NCBI GenBank assembly: GCA_016649905.1
Contig: JAENWU010000002.1
Location: 1 to 50,900, forward strand
Direction: 5' to 3'
DNA from: Thermoleophilia bacterium
Lineage (GTDB): Bacteria > Actinomycetota > Thermoleophilia > Solirubrobacterales > 70-9
Length of the DNA: 50,900 nucleotides
In this document: positions 1-50,900 of the stretch, piece after piece
Layout: each line of letters begins with the position of its first letter
Position numbering within the stretch: the first letter of the stretch is position 1
Program-made: the position numbers and the translations under genes
The notes under the pieces: generated by a model
Database searches by the model: none
The model's input: only the letters and a program-made list of their open reading frames with translations
Told to the model about the DNA's origin: nothing

Positions 1-681
1 CGGTTTTTCGCAGGGCGCGCCCTGGGCGGCGAGTTCGGGGAATGCTTCACTCCATTTGGCGTTTTCCTCGCCGGCCCAGACTTTGGCGAATTTGGCCTTG
101 GTGAAGCGAACCCGGAGGATGCCTTTCAGCGCCGCATTGCCGGTGATCTGAGCAGCCGTGACAGTGCGGTATTTGTCGGCGAGCGCTTCCGGATTGCAGC
201 CGTCGGGGAAGTTGACGAGCGGCGGGATGGCGCCCGCCGCGACCGGGTAGACGTGAATTTTGCCGTCGTTGGCGGGGTTGGTGTCAGCTGAGATGACGCC
301 CGCGGTTTCGATTCCACCCGAGTTCATCAGCGCGACCTGCGCGGGGGTCGGGGGGTCGTCGGTGCCCCAGAAGCGGGAGCTGCTGGCGCGCAACTGCGCG
401 CCGCTGATGCCGGCGCCGCTGCCGTTGGCGTTGTAGGCGATGTTGAGACCAGAGCCGGCGCAGTAGATGTTTTTGAAGTTGAAGTTGAAGACTTCCTGCG
501 CGCCTTTGGCGAAGCTGGCGCCGTTGGCGTCGATGTTGGTCCCGGCGCATTTCGCCGAGTTGAAATCGGCCTTCGCCTGGGAGGCGAGGCCGAGCGCGGC
601 CATCAGCGCCAGCAGCAGGCAGACAAGCCCCACTCCGGTCGCTCGCGTGCCCCGAATCGGCACACTCGTCGTATCGCTCAT
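1..681 (-). CDS. PstS-like substrate-binding secreted protein, truncated by the left window edge
   Basis: Manual reverse-strand translation from ATG at 681 gives MSDTTSVPIRGTRATGVGLVCLLLALMAALGLASQAKADFNSAKCAGTNIDANGASFAKGAQEVFNFNFKNIYCAGSGLNIAYNANGSGAGISGAQLRASSSRFWGTDDPP..., open to base 1. It has a signal peptide and phosphate-binding-protein-like motifs. It is missing from the ORF track, presumably because there is no stop in the window. Confidence 0.72.
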   Translation of the reverse strand, partial: MSDTTSVPIRGTRATGVGLVCLLLALMAALGLASQAKADFNSAKCAGTNIDANGASFAKGAQEVFNFNFKNIYCAGSGLNIAYNANGSGAGISGAQLRASSSRFWGTDDPPTPAQVALMNSGGIETAGVISADTNPANDGKIHVYPVAAGAIPPLVNFPDGCNPEALADKYRTVTAAQITGNAALKGILRVRFTKAKFAKVWAGEENAKWSEAFPELAAQGAPCEKP

Positions 682-947
682 GCGAGTGATTCCTTTCATT
701 GACATAACCCTTTCGGCGCCAGGTTTGTTGGCCGAATATGGCTCTGTCAAGCGGGTTCACGGAACTTCTACGAAGCTGTTACCTCCCTGTCTCCAGGCGT
801 TATCCGGATCGTTTCCGGGGGATGACAGGGGGATTACAAATGGGTCGTGAATCACGAGGTGACGACCCCACCGATCCCACGGCACCGCATCCGAGTTAGA
901 CCCCACCCCGCTGTGGTCAAACTCCGATGCGCTGAGCGGGGATCGGA

Positions 948-1787
948 CTAAGCGAACGCCTGCGCCGCGCGGCGACGCAGGTCGGCATTGAGCATGCCGG
1001 TGACCTGGCTGGGACTGTCCCCCGCGGAGGGAACCGCGGCGCCGATCAGGCCGTCGGCGCGGAAGCCGTAGAGCGGGGCGACGACGCCGAGCTCGCGAAT
1101 CTTGCGGACCAGCCGCACCGCGTCCTGGGTCTCGGCGCCGGGGCCGCAGAGGACGATCGCGGTCGGGTCGAGGGCGCCGAGGGCGCGCTCGAGCCGCTCG
1201 TCGCCGAGCTCGTTGGAGAGCATCAGGACGCGGAAGCCGGCGCGACGCAGGGCGAGGTCGAGCGCCTGAGCGTGGACCTCCTCGGCGTCCTGGCCACGGC
1301 TGGAGTCGAGCAGCAGAATCCCGGCCGGGCGCGAGGCGGCGGCGGCGAGGCGACGGGCGCCGTGCAGCCAGCCGGTCGCCCAGCGGGCGGCGAATTCGAG
1401 CTCGGCCTCGCGGCCAGGGTCGGCGGAGAGCTCGTCGATCGCGGGCAGCAACAGCTCCTCGACCGTGCGCTCCAGCGGCCGCACCGCCAGGCTCTCCTCG
1501 ACGGCGCGGTCGGCGGCGGACTCGTCGAAGTGGGTGAAGGCGGCGAGCAACTCACCGCCGCTGGCCGGCGCCTCCTGGCGCTGGCGGGCCAGCGCGATCG
1601 CCGAGGAGATGTTGCCGGTCTGAGCCAGCGCGTCGCGCAGGGTCTGCAGCTCCATCAGCTCGTAGTTGCGGTGGTTGCCGACCGTGCGCTTCGGGACCGG
1701 GTAGCCGTAGCGGCGCTCCCAACTGCGCAGCGTGTTGGGGCTCACACCGAGAACTTCTGCAGCAGCGTTGGTCCGGATCCCAGGCAT
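948..1787 (-). CDS. MerR-family regulator with CarH/LitR-like (cobalamin-binding-like) C-terminal region
   Basis: MPGIRTNAAAEVLGVSPNTLRSWERRYGYPVPKRTVGNHRNY is a MerR HTH; the C-terminal region has an EVHAQAL segment resembling the ExHxxG B12 motif. The ORF track opens to 1880. Confidence 0.75.
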   Translation of the reverse strand: MPGIRTNAAAEVLGVSPNTLRSWERRYGYPVPKRTVGNHRNYELMELQTLRDALAQTGNISSAIALARQRQEAPASGGELLAAFTHFDESAADRAVEESLAVRPLERTVEELLLPAIDELSADPGREAELEFAARWATGWLHGARRLAAAASRPAGILLLDSSRGQDAEEVHAQALDLALRRAGFRVLMLSNELGDERLERALGALDPTAIVLCGPGAETQDAVRLVRKIRELGVVAPLYGFRADGLIGAAVPSAGDSPSQVTGMLNADLRRRAAQAFA

Positions 1788-1925
1788 CTGCGGGGATTCT
1801 TCCACCGGAATTCCAGGTTTACACGGGTTATGGACAGATTTACGGGATCTGCCTGAGATCTTGCACGGGCTCAGGCGCACCCGGCCGTGGCGATTTAGTC
1901 AACCCCTGGTTGACAAACTCGCCAA

Positions 1926-2678
1926 TCAGCTGGCCGCGAGGGCGCCGACGCCCAGCGGCTGCCCCACCGCGCGCGCCCGCCAAAGGGCCCCGTCGGCCTT
2001 GTGGAGGAGGGCGTCGGCCTCGGCGCCGTGGTCGGGGCAAGCGACCACACCGGCCGCCAAGGCGATCCGCAGGCCCCCCGCCCGCTCGAGCTCGTCGAGC
2101 TTGCCGAGCAGTCGCTCGGCCATCTGCACCCCCTCGACGGTGCCGAGGTTGGGGGCGAGCACGCAGATCGCGTCCTCCTCGAGCCGGAAGGCTTCGTCGA
2201 CGATGCGGATGCTGTCGCGCAGCGCCGCGCCGACGATCGCCAGCACCGTCTCGCGGCCGCCGCCGGGGTCGCCGTTGCGCGTCCCCGGCCCGGAAGCGTC
2301 GAAGACCGCGAGTCCGAACGGGTGGCCGTAGCGGCGGTTGGTCTCGATCAGCTGGTCGAGGCGGCGGCGCATGTGGCCCGGCTGGTAGAGGCTCGGCAGC
2401 TCTTCCGGCGGCGACCACGGCAGCGGCTCGACATCGGCCGCCTCCGCGGCGGCCTTGGCGTAGGCGGCATCGACGGCGGTCGCGGTCACGGCGCCGAACT
2501 CGGTGGCCAGCCGCTGCGCGGCGGTGGCAAATGCCTCGCCGTCCTCGCTGCCGATCTCCTCGGCCAGCTTGGCCAACAGCGCCGCCTGCTGCTCGGCGAC
2601 CTCGCGGGCAAGGCGACCGGCGGGCGAGGCGCCCGAATCCCCGTTTGCCCCGTTGCCGTTGCTCGCCTGCGTGGCCAC
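1926..2678 (-). CDS. Degenerate GGDEF-domain protein
   Basis: RRLDQLIETNRRYGHPFGLAVFDASG...VLAIVGAALRDSIRIVDEAFRLEEDAICVLAP...LLHKADGALWRARAVG follows the GGDEF fold pattern, but the catalytic GGDEF motif is replaced. Confidence 0.65.
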   Translation of the reverse strand: MATQASNGNGANGDSGASPAGRLAREVAEQQAALLAKLAEEIGSEDGEAFATAAQRLATEFGAVTATAVDAAYAKAAAEAADVEPLPWSPPEELPSLYQPGHMRRRLDQLIETNRRYGHPFGLAVFDASGPGTRNGDPGGGRETVLAIVGAALRDSIRIVDEAFRLEEDAICVLAPNLGTVEGVQMAERLLGKLDELERAGGLRIALAAGVVACPDHGAEADALLHKADGALWRARAVGQPLGVGALAAS

Positions 2679-2775
2679 GCACGGACCCTGCCGGAAGCGG
2701 CGGACGTCAGCGCGTGCAGAAATTCGCTATTTGCGGGACGACGAACGTCCAGGACGGATGTTCAATCCGATTCGA

Positions 2776-3381
2776 CTAGTCGAGGCTGCGGCGACCGGCG
2801 AGAGCCTTGCCGAGCGTCACCTCGTCGGCGTGCTCGAGGTCGGCGCCGACCGGCAGTCCGCTGGCGAGGCGGGTCACGGCCAGCTGGGGACCGCGCAGGC
2901 GCTCGGCGATGTAGAGCGCGGTCGCCTCGCCGGTCGTGGTCGGGTTCGTCGCCAGCACCACCTCGCCGATCCCGCCCCGCCCCACCCGACTCAGCAGCTC
3001 GGCGATCTTCAGGTCCTCGGCGTCGACGCCGTCGATCGGCGAGAGGGCGCCGCCGAGCACGTGGTAGAGGCCGCGGTATTCGTGGGTGCGCTCGAACGGG
3101 ATCACGTCGGCCGGCTGCTCGACCACGCAGATCGTCGCCCGGTCGCGGTTGTGGTCGGCGCAGATCCGGCAGAGCGGGCCCTCGGCGAGGTTGAAGCACT
3201 CCTCGCAGAGGCCGACCTTCTCCTTCACTTCGCGGATCGCGTCGCCGAGGGCGAAGGCCTCTTCGTCAGGCGCCCGCAGCAGGTGGAAGGCGAGCCGCTG
3301 GGCGGTCCGCTGGCCGATCCCCGGCAGCCGCGAGAGCTCGGCGACGAGCCGCGCGAGCGGTGCCGGCCCCTCGGTGCTCAA
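2776..3381 (-). CDS. recR: Recombination protein RecR
   Basis: LSRLPGIGQRTAQRLAFHLL, CxxC zinc finger (CEECFNLAEGPLCRIC), TOPRIM-like VVEQPADVIPFERTHEYRGLYHVLGG. Confidence 0.97.
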   Translation of the reverse strand: MSTEGPAPLARLVAELSRLPGIGQRTAQRLAFHLLRAPDEEAFALGDAIREVKEKVGLCEECFNLAEGPLCRICADHNRDRATICVVEQPADVIPFERTHEYRGLYHVLGGALSPIDGVDAEDLKIAELLSRVGRGGIGEVVLATNPTTTGEATALYIAERLRGPQLAVTRLASGLPVGADLEHADEVTLGKALAGRRSLD

Positions 3382-3731
3382 CCCCCTAACGCCCCCAGGC
3401 CGCCAGGGCCACCGCCCATCCCGCCGGTGATCCCGCCCATCGTCGAGCTGGCCAGCTCCTGGGCGGCGCGCAGGCCCTCGTTGACCGCGGCCTGGACCAT
3501 CTCGGCGAGCATCTCCGCCTCCTCGGGGTCGATCGCCTCGGGGTCGATGGTGATCTGGCGCAGGGTCATGTCGCCGCCCATCACGACCTTGACCATGCCG
3601 CCGCCGGCACTCGCCTCGACGGTTTCGTCTTTCAGTTTCTCCTGCGCTTGGAGCATCTGGTTCTGCATCTCCTGCGCCTGTTTCATCAGGGCGTTGACGT
3701 CGAACCCGCCAGGTCCACCTCCGCGTGCCAC
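3378..3731 (-). CDS. ybaB: YbaB/EbfC family nucleoid-associated protein
   Basis: NALMKQAQEMQNQMLQAQEKL...GGMVKVVMGGDMTLRQITIDPEAIDPEEAEMLAEMVQAAVNEGLR, located between dnaX and recR. Confidence 0.95.
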   Translation of the reverse strand: MARGGGPGGFDVNALMKQAQEMQNQMLQAQEKLKDETVEASAGGGMVKVVMGGDMTLRQITIDPEAIDPEEAEMLAEMVQAAVNEGLRAAQELASSTMGGITGGMGGGPGGLGALGG

Positions 3732-5471
3732 CTAACTGACCTCCTCCGCGTCGAACTCGCTCTTCAGCCGCCGCAGCAGCTCTTCCTCACTTACTCCATC
3801 AGCTTTGCCGGCGTCCTCGCCCGTCTGCGGCTCCGGCGCCTCGCCGTCGAGCAGGTCGTAGGTGGGCCGCAGGGTGTGGCCGGTGACGGCCACGAGCGCG
3901 GCGATCAGCGCTTCGCGGCGCTCGGGCGCCTCGGCCTTGCGTTTGTTGAAGGTCTTGTCGGGGGGGAACCCGATCGAGAGCTCGTCACCCTCGAGCCCGT
4001 CAGGCCGCACCCCCTCGAAGGTCGCCGCCAACGCCGGCGCCGTCTCGCCCAGCTTCTGGAGGACGGCGGGCCAGATCCGCTGCAGCTCATCGAGTGACAG
4101 ATCGCCGCTGTCGGCCGCGGGAGGATCGGGGTCTGGCGAGGGGGCGGGCTCGCGCGGAGCGGGAGCGGGCTCGGGCGTCGGAGACGCCTCGGGCTCGGGC
4201 AGTGGCGGCGGTCTCTCTTCGATCGGCGCGGGCTCAGGCGTCGGAGCTGCCACCGGCTCGGGCGCTGACGGCGGAGGCGCCTGATCGACTGCAGCCGGCG
4301 GCGGGGGCGTTGAGCCGGAGAGGCGGGACTCAAGGCGCTCGATCCGGCGCAGCAGACCCTCGGTGGAGGGATCGAGGTCGGGACGGGCGGCTTTGAGGAG
4401 CGCGATCTCCACCGCCATGCGGGCGTCGTCGCCCTCGCGGACGGCGGTCAGCGCGTCGGCCAGCTCGTCGATCGTCCTTATGAGCGCGGCCGGGCCCACC
4501 GCCGCGGCCTGCGCTCGCAGGCGGGCGGAGTCGGTGGCGGTGACCACGAAGGAGGTCGGCACCTCGCCGGTCGTCTGGGTGACGAGGAGGAAGCGCAGGT
4601 GGGCGAGCAGGTCACGGGCGAACTGGCCCGGGTCGCGTCCGGAGCGGGCCATCTTCTCGACCCCGAGCAGGACGCCCTTCGGGTCCTCGGCGGCGACCGC
4701 GTCGACCGCGCCGAAGAGCAGCTCGGCGTCGGCGGCGCCGAGCATCTCCAGCACCTCGTCGAGGCCGACGTCGTTGCCGCCGAAGGCGACCAGCTGGTCG
4801 AGCGTGCCGAGGGCGTCGCGGAAGCTGCCCGAGGCCGAGCGGGCAATCATCGCCACGGCACCGTCGTCGACCGTGATCGACTCGCTCGCGGCGACCCGGT
4901 TCAGCACCTCGGAGATCTGCTCCAGCGAGGGCCGCTGGAAGTCGAAGCGCTGGCAGCGGTCGGCGATCGTCGCCATCACCTTGTGCGACTCGGTGGTGGC
5001 GAGGACGAAGACGGTTTTCGGCGGCGGCTCCTCGAGCGTCTTCAGGAAGGCGTTCCAGGCCTCTTTGGTCAGCATGTGCGCCTCGTCGAGGATGTAGACC
5101 TTCCAGCGGCCGCCGGCCGGGGCGTAGGCGACCCGCTCGCGGAGGTCGCGGACGTCGTCGACGGAGCGGTTGGAGGCGGCGTCCATCTCGATCACGTCGA
5201 TCGAGGTGCCGGCGGCGATCGTCACGCAGGACTCGCATTCGCCGCAGGGCGTCACCGTCGGGCCGCCGCGCTCGCAGTTGAGCGAGCGGGCGAGGATCTT
5301 CGCCATCGAGGTCTTGCCGGTCCCGCGCGAGCCAACGAACAGGTAGGCGTGGTGGACCTTGTCCTGCTCGACCGCGTTGCGCAGCGTGCGCACCACGTGC
5401 TGCTGGCCCACGACTTCGTCGAAGGAGCCGGGGCGGTGGCGGCGGTAGAGGGAGGTCGACTCGGCTGACAT
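3732..5471 (-). CDS. dnaX: DNA polymerase III subunits gamma/tau
   Basis: MSAESTSLYRRHRPGSFDEVVGQQHVVRTLRNAVEQDKVHHAYLFVGSRGTGKTSMAKILARSLNC...; Walker A and zinc module; proline-rich tail. The ORF track opens to 5603. Confidence 0.96.
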   Translation of the reverse strand: MSAESTSLYRRHRPGSFDEVVGQQHVVRTLRNAVEQDKVHHAYLFVGSRGTGKTSMAKILARSLNCERGGPTVTPCGECESCVTIAAGTSIDVIEMDAASNRSVDDVRDLRERVAYAPAGGRWKVYILDEAHMLTKEAWNAFLKTLEEPPPKTVFVLATTESHKVMATIADRCQRFDFQRPSLEQISEVLNRVAASESITVDDGAVAMIARSASGSFRDALGTLDQLVAFGGNDVGLDEVLEMLGAADAELLFGAVDAVAAEDPKGVLLGVEKMARSGRDPGQFARDLLAHLRFLLVTQTTGEVPTSFVVTATDSARLRAQAAAVGPAALIRTIDELADALTAVREGDDARMAVEIALLKAARPDLDPSTEGLLRRIERLESRLSGSTPPPPAAVDQAPPPSAPEPVAAPTPEPAPIEERPPPLPEPEASPTPEPAPAPREPAPSPDPDPPAADSGDLSLDELQRIWPAVLQKLGETAPALAATFEGVRPDGLEGDELSIGFPPDKTFNKRKAEAPERREALIAALVAVTGHTLRPTYDLLDGEAPEPQTGEDAGKADGVSEEELLRRLKSEFDAEEVS

Positions 5472-5514
5472 CGGGACTGAAGCCAGTGTATCCACGCCCC
5501 GCCGGCGCCCCCGG

Positions 5515-5566
5515 AGGGGTGTCTGAGCTAAGGGACCCATATAGGGACCTAAGCTCAGACACCCCT
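5515..5566. repeat. Hairpin A1: 15-bp perfect outer stem aggggtgtctgagct/agctcagacacccct, imperfect inner stem, CATATA centre
   Basis: aggggtgtctgagctaagggacccatatagggacctaagctcagacacccct, between the divergent dnaX and membrane protein genes. Confidence 0.9.
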
Positions 5567-5596
5567 CGATGTGGGCCGCACCGATACCGTGCGCGC

Positions 5597-7102
5597 GTGC
5601 CATCGAGGGTCTCCAGCTGGCTGACGCCGGCCGCCTGGGTCGCCGGGGTGACGGCTGTCCTGCTGCTCGTCTTCCCGGTCGGCTTCCCCAACTACGACAC
5701 CATCTACGCGCTGGTCTGGGGGCGCGAACTGGCGCACGGGATCAGCCCCGACGTCGGCTCGGCGCTGCCGCCGACCCCGCACCCGCTGACCGAGCTGATC
5801 GGGCTGGTGACGACGCCGCTGGGCGACGGCGCGATCACGGTGACGATGGTGATCGCCTACGTCTCGCTGGGCCTGATCGGCTTCTTCGTCTACCGGCTCG
5901 GGGCGATCTGGTTCGACCGCTGGGTCGGCGCCGTCGCCGCCGCGATCGTGCTCACCCGCGCCCCCTTCCTCTCCAACGGCCTGCGCGCCTACATCGACCT
6001 CCCCTACATCGCCTTCTGCCTGGCGGCGCTGCTGGTCGAGGCCAAGCGCCCGCGCGCCGGCTGGCCGGTGCTGGCCCTGCTCATCCCCGCCGGCCTGCTG
6101 CGCCCCGAGGCCTGGCTCTTCGCCGGCGTCTACTGGCTCTGGTTGGCGCTGGACCTGCGGCCGATGGGCCGATTTCGGGACCATGAGGCCCGAAATCGGC
6201 CCATCGGCGGGGTGTTTGGGTGGGAGCTGCGCTGGCGCGGCGAGCGCTCGACCGTGGAGCTGGCGTGGCTCGCCGCGCTCGCCGTCTCCGGGTCGGTGCT
6301 TTGGGTCGCGTTCGACGCGATCACCGCCGGCGACCCGCTCTACTCCTGGACCGGGACCAAAGAAACCGTGGAGACGCTGGAACGGCAAACCGGTCCCGTC
6401 GACCTCGTCCTCTACGGCCCGCGCCGGCTCGGCGAGGTCCTGCAGTGGCCGGGGATGGTCGGCGCCGGCGGCGGGGTCGTGCTCGGGCTCGCCTTCCTGC
6501 GCCGCCGCTCGGCGCTTGGCGCCGCCGCCGCCGGCCTGGCCCTGCTCGCCTTCGCCCTGCTCGCCTGCGGCGGCCTCGCGATCCTCCCCCGCTACACGAT
6601 GCTGGCCGCGGCGATCCTGGCGATCTTCGCCGCGCTCGCCCTGCTCGGCTGGCGGCTACTGGAGCCCGATCACCGCTGGCGCCGCCGCTGGCAGGTCTTC
6701 GCCGGCCTGGTGGCGCTGATGTTCGCGGTCTGGATCCCGAACCAGTGGGACCTCGACTCCCGCGTCGACACCGACCTCACCAACCAGGCCCAGATCGAGG
6801 GTGACCTCTCCGACCTCGTCGACGACGGCGCCTTCGAGCCGCTCTGCGGCAAGGTCGCGGTGCCAAACCACCGCGCCGTCCCCCGCCTCGCCTTCGGGCT
6901 CGACGTCAGGCCGACCGAGATCGTCAGCGCCATTGAGGAAAGGATTCCCAAGCGCGGCTACTTCGTCGCCCCGGCCAGCAAGTTCGTGATCCACAACTTC
7001 ATCCTCGACCCCAACGACCCGACCGACTTCTCACCCGAGGTCCCGCCCGGCTTCAAGCTCGTCGCCGAGAACGAGTCCTGGCAGGTCTACCGCCGCTGCT
7101 GA
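5597..7102 (+). CDS. Polytopic membrane glycosyltransferase-like protein
   Basis: Many TM helices (VAGVTAVLLLVFPVGFPNYDTIYALVWGRELAHG...); GT39/ArnT-like layout. GTG start chosen over the upstream in-frame ATG at 5486. Confidence 0.65.
   Translation: MPSRVSSWLTPAAWVAGVTAVLLLVFPVGFPNYDTIYALVWGRELAHGISPDVGSALPPTPHPLTELIGLVTTPLGDGAITVTMVIAYVSLGLIGFFVYRLGAIWFDRWVGAVAAAIVLTRAPFLSNGLRAYIDLPYIAFCLAALLVEAKRPRAGWPVLALLIPAGLLRPEAWLFAGVYWLWLALDLRPMGRFRDHEARNRPIGGVFGWELRWRGERSTVELAWLAALAVSGSVLWVAFDAITAGDPLYSWTGTKETVETLERQTGPVDLVLYGPRRLGEVLQWPGMVGAGGGVVLGLAFLRRRSALGAAAAGLALLAFALLACGGLAILPRYTMLAAAILAIFAALALLGWRLLEPDHRWRRRWQVFAGLVALMFAVWIPNQWDLDSRVDTDLTNQAQIEGDLSDLVDDGAFEPLCGKVAVPNHRAVPRLAFGLDVRPTEIVSAIEERIPKRGYFVAPASKFVIHNFILDPNDPTDFSPEVPPGFKLVAENESWQVYRRC
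6161..6207. repeat. Hairpin A2: perfect 19-bp arms inside a CDS, 9-nt loop accatgagg
   Basis: ccgatgggccgatttcggg-accatgagg-cccgaaatcggcccatcgg. Confidence 0.95.
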
Positions 7103-7113
7103 GCCGTTGACCG

Positions 7114-7662
7114 CTAGGGCAGCGGCGCCATCGGCGGCAGCTCGAAGCCACGGTGGAAGCGCAGAGCGCCGACGCCGTCGCAGCTCTCGTGAGCGTCTTC
7201 GGGACCGTCTTCGGGGAGGATCTCCTCGGGGACGATGACGCCGACGTTGGCGATGTCTCGGACGCCGAACTTGAGTTCCACGTGGACGCGGCCGAGGCGG
7301 CCGTTGCCGCGCTCCTGCCAGTTCAAGATCAGTTTCCCGTTGTTGGGGACGAGGCGGCCGTCGGGGGCCTCGGCACCGGCGGTGAAGAAGCGCGGTTCGC
7401 TGGTCGGCGAGTCCGAAGCCTGGCAGATGATCTGGATCTGCAGCTCGAGGTCGCGGACGCGGCGGTTGCGGACCGTGAAGGAGACATATTCGCCCCGCGC
7501 CGGCTTGTTGACGCCGTAGCTGCCGTTGGGGATCACGGCGGTGCTGGTGGTGGGCCGGGCCGAAGAGGTGCCAGCCACACCCAGACAGACGCCGACGCCC
7601 AACACCAGGACCAGGCCGACGGCGAAGAATTCACGCTTGAAGGAGGCGGGGACGAGTTTCAT
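7114..7662 (-). CDS. Secreted hypothetical protein
   Basis: MKLVPASFKREFFAVGLVLVLGVGVCLGVAGTSSARPTTS... signal peptide; GGAGG immediately upstream. Confidence 0.6.
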   Translation of the reverse strand: MKLVPASFKREFFAVGLVLVLGVGVCLGVAGTSSARPTTSTAVIPNGSYGVNKPARGEYVSFTVRNRRVRDLELQIQIICQASDSPTSEPRFFTAGAEAPDGRLVPNNGKLILNWQERGNGRLGRVHVELKFGVRDIANVGVIVPEEILPEDGPEDAHESCDGVGALRFHRGFELPPMAPLP

Positions 7663-7699
7663 GCCTCCGCTTTCGACCATCCGCGGCGCCGACTTGAGG

Positions 7700-7746
7700 G
7701 TGAGACCGTCGTTTTGCACGCATAGCGTGCGTTAAGACGGTCTCAC
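7700..7746. repeat. Hairpin A3: 11-bp outer and 6-bp inner stem, ATA loop
   Basis: gtgagaccgtcgttttgcacgc-ata-gcgtgcgttaagacggtctcac. Confidence 0.9.
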
Positions 7747-7751
7747 GGGTG

Positions 7752-8534
7752 TCAGCCGCCCTCGGCGCGGACAATCGCCTCGTGCGTTGCGGCCGCGAGG
7801 TCGGGGTCGGCGAGATCGATCGCCGGCGGCAGCTCTATATGTAGATCGTCGGAGGGGTCGAGCCTGGCCCGCAGCCCCTCGGCAGCGCGCGAGTCGAGCA
7901 CATGGCCGCCGCGGCTGCGGTCCTCGCTGACGAAGTGCAGGTGGTAGCCGGCGACCTCGATCCCCTCGACGTAGGCCGGGAAGCGGAAGCCGAGCATCGT
8001 CCCCACGACATCGCGCAACTCGAAGACGTTCTGCTCGGCGACGACCTCGGTCAGCGGCCGGTACGGCGGCCGCTGGGCCGGGACCGAGCGGGCGCGGACC
8101 AGCTCGAAGGTGCCGTCGAGGCGGACCGCGCAGGAGGAGGCGCCGGCCGGGACCAGCTGGTCGAGCCGCGCCAGCAGCTCCGCGTGGCCGAGGCTGCCCT
8201 CGATCCGCGCGTCGATCGTCGGTTCGAACCTCGTCACCACCGCGAACGGCGTCTTCGCCTCGGCCGCGATCGGGTGGACCCGGCCCTCGACGTCGGCGCG
8301 CAGGAATTCGCCGTCGAGGGCGATCATCTCGCCGTCGAGGCGGTTCAGCGTCCCCAGCCCGAGGTCGCCGTGCTCGGCCAGCTCGGCGAAGCTGAGATCG
8401 CCGTCGAAGGCGCCGTCGAGCAGCGCCCCGATCGTCGAGGCCTGGAAGAGCACGTGCGGCTCGCGCTCGGCATGTAGGTCTCCGCGGCGCATCGACTCCA
8501 CATGCAGGGATTTGATCCAGCGCTCGTCCAGCAC
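7752..8534 (-). CDS. budA: Alpha-acetolactate decarboxylase
   Basis: FQASTIGALLDGAFDGDLSFAELAEHGDLGLGTLNRLDGEMIALDGEFLRAD...FPAYVEGIEVAGYHLHFVSEDRSRGGHVLD. Confidence 0.92.
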   Translation of the reverse strand: MLDERWIKSLHVESMRRGDLHAEREPHVLFQASTIGALLDGAFDGDLSFAELAEHGDLGLGTLNRLDGEMIALDGEFLRADVEGRVHPIAAEAKTPFAVVTRFEPTIDARIEGSLGHAELLARLDQLVPAGASSCAVRLDGTFELVRARSVPAQRPPYRPLTEVVAEQNVFELRDVVGTMLGFRFPAYVEGIEVAGYHLHFVSEDRSRGGHVLDSRAAEGLRARLDPSDDLHIELPPAIDLADPDLAAATHEAIVRAEGG

Positions 8535-8575
8535 GCCGGCAGTCTCCCAGCCAGGGCCACGGTAGGCTGGCGCGC

Positions 8576-9079
8576 GTGTCCGGGGGGTTCAAGCGGTCGG
8601 GGGCGTTCGGGATCGTCGGCGTCTTCGTCGTCGCCGCGCTGGTCGCAATGATCGCCCTGACGATGGGCCAGGGGGACCCGAACCCGAAGCTCGCCCTCGG
8701 CCTGATCTTCGGCGTCATCGCGCTTTTCTGCGTGGTCCTCTTCGCCCTCCAGCGCTCCGACCTCGAGCGCGCAGCCGGCAGCGACAGCACTGCCGGCAGC
8801 CGCGCCGCCGCCGAAGCGGGGCACCGGGTCGAGAACCCGACGACGCTGAGCGAGCCCGAGCTCTGGGCGGCGATGGCGATCGCCCCGATCGACGCCGATG
8901 CCGTCCGCGCTCGTGACGAGATCTGGGACGTCGGCCGCCGCAGCCAGAAGCTGGCGATCGTGATCTTCCTCACCGTCCCGGCGATCTACCGCAGGAAGGG
9001 CGATCCGGGCGACTGGCTCTGCGACCTCTGGCTGGCCGAGCGCCTGGCCGCCACGGTCCCGTCCCCCGAGCGCGTTTAG
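8576..9079 (+). CDS. Membrane hypothetical protein
   Basis: GTG start; two N-terminal hydrophobic segments. Confidence 0.55.
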   Translation: MSGGFKRSGAFGIVGVFVVAALVAMIALTMGQGDPNPKLALGLIFGVIALFCVVLFALQRSDLERAAGSDSTAGSRAAAEAGHRVENPTTLSEPELWAAMAIAPIDADAVRARDEIWDVGRRSQKLAIVIFLTVPAIYRRKGDPGDWLCDLWLAERLAATVPSPERV

Positions 9080-9090
9080 ACTGGTGCCCG

Positions 9091-9426
9091 ATGCGTCGCA
9101 CCGCCCTCGTCCTCGTCCTCGCCGTCGCTGCCATGCTCGGCCTCGTCGCCCCGGCCAGCGCCGGCGCGCCGCCCCGCGGCCTCTACGAATGCACGATCTC
9201 CGGCGCCTTCTTCGGCGACCTGAAGATCCTCAAGGACGGCAAGTACGAACGCAACGACGAGATCGGCAAGTTCACCTTCAAGGGCCGCAAGCTGAGCTTC
9301 AACACCGGCGGCTTCAAGGGATTCAAGGGCCGCTGGTACATGGCCACCGGCTCCGGTCCCGACACCCCCGAGATCGCCCTGCGCAACCCGCTCGACGATT
9401 TCGAGGACATCTACTGCGGTAAGTAG
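9091..9426 (+). CDS. Small secreted hypothetical protein
   Basis: MRRTALVLVLAVAAMLGLVAPASAGAPPRGLYECTISGAFFGDLK... Confidence 0.6.
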   Translation: MRRTALVLVLAVAAMLGLVAPASAGAPPRGLYECTISGAFFGDLKILKDGKYERNDEIGKFTFKGRKLSFNTGGFKGFKGRWYMATGSGPDTPEIALRNPLDDFEDIYCGK

Positions 9427-9470
9427 CAGCCGGCCCGCCGCCTGCGGCGGCGTCATGCAAGCATCAGCCG

Positions 9471-10357
<887 letters not shown>

Positions 10358-10361
<4 letters not shown>

Positions 10362-11185
10362 GCGCCCAGCCCGAGACCGTGGCGGCGGCGCCGATCAAGG
10401 CGCCGCGGCCGAAAGCGATGCGACGACTGGAACCGGCCGCGATCGCCGGCGTGATGAGCCGCGAGGTCGCCAACTTCCGCACCTACTGGAAGGGGACGAC
10501 CTTCTCCAGCGTGCTGGAACCGCTGGTCTATCTACTGGCCTTCGGGCTCGGCCTCGGCGCCACCCTGGTCGACGAAGTCGAAGGCGTCCCCTACATCCAG
10601 TTCGTCGGCACCGGCATGGTCGCGACGGCGGTGATCTTCTCCAGCGCCCTGCCCTCGATGTTCGGCACCTTCGTCAAGCACCGCTTCCAGAACACCTACG
10701 AAGCGATCCTGGCGGCGCCGGTCGACGTCGAGGAGCTGGTCACGGCGGAGATGCTCTGGATCGCCGCCCGCTCCGCCGTCTACGGCTGCGTGCCGCTCGT
10801 CGTCACCTTCTTCTGGGGGCTCGACCCGGCGCCGGGGATGTTGCTGGTGCCGATCTTCGCCTTCGTCACCGCGCTCGGCTTCGCCGGCTTCGGGATCACG
10901 ATGGCGGCGGTCGTCGCCAAGATCGACCAGTTCAACTACGTCACGGCGCTGTTCATCACCCCGCTCTTCCTCGTCGCCGGCACCTTCTTCCCGATCTCCG
11001 GGTTGCCCGAGGGGGTGCAGGTGATCGCCAACGTCAACCCGCTGCACCAGCTGGTCGAACTGGTCCGCGGCGGCGCCTTCGGCTTCGAGGCGGTCGACAT
11101 CCTCCGCTTCGCCTTCCTCGTCGCCTTCGCCCTCGTCACCTGGCGCTTCGCGGTTAACCGCATGAGCGCCCGCCTCATCGACTGA
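10358..11185 (+). CDS. ABC-2 type permease (NodJ-like)
   Basis: Overlaps the ATPase gene by 4 nt; six-TM ABC-2 pattern ending in NPLHQLVELVRGGAFG. Confidence 0.88.
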
Positions 11186-11205
11186 GGGCGCTACCGAACC
11201 ACCGC

Positions 11206-11244
11206 GGTCGTAGTTCCCTCCGCATAGCGGAGAGAACTACGACC
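11206..11244. repeat. Hairpin A4: 18-nt arms with one mismatch, ATA loop
   Basis: ggtcgtagttccctccgc-ata-gcggagagaactacgacc between the convergent ABC permease and SRP RNA. Confidence 0.93.
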
Positions 11245-11306
11245 TCAGCAGTTGTATGGACCGTGCACCCGCCTCTGAGACGAGGTCACCGGGCGTGTCC
11301 GTCGCT

Positions 11307-11412
11307 TATGGCTCGAGCCGGGCTCACCTGCGGCACCCGCGGCATCCGCTTAAGGCTGCTTCCTTCCGGACCTGACCTGATTCGCGTGCCCACGTCGCGC
11401 AGGACCCGACCG
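11307..11412 (-). ncRNA. ffs: Signal recognition particle RNA, small bacterial type (ends approximate)
   Basis: Minus strand carries the SRP signature GGTCAGGTCCGGAAGGAAGCAGCC (reverse complement of ggctgcttccttccggacctgacc at 11354-11377) with flanking complementary GC arms. Confidence 0.88.
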
Positions 11413-11564
11413 TCAACGCCGCCGCGACGCACTGACCCCGACGGCCAGTCCCTCGGAACGGGAATTCGGCCCCGCTAGAGCGGATTGCGGGTTACAGGGC
11501 ACCGCTGATTCCCCGCCTAGCACGGTCCGTTGCCGATCCTACCGGCCCGACGTAGGATGCGCAC

Positions 11565-12797
11565 TTGCTCGCCCTCCCCCTAGCCGAGATCGAAGTCGAC
11601 GCCGGCTCGTTCTTCGCCATCGTCGTCGTCGCCGCGGTCTCCGCGATCATCGTCGCCGCGGTGCCGAAACGCTTCGCCCCACCGGTGGTGGTGCTCGAGC
11701 TGATCCTCGGGATCCTGATCGGGCCGGAAATCCTCGACTTCGCCAAGACCGACGATTTCATCAACTTCTTCTCCAACCTCGGCCTGGGGATGCTGTTCTT
11801 CTTCGCCGGCTACGAGATCGACTTCGACCGCATCCGCGGCGTGCCGATGAAGCTCGGCGCCTGGGGCTGGGTGCTCTCGGTCGCGCTCGCCTACGGGATC
11901 GGCGGCATCCTCGCCGCGGCCGGGATCATCGTCTCCTTCCTCTACACCGGCTCGGCGATGGCGACGACGGCGATCGGCACCCTGATCCCGATCCTGCGCG
12001 ACAACGGCGAGCTGAAGACCCGCTTCGGCACCTACCTGCTGGCGGCCGGTGGCGCCGGTGAGTTCGGCCCGATCCTGCTGGTGACGCTGGTCCTCTCGAC
12101 CGCAAACCCAATCCACGAGTCGATAATCCTGCTCGGTTTCGTCGCCCTGGCGCTGGTCCTGGCGATGGGCTCGGTGCGCTACGCCTGGCGCGGCTGGCCG
12201 GCGTTGGAGCGGACCTTCGAGGCGAGCAGCCAGCTGGCGGTGCGGGTGACGGTGGTCCTGGTCTTCGGGCTCGTCCTGCTCGCCGGCGAGCTCGGCCTCG
12301 ACATCCTGCTCGGCGGCTTCGTCGCCGGGATGATCACCCGCCTGGCCTTGAAGGGGCAAGAGGTCAAAATCTTCGAGTCGAAGCTGACTGCGGTCGGGTT
12401 CGGCTTCTTCGTGCCGTTCTTCTTCGTCACCAGCGGCATCGCCTTCGACCTCGCGGCACTCGGCTCGGCGGAAGCGATCGGCAAGCTGGTGATGTTCTTC
12501 GCGCTCTTCCTGGTCGTGCGCGGGGCGCCGGCGCTGCTGCTCTACCGCGGCGTCCTCAGCGCCCGCGACCGCGCCGCGCTGGCCTTCTACTCGGCGACCG
12601 AGTTGCCGCTGGTGGTCGCGATCACGACGATCGCGACCGAGACCGGCAACATGAAAACCTCGACCGCGGCCGGCCTGGTCGGCGCCGCGATGCTCTCCAC
12701 CCTGGTCTTCCCCTTCGTCGGCCTGGCCCTGCGCAAGAAGTCCGAGCAGGAAGAGGGAGGGGATAGCCCCCTCCCTCAACCTGGCCTGGCTACCTAA
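11565..12797 (+). CDS. Cation:proton antiporter (CPA2/KefB-like)
   Basis: Polytopic; LILGILIGPEILDFAK, LGLGMLFFFAGYEIDFDRIRG, ATELPLVVAITTIA. Confidence 0.88.
   Translation: MLALPLAEIEVDAGSFFAIVVVAAVSAIIVAAVPKRFAPPVVVLELILGILIGPEILDFAKTDDFINFFSNLGLGMLFFFAGYEIDFDRIRGVPMKLGAWGWVLSVALAYGIGGILAAAGIIVSFLYTGSAMATTAIGTLIPILRDNGELKTRFGTYLLAAGGAGEFGPILLVTLVLSTANPIHESIILLGFVALALVLAMGSVRYAWRGWPALERTFEASSQLAVRVTVVLVFGLVLLAGELGLDILLGGFVAGMITRLALKGQEVKIFESKLTAVGFGFFVPFFFVTSGIAFDLAALGSAEAIGKLVMFFALFLVVRGAPALLLYRGVLSARDRAALAFYSATELPLVVAITTIATETGNMKTSTAAGLVGAAMLSTLVFPFVGLALRKKSEQEEGGDSPLPQPGLAT
12753..12777. repeat. Hairpin A8: perfect 10-bp arms, atagc loop, at the 3' end of the antiporter CDS
   Basis: gagggagggg-atagc-cccctccctc. 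Confidence 0.85.
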
Positions 12798-13832
12798 CGC
12801 TTGATCAGCTTCAGCCGTTTGTAGACGGTCGCTTTGGCGGGGCCCGCCTTGACCGACTCCTTGAAGAGCAGGCTCTTCTTCTTCGCAACCTTGCCCTTCA
12901 GCTTCGGCTTCACCTTGAGCACGAGCTGCTTGGTCTTGCCCTTGGCGATCTTCGCCGTGCGCTTGGTGGTCGCCGGCTTGCCTTTCTTCAGCAGGCCCTG
13001 GACCGTGACCCGGCAGGCGCGGCCGACCTTGGCCGGGCACTTCGCCTTGACGAAGATGCGCTTGCCTTTCTTGAGGATCGCCGGCCCGATCAGGCTCGAC
13101 TGCATCAGCGTCGTCAGGCGCGAATCGGTGAGGCTGTTGGCGCCACCATTACCGCCACCGCCGCCGCCGGAGTTGCCGACCGTGACGGAGACGTTGTCGA
13201 AGCGGGCGGAGGCCGAGCCGGCCAGCCCAATGTTCGCCACCGACGAGCTCGTTTCCGAGTCGATCAGGATCGCGTAGCTGTGGCCGGCAACCAGTTTGGT
13301 CGCGGCCTCTTTGGTGGCGAACGCTTCGGCTGCGCCGGCCACCGTGTCGGTGATGACATTCGTGCTGTCGCCGGCCGTACGGTCGATCAGCGTCGCGGTG
13401 TAGGTCGAGCAGGCTGCCCGAGGCCAGCTGCCGGTCCAGGGACAGCGTCGCCGGCCCCCCTTCGGTCGCCGTGAAGTTCGGCGATTCGAAGACAGCCGTC
13501 GATTTGAACAGCCCACCGAGGTTGAGCACGACCGTAGTCGTCGCATCCAGCGAGCCCGCCGGGTTCCCGTTCGCCCCGTCATAGCCAGCCGTCGCCGAGC
13601 AGAGCCCGGCGAGGGTGATGTTGCAGGCAGCCGGCTGGGCCAATTTCCATCCTTCGGCGCTGCCCGAAAACGTGCTGCCCCCACCCGGGAAGCTCGCCGC
13701 CCGCGCCTGCCCAGCGCCGAGCACGAAAATGCAAGCGGCCAGAAGCCCCGCCATGGAGACCCACCGCATCGATCTGTCTATCGCTCCACTCACGCCGCTC
13801 CCTCCGTCGCAATTTTCCAAAAGGTTGAACAT
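12794..13832 (-). pseudogene. Secreted protein with Lys-rich C-terminal domain, split by a single-base frameshift
   Basis: N-terminal frame (13149..13832): MFNLLENCDGGSG...GGPATLSLDRQLASGSL. C-terminal frame (12794..13684): STYTATLIDRTAGDSTNVITDTV...KKGKRIFVKAKCPAKVGRACRVTV... The frames join near 13410 if one base is removed. Confidence 0.7.
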
Positions 13833-13997
13833 CTCGACCGAAGATCTCCCCTTTACTTAAAATTCTCAACCCTGCTACCCACTTTTCTGAACTAACGTTT
13901 GAGGGCCGACGGCGTACTCAGGCGTGGAAGCACTGGACGACCCGCCTCCTGACGGAGGAGGCCGCCTCGAAGCGATGCCCGTAGAATCGCCCGACCA

Positions 13998-14069
13998 GGG
14001 CGCGTAGCTCAGTGGGAGAGCGCTCGCTTCACACGCGAGAGGTCGCTGGTTCGAAACCAGCCGTGCCCA
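13998..14069 (+). tRNA. tRNA-Val (anticodon CAC)
   Basis: gggcgcgtagctcagtgggagagcgctcgcttcacacgcgagaggtcgctggttcgaaaccagccgtgccca folds as a full cloverleaf; loop cttcaca. Confidence 0.95.
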
Positions 14070-14089
14070 TAGCCCGAATTGCCTGGAAA

Positions 14090-14422
14090 TCAGCGGGTTT
14101 CAGAGCCACCGAGAGAGCGCAAATCGCTCGCCTCTGCGGCCTCTGAAAAGGCACTGGTGCCTTTTGAACGTTGAGCGGCCGGATCAAGTCCGCTGTCGGC
14201 GCTCGATCCGATACCGCGCTCGTTCAGTTCGGCGACGACCTCGGCCCGCCGCCAGTGCGTCGGGCTGGTCTCGATCCCATTCTGCTCCGCGAGAGCGTCG
14301 ATGGCTGCCTCGGCAGCGTGAAGCAGAAGCGTTACCGCGACTCCGAGATGCCCCTCCTCGATCTCCTCGCGCGCGAGGTCCAGATGATCGCGGGCAAGAA
14401 CCTATTTTGCCTTCGGGGACAT
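14090..14422 (-). pseudogene. HEPN-like small helical protein with a premature amber codon
   Basis: MSPKAK*VLARDHLDLAREEIEEGHLGVAVTLLLHAAEAAIDALAEQNGIETSPTHWRRAEVVAELNERGIGSSADSGLDP...; TAG at 14402-14404. Confidence 0.6.
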
Positions 14423-14568
14423 TGCCCAGAGTGTCGCGCACAGTTCGGAGCGAAGCCTCAGAAGCCGTCCAAGACATGGATGAGCTAGGAGGACGTTCCC
14501 GGCGGGTTTCCTCGGGTGCTTATCGGTGGATCAGGGCTAATGCTCGAAAGGTCCAGGAGCAGTGCGGT

Positions 14569-15375
14569 TCATCCGCGTCCGAGCCGCTTGAGCGTGACCG
14601 TGGTGGATCCCCCCAGCCTCTCGTTCAGGCTGGTGTAGCCGGGAAAGTCACTGACAGACTCGAGGAAACGATCCCTGAGCTCTACGTTGAGGTTGCGTTT
14701 TGAGTCGAAGATCTGACTTATCGACAGTGCTCCGCGCTGGTCGGATAGGTAGGGGAAGGGGACGGTGAACTGGTCGAAGTTCCATACCTCCACCATGCCG
14801 CAGGCGAGGGCTGGGTTCTTCGTCCTGGCCGCGGTACTCGACTGCTCTAGGGTCAGCTTGCCTTTGGACCAGCCAAGCCTGAGGTCTGAGTGCACCGGGA
14901 ACCTCTGTCCGCAGGATGGGCCACTCAGTGGGAACGATGTACATATGGTGGGCGTCCGCGTCTGCACGGAGCCGGTCGCTTCTCGCGTCACGCTTCCCGA
15001 CGTCGCCAGCGCGGCGTCGCCCAACGAGCGGCCCGCCCGCTGGAGGATCACGACTCCAGGGCCCAGCTTTCGGAAGGAGATCACTATTCCCCTGCCGCGG
15101 GCGTACTCCCAGAACTCATTGAGGGTGCCGGCGCCCTCGAGGCTGCAGTCGATCGCCGGGGAGGTGTCGTAGACGAAGTTCAGGTGCGCGCTCTGGGTGC
15201 CCCGGACCGTCACCTCGAAGCGCTCGACGCCGGCTTTTGGAAGGAGATCTTCGACGTTGCCCGGCAGGCCGGGCGACGTGGGCAGGGCGGATTGTGGCAG
15301 GGCTGCGGCCGGTAGCGTGTGCAGCATCAAAACGACGGTCGCGGCTGCGATGACCTTCAATATGATCGGCACCAT
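14569..15375 (-). CDS. Secreted hypothetical protein (island cargo)
   Basis: MVPIILKVIAAATVVLMLHTLPAAALPQS... signal peptide; intact ORF. Confidence 0.55.
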   Translation of the reverse strand: MVPIILKVIAAATVVLMLHTLPAAALPQSALPTSPGLPGNVEDLLPKAGVERFEVTVRGTQSAHLNFVYDTSPAIDCSLEGAGTLNEFWEYARGRGIVISFRKLGPGVVILQRAGRSLGDAALATSGSVTREATGSVQTRTPTICTSFPLSGPSCGQRFPVHSDLRLGWSKGKLTLEQSSTAARTKNPALACGMVEVWNFDQFTVPFPYLSDQRGALSISQIFDSKRNLNVELRDRFLESVSDFPGYTSLNERLGGSTTVTLKRLGRG

Positions 15376-15491
15376 ACTGCCTTCCTCGAAGGACCCGAAC
15401 GACCAGCATAAGGGCATCGGTCCTTGCCTTCGTAAGGGCATCGGTCCTTGCCGTCGCCACTGCCGGCCTGGTCGCTACGTCCAAACGCCCG

Positions 15492-15773
15492 TTGCACTGG
15501 GTGCGGCGGCGACCATTCCCGTGGCACTGGCCCAAGCTGCGCTCCACCAATCCCCTGGAGCGGGTCAACCGCGAGGTCGGGCGCCGAAGTGACGTCATGG
15601 GGATCTTCCCCAACGACGCTTCGGCGCTCCGCCTTGCCGGCGCATTGCTGATCGAGCAAAACGATGAGTGGCTCGTTACTCGCCGCTATTTCTCGGCGGA
15701 GTCGATCGCCCTGGCCCTCGAGGGCCAGGGCGAAGCGGGACGAGAGGAGGTGCCGACACTGCAAGCCGTGTGA
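15492..15773 (+). pseudogene. IS256/Mutator-family transposase C-terminal fragment
   Basis: HWPKLRSTNPLERVNREVGRRSDVMGIFPNDASALRLAGALLIEQNDEWLVTRRYFSAES is the typical IS256 C-terminus; the catalytic N-terminal part is missing. Confidence 0.85.
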
Positions 15774-15963
15774 CCAGGCCGACGAGGAGTTACACCACCA
15801 CCGCCTACTTGACTCGTCGAGGCCGTGACGGCGGTGGGCGGAAAGTTGCCTCGTGCCGGCCGCGGCCTTGGTCTGGGTTGCCTGGGCACCAGTGCCCAAC
15901 ACGGGATTTATCGACTGCAATTTGCGGTAATTCTGGGCACTAGAAAATCGGTGGGGGAAGGTG

Positions 15964-15986
15964 CCGCATTCCGCTTGGGAATGCGG
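15964..15986 (+). terminator. Terminator-like hairpin
   Basis: ccgcattcc-gcttg-ggaatgcgg followed by gtttgcagggcttttt. Confidence 0.5.
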
Positions 15987-16015
15987 GTTTGCAGGGCTTT
16001 TTCGGGCCCTCAGGG

Positions 16016-16066
16016 GCGCTCGCTTCACACGCGAGAGGTCGCTGGTTCGAAACCAGCCGTGCCCAT
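16016..16066 (+). repeat. Distal att-like copy of tRNA-Val nt 23-72 plus one base
   Basis: gcgctcgcttcacacgcgagaggtcgctggttcgaaaccagccgtgcccat, identical to 14020-14070. Confidence 0.95.
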
Positions 16067-16127
16067 CCTTCTGATTCGCCTTGCGTCTGAAGGGTGCGGA
16101 GATTGCACCAGATAGTGTCATCCACCG

Positions 16128-16913
16128 ATGCCCCGAAGGATCCGCACCCTTGACCAGCGCAATGCGGCCAAGCCCGGGAGGGCGCCGCTGCTGACGGCGC
16201 TGGAGGAGATGCGGGCGATGCGAGCTCGGACGTTCCCCCAGGTCGAGTCCTCCTACCTCTCCGCGATGCAGGCGTTCGATCTCCTCGTCGAAAAGGGGGT
16301 TGCGGGTCAGGGTGATGCGCGAAACGGCAAGGGCGACTTCTTCAACGACATGCTGGCGTTGCTGCTTGCCAATTGCTCAGGCAAGGAGCTTCACTCGCGC
16401 CCCGACGTTCCCGGGCTTAGTTTCCCCAGGCACAAGCTGGACGTCGCCTATCCACGCGACGGTCAAGTGCGGCTCGTCATCGAGACCAAGGCCAGCGGCA
16501 TCCCGAAGCACCCCGGGAGTCCTAGACAGCAGAACCCAGAGGGGCGTAGCGGCTCAGCCGATCTTGAGAAGCGAATCAAGGAGGCGAGCTTCAAGAACAT
16601 TGACATCAAGGCTGAGCAGGCGCGGGTGGCTGGCCAGGGTGGTGGGCCGACGTCAGATTTGTCGTGGTGGATGCGAAACGCTCCTCCCCGCTGCTACATG
16701 TTCCTAGCGGTCCGGGTCCGCGACGCCGCTGACCTAAAACGGTCGATTGGCTTTGGCCTGACCGCTGCAACCTGGTTCGACGGCTGCGGTCTTTACTGCT
16801 ACGGGTGGAATTCCGAGCGGACGAGTTATGAGGCGAAGGCCCTCGACACCCCCACGCTTGAGATCGACCGCGTTCTGGCCGGGGTCTGCGCCGCTCTTCG
16901 AAATATGGAGTGA
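16128..16913 (+). CDS. Putative type II restriction endonuclease (PD-(D/E)XK-like)
   Basis: HKLDVAYPRDGQVRLVIETKASG contains D...(V)IExK; converges on an adenine methyltransferase gene. Confidence 0.65.
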   Translation: MPRRIRTLDQRNAAKPGRAPLLTALEEMRAMRARTFPQVESSYLSAMQAFDLLVEKGVAGQGDARNGKGDFFNDMLALLLANCSGKELHSRPDVPGLSFPRHKLDVAYPRDGQVRLVIETKASGIPKHPGSPRQQNPEGRSGSADLEKRIKEASFKNIDIKAEQARVAGQGGGPTSDLSWWMRNAPPRCYMFLAVRVRDAADLKRSIGFGLTAATWFDGCGLYCYGWNSERTSYEAKALDTPTLEIDRVLAGVCAALRNME

Positions 16914-16937
16914 GGATTCTCCGGACTCCAGTGCAGG

Positions 16938-17090
16938 TTGCCGTTCTCAAAGTTGGTTGAGAACGCGGTCCCGGCGGATCTGTCGCCTGATCAGTTCTTT
17001 AGCGCAATGCTGCGAACTCTTTTTCGCGCTCCCCAGTTTCCGAGCATGAAGACGCGCGTGCGCTTTGGGAGGCGAGCCTGTAGTCGTTGA
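16938..17090 (+). CDS. Small ORF or gene remnant between REase and MTase
   Basis: TTG start; LPFSKLVENAVPADLSPDQFFSAMLRTLFRAPQFPSMKTRVRFGRRACSR*; not in the ORF track. Confidence 0.3.
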   Translation: MPFSKLVENAVPADLSPDQFFSAMLRTLFRAPQFPSMKTRVRFGRRACSR

Positions 17091-17093
17091 TCT

Positions 17094-18809
17094 CTATGCA
17101 GGCTTGCGGCCGCGGCTCTTGCGGCGCAACTGCAGTTGTCGTCTTGCCAGCCGCAGCCTCGTGATGTCGTTGGCATCGAAACCGAGCGCACCCAAGGTCA
17201 ACGGGTCGACCAATTCAGCCGCAGCATCGATGTCGCGTGCCCGAACCGCCTGGTCAACCGCAGGGAGCAGAGCCGCGAGCTCCAACGGCAGAGGCGGGAG
17301 TAGTAGTGCCTCGGCTTCGGTCGGCTCTAGCTTCAAGACACCGCCGCCGTAGCTTCGTCCCTCAAGCTCAGCAGAAAGAAGGGTCAGGCTGTTGTAGAAG
17401 CCAGCCGCTAGGACCCGCGCCTCGACGCCGTCGGAGACACGAACGCCGTGGATGGTGTTCGTGTTGAGGACCTTCGCGTCGTTCAAAGCGAGCCGTGGAT
17501 GCTCGTTAGAGCAATAGGTCAAGAGAAGATCCGGGGCTCCCTGTTGTGGGATCGGCAGCGCCCACCAAGGGTCGCGGATGCGGCACTTGTAGCGCTCGTG
17601 GAGCTCAGCCCGCTCTCCCCGTGCAAGGTGATCTTGGACACTCGCAAGAACCTCAGCCGGTGTTCCCGCGTCTGCAACGAGCATCAGGCCTCTTTGGCCT
17701 CTATGCAACAACTCTCGGTGGTCCTGCGCAGACAGTCGAGCGCCGGCCACCTGAGCAGCTTTGGCGACCGCGGGCTTCAAAAGGTCGGAGTGCATCTCGG
17801 CCGCTGCATCCTGATCAAGTACGAAAAAGGCGTTGGCCCCCGTAACAATGCCGATGTCAACCGAGGCGATTTCGCCGAGTCGGTGAACCTCCCTATGTGC
17901 GGCGGTCCTGTCATACAACCGGTGGGCCTCCGCAGGCAAGAGCTGACTCAGGAGCCTCCCGTTGCCCGTTGCGCGGGGTCTATCCGATTTAGCCTCGCCC
18001 GCCTCTTTGAGCTGCTGCTCAACATCCGCGACGCTTGCGCACGGAACTAAGCGCACCTCAGCCATGCCCTTCGCCCCCCGTCCCTCAGCAAACAGCAGCA
18101 CGACATCCTCGAGAGCCCCCGGAAAAACCCTCTCATCAAAGACTGCAATGAAAATCCGCTCAAACTCTCTGCACAGAAACTGAACGACCTCACGGGCATA
18201 TTGCGCATGCAGTAGCTCGGCAGGAAGCACCTGCGCGAGACGACCGCCCGGGGCCACGAATGACGTCGCGTGGACTACAAAAGGGGCCCACGATGAGGCA
18301 AGGCCAGTCAGCTTCACTCCGGCATCTAGCGCCAACTGACGGGCCGCAGAAGCCGAACCGTTGAAATCCTGATAACGGATGTATGGCGGATTCCCAATCA
18401 ACGCCTCGAACGGCGGCAGCCGGGACGACTCAACCGAGAAGAAGTCCTCGCGCAGGAAGTGGCCTCTATCGAGCCCAAGCCACCCCCCTTCGCGCGCTGC
18501 CGCGTGAGCGTCGCCATCAACATCGACTCCAAAAAGCTGCTTAGCAATCGCATCGTCCTGGGCGCCTAGCTCCCGAAGTCGATCGCGAGCCGCCGCCAGA
18601 AAGACCAGACCGCCGAAGCTCGGATCGAGCGCTCTATCCCGTGGAGAGCGCACAGCCCAGTTCGTCAAGACCCGTGCCATAGCGGGCGGCGTATAGAAGG
18701 CGCCAAGCTCCTTTTGCCGACTCGGAGCAGGGGCAGGCGCCAAGTTGATCACCGGGTCGAATCTAACCGTCTCTACGGACAGAGGGAGAGCCAGTTGTTC
18801 ATAGGACAT
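17094..18809 (-). CDS. N6-adenine DNA methyltransferase (gamma-class, NPPY)
   Basis: LGAFYTPPAMARVLTNWAV, DPSFGGLVFLAAA (AdoMet motif), ALIGNPPYIRYQDF; C-terminal target-recognition-like region. Confidence 0.9.
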   Translation of the reverse strand: MSYEQLALPLSVETVRFDPVINLAPAPAPSRQKELGAFYTPPAMARVLTNWAVRSPRDRALDPSFGGLVFLAAARDRLRELGAQDDAIAKQLFGVDVDGDAHAAAREGGWLGLDRGHFLREDFFSVESSRLPPFEALIGNPPYIRYQDFNGSASAARQLALDAGVKLTGLASSWAPFVVHATSFVAPGGRLAQVLPAELLHAQYAREVVQFLCREFERIFIAVFDERVFPGALEDVVLLFAEGRGAKGMAEVRLVPCASVADVEQQLKEAGEAKSDRPRATGNGRLLSQLLPAEAHRLYDRTAAHREVHRLGEIASVDIGIVTGANAFFVLDQDAAAEMHSDLLKPAVAKAAQVAGARLSAQDHRELLHRGQRGLMLVADAGTPAEVLASVQDHLARGERAELHERYKCRIRDPWWALPIPQQGAPDLLLTYCSNEHPRLALNDAKVLNTNTIHGVRVSDGVEARVLAAGFYNSLTLLSAELEGRSYGGGVLKLEPTEAEALLLPPLPLELAALLPAVDQAVRARDIDAAAELVDPLTLGALGFDANDITRLRLARRQLQLRRKSRGRKPA

Positions 18810-19051
18810 TGCGCCTCGATAAAGAGCCCAGAACGATCTTTCTGCCCCCCGCGAGCCTCACATTCATCCGCATCCTGCCGTCCTCAGCCTCCGAAAAGGT
18901 GAGTTGCTCCGATTGGAACCGTCAAGCCAACCGCCGATGGCAAAAGCGAGGGGTGGCATATCCCTAGGGCAAAAACGGCCCGGCCTTCGAGCGGGCAGGT
19001 GCGGAGCACTTTCCGCCCCCAAGAGACGAGCGTGCCGATTGAACTACGGCG

Positions 19052-20020
19052 TTAGGTGACCTTTACAAGGGTCAGCGACCAAACCGCTTTGAGCCTCTCA
19101 CCTGGCTCTACCAGTGGCAAATCGGCGCCGCCGACGACCAGCGCGTTGGTCGGCGCGGTCATCGGCTCGATCGCCACCGCGTCGGTGTCGCCCGGCGCGT
19201 AGATCTGGGTGAAGGGATAGCCGTCGCCGAGCCTCAGCTCGATGCGCCGGCCGCCGCCTTCGAGGGCAAAGGGCTCACTGGCGGCCGGTGCAACGAAGGC
19301 GTCGTCGTAAATCCGTTCCCCAACTGGCCCCGGCTCGATCTCAACCGGCTCGCGCTCTCCCGTCGGCAGCCCGCGCTCGTCGAGCAGCAGCCGCTCCCCC
19401 ACCGGCGCCTCCAACACCCAGTCCGCCCGCGGCACCCCCGGCAGACACAGATAGGGATGGAAGCCGAAGGCGATCGGCACGGCGACGTCGCCGGTCGCCT
19501 CGACCGTGGTCGCAATCTTCAGCGTTGCCCCCTCCAGGGTCGCCTCGATCTCCACCCGGTGCGGGAACGGGAACGCCTCCAGCAGCCGCGGGTAGGCGCC
19601 GAAGTCGAAGCTCGCGGCCAGCAAGCCACCGCCATCGAGCTCCGCGTGCCGGTCCACGACCCAGCCGGGCGCCGCCGAGAGCAGGCCGTGCATCGGCAGG
19701 CCGTTGGCGTCGCGCTTCAGCGGCAGGCCGTCCAGGTCCAGGTTGACTTCGCGCCCCGCCACCTCGAAGACGCTCGCCCCGAGCCGATTCGCCCACGGGT
19801 GCAGAAAGGGGATCCCCATCGTCGACCGCGACTCGACGTACTTGCGCAGGCCGGCGCGCTGGCCCAGCAGCTCCTCGCCGCGGTGGCGCAGCGAGCAGCA
19901 GATCATCCCCGCCTCCGGGACGAAGGTGGCGACGATGCCGCCGAGGGCGGCGCTTTCCAGCGTCAGGCCCGCCATCCCGTCCTCGGTTCGTTCGCCGACC
20001 AAGCCGGCATCTTCCTCCAC
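19052..20020 (-). CDS. Aldose 1-epimerase family protein
   Basis: GIPFLHPWANRLG, NGLPMHGLL, FGFHPYLCLPG, QIYAPGDTDAVAIEPMTAPTNAL. The start may be internal at 19975. Confidence 0.9.
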   Translation of the reverse strand: MEEDAGLVGERTEDGMAGLTLESAALGGIVATFVPEAGMICCSLRHRGEELLGQRAGLRKYVESRSTMGIPFLHPWANRLGASVFEVAGREVNLDLDGLPLKRDANGLPMHGLLSAAPGWVVDRHAELDGGGLLAASFDFGAYPRLLEAFPFPHRVEIEATLEGATLKIATTVEATGDVAVPIAFGFHPYLCLPGVPRADWVLEAPVGERLLLDERGLPTGEREPVEIEPGPVGERIYDDAFVAPAASEPFALEGGGRRIELRLGDGYPFTQIYAPGDTDAVAIEPMTAPTNALVVGGADLPLVEPGERLKAVWSLTLVKVT

Positions 20021-20045
20021 CTAAGATTCGGCGCGCACCCTGCCT

Positions 20046-21099
20046 GTGGAACTTGGCGTCTACACCTTCGCGGAGCTGACCCCCGGACGCTTCCGGCGGC
20101 CCGGTCGTCTCCGCGCAGCAGCGGCTCCGGGACCTGATCGAGGAGGTCGAGCTGGCCGACCAGGTTGGGCTCGACGTCTTCGGCGTCGGCGAGCACCACC
20201 GGCCCGACTTCGCCGTCTCCTCGCCGGCGGTGGCGCTGGCCGCGGCGGCGGAGCGGACCAGGCGGATCCGGCTCACCAGCGCCGTATCGGTAATCAGCTC
20301 CGACGACCCCGTCCGCGTCTTCCAGGACTTCGCCACCCTCGACCTGCTCTCCGGCGGCCGGGCCGAGATCATGGCCGGGCGCGGCTCCTTCATCGAGTCC
20401 TTCCCGCTCTTCGGCTTCGACCTCGAGGACTACGACGAGCTCTTCGCCGAGAAGCTGGAGCTGCTGCTGGCCGCGCGCGATTCGACCGAGCTCACCTGGT
20501 CGGGCCAATACCGGGCGCCGATCGACGGGCGCGGCGTCTACCCCCGCCCGCTGCAGGAGCGGCTGCCGGTCTGGGTAGCGGTGGGCGGATCGCCGCAGTC
20601 GGCGATCCGCACCGGCCGCCTCGGGTTGCCGATGGCGCTGGCGATCATCGGCGGCGAACCGGCCCGCTTCGCGACCTTCGCCGAGCTCCACCGCCGCGCC
20701 GCGCAGGAAGTCGGCCATCCCGCCCCCGCGCTCAGCATCAACTCGCACGGCTTCGTCGCCGAGACCTCACAGGCCGCCGCCGACACCGCCTACCCGCCCT
20801 TCGCGACGATGATGGACCGGATCGGCCGCGAGCGCGGCTGGCCGCCGATGACCCGGCAGGCGTTCGAAGCGAGCCGCGAGCCGCCCGGGGCCAACTTCGT
20901 CGGCAGCCCCGAGCAGGTCGCCGAGAAGATCGTCCTCCAGCACGGGATCTTCGGCCACCAGCGCTTCCTGATCCAGTTCAGCGTCGGCACCCTCCCCCAC
21001 GCCGACGTGATGAGCTCGATCGAGCTGTTCGGGACCGAGGTGGCCCCGCTGGTCCGGCGCGAGCTCGACTCGGTGAGCGAGAATGTCGTGGCACCGTGA
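20046..21099 (+). pseudogene. LLM-class flavin-dependent oxidoreductase with a +1 frameshift near its 5' end
   Basis: [13 protein letters not shown] | [63 protein letters not shown]... requires removal of one C from the C5 run at 20080-20084. Confidence 0.8.
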
Positions 21100-21515
21100 A
21101 CGAGCCCGCCGTCAACTTCGCCGCGATCGACCCCGACGGGGACACCTTCCAGCTGCTGCGCCGCGAGCTCGGCATCACCAGCTTCGGGGTCAACGCCCTC
21201 ATCCTGCGCCCGCGCCAGCGCCTGCGCGTGCACCGGCACGAGCGCCAGGAGGAGGTCTACCTCGTGCTCGAGGGCGAGCTGACGCTGATCGTCGAGGGCG
21301 AGGCGCACGTGCTCGGCCGCGGCAGGCTCGCCAGGGTCGGGCCCGAGTCCAAACGCCAGCTCACCAACCCGAGTGGGGACCACGTCGTCGTCCTCGCCCT
21401 CGGCGGCGATGGCGAGCACCAGGGCCGCGACGGCATCGCCTGGTCGAGCTGGGACGACGAGGGCGAGGGCCGCTCGCCTCAAGAAGTGCCGCTGCCCGAC
21501 GACCTGCCTGAGTAG
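21096..21515 (+). CDS. Cupin-domain protein
   Basis: [47 protein letters not shown]. Confidence 0.85.
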
Positions 21516-21564
21516 CCCCCGGCAAGATCCGCGAGATCGGAACTCGACTCAGACGCTCAGCGCA

Positions 21565-21732
21565 CTAGGCCGAGCTCAGCTCATCCAAGGTCTCGCCCGC
21601 CAGCTGGCGGAGCTCAATCGTCAGATCCGCATCGGCAGCCCGATCTGCCAGTTGTTCCCGCAACCGCTCGCCGTTGAGCCAGCGGCTGCGCTGGTCGTTC
21701 AGAACGATGTCTGCCGTCGACTCCCCATCCAT
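21565..21732 (-). CDS. Small hypothetical protein (55 aa)
   Basis: MDGESTADIVLNDQRSRWLNGERLREQLADRAADADLTIELRQLAGETLDELSSA. Confidence 0.4.
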   Translation of the reverse strand: MDGESTADIVLNDQRSRWLNGERLREQLADRAADADLTIELRQLAGETLDELSSA

Positions 21733-21754
21733 GCGCGAAACCGTAGCACCGGCT

Positions 21755-21976
21755 TCAGAGCAGCCGTTCCGCTCGCAACCGGTCGACGAACTCCTCCAGG
21801 TCAAAGCGTTCGACCACGCCTTTGGCGTCCTGCCAGGCACCGTTTCGAATCAGGTCGGCGCCGTGGTCGTACGCGGTGAGAGTGATCGCGGCGAGTGCCT
21901 CGTCGATCACTTCATCGAAGTATTTGGAGCCCTTCAGCCACTCGAAGTGGTCGACGAGGTCGCGGCGGTAGATCAT
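21755..21976 (-). CDS. Small hypothetical protein (73 aa)
   Basis: MIYRRDLVDHFEWLKGSKYFDEVIDEALAAITLTAYDHGADLIRNGAWQDAKGVVERFDLEEFVDRLRAERLL. Confidence 0.5.
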   Translation of the reverse strand: MIYRRDLVDHFEWLKGSKYFDEVIDEALAAITLTAYDHGADLIRNGAWQDAKGVVERFDLEEFVDRLRAERLL

Positions 21977-22065
21977 GCGACCAAACCTAGGTCGGCGCTC
22001 CGCTCACGTGGTGCGGAGCTTGATTCAACTTCGTGCCAACTGGAGGACGAAAGGCGGACAGCCGC

Positions 22066-22164
22066 TTAGGGCTGCTCCTCCAACAACGTCTCCCCGTAGA
22101 ACTCGCGCGCCGCCTCCAGATCGTCGACCGCGAGACCGCTGAATGCCTTGGTCTTGGCAAACAT
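22066..22164 (-). pseudogene. N-terminal fragment of a VOC/glyoxalase-fold protein
   Basis: MFAKTKAFSGLAVDDLEAAREFYGETLLEEQP*. Confidence 0.7.
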
Positions 22165-22186
22165 CTCCAGTCCCTTCCTTTAGTGG

Positions 22187-22603
22187 TCACTCGTTTTCAT
22201 ACCCTTGCCGCCGCCGTCCACGCTTGCGTTCCCCCGCCCGCCGCTTTTGGTCCAGCCGGCGCTGGCGCGAGGCCCGCGTCGGGCGCGTGGCGCGCTGGCG
22301 CCGCGGCACCCGCAGCCCCGCGGCGATCTTCTTCGCCAGCCGCTGCAGCGCCAGCTCACGGTTGCGCGACTGGCCGCGAGCGTCCTGGGCGACGGCGGTG
22401 ACGAGGGCGCCGGCGCGCTCCAGCAGCCGCGCCCGCTGGGACTCGTCGAGCGCCGCCGAGGCCTCGACGTCGAACACCGCTTCGACCCGCGAGGCGGTGA
22501 CGTTGGCGTGCTGGCCGCCGGGGCCGGAGGAGCGGCTGGTCCGCAGCTCGATCTCGGCCAACGGGATCGAGAGGCGCTCGTCGATCCGCAGCTCGTCGGC
22601 CAT
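22187..22603 (-). CDS. arfB: Peptidyl-tRNA hydrolase ArfB
   Basis: ELRTSRSSGPGGQHANVTASRVEAVFDV (GGQ) with a basic C-terminal tail. Confidence 0.92.
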   Translation of the reverse strand: MADELRIDERLSIPLAEIELRTSRSSGPGGQHANVTASRVEAVFDVEASAALDESQRARLLERAGALVTAVAQDARGQSRNRELALQRLAKKIAAGLRVPRRQRATRPTRASRQRRLDQKRRAGERKRGRRRQGYENE

Positions 22604-22631
22604 CGGCAAAAGCTACCCGCGAGCGCCGTCG

Positions 22632-22982
22632 CTACCCGGCCAGCTCCGGGATGTGGGCCTCGAGATGGCTGGCGATCGTCTGCCGCACCCAGCGCTGCGT
22701 CTCGGCGTCGGCCATCCGGTAGCGGCCGAGCAGCATCTTCTGGTCCTCGAGCGGCAGCCCGGCGATCTCCCAGCTGACCGCGAGGCGCTCGAAGAGCGTC
22801 TCCGAGCGGCGCTGCCAGGCGTCCTCGAGCGAGGCGGCGGCGCTGCCCGGCGGCTCGCCGATCTTCTTGATCGTGCCGGCGCTGAGCGACTGCCTCAGCG
22901 TGAGCACGTTGCCCTGCGGGTCGGTGTAGGCGACCGTCTCCACCGTCGCCCGCTCCCGGCGCTTGTTCTTACGCTTCGCCAT
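22632..22982 (-). CDS. Hypothetical protein
   Basis: MAKRKNKRRERATVETVAYTDPQGNVLTLRQSLSAGTIKKI... Confidence 0.6.
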   Translation of the reverse strand: MAKRKNKRRERATVETVAYTDPQGNVLTLRQSLSAGTIKKIGEPPGSAAASLEDAWQRRSETLFERLAVSWEIAGLPLEDQKMLLGRYRMADAETQRWVRQTIASHLEAHIPELAG

Positions 22983-23037
22983 CGCAGTCGAGTTTGACAC
23001 CACCAGGGTGGGGTCAATGTCCGAAGCGTGGAGCCCG

Positions 23038-23316
23038 CTAGGGCAGCGCCTCGATCTTCGCCGCCAGCTCGAAGTCCGACGCGGTCAGGCCGCCCTCGGA
23101 GTGGCTCGAGAGCGAGACCTTCACCTTGTCCCAGGAGATCTCCAGGTCGGGGTGGTGGTTCATCGCCTCCGCCGGCTCGACCAGCTTGTCGACGAAGGCG
23201 ACCGAGCCGACGAAATCGCCGCACCCGAACTGCTTCTCGATCGCCTTACCCGCCCGGCTCCAGCCGTTCAGATCGGCGAGCCTGGACTCGATCTCGGTGT
23301 CGCTCAGCAGCGCCAT
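23038..23316 (-). CDS. phhB: 4a-hydroxytetrahydrobiopterin dehydratase
   Basis: LNGWSRAGKAIEKQF...AFVDKLVEPAEAMNHHPDLEISWDKVKVSLSSHSEGGLTASDFELA. Confidence 0.93.
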   Translation of the reverse strand: MALLSDTEIESRLADLNGWSRAGKAIEKQFGCGDFVGSVAFVDKLVEPAEAMNHHPDLEISWDKVKVSLSSHSEGGLTASDFELAAKIEALP

Positions 23317-23354
23317 TCGCCTCTATCGTCCCAGACTCGGCCGCAAGCGCCCAG

Positions 23355-24389
23355 CTACGGCGTCAGGATGATCTTCAGCGCTTCGCGGGCGTCGTAGAGC
23401 TGGTAGGCCTCGGGGGCCTGGTCGAGCGACATGTGGTGGCTGACCAGCGGCGCCGGGTCGAGCTTGCCGGCCTCGAGCAGGTCGAGCACGTGGTCGACGT
23501 GGGCGATCACGTTGGCGACGCCGAGCCGCAGCGAGAGGCCCTTCAGCCAGGCGAGGCCGAGCGGAACCTCCATCCGGCCCGAGTAGGCGCCGATGCCGGA
23601 GACGGTGCCGACGTCGCGGGCGAGGCTGATCGCCAGCGCCAGCGGCTCGGGGTTGCCGACCGCGTCGACGGCGACGTCGACGCCGGCGCCGCCGGTGGCG
23701 GCCCGGACCTCCTTCTTCGCGTCCTGCTCGGTCAGGTGCAGCGGCGTCGCCCCGAACGAGGCGGCCATCTCCAGCCGCTCCGCGACCGTGTCGATCGCGA
23801 AGACCTGGACGGCGCCGCCGGCGAAGGCCGCCTGGACGGCGCAGAGGCCGACCGGCCCGAGGCCGAGGATCGCGACCGTGTCGCCGGAGCGCATGCCGCC
23901 GTATGAGATCGCGTGGAAGGCGGTGCCCATCACGTCGCCGGCGAAGAGCGCGACGTCGGAGCTGACCGACTCGGGCACCCGGCGCAGGGTCAGGTTGGCG
24001 CGGGGGACGAGCAGCCGCTCGGCCTGGGCGCCCTGCAGGTTGCCGAGGTGGGAGCCGTGGCCGAAGGTCTGGCCGTTGGCGCAGCGGTGGTAGTCGCCGC
24101 GCAGGCAGGGCGTGCAGGTGGCGCAGGCGGTGTGGAAGCAACCGACGACGCGGTCGCCGATGCCGACGCGGTCGACGTCATCGCCGACCGCGAGCACGGT
24201 GCCGACGAACTCGTGGCCGATCGTGAAGCCCTCCTCGACCGGGACCCGGCCGTGGTAGATGTGGAGGTCCGAGCCGCAGACGGCGCTGGTGTCGACCTGG
24301 ACGATCGCGTCATCGCCGGCGACCAGCTCCGGCTCCGGCTTCTCCTCGACTCGGACCTGCTCGAGGCCCTGGAAGGTGACGGCGCGCAT
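23355..24389 (-). CDS. Zinc-dependent alcohol dehydrogenase family protein
   Basis: CGSDLHIYHGRVP, TIGHEFVGTVLAVGDDVDRVGIGDRVVG, GLGPVGLCAVQAAFAGGA. Confidence 0.92.
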   Translation of the reverse strand: MRAVTFQGLEQVRVEEKPEPELVAGDDAIVQVDTSAVCGSDLHIYHGRVPVEEGFTIGHEFVGTVLAVGDDVDRVGIGDRVVGCFHTACATCTPCLRGDYHRCANGQTFGHGSHLGNLQGAQAERLLVPRANLTLRRVPESVSSDVALFAGDVMGTAFHAISYGGMRSGDTVAILGLGPVGLCAVQAAFAGGAVQVFAIDTVAERLEMAASFGATPLHLTEQDAKKEVRAATGGAGVDVAVDAVGNPEPLALAISLARDVGTVSGIGAYSGRMEVPLGLAWLKGLSLRLGVANVIAHVDHVLDLLEAGKLDPAPLVSHHMSLDQAPEAYQLYDAREALKIILTP

Positions 24390-24422
24390 CGCCACAACCG
24401 TATCGGGCCGGGGGTCGGTCCC

Positions 24423-25826
24423 CTAGATGCTGACGCCGGCCACTTGGAAGCGGCCCTGAGCGTCGCCGTCGGGGCTGGCGGTCTCGGCGATCCGCGATTC
24501 CAGCGCCAGCTCCTTCTCGAAGTCAGCCGCCTCGCCGTGCTGGAAGGAGACGTCTTTGCCCTCCAGCAGCTCGATGAAGACCTCGACGAATTTAGCGTCG
24601 AGCTGTTTGTCGGCGACCCGCCGCAGCTCGACGATCGCGTCGTAGCTCGACATCGGCGTGCGGTAGGAGTCGCGCGCGGTCATCACGTCGTAGGTGTCGG
24701 CGACGGAGATGATCCTCGAGAGCTCGGGAATGTCGTCGCCGCCGAGGCCGCGCGGATAGCCTTTGCCGTCGATCCGCTCGTGGTGGGCAAGGATGATCTC
24801 GGCGACCGGGCCGTAGCCGTCGAGCGAGGAGACGACACGCGCACCCTGCTGCGGGTGGCGCTTGATCAGCATCCAGTCCTCGTCGGTGAGCGGCACGTTG
24901 GCCTTAAGGATGCGGTCGGGGAGGATGAACTTGCCGATGTCGTGGAGCAGCGCGGCGATGTGGACCAGCTCCTCCTCGCGTCGCGAGTAGCCGGCGCGCT
25001 GGGCGATCGCCCGCGAGTAGCGGGCGACGGCGGCGGAGTGACGGGCGGTCATCTGGTCCCGCAGGTCGAGCGTGCGCAGCATCGCGCTCAACATCCCGAC
25101 CTGGAAGCTGGCCAGCTGCTTGCTGCGCAGCTCCAGTTCCTCGGCGCGCTGCTGAGAGAGCAGCAGCTGCCCGAGCAGGTACTGGAAGGTGATCAAGACG
25201 ACGCCGAAGAGGGCGATCGCCGCGATCCCGATCACGTGGTAGATGAAGGCGACCGCGATCGCCATCATCGCGCTGGCGAACTCGGAGGGCAGGACCGGCG
25301 GCAGCACTTTCAGCTTCTCGCTGAAGCGGGCCCGCTCGAGGTAGGCGCCGTAGCCGGCGGTCATCGCGAAGTTGATCGCGAGGACGATCTGGAAGAGCGC
25401 GAAGACGAGCACGTAGAACATCGGCTCGCCGGCACCGATCCCGGCCTGGTCGGTCACCTCCATGAAGGCGAGGCCGCCGACCAGTGGGAAGGTCGCGTAG
25501 GTGAGCAGGTTGTTGAGCAGGTCGTGCGGGGCGTCGCGCCAGCGCAGCCAGCCGATCGTGATCGTCATCACGCCGAGCACCGCCGCCGGGGTGCCACCGA
25601 GGAAGACCATTGCCAGGACCAGGGCGAGGAAGCTGCCGGAGATCTTGATCTGGGCGTTGGTGGTGATCGCCGTCAGGTCGCTGAAGGCGGCGAAGGCGAA
25701 GAGGACCAGCAGCAGGCCGATGTTCCAGTTGCCCTGCGGCGCCTCGAGGATCGCGACCGCGCAGACGACGACCAGGGCCACCGCCTGGATGGCGATTATT
25801 CTCGGCGTGGGTCGGTCGGCGGGCAT
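24423..25826 (-). CDS. Membrane-anchored HD-GYP domain protein
   Basis: N-terminal TM region, then LLHDIGKFILPDRIL...HHERIDGKGYPRGLGGDDIP...ADTYDVMTARDSYR. Confidence 0.93.
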   Translation of the reverse strand: MPADRPTPRIIAIQAVALVVVCAVAILEAPQGNWNIGLLLVLFAFAAFSDLTAITTNAQIKISGSFLALVLAMVFLGGTPAAVLGVMTITIGWLRWRDAPHDLLNNLLTYATFPLVGGLAFMEVTDQAGIGAGEPMFYVLVFALFQIVLAINFAMTAGYGAYLERARFSEKLKVLPPVLPSEFASAMMAIAVAFIYHVIGIAAIALFGVVLITFQYLLGQLLLSQQRAEELELRSKQLASFQVGMLSAMLRTLDLRDQMTARHSAAVARYSRAIAQRAGYSRREEELVHIAALLHDIGKFILPDRILKANVPLTDEDWMLIKRHPQQGARVVSSLDGYGPVAEIILAHHERIDGKGYPRGLGGDDIPELSRIISVADTYDVMTARDSYRTPMSSYDAIVELRRVADKQLDAKFVEVFIELLEGKDVSFQHGEAADFEKELALESRIAETASPDGDAQGRFQVAGVSI

Positions 25827-26067
25827 CTACTGGCTGTCGGCGTTGGTCGAGGGCACTGAACTGCTCTCGGTTTTCCCCGACCGGCGTGCGTTCCCTGCGT
25901 ACGCCAGGAATCACTCACCAAATTGACTGGTGAAGAGACGTTAGCGCCCAGTTGACCTCCAAACAGCAACCAATAGGCAGATATTCCAGGGGGAAATCGA
26001 TCTTGCAGAGCGCGGCTCCGCACCGATCGGGCCGGGCAGGGGGGCTCCGCGGGGCCCCGAACATACG

Positions 26068-26091
26068 AAAGGCGCCCATCTGGACGCCCTT
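26068..26091. terminator. 10-bp hairpin aaaggcgccc-atct-ggacgccctt (two wobble pairs, read as RNA on the minus strand)
   Basis: Inverted repeat in a 480-nt non-coding gap. Confidence 0.45.
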
Positions 26092-26313
26092 CGGAACCGC
26101 GGCGGAGTCGTGTGTGAAACTCCGCTCTCTAAGTCAAATTAGCGACGAAAACCCATTTTGCCTGCTCCCTTCTGATGGATTGAAGCCCTAAGACCTGTGC
26201 GTGGCCCTACGAAATTCGTGCATTTCCTGGGTGGATTTGTAGCACAACCTGCCCGGAACTTGTGCATCTGCAGGAAATCTTGTGCAGATATGGATTAGGA
26301 CATACAGCCAGCC

Positions 26314-27621
26314 ATGCCCAGCTCAGGACTAAGCGCCCCCCTTCGCCGGCCCCTCTTCAGGCGGCTGGCGGCGACCTACGCGATCAACGAGCTCGGCGAC
26401 TGGATGGGGCTGATCGCGCTCTCGGTGCTCGTCTACGACGAAACCGGCAGCGCGCTGGCGACGGCGGCGCTGTTCATCGGCACCGGATTCCTGCCGGCGA
26501 TGCTGGCGCCGCTCCTCGTCGCCCGGGTCGAGCTGCCCTCGCCCCGCTTCGCGTTGCCGGTCCTCTACTGCGCCGAGGCGGCCGCCTTCGCCGGCCTGGC
26601 GCTGCTGGCCTTGAACTTTTCGCTGGCCGGGGTCGTCATCCTCGCCGCGATCGACGGCGCCCTGATGCTCGCCGGCCGCTCGCTGACCCGCGCCGTCGCC
26701 GCCTCCCTGCTCGAGCCCGCCGGCGAGCTGCGCGCCGGGAACGCGATCCTCAACCTCGCCTTCACCGGCGGCGCCGCGATCGGCCCGGCCCTCGCCGGCC
26801 TCGTCGTCGCCGGCTTCGGAGTCCCCACCGCGCTGTTCCTCGACGCGCTCTCCTTCTATGCGATCGCCTGGATCCTCTTCACCGCCGGCGAGATGCCCCG
26901 GGCCGAGCCCGAGCCCGGCCAGCTGCGGGAACGGGTCCGCGCCGGCATCGCCTACATCCGCGAAAAGGCGACCCTGCGCCGACTCCTGCTCGCCCAGGGC
27001 GCCGCTTTCATCTTCTTCGCGGCGGTGATCCCGGTCGAGGTGATCTACGCCAAGGAGACGCTCGGCGCCGGCGATTCCGGCTACGGCCTGTTGCTTGCCA
27101 GCTGGGGGGCGGGGATGGTCCTCGGCAGCATCGTCTTCGCGGCGATCCGCAAAGCCTCGCTGGCCTACCTCCTCCTCTTCAGCACGCTGGCGGTCGGCGT
27201 CGGCTACCTCGGCCTGGCGGTGGCGCCGACGCTGGCCCTGGCCTGTGTCGCCTCCGCCGTCGGCGGCGCCGGCAACGGCGTCCAGTGGGTCGCAGCCGTA
27301 AGCGCCGTCCAGGAGCTGACCGTGCCAGGGATGCAGGCGCGGGTGATGAGCGTGCTGGAGTCGGTCGGCGCGGCGACGCCGGGAATCGGCTTCGCCCTCG
27401 GCGGCATAATCGCCACCGTGGTCAGTCCTCGGGCCGCGTTTCTCGTCGCGGGCCTGGGAGTATTCGCGATCGTGGTCCTGGCGATTCCAGCCCTCGGGCG
27501 CAACTGGGCCGAACCGGTTGAGACTTTTGATTCAATCCGAGTTGACGGATGTAACGACGTTGTGCTGGAGTTGATCCCAGGAGGCTCGCCAATCCAGAAA
27601 GACCGGGAGGTCAGACTGTGA
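26314..27621 (+). CDS. MFS transporter
   Basis: Polytopic; LFRRLAATYAINELGDWMGLIALSVLVYDETGS...; overlaps the downstream SBP gene by 4 nt. Confidence 0.88.
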   Translation: MPSSGLSAPLRRPLFRRLAATYAINELGDWMGLIALSVLVYDETGSALATAALFIGTGFLPAMLAPLLVARVELPSPRFALPVLYCAEAAAFAGLALLALNFSLAGVVILAAIDGALMLAGRSLTRAVAASLLEPAGELRAGNAILNLAFTGGAAIGPALAGLVVAGFGVPTALFLDALSFYAIAWILFTAGEMPRAEPEPGQLRERVRAGIAYIREKATLRRLLLAQGAAFIFFAAVIPVEVIYAKETLGAGDSGYGLLLASWGAGMVLGSIVFAAIRKASLAYLLLFSTLAVGVGYLGLAVAPTLALACVASAVGGAGNGVQWVAAVSAVQELTVPGMQARVMSVLESVGAATPGIGFALGGIIATVVSPRAAFLVAGLGVFAIVVLAIPALGRNWAEPVETFDSIRVDGCNDVVLELIPGGSPIQKDREVRL

Positions 27622-29273
27622 AGAAGCTTTTCGTCGTTATTGCGGTGTCGGGGACTGCACTAATCGCCTCTCTTGGATTGGTGGCTTGCGGCGGGGGTGG
27701 TGGCGACACCAGCAGCGGCGGGGGCGGCGGCCAGGAGGGCGGGATCCTCAAAGGCACCTACGCCTCCTTCCCGGACTACATGGACCCGCAGCTCTCCTAC
27801 ACGGCGGAAGGCTGGACGGCGATGGGCGAGGTCTACATCCCCTTGCTCACCTACAAACACGCGGAGGGCGCGGAAGGCAGCGAGGTCGTTCCCGGCCTGG
27901 CAGAAGACCTGCCGACGATCAGCAACGGCGGCAAGACCTACACGCTGAAACTGCGACCCGGCCTCAAATACTCCGACGGCGCCGCGGTCAAAGCCTCCGA
28001 CTTCCCCTACGCGGTCGAACGCGCCTTCGTGCTCAGCTCCGGCGGCTCGCCCTTCTACACCGGCATCGTCGGCGCCGAAGAGTTCGCCGAAACGAAGAAG
28101 GGCGGCATCCCGGGCATCGAAGCGAACGACAAGACGGGCGAAATCGTCATCAACCTGACGAAGCCGCGCGGCACCTTCGAAAACGAGCTGGCGCTGATGT
28201 TCGTGGCGCCGGTGCCGCAGAGCACGCCGATGGAAGACCAGTCGGCGACGCCGCCGCCCGGCACCGGGCCGTACACGATCACCAAGTCCCAGCCGGGCAA
28301 GGGCTGGGAATACGAGCGCAATCCCTACTGGGCCAAAGCCAACTCCGAAGCGATGCCCGAATACCCGACCGGCAGCATCGACGGCGCCAAGATCACGGTG
28401 ATCCGCAATCCGCAGTCGCAGGTCGACGACATCGAACAGGGCACCTACGACTGGATGCAGAACCCACCGCCCTCCTCCCGCTACGCGGAAGTGAAGTCGA
28501 AGTACGAGGGCAGTCAGTTCCTCGTCCAGTCGACGATCAGCACCTACTACTTCTGGCTCAACACCGAAGAGGCTCCGTTCGACGACGTCAAAGTCCGCCA
28601 GGCCGTCAACTACGCGATCGACTCGCGAGCGCTGGAACGTATCTACGCCGGTCAGATCGTCGGCACCGACCAGATCCTGCCGCCGGGGATGCCGGGCTAC
28701 GAGAAATTCGACCTCTACCCGCATGACCTGGCGAAAGCCAAGGAAATGATCAAAGAAGCGGCGCCGGCGGACATGGACATCACCGTCTGGACCGACACCG
28801 AATCGCCCAACAACGAAGCCGGCGAATACCTCAACGACGTCCTCCAGCAGCTCGGCTTCAACACGGAACTGAAGATCCTCAACGCCGACAACTACTTCAC
28901 GGTGATCGGCAACGCGACGACGCCGAATCTGGATGCCGGCTGGTCGGACTGGTTCGAGGACTATCCGCACCCGAACGACTTCTTCCAGCCGCTGCTGTCG
29001 GGAGAAAGCATCCTCCCGACCAACAACGGCAACTTCGCCAAAATCAGCGACCCGGAACTGAACAAGGAAATCGAAACGCTCGGCGAAGAACGGCTCGAGC
29101 CCGACGAGGAAACGGCCTATGCCGAACTCGACAAGAAGTTCATGGAACAGGCGCCCTGGGCTCCGTACGGGACGCGGACGCTGTCGACCTTCGTCTCCGA
29201 CGCGATCGAACTCGACAGCATCATCTACAACCCGACGTTCTTCGAGTACCTGACCAGTTTCGAATTCAAGTAG
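27618..29273 (+). CDS. Peptide ABC transporter substrate-binding lipoprotein
   Basis: Lipobox LGLVACGGG; DYMDPQLSYTAEGWTAMGEVYIPLLTY...; SBP family 5 pattern. Confidence 0.93.
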   Translation: MKKLFVVIAVSGTALIASLGLVACGGGGGDTSSGGGGGQEGGILKGTYASFPDYMDPQLSYTAEGWTAMGEVYIPLLTYKHAEGAEGSEVVPGLAEDLPTISNGGKTYTLKLRPGLKYSDGAAVKASDFPYAVERAFVLSSGGSPFYTGIVGAEEFAETKKGGIPGIEANDKTGEIVINLTKPRGTFENELALMFVAPVPQSTPMEDQSATPPPGTGPYTITKSQPGKGWEYERNPYWAKANSEAMPEYPTGSIDGAKITVIRNPQSQVDDIEQGTYDWMQNPPPSSRYAEVKSKYEGSQFLVQSTISTYYFWLNTEEAPFDDVKVRQAVNYAIDSRALERIYAGQIVGTDQILPPGMPGYEKFDLYPHDLAKAKEMIKEAAPADMDITVWTDTESPNNEAGEYLNDVLQQLGFNTELKILNADNYFTVIGNATTPNLDAGWSDWFEDYPHPNDFFQPLLSGESILPTNNGNFAKISDPELNKEIETLGEERLEPDEETAYAELDKKFMEQAPWAPYGTRTLSTFVSDAIELDSIIYNPTFFEYLTSFEFK

Positions 29274-29304
29274 GAACCGCCTCGGGCGGGGGGAAGATAG
29301 GCAA

Positions 29305-30378
29305 GTGGCGATAGACCCCCAGCCCGAGGCGGCCGCTGTCGCGGCGCCGACCGCTGGGGGAGAACGCGGGCCCTGGTCCCTGGCGGCGCGCCGCTTCGTG
29401 CGCAACCGGGTCGCGGTTGCCTTCCTCGTCCTCTTCTTCCTGATCGTCCTCTTCGTGCTGGCGGCGCCGCTGTGGGCGGACCACGTCGCCCACACCGGCC
29501 CGAACAAGACCCACACGCTCCAGCAGCTCACCGTCGGGGGCGAAAAGCGCGACGTCGTCAACGTCGAAGGGCAGCCGATCGGACCGCAGCTCTTCGCCGC
29601 CGACGGCATGTTCTTCCTCGGCGCCGACAGCCGTCTCGGCCGCGACGAGATGGTGCGGCTGATGTACGGGGGTCGCACCTCGCTGCTGATCGGGATCACG
29701 ACGGCCCTGATCACGACCGCCCTGGCGGTGATCCTCGGGCTGCTGGCCGGCTACTACCGGGGCTGGATCGACACCGTGATCGCGCGGACGCTCGACATCC
29801 TCTGGTCCCTGCCGGTGCTCCTGGTCGGGATCGCGCTGGGGGTGACGCTCGCGGTCGGCGGGCTGAAGATCGGGCCGCTCGAGTTATCCGGGGGCTCCTT
29901 ATGGATCCCGATCATCGTCATCTGCGTCTTCACCGTGCCCTACATCGCGCGGCCGATCCGCGGTGAAGTCCTCTCGCTGAGCAACAAGGAGTTCGTCGAG
30001 GCGGCCGTCGCCCAGGGCGCCGGGCCGCTGCGGGTGATGTTCGGCGAGATCCTCCCCAACCTCGCCTCGACGATCATCGTCTTCTTCACCCTGACGATCG
30101 CCAACAACATGCTGTTCGAGGCCGGTCTCTCCTTCCTCGGCGCCGGCGTGCAGCCGCCCAACTCCTCCTGGGGGACGATGATCACGGTCGGGGTCGATCT
30201 GCTCAACACGCAGCCGCTGCTGGCGATCATCCCCGGCACGATGATCATGCTGACCGTGCTCTCGCTGAACATCGTCGGCGACGGCCTCCGCGACGCGCTC
30301 GACCCGCGCTCGAAGATCGACCTCGAGGCGCACACCGGCACGGTGGCGACGAAGGCGTCGGGAGCGGCCGCGATCTGA
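29305..30378 (+). CDS. Peptide ABC transporter permease (DppC-like)
   Basis: RNRVAVAFLVLF...GADSRLGRDEMVRLMYGGRTSLLIG...SFLGAGVQPPNSSWGTM. Confidence 0.93.
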   Translation: MAIDPQPEAAAVAAPTAGGERGPWSLAARRFVRNRVAVAFLVLFFLIVLFVLAAPLWADHVAHTGPNKTHTLQQLTVGGEKRDVVNVEGQPIGPQLFAADGMFFLGADSRLGRDEMVRLMYGGRTSLLIGITTALITTALAVILGLLAGYYRGWIDTVIARTLDILWSLPVLLVGIALGVTLAVGGLKIGPLELSGGSLWIPIIVICVFTVPYIARPIRGEVLSLSNKEFVEAAVAQGAGPLRVMFGEILPNLASTIIVFFTLTIANNMLFEAGLSFLGAGVQPPNSSWGTMITVGVDLLNTQPLLAIIPGTMIMLTVLSLNIVGDGLRDALDPRSKIDLEAHTGTVATKASGAAAI

Positions 30379-31340
30379 TGGCCCGCTTCGTCATCAGACG
30401 CCTGGCCGGGATGATCGCCGTCCTCTTCGCCGTCTCGGTGATCGTCTTCGTGATCTTCAACGTCGTCCCCAACACCAACCCGGCGCAGCTCCTCGCCGGC
30501 AAGAACTCAACGCCGGTCCTGGTCAAGAGCATCGAAGAGGAATGGGGCTTCGACAACTCGCTGCCGGAGCAGTACCTGACGATGATGAAGAAGATCTTCA
30601 CCGGCGAGTTGACCTCCTACAAGCCGCGGATCTCGGTCGACGAACAGATCATCGAACGGATCCCGGCCACCTTCTCGCTCAGCATCGGGGCGGCGATCAT
30701 CTGGCTCTTCTTCGGGCTCCTGCTCGGGTATCTCTCGGCCCTGCGCGCCGGCGGCTGGCTCGACCGCTTCCTCACCGGCTTCGCGATCGCCGGGATCTCG
30801 ATCCCGGTCTTCCTGATCGCCCCGGTGCTCCTCTACTTCCTCACCTACAAGCTCGAAATCTTCCCCAACGCGCAGTACGTGCCGCTGACCGAAAACCCGA
30901 GCGAGTGGCTGAGTCACCTGATCCTGCCCTGGGTCACCCTGGCGATCCTCTCGATCGGCTTCTACAGCCGCGTCCTGCGCTCGAACATGCTCGACGTGAT
31001 GAACGAGGACTACGTGCGGACGGCGCGGGCGAAGGGGCTGAGCGAGCGCCGGGTGATGTCCCGGCACGTCCTGCGCAACTCGCTGGTCCCGATCGTGACC
31101 CTCTTCGGGCTCGACTTCGGGGCGACGATCGCCGGCACCGCGATCATCACCGAATACCTCTACAGCCTCAACGGGATCGGCCTCTACGCGATCGAAGCGG
31201 TGCAGAAATTCGAACTTCCGCCGGTCATGGGAGTGACGATCTACGGCGCCTTCTTCGTCGTCTTCGTCAACGCCTTGGTCGACATCGCCTACGCCTACCT
31301 GGACCCGCGGGTGCGCCTCGGGGAGAGTGGGGCCTCGTGA
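30378..31340 (+). CDS. Peptide ABC transporter permease (DppB-like)
   Basis: MARFVIRRLAGMIAVLFAVSVIVFVIFNVVP...VRTARAKGLSERRVMSRHVLRNSLVPIVTLFGLDFG. Confidence 0.93.
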   Translation: MARFVIRRLAGMIAVLFAVSVIVFVIFNVVPNTNPAQLLAGKNSTPVLVKSIEEEWGFDNSLPEQYLTMMKKIFTGELTSYKPRISVDEQIIERIPATFSLSIGAAIIWLFFGLLLGYLSALRAGGWLDRFLTGFAIAGISIPVFLIAPVLLYFLTYKLEIFPNAQYVPLTENPSEWLSHLILPWVTLAILSIGFYSRVLRSNMLDVMNEDYVRTARAKGLSERRVMSRHVLRNSLVPIVTLFGLDFGATIAGTAIITEYLYSLNGIGLYAIEAVQKFELPPVMGVTIYGAFFVVFVNALVDIAYAYLDPRVRLGESGAS

Positions 31341-32377
31341 GCCCGGCGCCGCTCCTCAGCGTCAAGGGCCTGCGGGTCGGCTTCTCCACCGAAGGCGGCC
31401 TGCTGCAGGCCGTCGACGACGTCAGCTTCGAGGTGCGACCGGGGGAAGTCGTCGCGATCGTCGGCGAGTCGGGCTCCGGCAAGAGCGTCACCGCGCAGAC
31501 GATCATGGGCCTGACGCGCTCGAAGAACGCGCGGATCGAGGGCACCGCGGAGTTCGAGGGGATGGACCTGATCGAGGCCTCCGACGCCGAGTTGCGGCGC
31601 CTGCGCGGCGACCGCGTGGCGATGGTCTTCCAGGACCCGATGACCTCCTTCAACCCGGTCTACCGGCTCGGCGCCCAGATCGGCGAGGCGATCCGCGCCC
31701 ACCGCGACGGCGTCTCCAAGAGCGAAGCGCGGGCGCGGGCGGTCGAGCTCTTCGAAGCCGTCGGGATCCCCAACGCCGAGGGCCGGGTCGACGACTACCC
31801 GCACGAGTTCTCGGGCGGCATGCGCCAGCGGGCGATGATCGCGATGGCGCTGGCGCTGGAACCCGATCTGCTGATCGCCGACGAGCCGACGACGGCGCTC
31901 GACGTCACGATCCAGGCGCAGATCCTCGAGCTCCTGCGCGAGCTCAACCGCAAACGCAACCTGGCGACGATCCTGATCACCCACGACCTCGGCGTCGTCG
32001 CCGAAATCGCCGACCGAGTGCTGGTGATGTACGCGGGCAGGGTCGTCGAGCAGGGGACGCTCGACCAGATCTTCTTCGACCCCCAGCATCCCTACACCTG
32101 GGGCCTGCTCGGCTCGCTGACCCGACTGGACAAACCGCGACCGGTGCGGCTGCCGCAGATCAGCGGCGCGCCGCCCTCGCTGCTGGCGCTGCCCGAGGGT
32201 TGCTCCTTCCGGCCCCGCTGCCCGCACGAGTTCGGGCCCTGCATCGACCTGCCGCCGCTGCAGGCTCGACTGCGCGATGAGCCCGGCCACTGCGATCGCT
32301 GCTGGCTCAGCCCCGAGGCCAAGAAAGAGAAGCGCCAGGTCGCCGGCCAGATCGGATTGGAGGCGCCGACGCCATGA
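31337..32377 (+). CDS. Peptide ABC transporter ATP-binding protein (DppD-like)
   Basis: [52 protein letters not shown]. Confidence 0.94.
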
Positions 32378-33216
32378 GCGCCGAGCCGCTGCTGGAGGTC
32401 ACCGACCTCGTCAAGCACTTCCCGATCAAGCGCGGCATCCTGGTCGACCGCGTGGTCGACCAGGTTCGCGCCGTCGACGGGATCAGCTTCAGCGTCGCGC
32501 CCGGTCAGACGCTCGGCCTGGTCGGCGAGTCCGGCAGCGGCAAGTCGACGGCCTGCCGCGCGATCCTCAACCTGATCAAGCCGACCTCGGGCTCGGTCCG
32601 CTTCGAGGGCGAGGAGATCGCCGGCCTCGGGCGGCGGCAGATGCGGCCGCTGCGACGGCAGATGCAGATGATCTTCCAGGACCCCTACGCCTCGTTGAAC
32701 CCGCGCAAACGGATCGGCCAGATCGTCGGTGACCCGCTCAGGCGCCAGGGCGTCGCCTCCGGTGGCGAGCTGAAACGGCGGGTCCAGGAGCTGCTCGACC
32801 GGGTCGGCCTCGCCCCCGAGCACTACAACCGCTTCCCGCACGAGTTCTCCGGCGGGCAACGACAGCGGATCGGGATCGCTCGGGCCCTTGCGCTGCAGCC
32901 GAAGCTGGTGATCGCCGACGAGCCCGTTTCCGCCCTCGACGTCTCGATCCAGGCGCAGATCGTCAACCTGCTCGACGACCTCCAGGACGAGTTCGGCCTC
33001 ACCTACGTCTTCGTCGCCCACGACATCGGCGTCGTCCGCCACATCTCCGACCGGATCGCGGTCATGCACGACGGCAAGATCGTCGAGGAAGGAACCGCGG
33101 ACCAGGTCTGCGAGCACCCGACCGACGCCTACACGAAGAAACTGCTGGCGGCGGTGCCGATCGCCGACCCACGCGAGAGCCGGGCCCGGCGCGAAGGCGC
33201 CACCAGCGCCGGCTGA
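32374..33216 (+). CDS. Peptide ABC transporter ATP-binding protein (DppF-like)
   Basis: [74 protein letters not shown]. Confidence 0.94.
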   Translation: MSAEPLLEVTDLVKHFPIKRGILVDRVVDQVRAVDGISFSVAPGQTLGLVGESGSGKSTACRAILNLIKPTSGSVRFEGEEIAGLGRRQMRPLRRQMQMIFQDPYASLNPRKRIGQIVGDPLRRQGVASGGELKRRVQELLDRVGLAPEHYNRFPHEFSGGQRQRIGIARALALQPKLVIADEPVSALDVSIQAQIVNLLDDLQDEFGLTYVFVAHDIGVVRHISDRIAVMHDGKIVEEGTADQVCEHPTDAYTKKLLAAVPIADPRESRARREGATSAG

Positions 33217-33235
33217 GGCGTACCCTCCCCGCTGC

Positions 33236-34186
33236 GTGTCCCTGCCGCTCTCCCCGCCAATCAAGCCCCAGTTGGCGCTGACCCGCAAAGAGCTGCCGCT
33301 GGGCCAGGAGTGGGCGTACGAGCCAAAGCTCGACGGCTTCCGGGCGATCATCTTCGTCGACGGGGACGAGGCCTACATCCAGTCGCGCGGTGGCAAAGAA
33401 CTCGGGCGCTACTTCCCGGAGCTGAGCTTCGCACCGGGGCGCTGGGTGCTCGACGGCGAGCTGGTGATCCGCGACGCCGACGGCAACGTCGAATTCGACT
33501 CCCTGCAGGAACGCATTCACCCCGCCCAATCGCGGATCGAGCTGCTCTCGAAGGAGATCCCGGCCTGCTTCGTCGGCTTCGACCTGCTGTCCGAGGGCGA
33601 CGACTCGCTGCTGGAGGCGCCGCTGTCAGAGCGGCGCGAGCGTCTCGAGCGGATCGCCGCCGAGGCCGACCTCGAGCTGACGCCGCTGACCCCGGACGCC
33701 GACCAGGCCGAGGCCTGGCTGCGCAGCATCGAGGGCGTGATGGCCAAGCAGCTCGACGCCCCCTACCTCCCCGGCAAACGCAAAGGGTTCGCCAAGGTCA
33801 AGCGCGAGCGCACGATCGACTGCGTGGTGATGGGCTGGCGGCCCGGCAAAGAGGAGGGCACCGTCGGCTCCCTGATCCTCGGCCTCTACGACGGCGAGGA
33901 GCTGCGCACGGTCGGCCACATCTCCGGCTTCAGCGCCGCGGCGAAACGGAGCATGCGGGCGATGCTGGCGCCGCTGGAGACCGGCGAAAGCGGCAGCGCC
34001 GAGCCGAGCCGCTGGACCGGCGGCCGTGACCTCGAGTGGGTCGAGCTGCGACCGGAGCTGGTGATCGAAGTGGGGTACGACCACGCGGCGTCGGGGCGGA
34101 TCCGGCACGGGGCGCGGTTTCGGTCGTTTCGGGACGACAAATCGCCCGAGGAGTGCAAGTTCGAGCAGTTGGACGAAGGAAGCTAG
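33236..34186 (+). CDS. ATP-dependent DNA ligase (small, LigC-like)
   Basis: YEPKLDGFRAI (adenylation motif), LDGELVIRD, EGVMAKQLDAPYLPGKRKGFAKVKRERTIDCVVMGWRPGK. Confidence 0.92.
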   Translation: MSLPLSPPIKPQLALTRKELPLGQEWAYEPKLDGFRAIIFVDGDEAYIQSRGGKELGRYFPELSFAPGRWVLDGELVIRDADGNVEFDSLQERIHPAQSRIELLSKEIPACFVGFDLLSEGDDSLLEAPLSERRERLERIAAEADLELTPLTPDADQAEAWLRSIEGVMAKQLDAPYLPGKRKGFAKVKRERTIDCVVMGWRPGKEEGTVGSLILGLYDGEELRTVGHISGFSAAAKRSMRAMLAPLETGESGSAEPSRWTGGRDLEWVELRPELVIEVGYDHAASGRIRHGARFRSFRDDKSPEECKFEQLDEGS

Positions 34187-34298
34187 AAGAGAGGCCGTTG
34201 GGCCGGCGGGGCCTGCCTCGGGGGGAGGCCCCTGCGGGCGAGGTGTACGTCCTCGGGACCTCCCCCCGAGTCACCCACCTGCACACCGTCTCTTCTAG
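34183..34298. repeat. Nested inverted repeat at convergent gene ends
   Basis: Outer ctagaagaga/tctcttctag (34183-34192, 34289-34298); inner ctcggggggagg/cctccccccgag (34217-34228, 34259-34270). Confidence 0.85.
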
Positions 34299-34723
34299 AC
34301 GAGGAGCCGGCTGACGCCTCGCCACGGTCGGCCAGGGATCGTCGGAGAAGTCGGCCAATCGATCAGATCGCGGACCCGTTCGACCGCTTCCCGCGTGGAG
34401 GTTCGGATTGCGGTCATCGGTCGATGCCTCGCGTTTCCCTCGAGGAACTGAAATTCGCGGGTGGGCACGCCGGCCGCAGCCAGGTAGTCGCGGCTGCGAT
34501 GCACGGCCTCGAGGTCGGTCAGCGCGAGGCGGAAGCGATGGACCTCGGAAACCGCTCTTCCGGGTCGCGGATACGAATAGGAGCCAACGTGGGCGTCCCC
34601 TCGGATCATCCCGCACAGGTATCCGCGCCGATACTCGGCGCTCTTCGCCAGCGACGGGCCCAGGCTGCCGATCCCCATCAGCTTGTTGTTCAAGGTCAGG
34701 TCCAGACGGCGTTCGACGAGTTA
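34295..34723 (-). pseudogene. Orphan intein / LAGLIDADG homing endonuclease fragment
   Basis: LVERRLDLTLNNKLMGIGSLGPSLAKSAEYRRGYLCGMIRGDAHVGSYSYPRPGRAVSEVHRFRLALTDLEAVHRSRDYLAAAGVPTREFQF...AIRTSTREAVERVRDLIDWP...; no extein or second LAGLIDADG motif. Confidence 0.7.
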
Positions 34724-34764
34724 GGCCGCCCAGGGGCGGCTCAAAACATCGAACGGCGAAAGCT

Positions 34765-35253
34765 CTAGAGGCTGGAGCCGGTCTCGTCGCGCTTGTAGGC
34801 GCTGAGCTGCTCGAGTGCTTTGGCGCGGGCCTTCTTGCGCAGCGGCGGCAGCAGGGCGACGAGGTGGCCGCTCGGACCGAGCGCCTGCTTGGCCCAGTTG
34901 TGGAAGTCGAAGTCGTCGATGTGGTCGACGATCAGGCCGCTCTCGTCGAAGCGGAAGCTGGCCTGGATGTCGTTGACGACGGGGCGACCGGTGGAGAACG
35001 TGTAGCGGGCGATCCAGTGGGCCGAGCCCGTCTCCTCCCCCGCCTCGTGCTCGTGCAGCTCGATCTTCAGGTCCTTGGCGCGGCCGGTCAGCATCCGCCA
35101 CATCGCGCCGATGTCATCGCCCTCGAGGTCGCCGAAGGCGGGGTCGCGGAAGTGGGCGCCGGGCGCGTAGCAGGCGGTCATCGCGGCGCCGTTGCACTCG
35201 CCGAAGGCGGCGTAGAGACGCTCGATCGTCGCGCGGTTGGCGTCGGCGGGCAT
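34765..35253 (-). CDS. SnoaL/NTF2-like protein
   Basis: ATIERLYAAFGECNGAAMTACYAPGAHFRDPAFGDLEGDDIGAMWRMLTGRA. Confidence 0.85.
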   Translation of the reverse strand: MPADANRATIERLYAAFGECNGAAMTACYAPGAHFRDPAFGDLEGDDIGAMWRMLTGRAKDLKIELHEHEAGEETGSAHWIARYTFSTGRPVVNDIQASFRFDESGLIVDHIDDFDFHNWAKQALGPSGHLVALLPPLRKKARAKALEQLSAYKRDETGSSL

Positions 35254-35274
35254 GCGGGCACCATAGCCGGTTGT

Positions 35275-35319
35275 CGAGTCTGCTCTCAGTGGCGATATGC
35301 GCCACTGAGAGCAGACTCG
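35275..35319. repeat. Hairpin A5: perfect 20-bp arms, atatg loop
   Basis: cgagtctgctctcagtggcg-atatg-cgccactgagagcagactcg. Confidence 0.97.
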
Positions 35320-35340
35320 CGAAATCGGGTTGCTACGATA

Positions 35341-35358
35341 TCTAACGTGAACGTTAGA
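35341..35358. promoter_or_regulatory. 18-bp palindromic operator candidate
   Basis: tctaacgt-ga-acgttaga, 24 nt upstream of the proposed MFS start; a MerR regulator gene is in the same operon. Confidence 0.7.
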
Positions 35359-35382
35359 AAGAGGTTTGCGGGAGGCGCGGGC

Positions 35383-36876
35383 GTGGGCGCCGACCACGTG
35401 AACTACAAGTGGTGGGCCCTCTCCTGCACCAGCCTCGGGATGCTGCTGGTGGCGACCAACTCGGGGACGTTGATCATCGCCCTGCCCGACCTCGAGCGGG
35501 CACTCGGCACCAGCCTCCTGGAACTGGTCTGGGTGATCCTCGCCTACATGATCTCCTCGACCGTGCTGGTCCTCACCGCCGGCCGCCTCTCCGACCTCTT
35601 CGGTCGCAAGCCCGCCTTCGTCGCCGCCTTCCTTGTCTTCGGCGCCGCTTCACTCGGAGCGGGCTTCGCCGCCGACGGCACCCAGCTGATCCTCTGGCGC
35701 GTTCTGCAGGGAATCGGCGGCGCCTTCATCTTCGCCAACGGCCCCGCCCTGGTCACCGACGCCTTCCCGAAGGAGCAGCTCGGGCTGGCGATGGGGACCA
35801 ACACGATGGTTGCCGCGATCGGGTTGGTGATCGGACCGGTCCTCGGCGGCGCCCTGGTCGCGATCTCCTGGCAGTGGGTCTTCTGGTTCAACGTCCCACT
35901 CGCCCTCGCCGGCGCGCTCTGGGCGGCGCTGATCCTGCGCGAGCTGTCCAAGCGCGACCCGGTTCGCGGCCTCGACACGCTGGGGACGGCGACTTTCGTC
36001 GTCGGCCTGACCGGGCTCGTCTACGGGATCTCGCGCGGCGGCATCTCGGGCTGGAACGACTCGCTGGTGATCGCCAGCCTGATCGTCGCGGCGGTGCTGC
36101 TGCCGCTCTTCGTCCTGATCGAGCACCGCGGCAAGGCGCCGATGCTCGACCTCTCGATCTTCCAGGACCGCCTCTTCGCGGCGGCGACCGGGGCCGCGTT
36201 CATCAACGGGCTCTCGCGCTTCGCGCTGATGTTCATCTTCGTCTTCTACTACCAGGGAGCACAGGGCGACGATCCGATCCTGGCCGGGCTCAAGCTGGCG
36301 CCGATGGCGATCGGGATGCTGGTCGCGTCCCCCCTCGCCGGCATCTGGGCCGACCGCCACGGCTCGCGCACGCTGGCAGCGCTGGGGATGCTGGTCACCG
36401 CGATCGGCCTGGCGCTGATGACGACCCTGCAGGCCGAGACGGCCTACTGGCCCGGGGCGATCTGGCTGACCCTGGTCGGGGTCGGCTCGGGGATGTTCAT
36501 GTCGCCCAACACGGCGGCGATGATGGGAGCCGTGCCGACCGAGCGGCGTGGCATCGCCGCCGGAGCGCGGACGATGGTCCAGAACACCGGCGCCGTGATC
36601 TCGATCGCCTTCGTGCTCGCGATCATCACCGCCGCGGTGCCCAAACCGGTCCTCTTCAAGATCTTCTCCGGCCTCGCCTCCGGGCTCACGAAGGTCCGGC
36701 TGGACCCCTTCATCGCCAACATGCACACGGCGCTGTGGGTGCTGGCCGCCGTCTCGGTCCTCGGCGCTGGCGTCTCGCTGCTGCGGCCAAGCGAGGCGAA
36801 GACGAGAGCGCAGCGACGCGACCCCGGGCTGTCGATCGAGGAGGCGATCCGCGAGGAGATCGAGGCGACGCCATGA
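35383..36876 (+). CDS. MFS drug transporter (DHA2/EmrB-like)
   Basis: GTG preceded by ggagg; NSGTLIIALPDLERALGTSLLELVWVILAYMISSTVLVLTAGRLSDLFGRKPAF... Confidence 0.92.
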   Translation: MGADHVNYKWWALSCTSLGMLLVATNSGTLIIALPDLERALGTSLLELVWVILAYMISSTVLVLTAGRLSDLFGRKPAFVAAFLVFGAASLGAGFAADGTQLILWRVLQGIGGAFIFANGPALVTDAFPKEQLGLAMGTNTMVAAIGLVIGPVLGGALVAISWQWVFWFNVPLALAGALWAALILRELSKRDPVRGLDTLGTATFVVGLTGLVYGISRGGISGWNDSLVIASLIVAAVLLPLFVLIEHRGKAPMLDLSIFQDRLFAAATGAAFINGLSRFALMFIFVFYYQGAQGDDPILAGLKLAPMAIGMLVASPLAGIWADRHGSRTLAALGMLVTAIGLALMTTLQAETAYWPGAIWLTLVGVGSGMFMSPNTAAMMGAVPTERRGIAAGARTMVQNTGAVISIAFVLAIITAAVPKPVLFKIFSGLASGLTKVRLDPFIANMHTALWVLAAVSVLGAGVSLLRPSEAKTRAQRRDPGLSIEEAIREEIEATP

Positions 36877-37337
36877 GCGCTCCCGCCCGGGCAGAGCTGA
36901 GAATCGGCGAGGTCGCCAAGCTGGCCGGGACCACGCCGCGGACGATCCGCTACTACGAGGAGATCGGGCTGCTGCCGATAAGCGGTGGTCGCGAGCCCGG
37001 TGCCCACCGCACCTACGCCGAGAGCGACGTCGAGCGGCTGACCGAGCTGCTGCGGCTGAAGGACCTGCTCGGACTGTCGCTGGAGGAGCTGAAGCAGCTC
37101 GCCGAGGCCGACGAGGCGCGGGACGCGCTGCGGCGCGAGTGGCGCGGCGGCGTCGCCGACCCCGCCCGGCGCCACGAGATCCTCGACGAATCGCTCGGCC
37201 ACATCGGCCGCCAGCTGGCGCTGGTGCGGCGCCGGCGCGAGGAGATCGTCGGGCTCGAAACAGAGCTGCTGGCCAAACGCCGCCGCGCTCACGAACTGAT
37301 GCGCGAGCTGCCCGCCCGCGACGGCGCCCCCGCCTAG
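36873..37337 (+). CDS. MerR-family regulator
   Basis: LRIGEVAKLAGTTPRTIRYYEEIGLLPISGGREPGAHRTYAESDVERL; 4-nt overlap with the MFS gene. Confidence 0.93.
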   Translation: MSAPARAELRIGEVAKLAGTTPRTIRYYEEIGLLPISGGREPGAHRTYAESDVERLTELLRLKDLLGLSLEELKQLAEADEARDALRREWRGGVADPARRHEILDESLGHIGRQLALVRRRREEIVGLETELLAKRRRAHELMRELPARDGAPA

Positions 37338-38485
37338 GGGGACGGTGGCGGCGTGCCCGCCGTCTGCTCCTGGAAGTGCTTGCTCAGCATCGTCACCTGG
37401 CCCTGGTAGTTGGAGCCAAGACCGGCGCCGTAGAGGCGCTCAGCCGGTGACTCCATCCACTCCAGGCCCAGCTTGCAGACCGGCTGGCGGTGCTCGACCA
37501 TGAAGGAGACGTCGCGGGCGCGGACCTCGAGCGCGGCGCGGCTGCCGGGGCGACCGCCGGCCGGGTCGTAGCCGAAGCCGGGGTCGAAGAAGCCGGCGTA
37601 GTGCGTGCGCAGCTCGCCCGCGGTCGGGTCGTAGGCCATCATCTCGGCGGCGATCTGCGGCGGGATGCTGACCCCCTCGGCAGAGAGCAGCAGGTAGAAG
37701 ATCTCCGGCTCGAGCACGATCCGGCCGCCGGACTCGGGGAAGACCGGGTCCCAGTAGTCGTTCCAGCGGTAGGCGCGGATCTTCGATAGATCGACCGGCA
37801 GGCTGTTCTTCTTCGCTCGGTAGCCGACGGTGCGATCTTCGGGACCGGAAAGGTCGAGGCTGAGGAAGAGGCCGTCGGCGAGCGCCAGGTCTGCCTGGGG
37901 CACCGGGTCGGCGTCCATGTAGACCAGCGGCGAGCTGCTCTGCAGCTCGCGGATCTGGGTGTCGTTGAGGCGGACGTCGCCACGGGCGAGGCGCAGCTGG
38001 TTCAACGAGAGCCCGGTCTTGACCTGAATCGCGAAGGAGCGCGGGACCACCTCCAGGTAGAGCTTTCCCCGGTAGCCGGCGCGGACGTCGTCGAAGCGGT
38101 GATGGCGGTCGGTGATGACGCGGGTGAAGACATCGAGCCGGCCGGTTGAGCTCTTTGGATTCGCCTTGGCACGAACGTCGTCGGGCAGTGCCAGCTCCTC
38201 GATCAGCGGCACCAGGTAGGGGCGGTCGCGCTCGAGCACGGCACCGTCGCGCAGGTCGATCCGCTGGAAGGCGAGGTCCTGCATCTTCTCCTCGACCGTC
38301 GAGTCGACGTCGGGGAGGAACGAGCAGCGCAGCGCCCAGGCGACGTCGCCGAGCCGCAGGTCGATGCTGGCGGGCTGGATCGCCTCGGGGCGGATGCGGT
38401 ATTCGCCGGAGCTAACCCAGTCCTGCTCGATCGCCTCGGCGAGCGCCTGCGAAGGAAATACGCCAGCGCTTTGCGCCTCGGTCAT
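37334..38485 (-). CDS. dcd: dCTP deaminase, long (~383 aa) DCD_N-type form
   Basis: IQPASIDLRLGDVAWALRCSFLP...KANPKSSTGRLDVFTRVITDRHHRFDDVRAGYRGKLYLEVVPRSFAIQVKTGLSLNQLRL. Confidence 0.85.
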   Translation of the reverse strand: MTEAQSAGVFPSQALAEAIEQDWVSSGEYRIRPEAIQPASIDLRLGDVAWALRCSFLPDVDSTVEEKMQDLAFQRIDLRDGAVLERDRPYLVPLIEELALPDDVRAKANPKSSTGRLDVFTRVITDRHHRFDDVRAGYRGKLYLEVVPRSFAIQVKTGLSLNQLRLARGDVRLNDTQIRELQSSSPLVYMDADPVPQADLALADGLFLSLDLSGPEDRTVGYRAKKNSLPVDLSKIRAYRWNDYWDPVFPESGGRIVLEPEIFYLLLSAEGVSIPPQIAAEMMAYDPTAGELRTHYAGFFDPGFGYDPAGGRPGSRAALEVRARDVSFMVEHRQPVCKLGLEWMESPAERLYGAGLGSNYQGQVTMLSKHFQEQTAGTPPPSP

Positions 38486-39126
38486 CCAGCAGAGATTATT
38501 CGCCGCGCCTCGACGGTGCCGAGGTAGGGCGTCAAGGCGAATTCGAGCACCGCCGGGGTGAGCTCGTCAAGTCGGCCGATCTCACCGGCAAGGATGCGCC
38601 TGCCGAGCAGCGAGGCGATGCCGCCGACGACGGCTTCGTCGGTCGCCGCCGGGATCTCGCCCCCGCACGGAGCCTCTGGGGCGCCCTCCCGCAGGTAGGG
38701 GACGAAGCTCTCGAGCGCCGCCTGGTAGCGGTCGTAGACGCCGCGCCCGGCGCGCAGGCCCTCGACCAGGGTGATCCCGGCAAGAGGCGGGTCGCTCGCG
38801 AACAACTCAATCATCGAGGCGATCCCGTCGCGCACCCGCGGCGGCCAGTCGGCCACGTCGTGAGCGGCGCAAGCGGCCAGGACACGCTCGCGAATCCGCT
38901 CCACCGCCGTCTCGTAGGCGGCGTAAAAGCACTCGTCCTTACTCTCGAAGTGCTTGTAGAAGTCACTCTTCGAGACTGCCGCGCGCTGACCGATCAATGA
39001 CACGGTAGTTCGCTGATAACCCACTTCGTGGAGAACTTCGGTCAGCCCTGTGATCAGCCTCTCACGCTGATTCTGAGCGACAAATTCGGCAGAGAGACCG
39101 TGGCGTCCGCGGGGTAGGCGCTCCAT
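38482..39126 (-). CDS. TetR-family regulator
   Basis: RLITGLTEVLHEVGYQRTTVSLIGQRAAVSKSDFYKHFESKDECF; overlaps the dcd start. Confidence 0.92.
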   Translation of the reverse strand: MERLPRGRHGLSAEFVAQNQRERLITGLTEVLHEVGYQRTTVSLIGQRAAVSKSDFYKHFESKDECFYAAYETAVERIRERVLAACAAHDVADWPPRVRDGIASMIELFASDPPLAGITLVEGLRAGRGVYDRYQAALESFVPYLREGAPEAPCGGEIPAATDEAVVGGIASLLGRRILAGEIGRLDELTPAVLEFALTPYLGTVEARRIISAG

Positions 39127-39153
39127 TGCGGATTGAAGTCTGCCACCGTACTG

Positions 39154-39780
39154 TTACTTTCGCTTCGCGGTCAGCGGACCTGAATTGGTTACACCGTGGT
39201 ACGGCGATAGGACGAATCGCGACAGCTCCGGCAGTAAGTCATTGGCCTTCGACGCCTCGCCGGCACGGATCCGCTGGTGCAGGATCCAGGCGACGCCACC
39301 GACCAAAGTTTCCTCGATCGTCTCCGGCAGCTCCCCCTGCGGCGGCGCGTTGCGCTTCAGTAACTCGACGAACGCGCGCACGGCGGCGTCGTAGCTAGCC
39401 GAGGCCTTCGGGGTGGCCGAAAGCGCCTCGACCATGCACAGGCGCGCGGCCGAGGGCTGCTCGACGATAAACCGCAGGAACGCCGCCAACCCGGATTCGA
39501 TTCTTTGCTGCCAGTCGTCGCCGGCGTTCTCACAGGCCGCCTCGACCGCTGTCATCGTCTCTTTGAAGTAGAGGTCGAAGGCGCTGAGGAGGAGGTCCTC
39601 CTTGCCGTCGAAATTGTCGTAGAGGGTCTTGCGGGCGACCCCGGCGCGGCTGACGATGGCGGCGATCTTGGTCGCCTCGTAGCCCTGCTCGGCGCTCAGT
39701 TCAGCGATCGCATCGATCATGCGACGCTGCTTGTGGACTGCAATGAATTCTCGTGGAAGCTCGGGCCGAGTCGGCTTCAT
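39154..39780 (-). CDS. TetR-family regulator
   Basis: MIDAIAELSAEQGYEATKIAAIVSRAGVARKTLYDNFDGKEDLLL. Confidence 0.92.
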   Translation of the reverse strand: MKPTRPELPREFIAVHKQRRMIDAIAELSAEQGYEATKIAAIVSRAGVARKTLYDNFDGKEDLLLSAFDLYFKETMTAVEAACENAGDDWQQRIESGLAAFLRFIVEQPSAARLCMVEALSATPKASASYDAAVRAFVELLKRNAPPQGELPETIEETLVGGVAWILHQRIRAGEASKANDLLPELSRFVLSPYHGVTNSGPLTAKRK

Positions 39781-39915
39781 CAGGGCCTCCCAGGGTTGGC
39801 TGGGAGCAGTGATTGAACAATAGCCGCGGTACTCGGATCCACGCACGGGACACCATCTATTCTGGTACCGTGAGGAAACTCGGGTCGTTCTTGTTTGAGG
39901 CCGGTAAGTTTCTAG

Positions 39916-40674
39916 ATGTCCTTCGATCGAATTCAGCTGAGCCAAGAGATCCTCGTAGCGGCCATCGGTGACGATTGGCCCGCGGAGCAGGTCGACGCCG
40001 CGATCGAACTACTCGCCAACCGCGAGGGCAAGCTCCCCGCCGGCGTCCGCAAACTCCCGACGGATCTCGTCAAGGCGGCCCAGCGCGAGCGCCTCGTGGT
40101 CGCGATGCTGATGGCTGCCTCAGAACTTGGCTACCGGGAAACCAACGTCCAGGACGTTATTGACCGGGCCGGTGTCTCCCGGCCGACGTTCTACGAGCAC
40201 TTCGCCAACAAAGAGGACTGCTTTCTCGCCGCCTTCGACACCAGTGCCGCGCGCCTTCGCGACAAGGTCGACACCGCGGCGCAACGCGGTGGCGACCGCT
40301 GGCGTGACCGCCTGCGCTTCAGCCTCGCTGCGCTGATCGATTTCGCGATCGCCGAGCCGCAGACCGCGAGGACCCTGATCGTCGAGGCACGCGCAGCCAG
40401 TGCCGACGCGGTGATGCGGCGGGTACAACTGCTCGAAGACTTCGCCACCTGCCTCGACGCCGAAGTCCGCGAGCTGCTGCCAGCCGGCCCTGACTGCTCG
40501 TCGTTGACGGCGTCCGGCGTCGTCGGCGGCGTCGAAGCCCTCCTTTACTCGCGCTTGTGCAAGGAAGAATTCGACAACCTCGAGGAGCTGCTGCCCTCGC
40601 TGATGTACTTCGCCGTCCTCCCTTACGAGGGGCACGAGGCGGCTCGCGAGGAGCTCGCCCTCGAGGCGAGCTGA
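39916..40674 (+). CDS. TetR-family regulator
   Basis: LVVAMLMAASELGYRETNVQDVIDRAGVSRPTFYEHFANKEDCFL. Confidence 0.92.
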   Translation: MSFDRIQLSQEILVAAIGDDWPAEQVDAAIELLANREGKLPAGVRKLPTDLVKAAQRERLVVAMLMAASELGYRETNVQDVIDRAGVSRPTFYEHFANKEDCFLAAFDTSAARLRDKVDTAAQRGGDRWRDRLRFSLAALIDFAIAEPQTARTLIVEARAASADAVMRRVQLLEDFATCLDAEVRELLPAGPDCSSLTASGVVGGVEALLYSRLCKEEFDNLEELLPSLMYFAVLPYEGHEAAREELALEAS

Positions 40675-40698
40675 GCAGCCGCGACTAGAGTCCGGCCG

Positions 40699-41106
40699 AT
40701 GAGGTCGCCGCGGAGCGCCCGAGCGGCGCTCGTCTTCCTGCTTCTCGCCGCCCTGACGATCGGGCTGACCGCGACGCTGGTGCCGCGCAGCTTCTACGAC
40801 GACTTCCCCTTCGTGACCAGCTGGGTCGAGCTGCTGCCTCCCTACAACGAGCATCTCGTTACCGACGTCGGCAGCCTCTACCTCGGCTTCGGCGTCCTCT
40901 TCGCCTGGGCCGCCGTCACCCTCGACCGCACCCTCGTCCAAGCCGTCTCCGTCGCCTGGCTCCTCAGCGCCGGCATCCACCTCCTCTTCCACGCCGGCCA
41001 CCTCGGCAACTTCACCACCGCCGACGCGATCGCCGAGATCGCCAGCCTGGCCTTGCTCTTGGCGCCGCCACCGGTGGCGGTCTGGGCCACGGCCCCGCGC
41101 GAGTAA
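40699..41106 (+). CDS. Membrane hypothetical protein
   Basis: Four hydrophobic segments: ARAALVFLLLAALTIGLTATLVP... Confidence 0.65.
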   Translation: MRSPRSARAALVFLLLAALTIGLTATLVPRSFYDDFPFVTSWVELLPPYNEHLVTDVGSLYLGFGVLFAWAAVTLDRTLVQAVSVAWLLSAGIHLLFHAGHLGNFTTADAIAEIASLALLLAPPPVAVWATAPRE

Positions 41107-41111
41107 TACAG

Positions 41112-41214
41112 GCTCGCGGGACCTGGGCAAGTCGGGCAAGGACGCAGTGAGCGAAGTGTGCTCTGCACATGAGCGAGCGAGGACGCCGCCCGGCGCCGCC
41201 CAGGCCCCGCGAGC
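41112..41214. repeat. Stem-loop family B, copy 1 (core 41136-41188)
   Basis: Outer stem gctcgcgggacctgggc/gcccaggccccgcgagc (one mismatch); core gcaaggacgcagtgagcgaagtgtgctctgcacatgagcgagcgaggacgcc. Confidence 0.88.
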
Positions 41215-41300
41215 GGAGGGGGTGGGATTCGAACCCACGAGCGCCTTGCGACGCCAACAGTTTTCGAGACTGCCCCGTTCAACCGCTCCGGCACCCCTCC
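41214..41300 (-). tRNA. tRNA-Ser (anticodon CGA)
   Basis: ggaggggtgccggagcggttgaacggggcagtctcgaaaactgttggcgtcgcaaggcgctcgtgggttcgaatcccaccccctccg; long variable arm. Confidence 0.93.
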
Positions 41301-41371
41301 GGGGACTACGTCTGCGCCGATTCTAGGGATGCAGGGCTAAATGGCGGCTGCCGAGCTGCCGATCAACCCCT

Positions 41372-43339
41372 GTGCACGACGGCGAGCAAACCCGAGTCGG
41401 GCGGTTCTTCGACCGCCATACCGGCCTGCTGCGGGCGCTGGCTCTGGTCGCGCTGATCTGGGGGGCCGGCTACCTGACCTGGCGAATTGGCTGGAGCGGC
41501 GAAGGCGCCAACCCGATCCTCTTCGCGATGCTGCTGGCGACCGAGATCTACGGCGTCTACGCGCTGGCGACGCTGACCTGGTTCTCGTGGTCGCGGCCGG
41601 CGGCGGTGCGGCCAGCGGCGACGCCCGGGCGTGACGTCGACGTCTACGTCTGCACCTACGACGAGCCGATCGAGGTGGTGATGGCGACGCTGGCGGGCTG
41701 CGGCGCCCTCACCTATCCCCACACGACCTACCTGCTCGACGACGGGCGGCGGCAGGAGATGGCGGAGCTGGCGGCGATGACCGGCGCCGAGTACCTGACC
41801 CGTCCCGACAACTCCCACGCCAAGGCGGGCAACATCAACGCGGCGCTGCCCCGGACCGAGGGCGAGCTGGTGCTGTTCCTCGACGCCGACCACGTGCCGA
41901 TGCCCGACGCTCTCGACGCCGTCGTCGGCTACTTCGACGATCCGCGGATGGCGGTGGTGCAGACCCCGCACGACTTCTTCAACCACGACTCCGCCCAGCA
42001 CTACTCCGTGGGCCGCCACGAGCAGTCGCTCTTCTACCGCGTCGTCTGCCCCGGCAAGGATCGCCACGGCGGCGCCTACTGGTGCGGCTCGGCGGCGCTG
42101 ATCAACCGCGAGGCGCTGCTGGCGATCGGCGGCGTCGCCACCGAGACGATCGCCGAGGACTTCCACACGACGATCCGGCTGCTGCGCCACGGCTGGCGCA
42201 GCCGCTACCACGACGAGGTCCTGGTCCAGGGCCTGGCCCCGCACGACCTCGACGGCTACCTGCTCCAGCGCGACCGCTGGGCGCGCGGCAACCTCGCCGT
42301 CTTCACCCTGCCGGAGTCGCCGCTGCGGGCCCGCACCCTGAGCCCGCTGCAGCGCCTCTCCTACCTGGCCAGCCTGTTCGCCTACCTGGCACCGCCGATG
42401 CGGCTGCTGTTGCTGCTGACCCTCGGGGCCGTGTTGTGGACCGGGGCGCTGCCGATGAAGATCAGCGTCGTCGCGCTAGCGGCTTTGTGGCTGCCCTCGG
42501 TGGCGCTCAACCTCAGCGCCGGCATGGCGCTGGCCCGCGGCTACATGCGGATCCCCGAGACCGCCCACTACGAGCTGCTGACGATGGAGATCTACACGCG
42601 GGCGCTGCGCTGCATCGTCTGGCCCAGCAAGACGGCCTTCAAGGTGACGCCGAAGCAGGGCTGCGACGGCGGCGGCCTCGACGCCGTCCGCAAGCTCCAC
42701 CTCGTCCTCTTCTGCACCGTCCTGCTGGCCAGCGGCACGGCACTGCGCCTGCTCGACCTGGCCGGCGTCGGGCCGCTTCCCGACATGCCGGGGATCGCCG
42801 CCGTGGTCGTGCCGCTGCTGGGCCTGATCGAGCTGCGGCGCCTGCTGAAGACGACCCTCGCGGTCGGGCGCCGGCGCCAGCGCCGCCTCGTCTACCGCTT
42901 CGAGGGCGACGCCGAGGCCAACTGCTACTCGCCCGAGGCGCACACCCCCGCCCGCTTGGTCGACGCCAGCGCCTCCGGGGTCGGCCTCGTCGCCGCGGCG
43001 CCGCTGGAGATCGGCGCCCGGCCAGCGGTGATGCTCGACCTCTGCGACGCCACCGGCGCCCCGCACCGAATCGCCGTCCAGGTCGAGGTCCGCAGCTGCC
43101 GCGAGGTCGACGGCAGCTTCCTGGTCGGCGCCACGATCATCGACATCGACGCCGAGGACCGTCTGCGGCTGATGGAGTGGTGCTACGTCGTCTGCAGCCA
43201 CGAGCGCCTGCGCGGCCACCGCCCGGCCGCCCCGATCCCGGAGACCGACGCGATCGTCATCTCCCTCGACGACCACCGCGAGGGCGCCGAGCAGCTGACG
43301 CCGATCGCGATGCCGGCGGTACACGAGCTCCCCGGCTAG
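41372..43339 (+). CDS. Cellulose-synthase-like GT2 glycosyltransferase with C-terminal PilZ domain
   Basis: VYVCTYDEPIEVV, LDADHVPMPDALD, TIAEDFHTTIRL, QRDRWARGN; C-terminal RLVDASASGVGLVAAAPLEIG (PilZ-like). Confidence 0.92.
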   Translation: MHDGEQTRVGRFFDRHTGLLRALALVALIWGAGYLTWRIGWSGEGANPILFAMLLATEIYGVYALATLTWFSWSRPAAVRPAATPGRDVDVYVCTYDEPIEVVMATLAGCGALTYPHTTYLLDDGRRQEMAELAAMTGAEYLTRPDNSHAKAGNINAALPRTEGELVLFLDADHVPMPDALDAVVGYFDDPRMAVVQTPHDFFNHDSAQHYSVGRHEQSLFYRVVCPGKDRHGGAYWCGSAALINREALLAIGGVATETIAEDFHTTIRLLRHGWRSRYHDEVLVQGLAPHDLDGYLLQRDRWARGNLAVFTLPESPLRARTLSPLQRLSYLASLFAYLAPPMRLLLLLTLGAVLWTGALPMKISVVALAALWLPSVALNLSAGMALARGYMRIPETAHYELLTMEIYTRALRCIVWPSKTAFKVTPKQGCDGGGLDAVRKLHLVLFCTVLLASGTALRLLDLAGVGPLPDMPGIAAVVVPLLGLIELRRLLKTTLAVGRRRQRRLVYRFEGDAEANCYSPEAHTPARLVDASASGVGLVAAAPLEIGARPAVMLDLCDATGAPHRIAVQVEVRSCREVDGSFLVGATIIDIDAEDRLRLMEWCYVVCSHERLRGHRPAAPIPETDAIVISLDDHREGAEQLTPIAMPAVHELPG

Positions 43340-43365
43340 TTTCTCTAGGCTTTGCCAGGCACCCC

Positions 43366-43455
43366 GGAGAGGTGTCCGAGTGGCTTAAGGAGCGCGATTG
43401 GAAATCGCGTGGGCGGGGTTAACCCGTCTCGAGGGTTCGAATCCCTCCCTCTCCG
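43366..43455 (+). tRNA. tRNA-Ser (anticodon GGA)
   Basis: ggagaggtgtccgagtggcttaaggagcgcgattggaaatcgcgtgggcggggttaacccgtctcgagggttcgaatccctccctctccg. Confidence 0.94.
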
Positions 43456-43481
43456 CTCCGGACTCTGGAGCTTCGCCTGGC

Positions 43482-43534
43482 GGCGTCATCGGTCGCTCAC
43501 GTGCAGAGCACGCTTCGCTCCCTGCGTCCTTGCC
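43482..43534 (-). repeat. Stem-loop family B, copy 2 (core; outer stem weak)
   Basis: Minus strand: ggcaaggacgcagggagcgaagcgtgctctgcacgtgagcgaccgatgacgcc. Confidence 0.85.
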
Positions 43535-43566
43535 AGCCTCGCTTTCCGACTGCGAGTAGGTCTTGT

Positions 43567-43611
43567 TCCGCTGTTCCTTTGGTGCGCTATGCGAACAAAA
43601 GGAACAGCGGA
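43567..43611. repeat. Hairpin A6: 21-nt arms with two mismatches, TAT loop
   Basis: tccgctgttcctttggtgcgc-tat-gcgaacaaaaggaacagcgga, immediately 3' of the tadA stop. Confidence 0.93.
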
Positions 43612-44082
43612 TCACCCACGGCGGGTGCTGAAAAACTCGCGAAGGAGGGTGGCGCACTCTTGCTCGCGGACTCCGGTTATGACCTCGGGACGATGGTTCA
43701 GCGCTGGCTCGGCGAGGACGTCGAGGACGCTGCCTGCTGCGCCCGCCTTGGGGTCGGGGGCGCCGATGACTACGGTGGGGATGCGGGCGAGGACGATCGC
43801 GCCGGCGCACATCGCGCAGGGCTCGAGGGTGACGTAGAGGGTCGTGGCGGGGAGGCGCCAGCCGCCGAGCGCCTCGGCGGCGGCGCGGATCGCGAGGATC
43901 TCGGCGTGGGCGGTGGGGTCGCAGCGCAGCTCGCGCTCGTTGCCGGCGGAGGCGAGGGGCTCGCCGTCGCGGAGGATCGTGGCGCCGATCGGGACGTCGC
44001 CATGGGCCTCGGCCAGGCGCGCCTGCTCGATCGCCAGGCCCATCGCCGCCTCGTGGGCGGCCAATTCGGTGTCCCGGTTCAT
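43612..44082 (-). CDS. tadA: tRNA adenosine(34) deaminase
   Basis: DVPIGATILRDGEPLASAGN, DPTAHAEILAIRAAAEALGGWRL, TLYVTLEPCAMCAGAIVLARI. Confidence 0.93.
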   Translation of the reverse strand: MNRDTELAAHEAAMGLAIEQARLAEAHGDVPIGATILRDGEPLASAGNERELRCDPTAHAEILAIRAAAEALGGWRLPATTLYVTLEPCAMCAGAIVLARIPTVVIGAPDPKAGAAGSVLDVLAEPALNHRPEVITGVREQECATLLREFFSTRRG

Positions 44083-44184
44083 CGATCCGGGAGTATGTCT
44101 CCTACAACTTCGCCGGCGTCGGGGTGTTAGCCATGAGAGGGCTCACCCGGCCGCTCGATCTCGGCGAGGACCAGGCCTTTTTAT

Positions 44185-45552
44185 ATGAAACGACTTTGCT
44201 GCATTCCCGCTATCGCGGCGTCGTTGACGCTGCTCGCCGTCGCGCCCGCATCGGCCGCGACCGGCCTGGCGCCGGCGCGCGGCTTCGTCCCCAGGGAGGT
44301 CGTCGTCAAGTTCGAGCGCGAGCGCGCGCCGCGGACGCTGGCGTTGCCGCGGGGAGCCGGGGTGCGGGAGACGGCGCGGGCGCTGGGCGGCAACGCCCGG
44401 GTCGAGTACGCCGCCCCCAACTACATCGCCACCGCCTCGGCCCTCGCCCCCCCTAGCCCGTTCGTGATCCCGAACGACCCCGGCAGCATCGACAGCCCCG
44501 CCGAAGCCGCCAGCGCGCTCGGCGACTGGACGCTCAAGCAGTGGAACTTCATGCCCTGGGATGCCAGCACCAGCCCCCGGGTGCCGGTATCCCCGGGTGG
44601 GATCGACGCGATCGGTGCCTGGCAGAACCTGGCCGCCGCGGGGCGGCCGGGCGCCGAAGGGGTGACCGTCGCCGTCCTCGACACCGGGATCGCCTACCGC
44701 GCCCTGGGCGCGAACTTCCTCCTCAGCCCCGACTTCGGCCCGGGGCAGTTCGTCAAGGGCTACGACTTCGTCGACAAAGACCGCCTGCCACTCGACGAGA
44801 ACGGGCACGGCACCCATGTCGCCGGCACGATCGCCGAGAAAACCGACAACGCGGTCGGGCTCACCGGCCTCGCCTACGGGGCCAGGCTGATGCCGATCCG
44901 CGTCCTCGACGACCACGGGCGCGGCGACGCCACCGCGATCGCCAAGGGGGTCCGCTTCGCCGTCGCCCATCGCGCCCAGGTGATCAACATGAGCTTCAAC
45001 TTCGGCTGCGGGAAGAAGGTGCCGGGCGTCGACGAAGCGCTGCGCGAAGCCTACGCGCAGGGAATCGTCGTGGTCGCCTCCGCCGGCAACCTCGGCGCCG
45101 AGACCTGCGTCTCGCCGCCGGCCACCGGGCCGCGGGTGATCGCGGTCGGGGGCAGCACCGAGGGCGGCTGCCTCGGCAGCTATTCACTGGCCGGCAGCGC
45201 CCTCGACCTGCTCGCACCGGGCGGCGGCGTCCCCGCCCCGGGTTGTGCCTCGGTCTCGGCGCGACCGATCTACCAGGTGACGCTGAAACCGGGGACGACC
45301 AACATCTTCGGCATCCCCAGCAACTACGTCGGCACCTCGATGGCGGCCGCCCACGTCTCCGGCGCCGCCGCGATGGTCCTCTCCAGCGGCGTCCTCGGCC
45401 CGCAGCACAACAGCACGAAGGCGCGCGTCGCCGCGGTCACCCGCCGTCTGCGCAAGACGGCGCGCAGCCTCGGCCTGCCCGCGACCCAACAGGGAGCCGG
45501 CTTGATCGACGTGGGCGCCGCGACCGAATCTGCCCTGCAGCGCCGCCGCTAG
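44185..45552 (+). CDS. S8 family serine peptidase (subtilase), secreted
   Basis: VTVAVLDTGIAYR, DENGHGTHVAGTIAE, VGTSMAAAHVSGAAAMVLS; signal peptide. Confidence 0.94.
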   Translation: MKRLCCIPAIAASLTLLAVAPASAATGLAPARGFVPREVVVKFERERAPRTLALPRGAGVRETARALGGNARVEYAAPNYIATASALAPPSPFVIPNDPGSIDSPAEAASALGDWTLKQWNFMPWDASTSPRVPVSPGGIDAIGAWQNLAAAGRPGAEGVTVAVLDTGIAYRALGANFLLSPDFGPGQFVKGYDFVDKDRLPLDENGHGTHVAGTIAEKTDNAVGLTGLAYGARLMPIRVLDDHGRGDATAIAKGVRFAVAHRAQVINMSFNFGCGKKVPGVDEALREAYAQGIVVVASAGNLGAETCVSPPATGPRVIAVGGSTEGGCLGSYSLAGSALDLLAPGGGVPAPGCASVSARPIYQVTLKPGTTNIFGIPSNYVGTSMAAAHVSGAAAMVLSSGVLGPQHNSTKARVAAVTRRLRKTARSLGLPATQQGAGLIDVGAATESALQRRR

Positions 45553-45564
45553 CCCGCGCCGCCC

Positions 45565-45659
45565 GAGGGCGCGGGACCAAGCAGGTCAAGGACGAGGAAG
45601 GGAGTGTGCTCCACACATGACCGACCGAGGACGCCGAGATGCGCCGGTCCCGCGCCCTC
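45565..45659. repeat. Stem-loop family B, copy 3 (core 45587-45635)
   Basis: Perfect outer stem gagggcgcgggacc/ggtcccgcgccctc; core caaggacgaggaagggagtgtgctccacacatgaccgaccgaggacgcc. Confidence 0.88.
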
Positions 45660-46101
45660 AGGTGGTGCGGACGATGATGACTGAGCACGGCGCGTGGTGG
45701 GAGACGTTGTTGGGGACGCTGCCGAGCAGGTAGCGGCGGGCGCCGGTCATCCCCTTGTTGCCGACCACGATCAGGTCGGCTTTGACCTGTTCGGCGACGT
45801 TGAGGATCGCGTCGGCGGGGTCAGCCTCGACCGGGTGGATCTGGACCTCGATCCCCTCTTTGCGGGCATCCGCAGCGGCGGCGTCGAGAACGAGGTTGAC
45901 GTCCTCACGCGGGCCGATCTCGTGCTGGACGTCGGCTGGGGCCGCGCTCTGCTCGCCCTTTACCCGTCGCTCGGGCACAGGCGCGTAGGCGCTGACGATG
46001 CTGAGCTGCGCTCCGGAGAGCTTTGCCAGGTCAACCGCCTGGTGCACTGCCTCGGCTGCCGTCTCGGAGCCGTCGGTTCCAACCACGATTCGAGTGAACA
46101 C
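45658..46101 (-). CDS. Universal stress protein (UspA family)
   Basis: IVVGTDGSETAAEAVHQAVDLAKLSGAQLSIVSAYAP...ADLIVVGNKGMTGARRYLLGSVPNNVSHHAPCSVIIVR. Confidence 0.94.
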   Translation of the reverse strand: MFTRIVVGTDGSETAAEAVHQAVDLAKLSGAQLSIVSAYAPVPERRVKGEQSAAPADVQHEIGPREDVNLVLDAAAADARKEGIEVQIHPVEADPADAILNVAEQVKADLIVVGNKGMTGARRYLLGSVPNNVSHHAPCSVIIVRTT

Positions 46102-46155
46102 GCCCGCCTCCCTCTGCTCGGTCGCTGAACGCGATTGATACTAAACGGGATCGCC

Positions 46156-46302
46156 CTACCGGCGCGAATCGGCGGGCAGGCCGCGGAAGCCGTCGCCGAG
46201 GATTTCGGTCGGCGTCGTCGTCAGGCGCACGATCGCGATCGCCATCGAGGCGGCGAGACAGAGGATCAGCACGACCATCCCCGCTTTCCAGATCCAGGGC
46301 AC
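46156..46302 (-). CDS. Small single-TM protein (48 aa)
   Basis: GTG start; VPWIWKAGMVVLILCLAASMAIAIVRLTTTPTEILGDGFRGLPADSRR*; not in the ORF track. Confidence 0.5.
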   Translation of the reverse strand: MPWIWKAGMVVLILCLAASMAIAIVRLTTTPTEILGDGFRGLPADSRR

Positions 46303-46365
46303 GCGGCGAACCCTAGATCAAGCCCCAGAGTTGGCCGGCCGCGCGGGCCGGGCTATGGTGGGCGG

Positions 46366-47082
46366 ATGGCGCTCGAGCGGGTCGCCGACGGGGTCTGGTT
46401 GCTGCGCGGGGACTTCCGAGGGGCGATGAACATCTACTTCATCGAGGACGGCGACGGCGTCGTCCAGTTCGACGCCGGCACCCGCGGGATGCGCAAGCGG
46501 GCGCGCGCCGCCGCCGCGGAGCTCGGTGGGCTGAAGCGGGTCGTGCTCGGGCACGCCCACGCCGACCACCGCGGCACCGCTCCATATATGGGGGCGCCGG
46601 TCTTCTGCCACGCCGACGAAGTCGCCGACGCCGAAAGCGACTCCTACATCGCCCCCTACTGGCACCTCTCCGAGCTGCCGGTGACGCCGGTGCGCTGGCT
46701 CTACGAACGCGTCCTGCTGCCGCGCTGGGACGGCGGCGCCGTGAAGATAGCCGGCACGGTCGCCGAGGGCGACGAGGTCGCCGGCTTCCGCGTCATCCAT
46801 CTGCCCGGCCACGCGCCGGGGTTGATCGCGCTCTGGCGCGAGCGCGACCGCATCACCCTGGTCAGCGACGTCGTCTACATGGTCGACTCGGCCCGGCTCA
46901 AACCGCTGCCCGAGGGCGAGGCCAGCGTCCCCCACCCGGCCTGGGCCTGGAACCACGAGCTGGCGCGGCAGTCGGTGCGGCGACTGGCGGCGCTGGAGCC
47001 GGAAGTGGTCGGCGCCGGGCACGAGCTGCCCCTGCGCGGCCCCGGCCTGCGGGCGACGCTCGAGCGCGCCGCCGAGAAGTAG
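46366..47082 (+). CDS. MBL-fold metallohydrolase
   Basis: HAHADHRG (HxHxDH), HLPGHAPGLIALW, LVSDVVYM. Confidence 0.92.
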   Translation: MALERVADGVWLLRGDFRGAMNIYFIEDGDGVVQFDAGTRGMRKRARAAAAELGGLKRVVLGHAHADHRGTAPYMGAPVFCHADEVADAESDSYIAPYWHLSELPVTPVRWLYERVLLPRWDGGAVKIAGTVAEGDEVAGFRVIHLPGHAPGLIALWRERDRITLVSDVVYMVDSARLKPLPEGEASVPHPAWAWNHELARQSVRRLAALEPEVVGAGHELPLRGPGLRATLERAAEK

Positions 47083-47143
47083 CCGCCACCGCACCCGGTG
47101 AGGCTGGCATCGTGCGCTCGCCTGCCATAAGTTGCCTGCCCTG

Positions 47144-49513
47144 ATGATCGGGACTTACGCCTCGGCGGCGCTGATCTGCGGCGCCTCGCTGTTGGTCGGG
47201 CGCGCCCTGCTGACTTTGGCCGGTCGGCGGACGTGGTCCTGGCTGGAGCCGGCGGTCGGCTTCGGCGCGATCCTTTCGGTCACCGGCCTGCTGGCGCGGG
47301 CACCGGGGCACGGGACCGGGGCCAGCCTCGGCGCGCTGGCGCTGGTCGTGATCGCGGCGCTGATCGTCTACCGCGGCCGCTACGACGCGCCCGGTGCCCT
47401 GCGGATAGGGCTGCCGGTGGCGATCGTCGTCGCGCTCGTGCTGGCGATCCCGTTCGCGGTCAGCGGCCGCTGGGGGCTGCTCGGGGTCGGCTTCAACAAC
47501 GACCTCGGCCTTCACCTCGCCTGGGCGGAGTGGCTGCGCAGCGGCTTCGGCCCGACGCCGGAGCCCGGATATCCCCTCGGCCCGCACGGCCTCGCGGTGG
47601 CGACCGCGTCGGTGCCGGGGATCAACCTCGGGCAGGCATTCCTCGGCGAGATCGTCGCGATCGGCGTCCTCACCGGGCTGACCGCGATCGGCGCCCTCGG
47701 CGAGATGCGACCGGCGCGACGGACGCTGGCGGCTGCGCTGGTCGCCCTCCCCTACCTCGCCGCCTCCTACTTCGCCCAGGCCGCCTTCAAGGAGACCGCC
47801 GAGGCGCTCTTCGTGCTCGCCTTCGCCATCTTCCTGCTGGCGCCGGGGGCGCTGCCGCAGAGGTTCGGTGAGCGGCTGCGCTTCGCGCCGCCGCTGCTGG
47901 CGCTGCTCGGCGGCATCTTCTTCTCCTACAGCTTCGCCGGCGTCGCCTGGCCGGTGGCGATCGTGGCGCTCTGGAGCCTGACCCTGCCGACGGTGCGGCA
48001 GGCGCTGCGGCCGAAGGCGCTGCTGCGGTTCCTGCTGCGACCGGCGACCCTGCTGATGATCGTGGTCCTGGCCGGGCTTGCGGTGCTGGCGGTGGTCGGT
48101 CCCTTCGGCTTCGCCGGCGGCTTCAACAAGGTCGCCGGCAGCAACACCTACGGCCCGGTCTCGCCGCTGGAGACGCTCGGGGTCTGGTGGACCTCGAACT
48201 ACCGCCTCGACGCGGTCGGCGGCGCCGTCCTGCCGGGGCTCGCCGGGGCGATCGCGATCGTGGCGCTGCTGGTCGGCGTCGCCTGGTGGGTCGAGCGGCG
48301 CCAGCCGACGATCCCGATCGCCCTCGGCGCCTGCGCCGTCCTCTACCTCGCCTCGCTGCCGTTCAGCGGCGATTACTCGCAGGCCAAGGCGCTGATGATC
48401 GCGGCGCCGCTGGCGATGCTCGTCGCCGCGAAGCCGCTGATCTGGGAGTTCCCGCGTATCGGCCGCCGACGGGCCTTAAACGTCCACTATGAGGACGTTT
48501 CAGGCCCATCGGCCGGGCTTCGGCGGGTTGGGTGGGCGGTGCTGGGGGTGGCGTTCGTTGGTGGGGCGATCTACTCCAGTCTGCTCGTGCTCAGGGATGC
48601 GCCGGTGGCGCCGGCGGGGCACGGGTCGGAGCTGCAGGCGTTCCTGCCGGTCGTCCACGGCGAACCGGTGCTCTACGCGGGGCAGGACCGCTATGCCGCC
48701 TATGAGCTGCTCGGCGCCGACACCCACGTGCCGCTGGTCGAGTTCCCCGACGAAGCGGTCTCCCCCAGCCCGGAGAAGCCGTTCGACACCGGCGATGCCT
48801 ACGGCCCGATCGACTTCGACTCCTTCTCGCGCGGGACGCTCGACAGCTTCCCCTACGTAGTCACCAGCCGCGCCGCCTGGAACAGCAAGCCGCCGCCGAA
48901 CTTCAAGCGGGTCGCGGCGACCCCCTCCTACGTCCTCTGGGAACGGACCGACGAAACTCCGGAAAACCGCCACGTCCTGCTCGAGGGGACCGCGGCAGGA
49001 GCCTTCGCCGGCTGCGACTCGCCGGAGATCCGCATCCTGCTCGCCAACCCGGGCCGCGCCTCGCTCTTCCCGGACGCGGTGGTCGGGAGCAAAGGGGCCT
49101 GGGACGAAGGCAGCGTGCTCGACGCCGGCGCCGAGACCTCGCAGACGCTGGCGCTGCCCGCCGGGACCTGGAACCTCTCCCTGCAGTACTTCTCACCGCT
49201 GCAGATGACGCTCTCGGCGCCGGGCTTCCGCGAGCCGCTGGCGGCGGCCCTCGACGGCCAGCGCCCGAACACGATCAGCCTCGGCAACAGCGGCCAGTTC
49301 TGGCCCGCCGGCCGCTACGAGAGCGACGGCGGCAAGACCCGCTTCACCCTCACGGTCGCCGACCCCAGCACCCTTCAGGACCTCAGCGGCTACGACGGCA
49401 AGGCCTACATCGGCGAGCTGGTCGCGGTCCCGGCCAAGCCGCACCGCGAGGTGGCGCTCGGCGGGGCTTGCGATTCATGGATCGACTCCTACGAATCAGA
49501 GGAAGTGCCGTGA
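47144..49513 (+). CDS. Large polytopic membrane protein (GT-C-like)
   Basis: Multiple TM helices then a soluble C-terminal region; the ORF track starts at TTG 47132. Confidence 0.7.
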   Translation: MIGTYASAALICGASLLVGRALLTLAGRRTWSWLEPAVGFGAILSVTGLLARAPGHGTGASLGALALVVIAALIVYRGRYDAPGALRIGLPVAIVVALVLAIPFAVSGRWGLLGVGFNNDLGLHLAWAEWLRSGFGPTPEPGYPLGPHGLAVATASVPGINLGQAFLGEIVAIGVLTGLTAIGALGEMRPARRTLAAALVALPYLAASYFAQAAFKETAEALFVLAFAIFLLAPGALPQRFGERLRFAPPLLALLGGIFFSYSFAGVAWPVAIVALWSLTLPTVRQALRPKALLRFLLRPATLLMIVVLAGLAVLAVVGPFGFAGGFNKVAGSNTYGPVSPLETLGVWWTSNYRLDAVGGAVLPGLAGAIAIVALLVGVAWWVERRQPTIPIALGACAVLYLASLPFSGDYSQAKALMIAAPLAMLVAAKPLIWEFPRIGRRRALNVHYEDVSGPSAGLRRVGWAVLGVAFVGGAIYSSLLVLRDAPVAPAGHGSELQAFLPVVHGEPVLYAGQDRYAAYELLGADTHVPLVEFPDEAVSPSPEKPFDTGDAYGPIDFDSFSRGTLDSFPYVVTSRAAWNSKPPPNFKRVAATPSYVLWERTDETPENRHVLLEGTAAGAFAGCDSPEIRILLANPGRASLFPDAVVGSKGAWDEGSVLDAGAETSQTLALPAGTWNLSLQYFSPLQMTLSAPGFREPLAAALDGQRPNTISLGNSGQFWPAGRYESDGGKTRFTLTVADPSTLQDLSGYDGKAYIGELVAVPAKPHREVALGGACDSWIDSYESEEVP
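48465..48513. repeat. Hairpin A7 inside a CDS: 21-nt arms with two mismatches, 7-nt loop actatga
   Basis: gccgacgggccttaaacgtcc-actatga-ggacgtttcaggcccatcggc. Confidence 0.92.
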
Positions 49514-49535
49514 GGGTGGGGCCGAGATGCGCCGG

Positions 49536-50462
49536 TCAGACGGCTTTCGCCGCAAGTCTCTCTGGCGAGACTCGGACTACGTCCCAGACCAAATGTGCCT
49601 TCTCGAGGCCATCGATGACCAAGGCCGAGATGTCTACTTGGTACCAGCGGAGGCCGTGGGTGGCCGAGGTCGGGAAGGCGTGGTGGCTGTTGTGGAAAGC
49701 CTCGCCGAGGGTTGGGATCGCAATCAGGGCGAGGTTGCGCGACTGGTCGGTCGTCTCGAACTCGCGCTTGCCGAAGACGTGGCAGAGCGAGTTGATGCTG
49801 TAGGTGAAGTGGTGGAGGACGAAGACGCGGACGAGGCCGCCCCAGAGTAGGCCGGTGAGGCCGGCGAAGAGGGTGCCGCCGATTACCCAGCCGAGCCCGA
49901 AGGGGATCAGCAGGCCGATGATCGCCCAGTAGATGAAGGTGCGGTCGACCCAGGAGATCACCGGGTCTTTGATCAGGTCGGGCGCGAAGCGCTCCTTGTT
50001 GCCGCGCTGGGTGTGGATGAAGAGCCAGCCCATGTGGGCGTGGAAGAGGCCGCGCATCGCCCCGGACCAGCCCTGGCCGTGGTCGACGTGGGGGCTGTGC
50101 GGGTCGCCGTCCTGGTCGGAGAAGGCGTGGTGCTTGCGATGGTCGGCGACCCAGGAGATGACTGGACCCTCGATCGCGGCCGAGCCGAGGATCGCCAGGA
50201 GGCCGTGTAGCCACGGTTTCGCTTTGAAGGCGCGGTGGGTGAGGTGGCGGTGGAAGCCGACCGTGATCCCCAGCCCGGTCAGCACGTACAGGCCGAGGAA
50301 GAGGAAGATGTCGCTCAAGTGCAGGGCGCTGCCCCAGACCTGCCAGCCGGCGAGGCCGATCGCGACGAAGGGGATCAGCGTCACCAGGCCAGTGATGATG
50401 CGGTCGCGGGTCTCGTTCTCGACCGGCTGGATATCTGAGGGCAGTGGGCCTGCGGTAGCCAT
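49536..50462 (-). CDS. Fatty acid desaturase (acyl-CoA desaturase-like)
   Basis: GFHRHLTHRAF, ADHRKHHAFSD, GEAFHNSHHAF histidine boxes. Confidence 0.93.
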   Translation of the reverse strand: MATAGPLPSDIQPVENETRDRIITGLVTLIPFVAIGLAGWQVWGSALHLSDIFLFLGLYVLTGLGITVGFHRHLTHRAFKAKPWLHGLLAILGSAAIEGPVISWVADHRKHHAFSDQDGDPHSPHVDHGQGWSGAMRGLFHAHMGWLFIHTQRGNKERFAPDLIKDPVISWVDRTFIYWAIIGLLIPFGLGWVIGGTLFAGLTGLLWGGLVRVFVLHHFTYSINSLCHVFGKREFETTDQSRNLALIAIPTLGEAFHNSHHAFPTSATHGLRWYQVDISALVIDGLEKAHLVWDVVRVSPERLAAKAV

Positions 50463-50537
50463 CGCCGCCGATGATACGGGGCGAACCTGAAGCGATGGGG
50501 TGTCGCCGAGGTGACCCCGGTTATAGGGTGCGCGACG

Positions 50538-50900
50538 GTGCCGTTCGCAAATCCCGCCACCCTGCGCAAAGAGATCGAAGCGCGCCTGCCCGATCGGCCG
50601 TTCACGGTCGAGTTCTGGGACGGCACGAAGCTGCCCTCGACCAGCGGCAGCGGTCCCACCTTCAGCGTCCGCTCGCCCCGCGCCGCCGCCCACGTGCTGC
50701 GGGCGCCCGGCCAGCTCGGGCTCGGCCGCGCCTACGTCAGCGGCGCGCCCGACGTCGACGACCTCGACGCGGTCATCCATCTGCTCGACGACTGGGAGCC
50801 GCCGGCGATAGAACGCCGGCGCAAGGCGCGGCTGCTCGTCGCCGCCGCACGCGCGACGGGCGTGGTGCGCCCGCCGTCGCCGCCCGCTGCCGAGCTGACA
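50538..50900 (+). CDS. Cyclopropane-fatty-acyl-phospholipid synthase-like, 5' part only
   Basis: VPFANPATLRKEIEARLPDRPFTVEFWDGTKLPSTSGSGPTFSVRSPRAAAHVLRAPGQLGLGRAYVSGAPDVDDLDAVIHLL; open to the window edge. Confidence 0.7.
   Translation, partial: MPFANPATLRKEIEARLPDRPFTVEFWDGTKLPSTSGSGPTFSVRSPRAAAHVLRAPGQLGLGRAYVSGAPDVDDLDAVIHLLDDWEPPAIERRRKARLLVAAARATGVVRPPSPPAAELT

What the first reader, a model, noticed from the sequence alone, without database searches (positions are those of the whole stretch)
6161..6207. Perfect 19-bp palindrome inserted in frame in a membrane glycosyltransferase
Hairpin A2 encodes RPMGRFRDHEARNRPIGG in a hydrophilic loop between TM segments (..LWLALDLRPMGRFRDHEARNRPIGGVFGWELRW..) and keeps the frame open. 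It recalls Rickettsia palindromic elements that are tolerated inside proteins.
Basis: partly seen in the sequence, partly recalled or inferred. Interest (0 to 1): 0.65.

Follow-up and report, generated by a model that had tools for sequence, protein, structure and literature searches.

The report
Palindromic repeats inserted in-frame in genes
The hairpin is one of about 38 copies of a short palindromic DNA repeat that has spread through an uncultured actinobacterium, a third of them sitting inside genes without breaking the reading frame, much like the 'selfish' palindromes of Rickettsia but in an unrelated group of bacteria.

Summary
Confirmed and extended. The palindrome is real: two perfect 20-bp arms (6160-6179, 6189-6208) around a 9-nt centre, in frame in a GT-C glycosyltransferase gene. 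It is one of 38 dispersed copies in this draft Solirubrobacterales genome. The unit is 49 nt: GCCGAYGGGCCGATTTCGGG-N9-reverse complement. Twelve copies lie inside ORFs, mostly conserved enzymes (bioD, purQ, dxs, folC, pheT, holB, pabB, glpK, pgeF, a UvrD/AddA-type helicase), 7 form the 3' end of an ORF and 19 are outside ORFs.

The cleanest filled/empty comparison (bioD) shows an exact 39-nt (13-codon) insertion next to a GCCGACGGG that the empty site already carries. Copies are abundant in 7 of 12 genomes of one genus and essentially absent from the rest of the order. Species have their own inner-arm types, with base pairing kept. At shared sites the outer arms persist while the centre is replaced.

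No RAYT (Y1) transposase was found in 12 genus members. The Rickettsia comparison holds for behaviour, not for membership (49 bp against 105-146 bp, different phylum). The genome has at least four more such families, nearly all with a TAT/ATA apex. How they spread is not shown.

The parts
6160..6179 (+). left arm of the family A palindrome, GCCGATGGGCCGATTTCGGG; the outer GCCGAYGGG matches what the clean empty site (bioD) already carries
6180..6188 (+). 9-nt centre ACCATGAGG; in the family 31 of 38 copies have ATA/TAT at the exact centre, 4 have ATG/CAT
6189..6208 (+). right arm CCCGAAATCGGCCCATCGGC, perfect complement of the left arm
5597..7102 (+). host gene: GT-C fold membrane glycosyltransferase; start 5597 or 5648. 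The element encodes residues 188-204 (counted from 5597) in a loop between transmembrane helices

Best explanation
The feature is one copy of a genus-specific, non-autonomous palindromic repeat that is or was mobile. The unit is about 49 bp, of which about 39 bp is the net insertion in the cleanest case. Shown: it is dispersed in about 38 copies; relatives lack it at specific sites; 12 copies are in frame inside ORFs; species differ in arm sequence with pairing kept; and at shared sites the centre turns over while the outer arms persist. Inferred: the 13-codon net length, open reading frames and a preference for GAY-GGG (Asp-Gly turn) targets let it land in surface loops without disrupting the protein. 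Intergenic copies just behind stop codons are tolerated there, or used as hairpins that protect or terminate transcripts. Also inferred: new copies arise by copying an existing element into a target that shares its outer arm (homology- or microhomology-guided template switching, or an unidentified recombinase), and centres are spread by gene conversion through the identical outer arms.
For: Dispersed copies: 37 places by BLAST and 38 by core scan; 14 exact cores against 0 for the reversed control pattern. In-frame inside ORFs. Clean filled/empty pair in bioD: own CTCTCCGCCGACGGG|CCGATTTCGGGAGATATAGGCCCGAAATCGGCCCGTCGG|CTGGCGGAC against G004 CTCCCCGCCGACGGG|CTGGCGGAT. purQ is +39 nt against G004, whose empty site reads ACCGATGGG. 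Spread limited to one genus: 29-93 exact hits in 7 of 12 genomes, 0-2 elsewhere in 232 genomes of the order. Pairing kept despite change: 92.7% of cells paired, 69 double changes against 22 in shuffles, covariation 0.289 against 0.084 (0 of 500 shuffles) and at most 0.113 for slid partners. Centre replacement at orthologous sites: L228, L239 and the window gene. Empty or differently occupied sites within clade 1: L227, L221.
Against: No mobilising enzyme was found: Y1_Tnp is absent from all 12 genomes, and RVT_1 occurs only in G000 and G009. Net length differences at the other in-gene sites vary (+12 to +45 nt), so either loops vary on their own or insertion also replaces host bases. Only one junction is base-perfect. 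All genomes are drafts with 78-100% completeness. The distribution is patchy (G000 rich, its close relatives poor; G011, at about 70% DNA identity, rich), so horizontal spread and differential loss cannot be separated. Movement has not been observed.
Confidence: 0.82

Rival explanations
1. The hairpins are functional transcription terminators or mRNA-end stabilisers that are maintained by selection, and the in-gene copies are stray duplicates.
For: Many copies sit 2-20 nt behind stop codons, several between convergent genes. At the same post-stop site different species carry different kinds of hairpin (L227, L221). Stems are very stable.
Against: Twelve of 38 copies lie in mid-ORF, where termination would be harmful. 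No U-tract follows the window copy. Copy-poor sister species do without. A terminator function would not need shared arm and centre sequence across copies.
Confidence: 0.3
2. A classical REP or MITE moved in trans by a RAYT or other IS transposase.
For: Size class, inverted repeats and copy number fit; there is a 3-nt GGC direct repeat at the bioD insertion.
Against: No Y1 transposase in 12 genomes, while the control detects it in 5 known genomes. No unpaired GTAG or CGTC tag; the flanks are symmetric. No isolated arm that would mark a longer autonomous relative in the BLAST of the own genome. REPs have 5-13 bp stems (PMC3733652).
Confidence: 0.2
3. Ordinary conserved coding sequence in a loop, palindromic by chance.
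For: The loop is present in orthologues and the GR..RPI residues recur.
Against: Chance arms reach 9-15 bp, not 20. The same DNA occurs in unrelated genes and in intergenic sites, in three reading frames.
Confidence: 0.01

Closest known systems
Rickettsia palindromic elements (RPE) and Wolbachia WPE
   Same: Dispersed palindromes, several families per genome, a large share in frame inside unrelated conserved genes (PMC10969869, PMC2229807).
   Different: RPEs are 105-146 bp in an AT-rich alphaproteobacterium; this unit is 49 bp with near-perfect arms in a 68.5% GC actinobacterium. Sequence homology to RPEs was not tested.
REP elements (GTAG- and CGTC-tagged)
   Same: Short hairpins, 20-100+ copies, often near gene ends, subfamilies with complementary stem changes, some intragenic (PMC3733652).
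   Different: No unpaired tetranucleotide tag, 20-bp rather than 5-13 bp stems, no RAYT in the genus.
Bacterial MITEs (ERIC, Correia/NEMIS, RUP)
   Same: Inverted repeats, non-autonomous, empty and filled sites.
   Different: Only 49 bp, no TA target, no proven target duplication, no related autonomous element found.

Membership tests
Rickettsia palindromic element | in-frame copies inside many unrelated conserved protein genes | tested here: met
   12 of 38 copies
Rickettsia palindromic element | length 105-146 bp, long imperfect stem-loop | tested here: not met
   49-bp unit, 39-nt net insert; RPE length from PMC2229807
Rickettsia palindromic element | several palindrome families per genome | tested here: met
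   at least five families, A-E
Rickettsia palindromic element | sequence homology to an RPE family | not tested
   no RPE sequence was compared
REP element | unpaired GTAG or CGTC tag at one end | tested here: not met
   symmetric flank composition, no tag
REP element | RAYT / Y1 transposase in the lineage | tested here: not met
   PF01797 0 of 12 genomes; control positive in 5
MITE | terminal inverted repeats and dispersed non-autonomous copies | tested here: met
MITE | target site duplication | tested here: inconclusive
   GGC on both sides of the bioD insert may be a 3-bp duplication or microhomology
MITE | cognate autonomous element with the same ends | tested here: not met
   no isolated arms among BLAST hits in the own draft genome
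intrinsic terminator | hairpin followed by a U-tract | tested here: not met
   not at the window copy; other copies not scanned

The most novel reading that the evidence does not exclude
Several palindrome families with unrelated stems (A-E) in one genome share a TAT/ATA apex in a small loop, in a genus without a Y1 transposase. They may be copied by a common, undescribed machinery that recognises the hairpin tip and inserts at targets matching the outer arm, with centres exchanged as cassettes.
Probability: 0.2. Interest if true: 0.82.

Novelty: new variant of a known kind. Interest (0 to 1): 0.62.

Why it matters
Protein-coding palindromes have been treated as largely a Rickettsia/Wolbachia peculiarity. 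Here a tiny, frame-neutral version appears in high-GC actinobacteria known from metagenomes, with empty sites in sister species, decaying copies and species-specific arm types. That makes two old questions testable in one genus: how palindromes without a recognised transposase spread, and how often such inserts create new protein loops.

Tried and rejected
The window protein had no significant Pfam match; the fold search settled the GT-C class. RAYT and reverse-transcriptase hypotheses were tested and not supported. Rfam finds no RNA family at the hairpin. A paper search for palindromic repeats in Solirubrobacterales surfaced none. FolC, HolB, PgeF and helicase sites gave net differences other than 39 nt, so no single insertion length is claimed for them. 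RsmH (L008) was first counted as in-gene, but its element lies before the likely true start, so it is counted as outside ORFs. A first protein alignment failed because of wrong strands.

Full report
OBSERVATION. The palindrome is there, with 20-bp perfect arms at 6160-6179 and 6189-6208 and a 9-nt centre. Sixty dinucleotide shuffles of the 50.9-kb window give a longest perfect arm of 9-15 bp. It is in frame in the ORF 5597/5648-7102 +. AlphaFold2 gives a confident fold that Foldseek matches to GT-C enzymes (ArnT, ALG12, PglB); in it the encoded RPMGRFRDHEARNRPIG is a low-confidence loop between two transmembrane helices.

A DISPERSED FAMILY. BLAST and pattern searches of the draft genome (2.92 Mb, 212 contigs, 91.7% complete) find about 37-38 copies. 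The unit is GCCGAYGGGCCGATTTCGGG-N9-CCCGAAATCGGCCCRTCGGC. The flanks show a weak symmetric extension (AACC..CC on the left, mirrored on the right) and no unpaired tag; 31 of 38 centres are ATA/TAT and 4 are ATG/CAT. The Y/R pair in the outer arm is matched in 25 of 38 copies.

CONTEXT OF THE COPIES. With a simple codon-usage gene caller (rough by nature), 12 copies are internal to ORFs and in frame, 7 form the C-terminal end of an ORF and 19 are outside ORFs, many 2-20 nt behind a stop codon, several between convergent genes. Internal hosts are named from HMM matches, of which bioD, dxs, folC, pheT and pabB pass a curated cut-off and the others do not in NCBIfam or match only Pfam: bioD, purQ, dxs, folC, pheT, holB, a pabA/pabB fusion, glpK (partial), pgeF/yfiH, a UvrD/AddA-type helicase, a GT87-like membrane protein, and the window GT-C gene. 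One frame dominates (ADGPISGDIGPKSAHRP), but all three occur.

FILLED AND EMPTY SITES. A chimeric query located the orthologous sites in ten relatives; alignments and codon-level comparison are. bioD against G004 is an exact 39-nt insertion: the empty site reads CTCCCCGCCGACGGG|CTGGCGGAT and the filled one CTCTCCGCCGACGGG|CCGATTTCGGGAGATATAGGCCCGAAATCGGCCCGTCGG|CTGGCGGAC. The empty site therefore already contains the outer arm, and GGC can be placed on either side of the insert. purQ is +39 nt against G004 (empty: ACCGATGGG). pheT in G004 reads GCGGACGGG at the site. dxs is +45, the helicase and pgeF +27, holB +15 to +18, folC +12 nt, which means loop variation or replacement in addition to insertion. 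The pheT and pabB copies have decayed counterparts in G001, so some insertions are older than species.

THE WINDOW SITE. In the same loop G003, G006, G007 and G008 carry hairpins with the same outer seven pairs (GGGCCGA..TCGGCCC) but different inner arms; G001 has a decayed version; G002 and G004 have none; G009 has a tRNA-Val fragment instead; G010 and G031 have another hairpin nearby.

SPREAD AND TURNOVER. In 232 genomes of the order the strict core (GGGCCGAWWW-N17-WWWTCGGCCC) is abundant only in one genus: 7 of 12 genomes have 29-93 hits; every other genome has 0-2. By DNA identity of three loci the rich genomes are clade 1 (G003, G006-G009), G000 in an otherwise poor clade 2, and the distant G011. 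Species differ in their common inner types (for example G011 AAAAGCGCT..AGCGCTTTT, G006 AAAACTCAAG..CTTGAGTTTT). Over 43 distinct cores the 14-pair stem keeps 92.7% pairing with 69 double changes (shuffle mean 22.4; slid partners 3-27); the outermost seven pairs were fixed by the search pattern, so only the inner seven are informative. At one intergenic site shared by G006, G007, G008 and G009 the outer arms are nearly the same and the inner part is a different type in each, which looks like replacement of the centre, most simply by gene conversion between copies. At two other sites G007 has this element where sister species have none or a different ~95-100-nt palindrome.

MECHANISM. Not shown. 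Y1_Tnp is absent from all 12 genomes with a positive control, so RAYT-driven REP transposition is unlikely; RVT_1 occurs only in G000 and G009 and does not track copy number. No isolated arms were seen in the own genome. The pre-existing outer-arm match in the empty bioD site points to homology- or microhomology-guided copying, or to a recombinase with that target; this is inference from one exact and a few near-exact sites.

OTHER FAMILIES. The window holds one copy each of four more dispersed palindromes: B 11206-11244, C 35275-35319, D 43567-43611, E 5514-5567. Their stems are unrelated, but nearly all examined centres are TAT or ATA. In a 68.5% GC genome this is unlikely by chance, though AT-rich tips could also simply favour hairpin or cruciform formation.

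COMPARISON. It behaves like Rickettsia palindromic elements (PMC10969869, PMC2229807) and resembles REPs in size and location (PMC3733652), but fails the size criterion of the former and the tag and RAYT criteria of the latter. It is best filed as a new family of short coding-compatible palindromic repeats: a new variant of a known kind. No report of it was found in the papers searched, which is not proof of absence.

LIMITS. All genomes are drafts (mostly metagenome bins); copy numbers by exact pattern are lower bounds; gene calls are home-made; within the genus (G011 apart) relatives share only about 81-90% DNA identity at three loci; G011 and G003 have 6-7% estimated contamination.

Noticed in passing
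window 5514-5567, 11206-11244, 35275-35319, 43567-43611: Four further dispersed ~40-55-bp palindrome families (E, B, C, D), roughly 5-20 copies each in the own genome; B is also numerous in G004. Nearly all have TAT/ATA at the apex. Family C has an in-frame copy in a membrane protein (L279).
   Followed up: partly
L064/L214 (G009, window-gene orthologue) and L153/L208 (G010, AddA/UvrD-like gene): In-frame inserts of about 45 nt identical or nearly identical to the middle and T-arm of tRNA-Val(CAC) (GAGCGCTCGCTTCACACGCGAGAGGYCGCTGGTTCGAAACCAGC), in two unrelated genes of two species.
   Followed up: partly
window 13998-16065: tRNA-Val(CAC) gene with a second copy of its 3' half at about 16017-16065; the 2 kb between looks like a small integrated island.
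   Followed up: no
window 11206-11244 and 11261-11525 (-): Family B palindrome lies directly downstream of the large SRP RNA gene, where a terminator would be expected.
   Followed up: no
L254, L261, L255 (G009, G003, G006) and L245, L264: A different ~95-100-nt palindrome (..CCTGGCAGCGTCCTCGGTCGCTCGCGTGC..GCTCCCTGCGTCCTTGCCAGGC..) occupies post-stop sites in clade 1.
   Followed up: no
L059 (G010), L074 (G031): Another hairpin (AAGTGCCGGCCT-CATC-AGGCCGGCACTT in G031) lies in frame in the same hypervariable loop of the window-gene orthologue.
   Followed up: no
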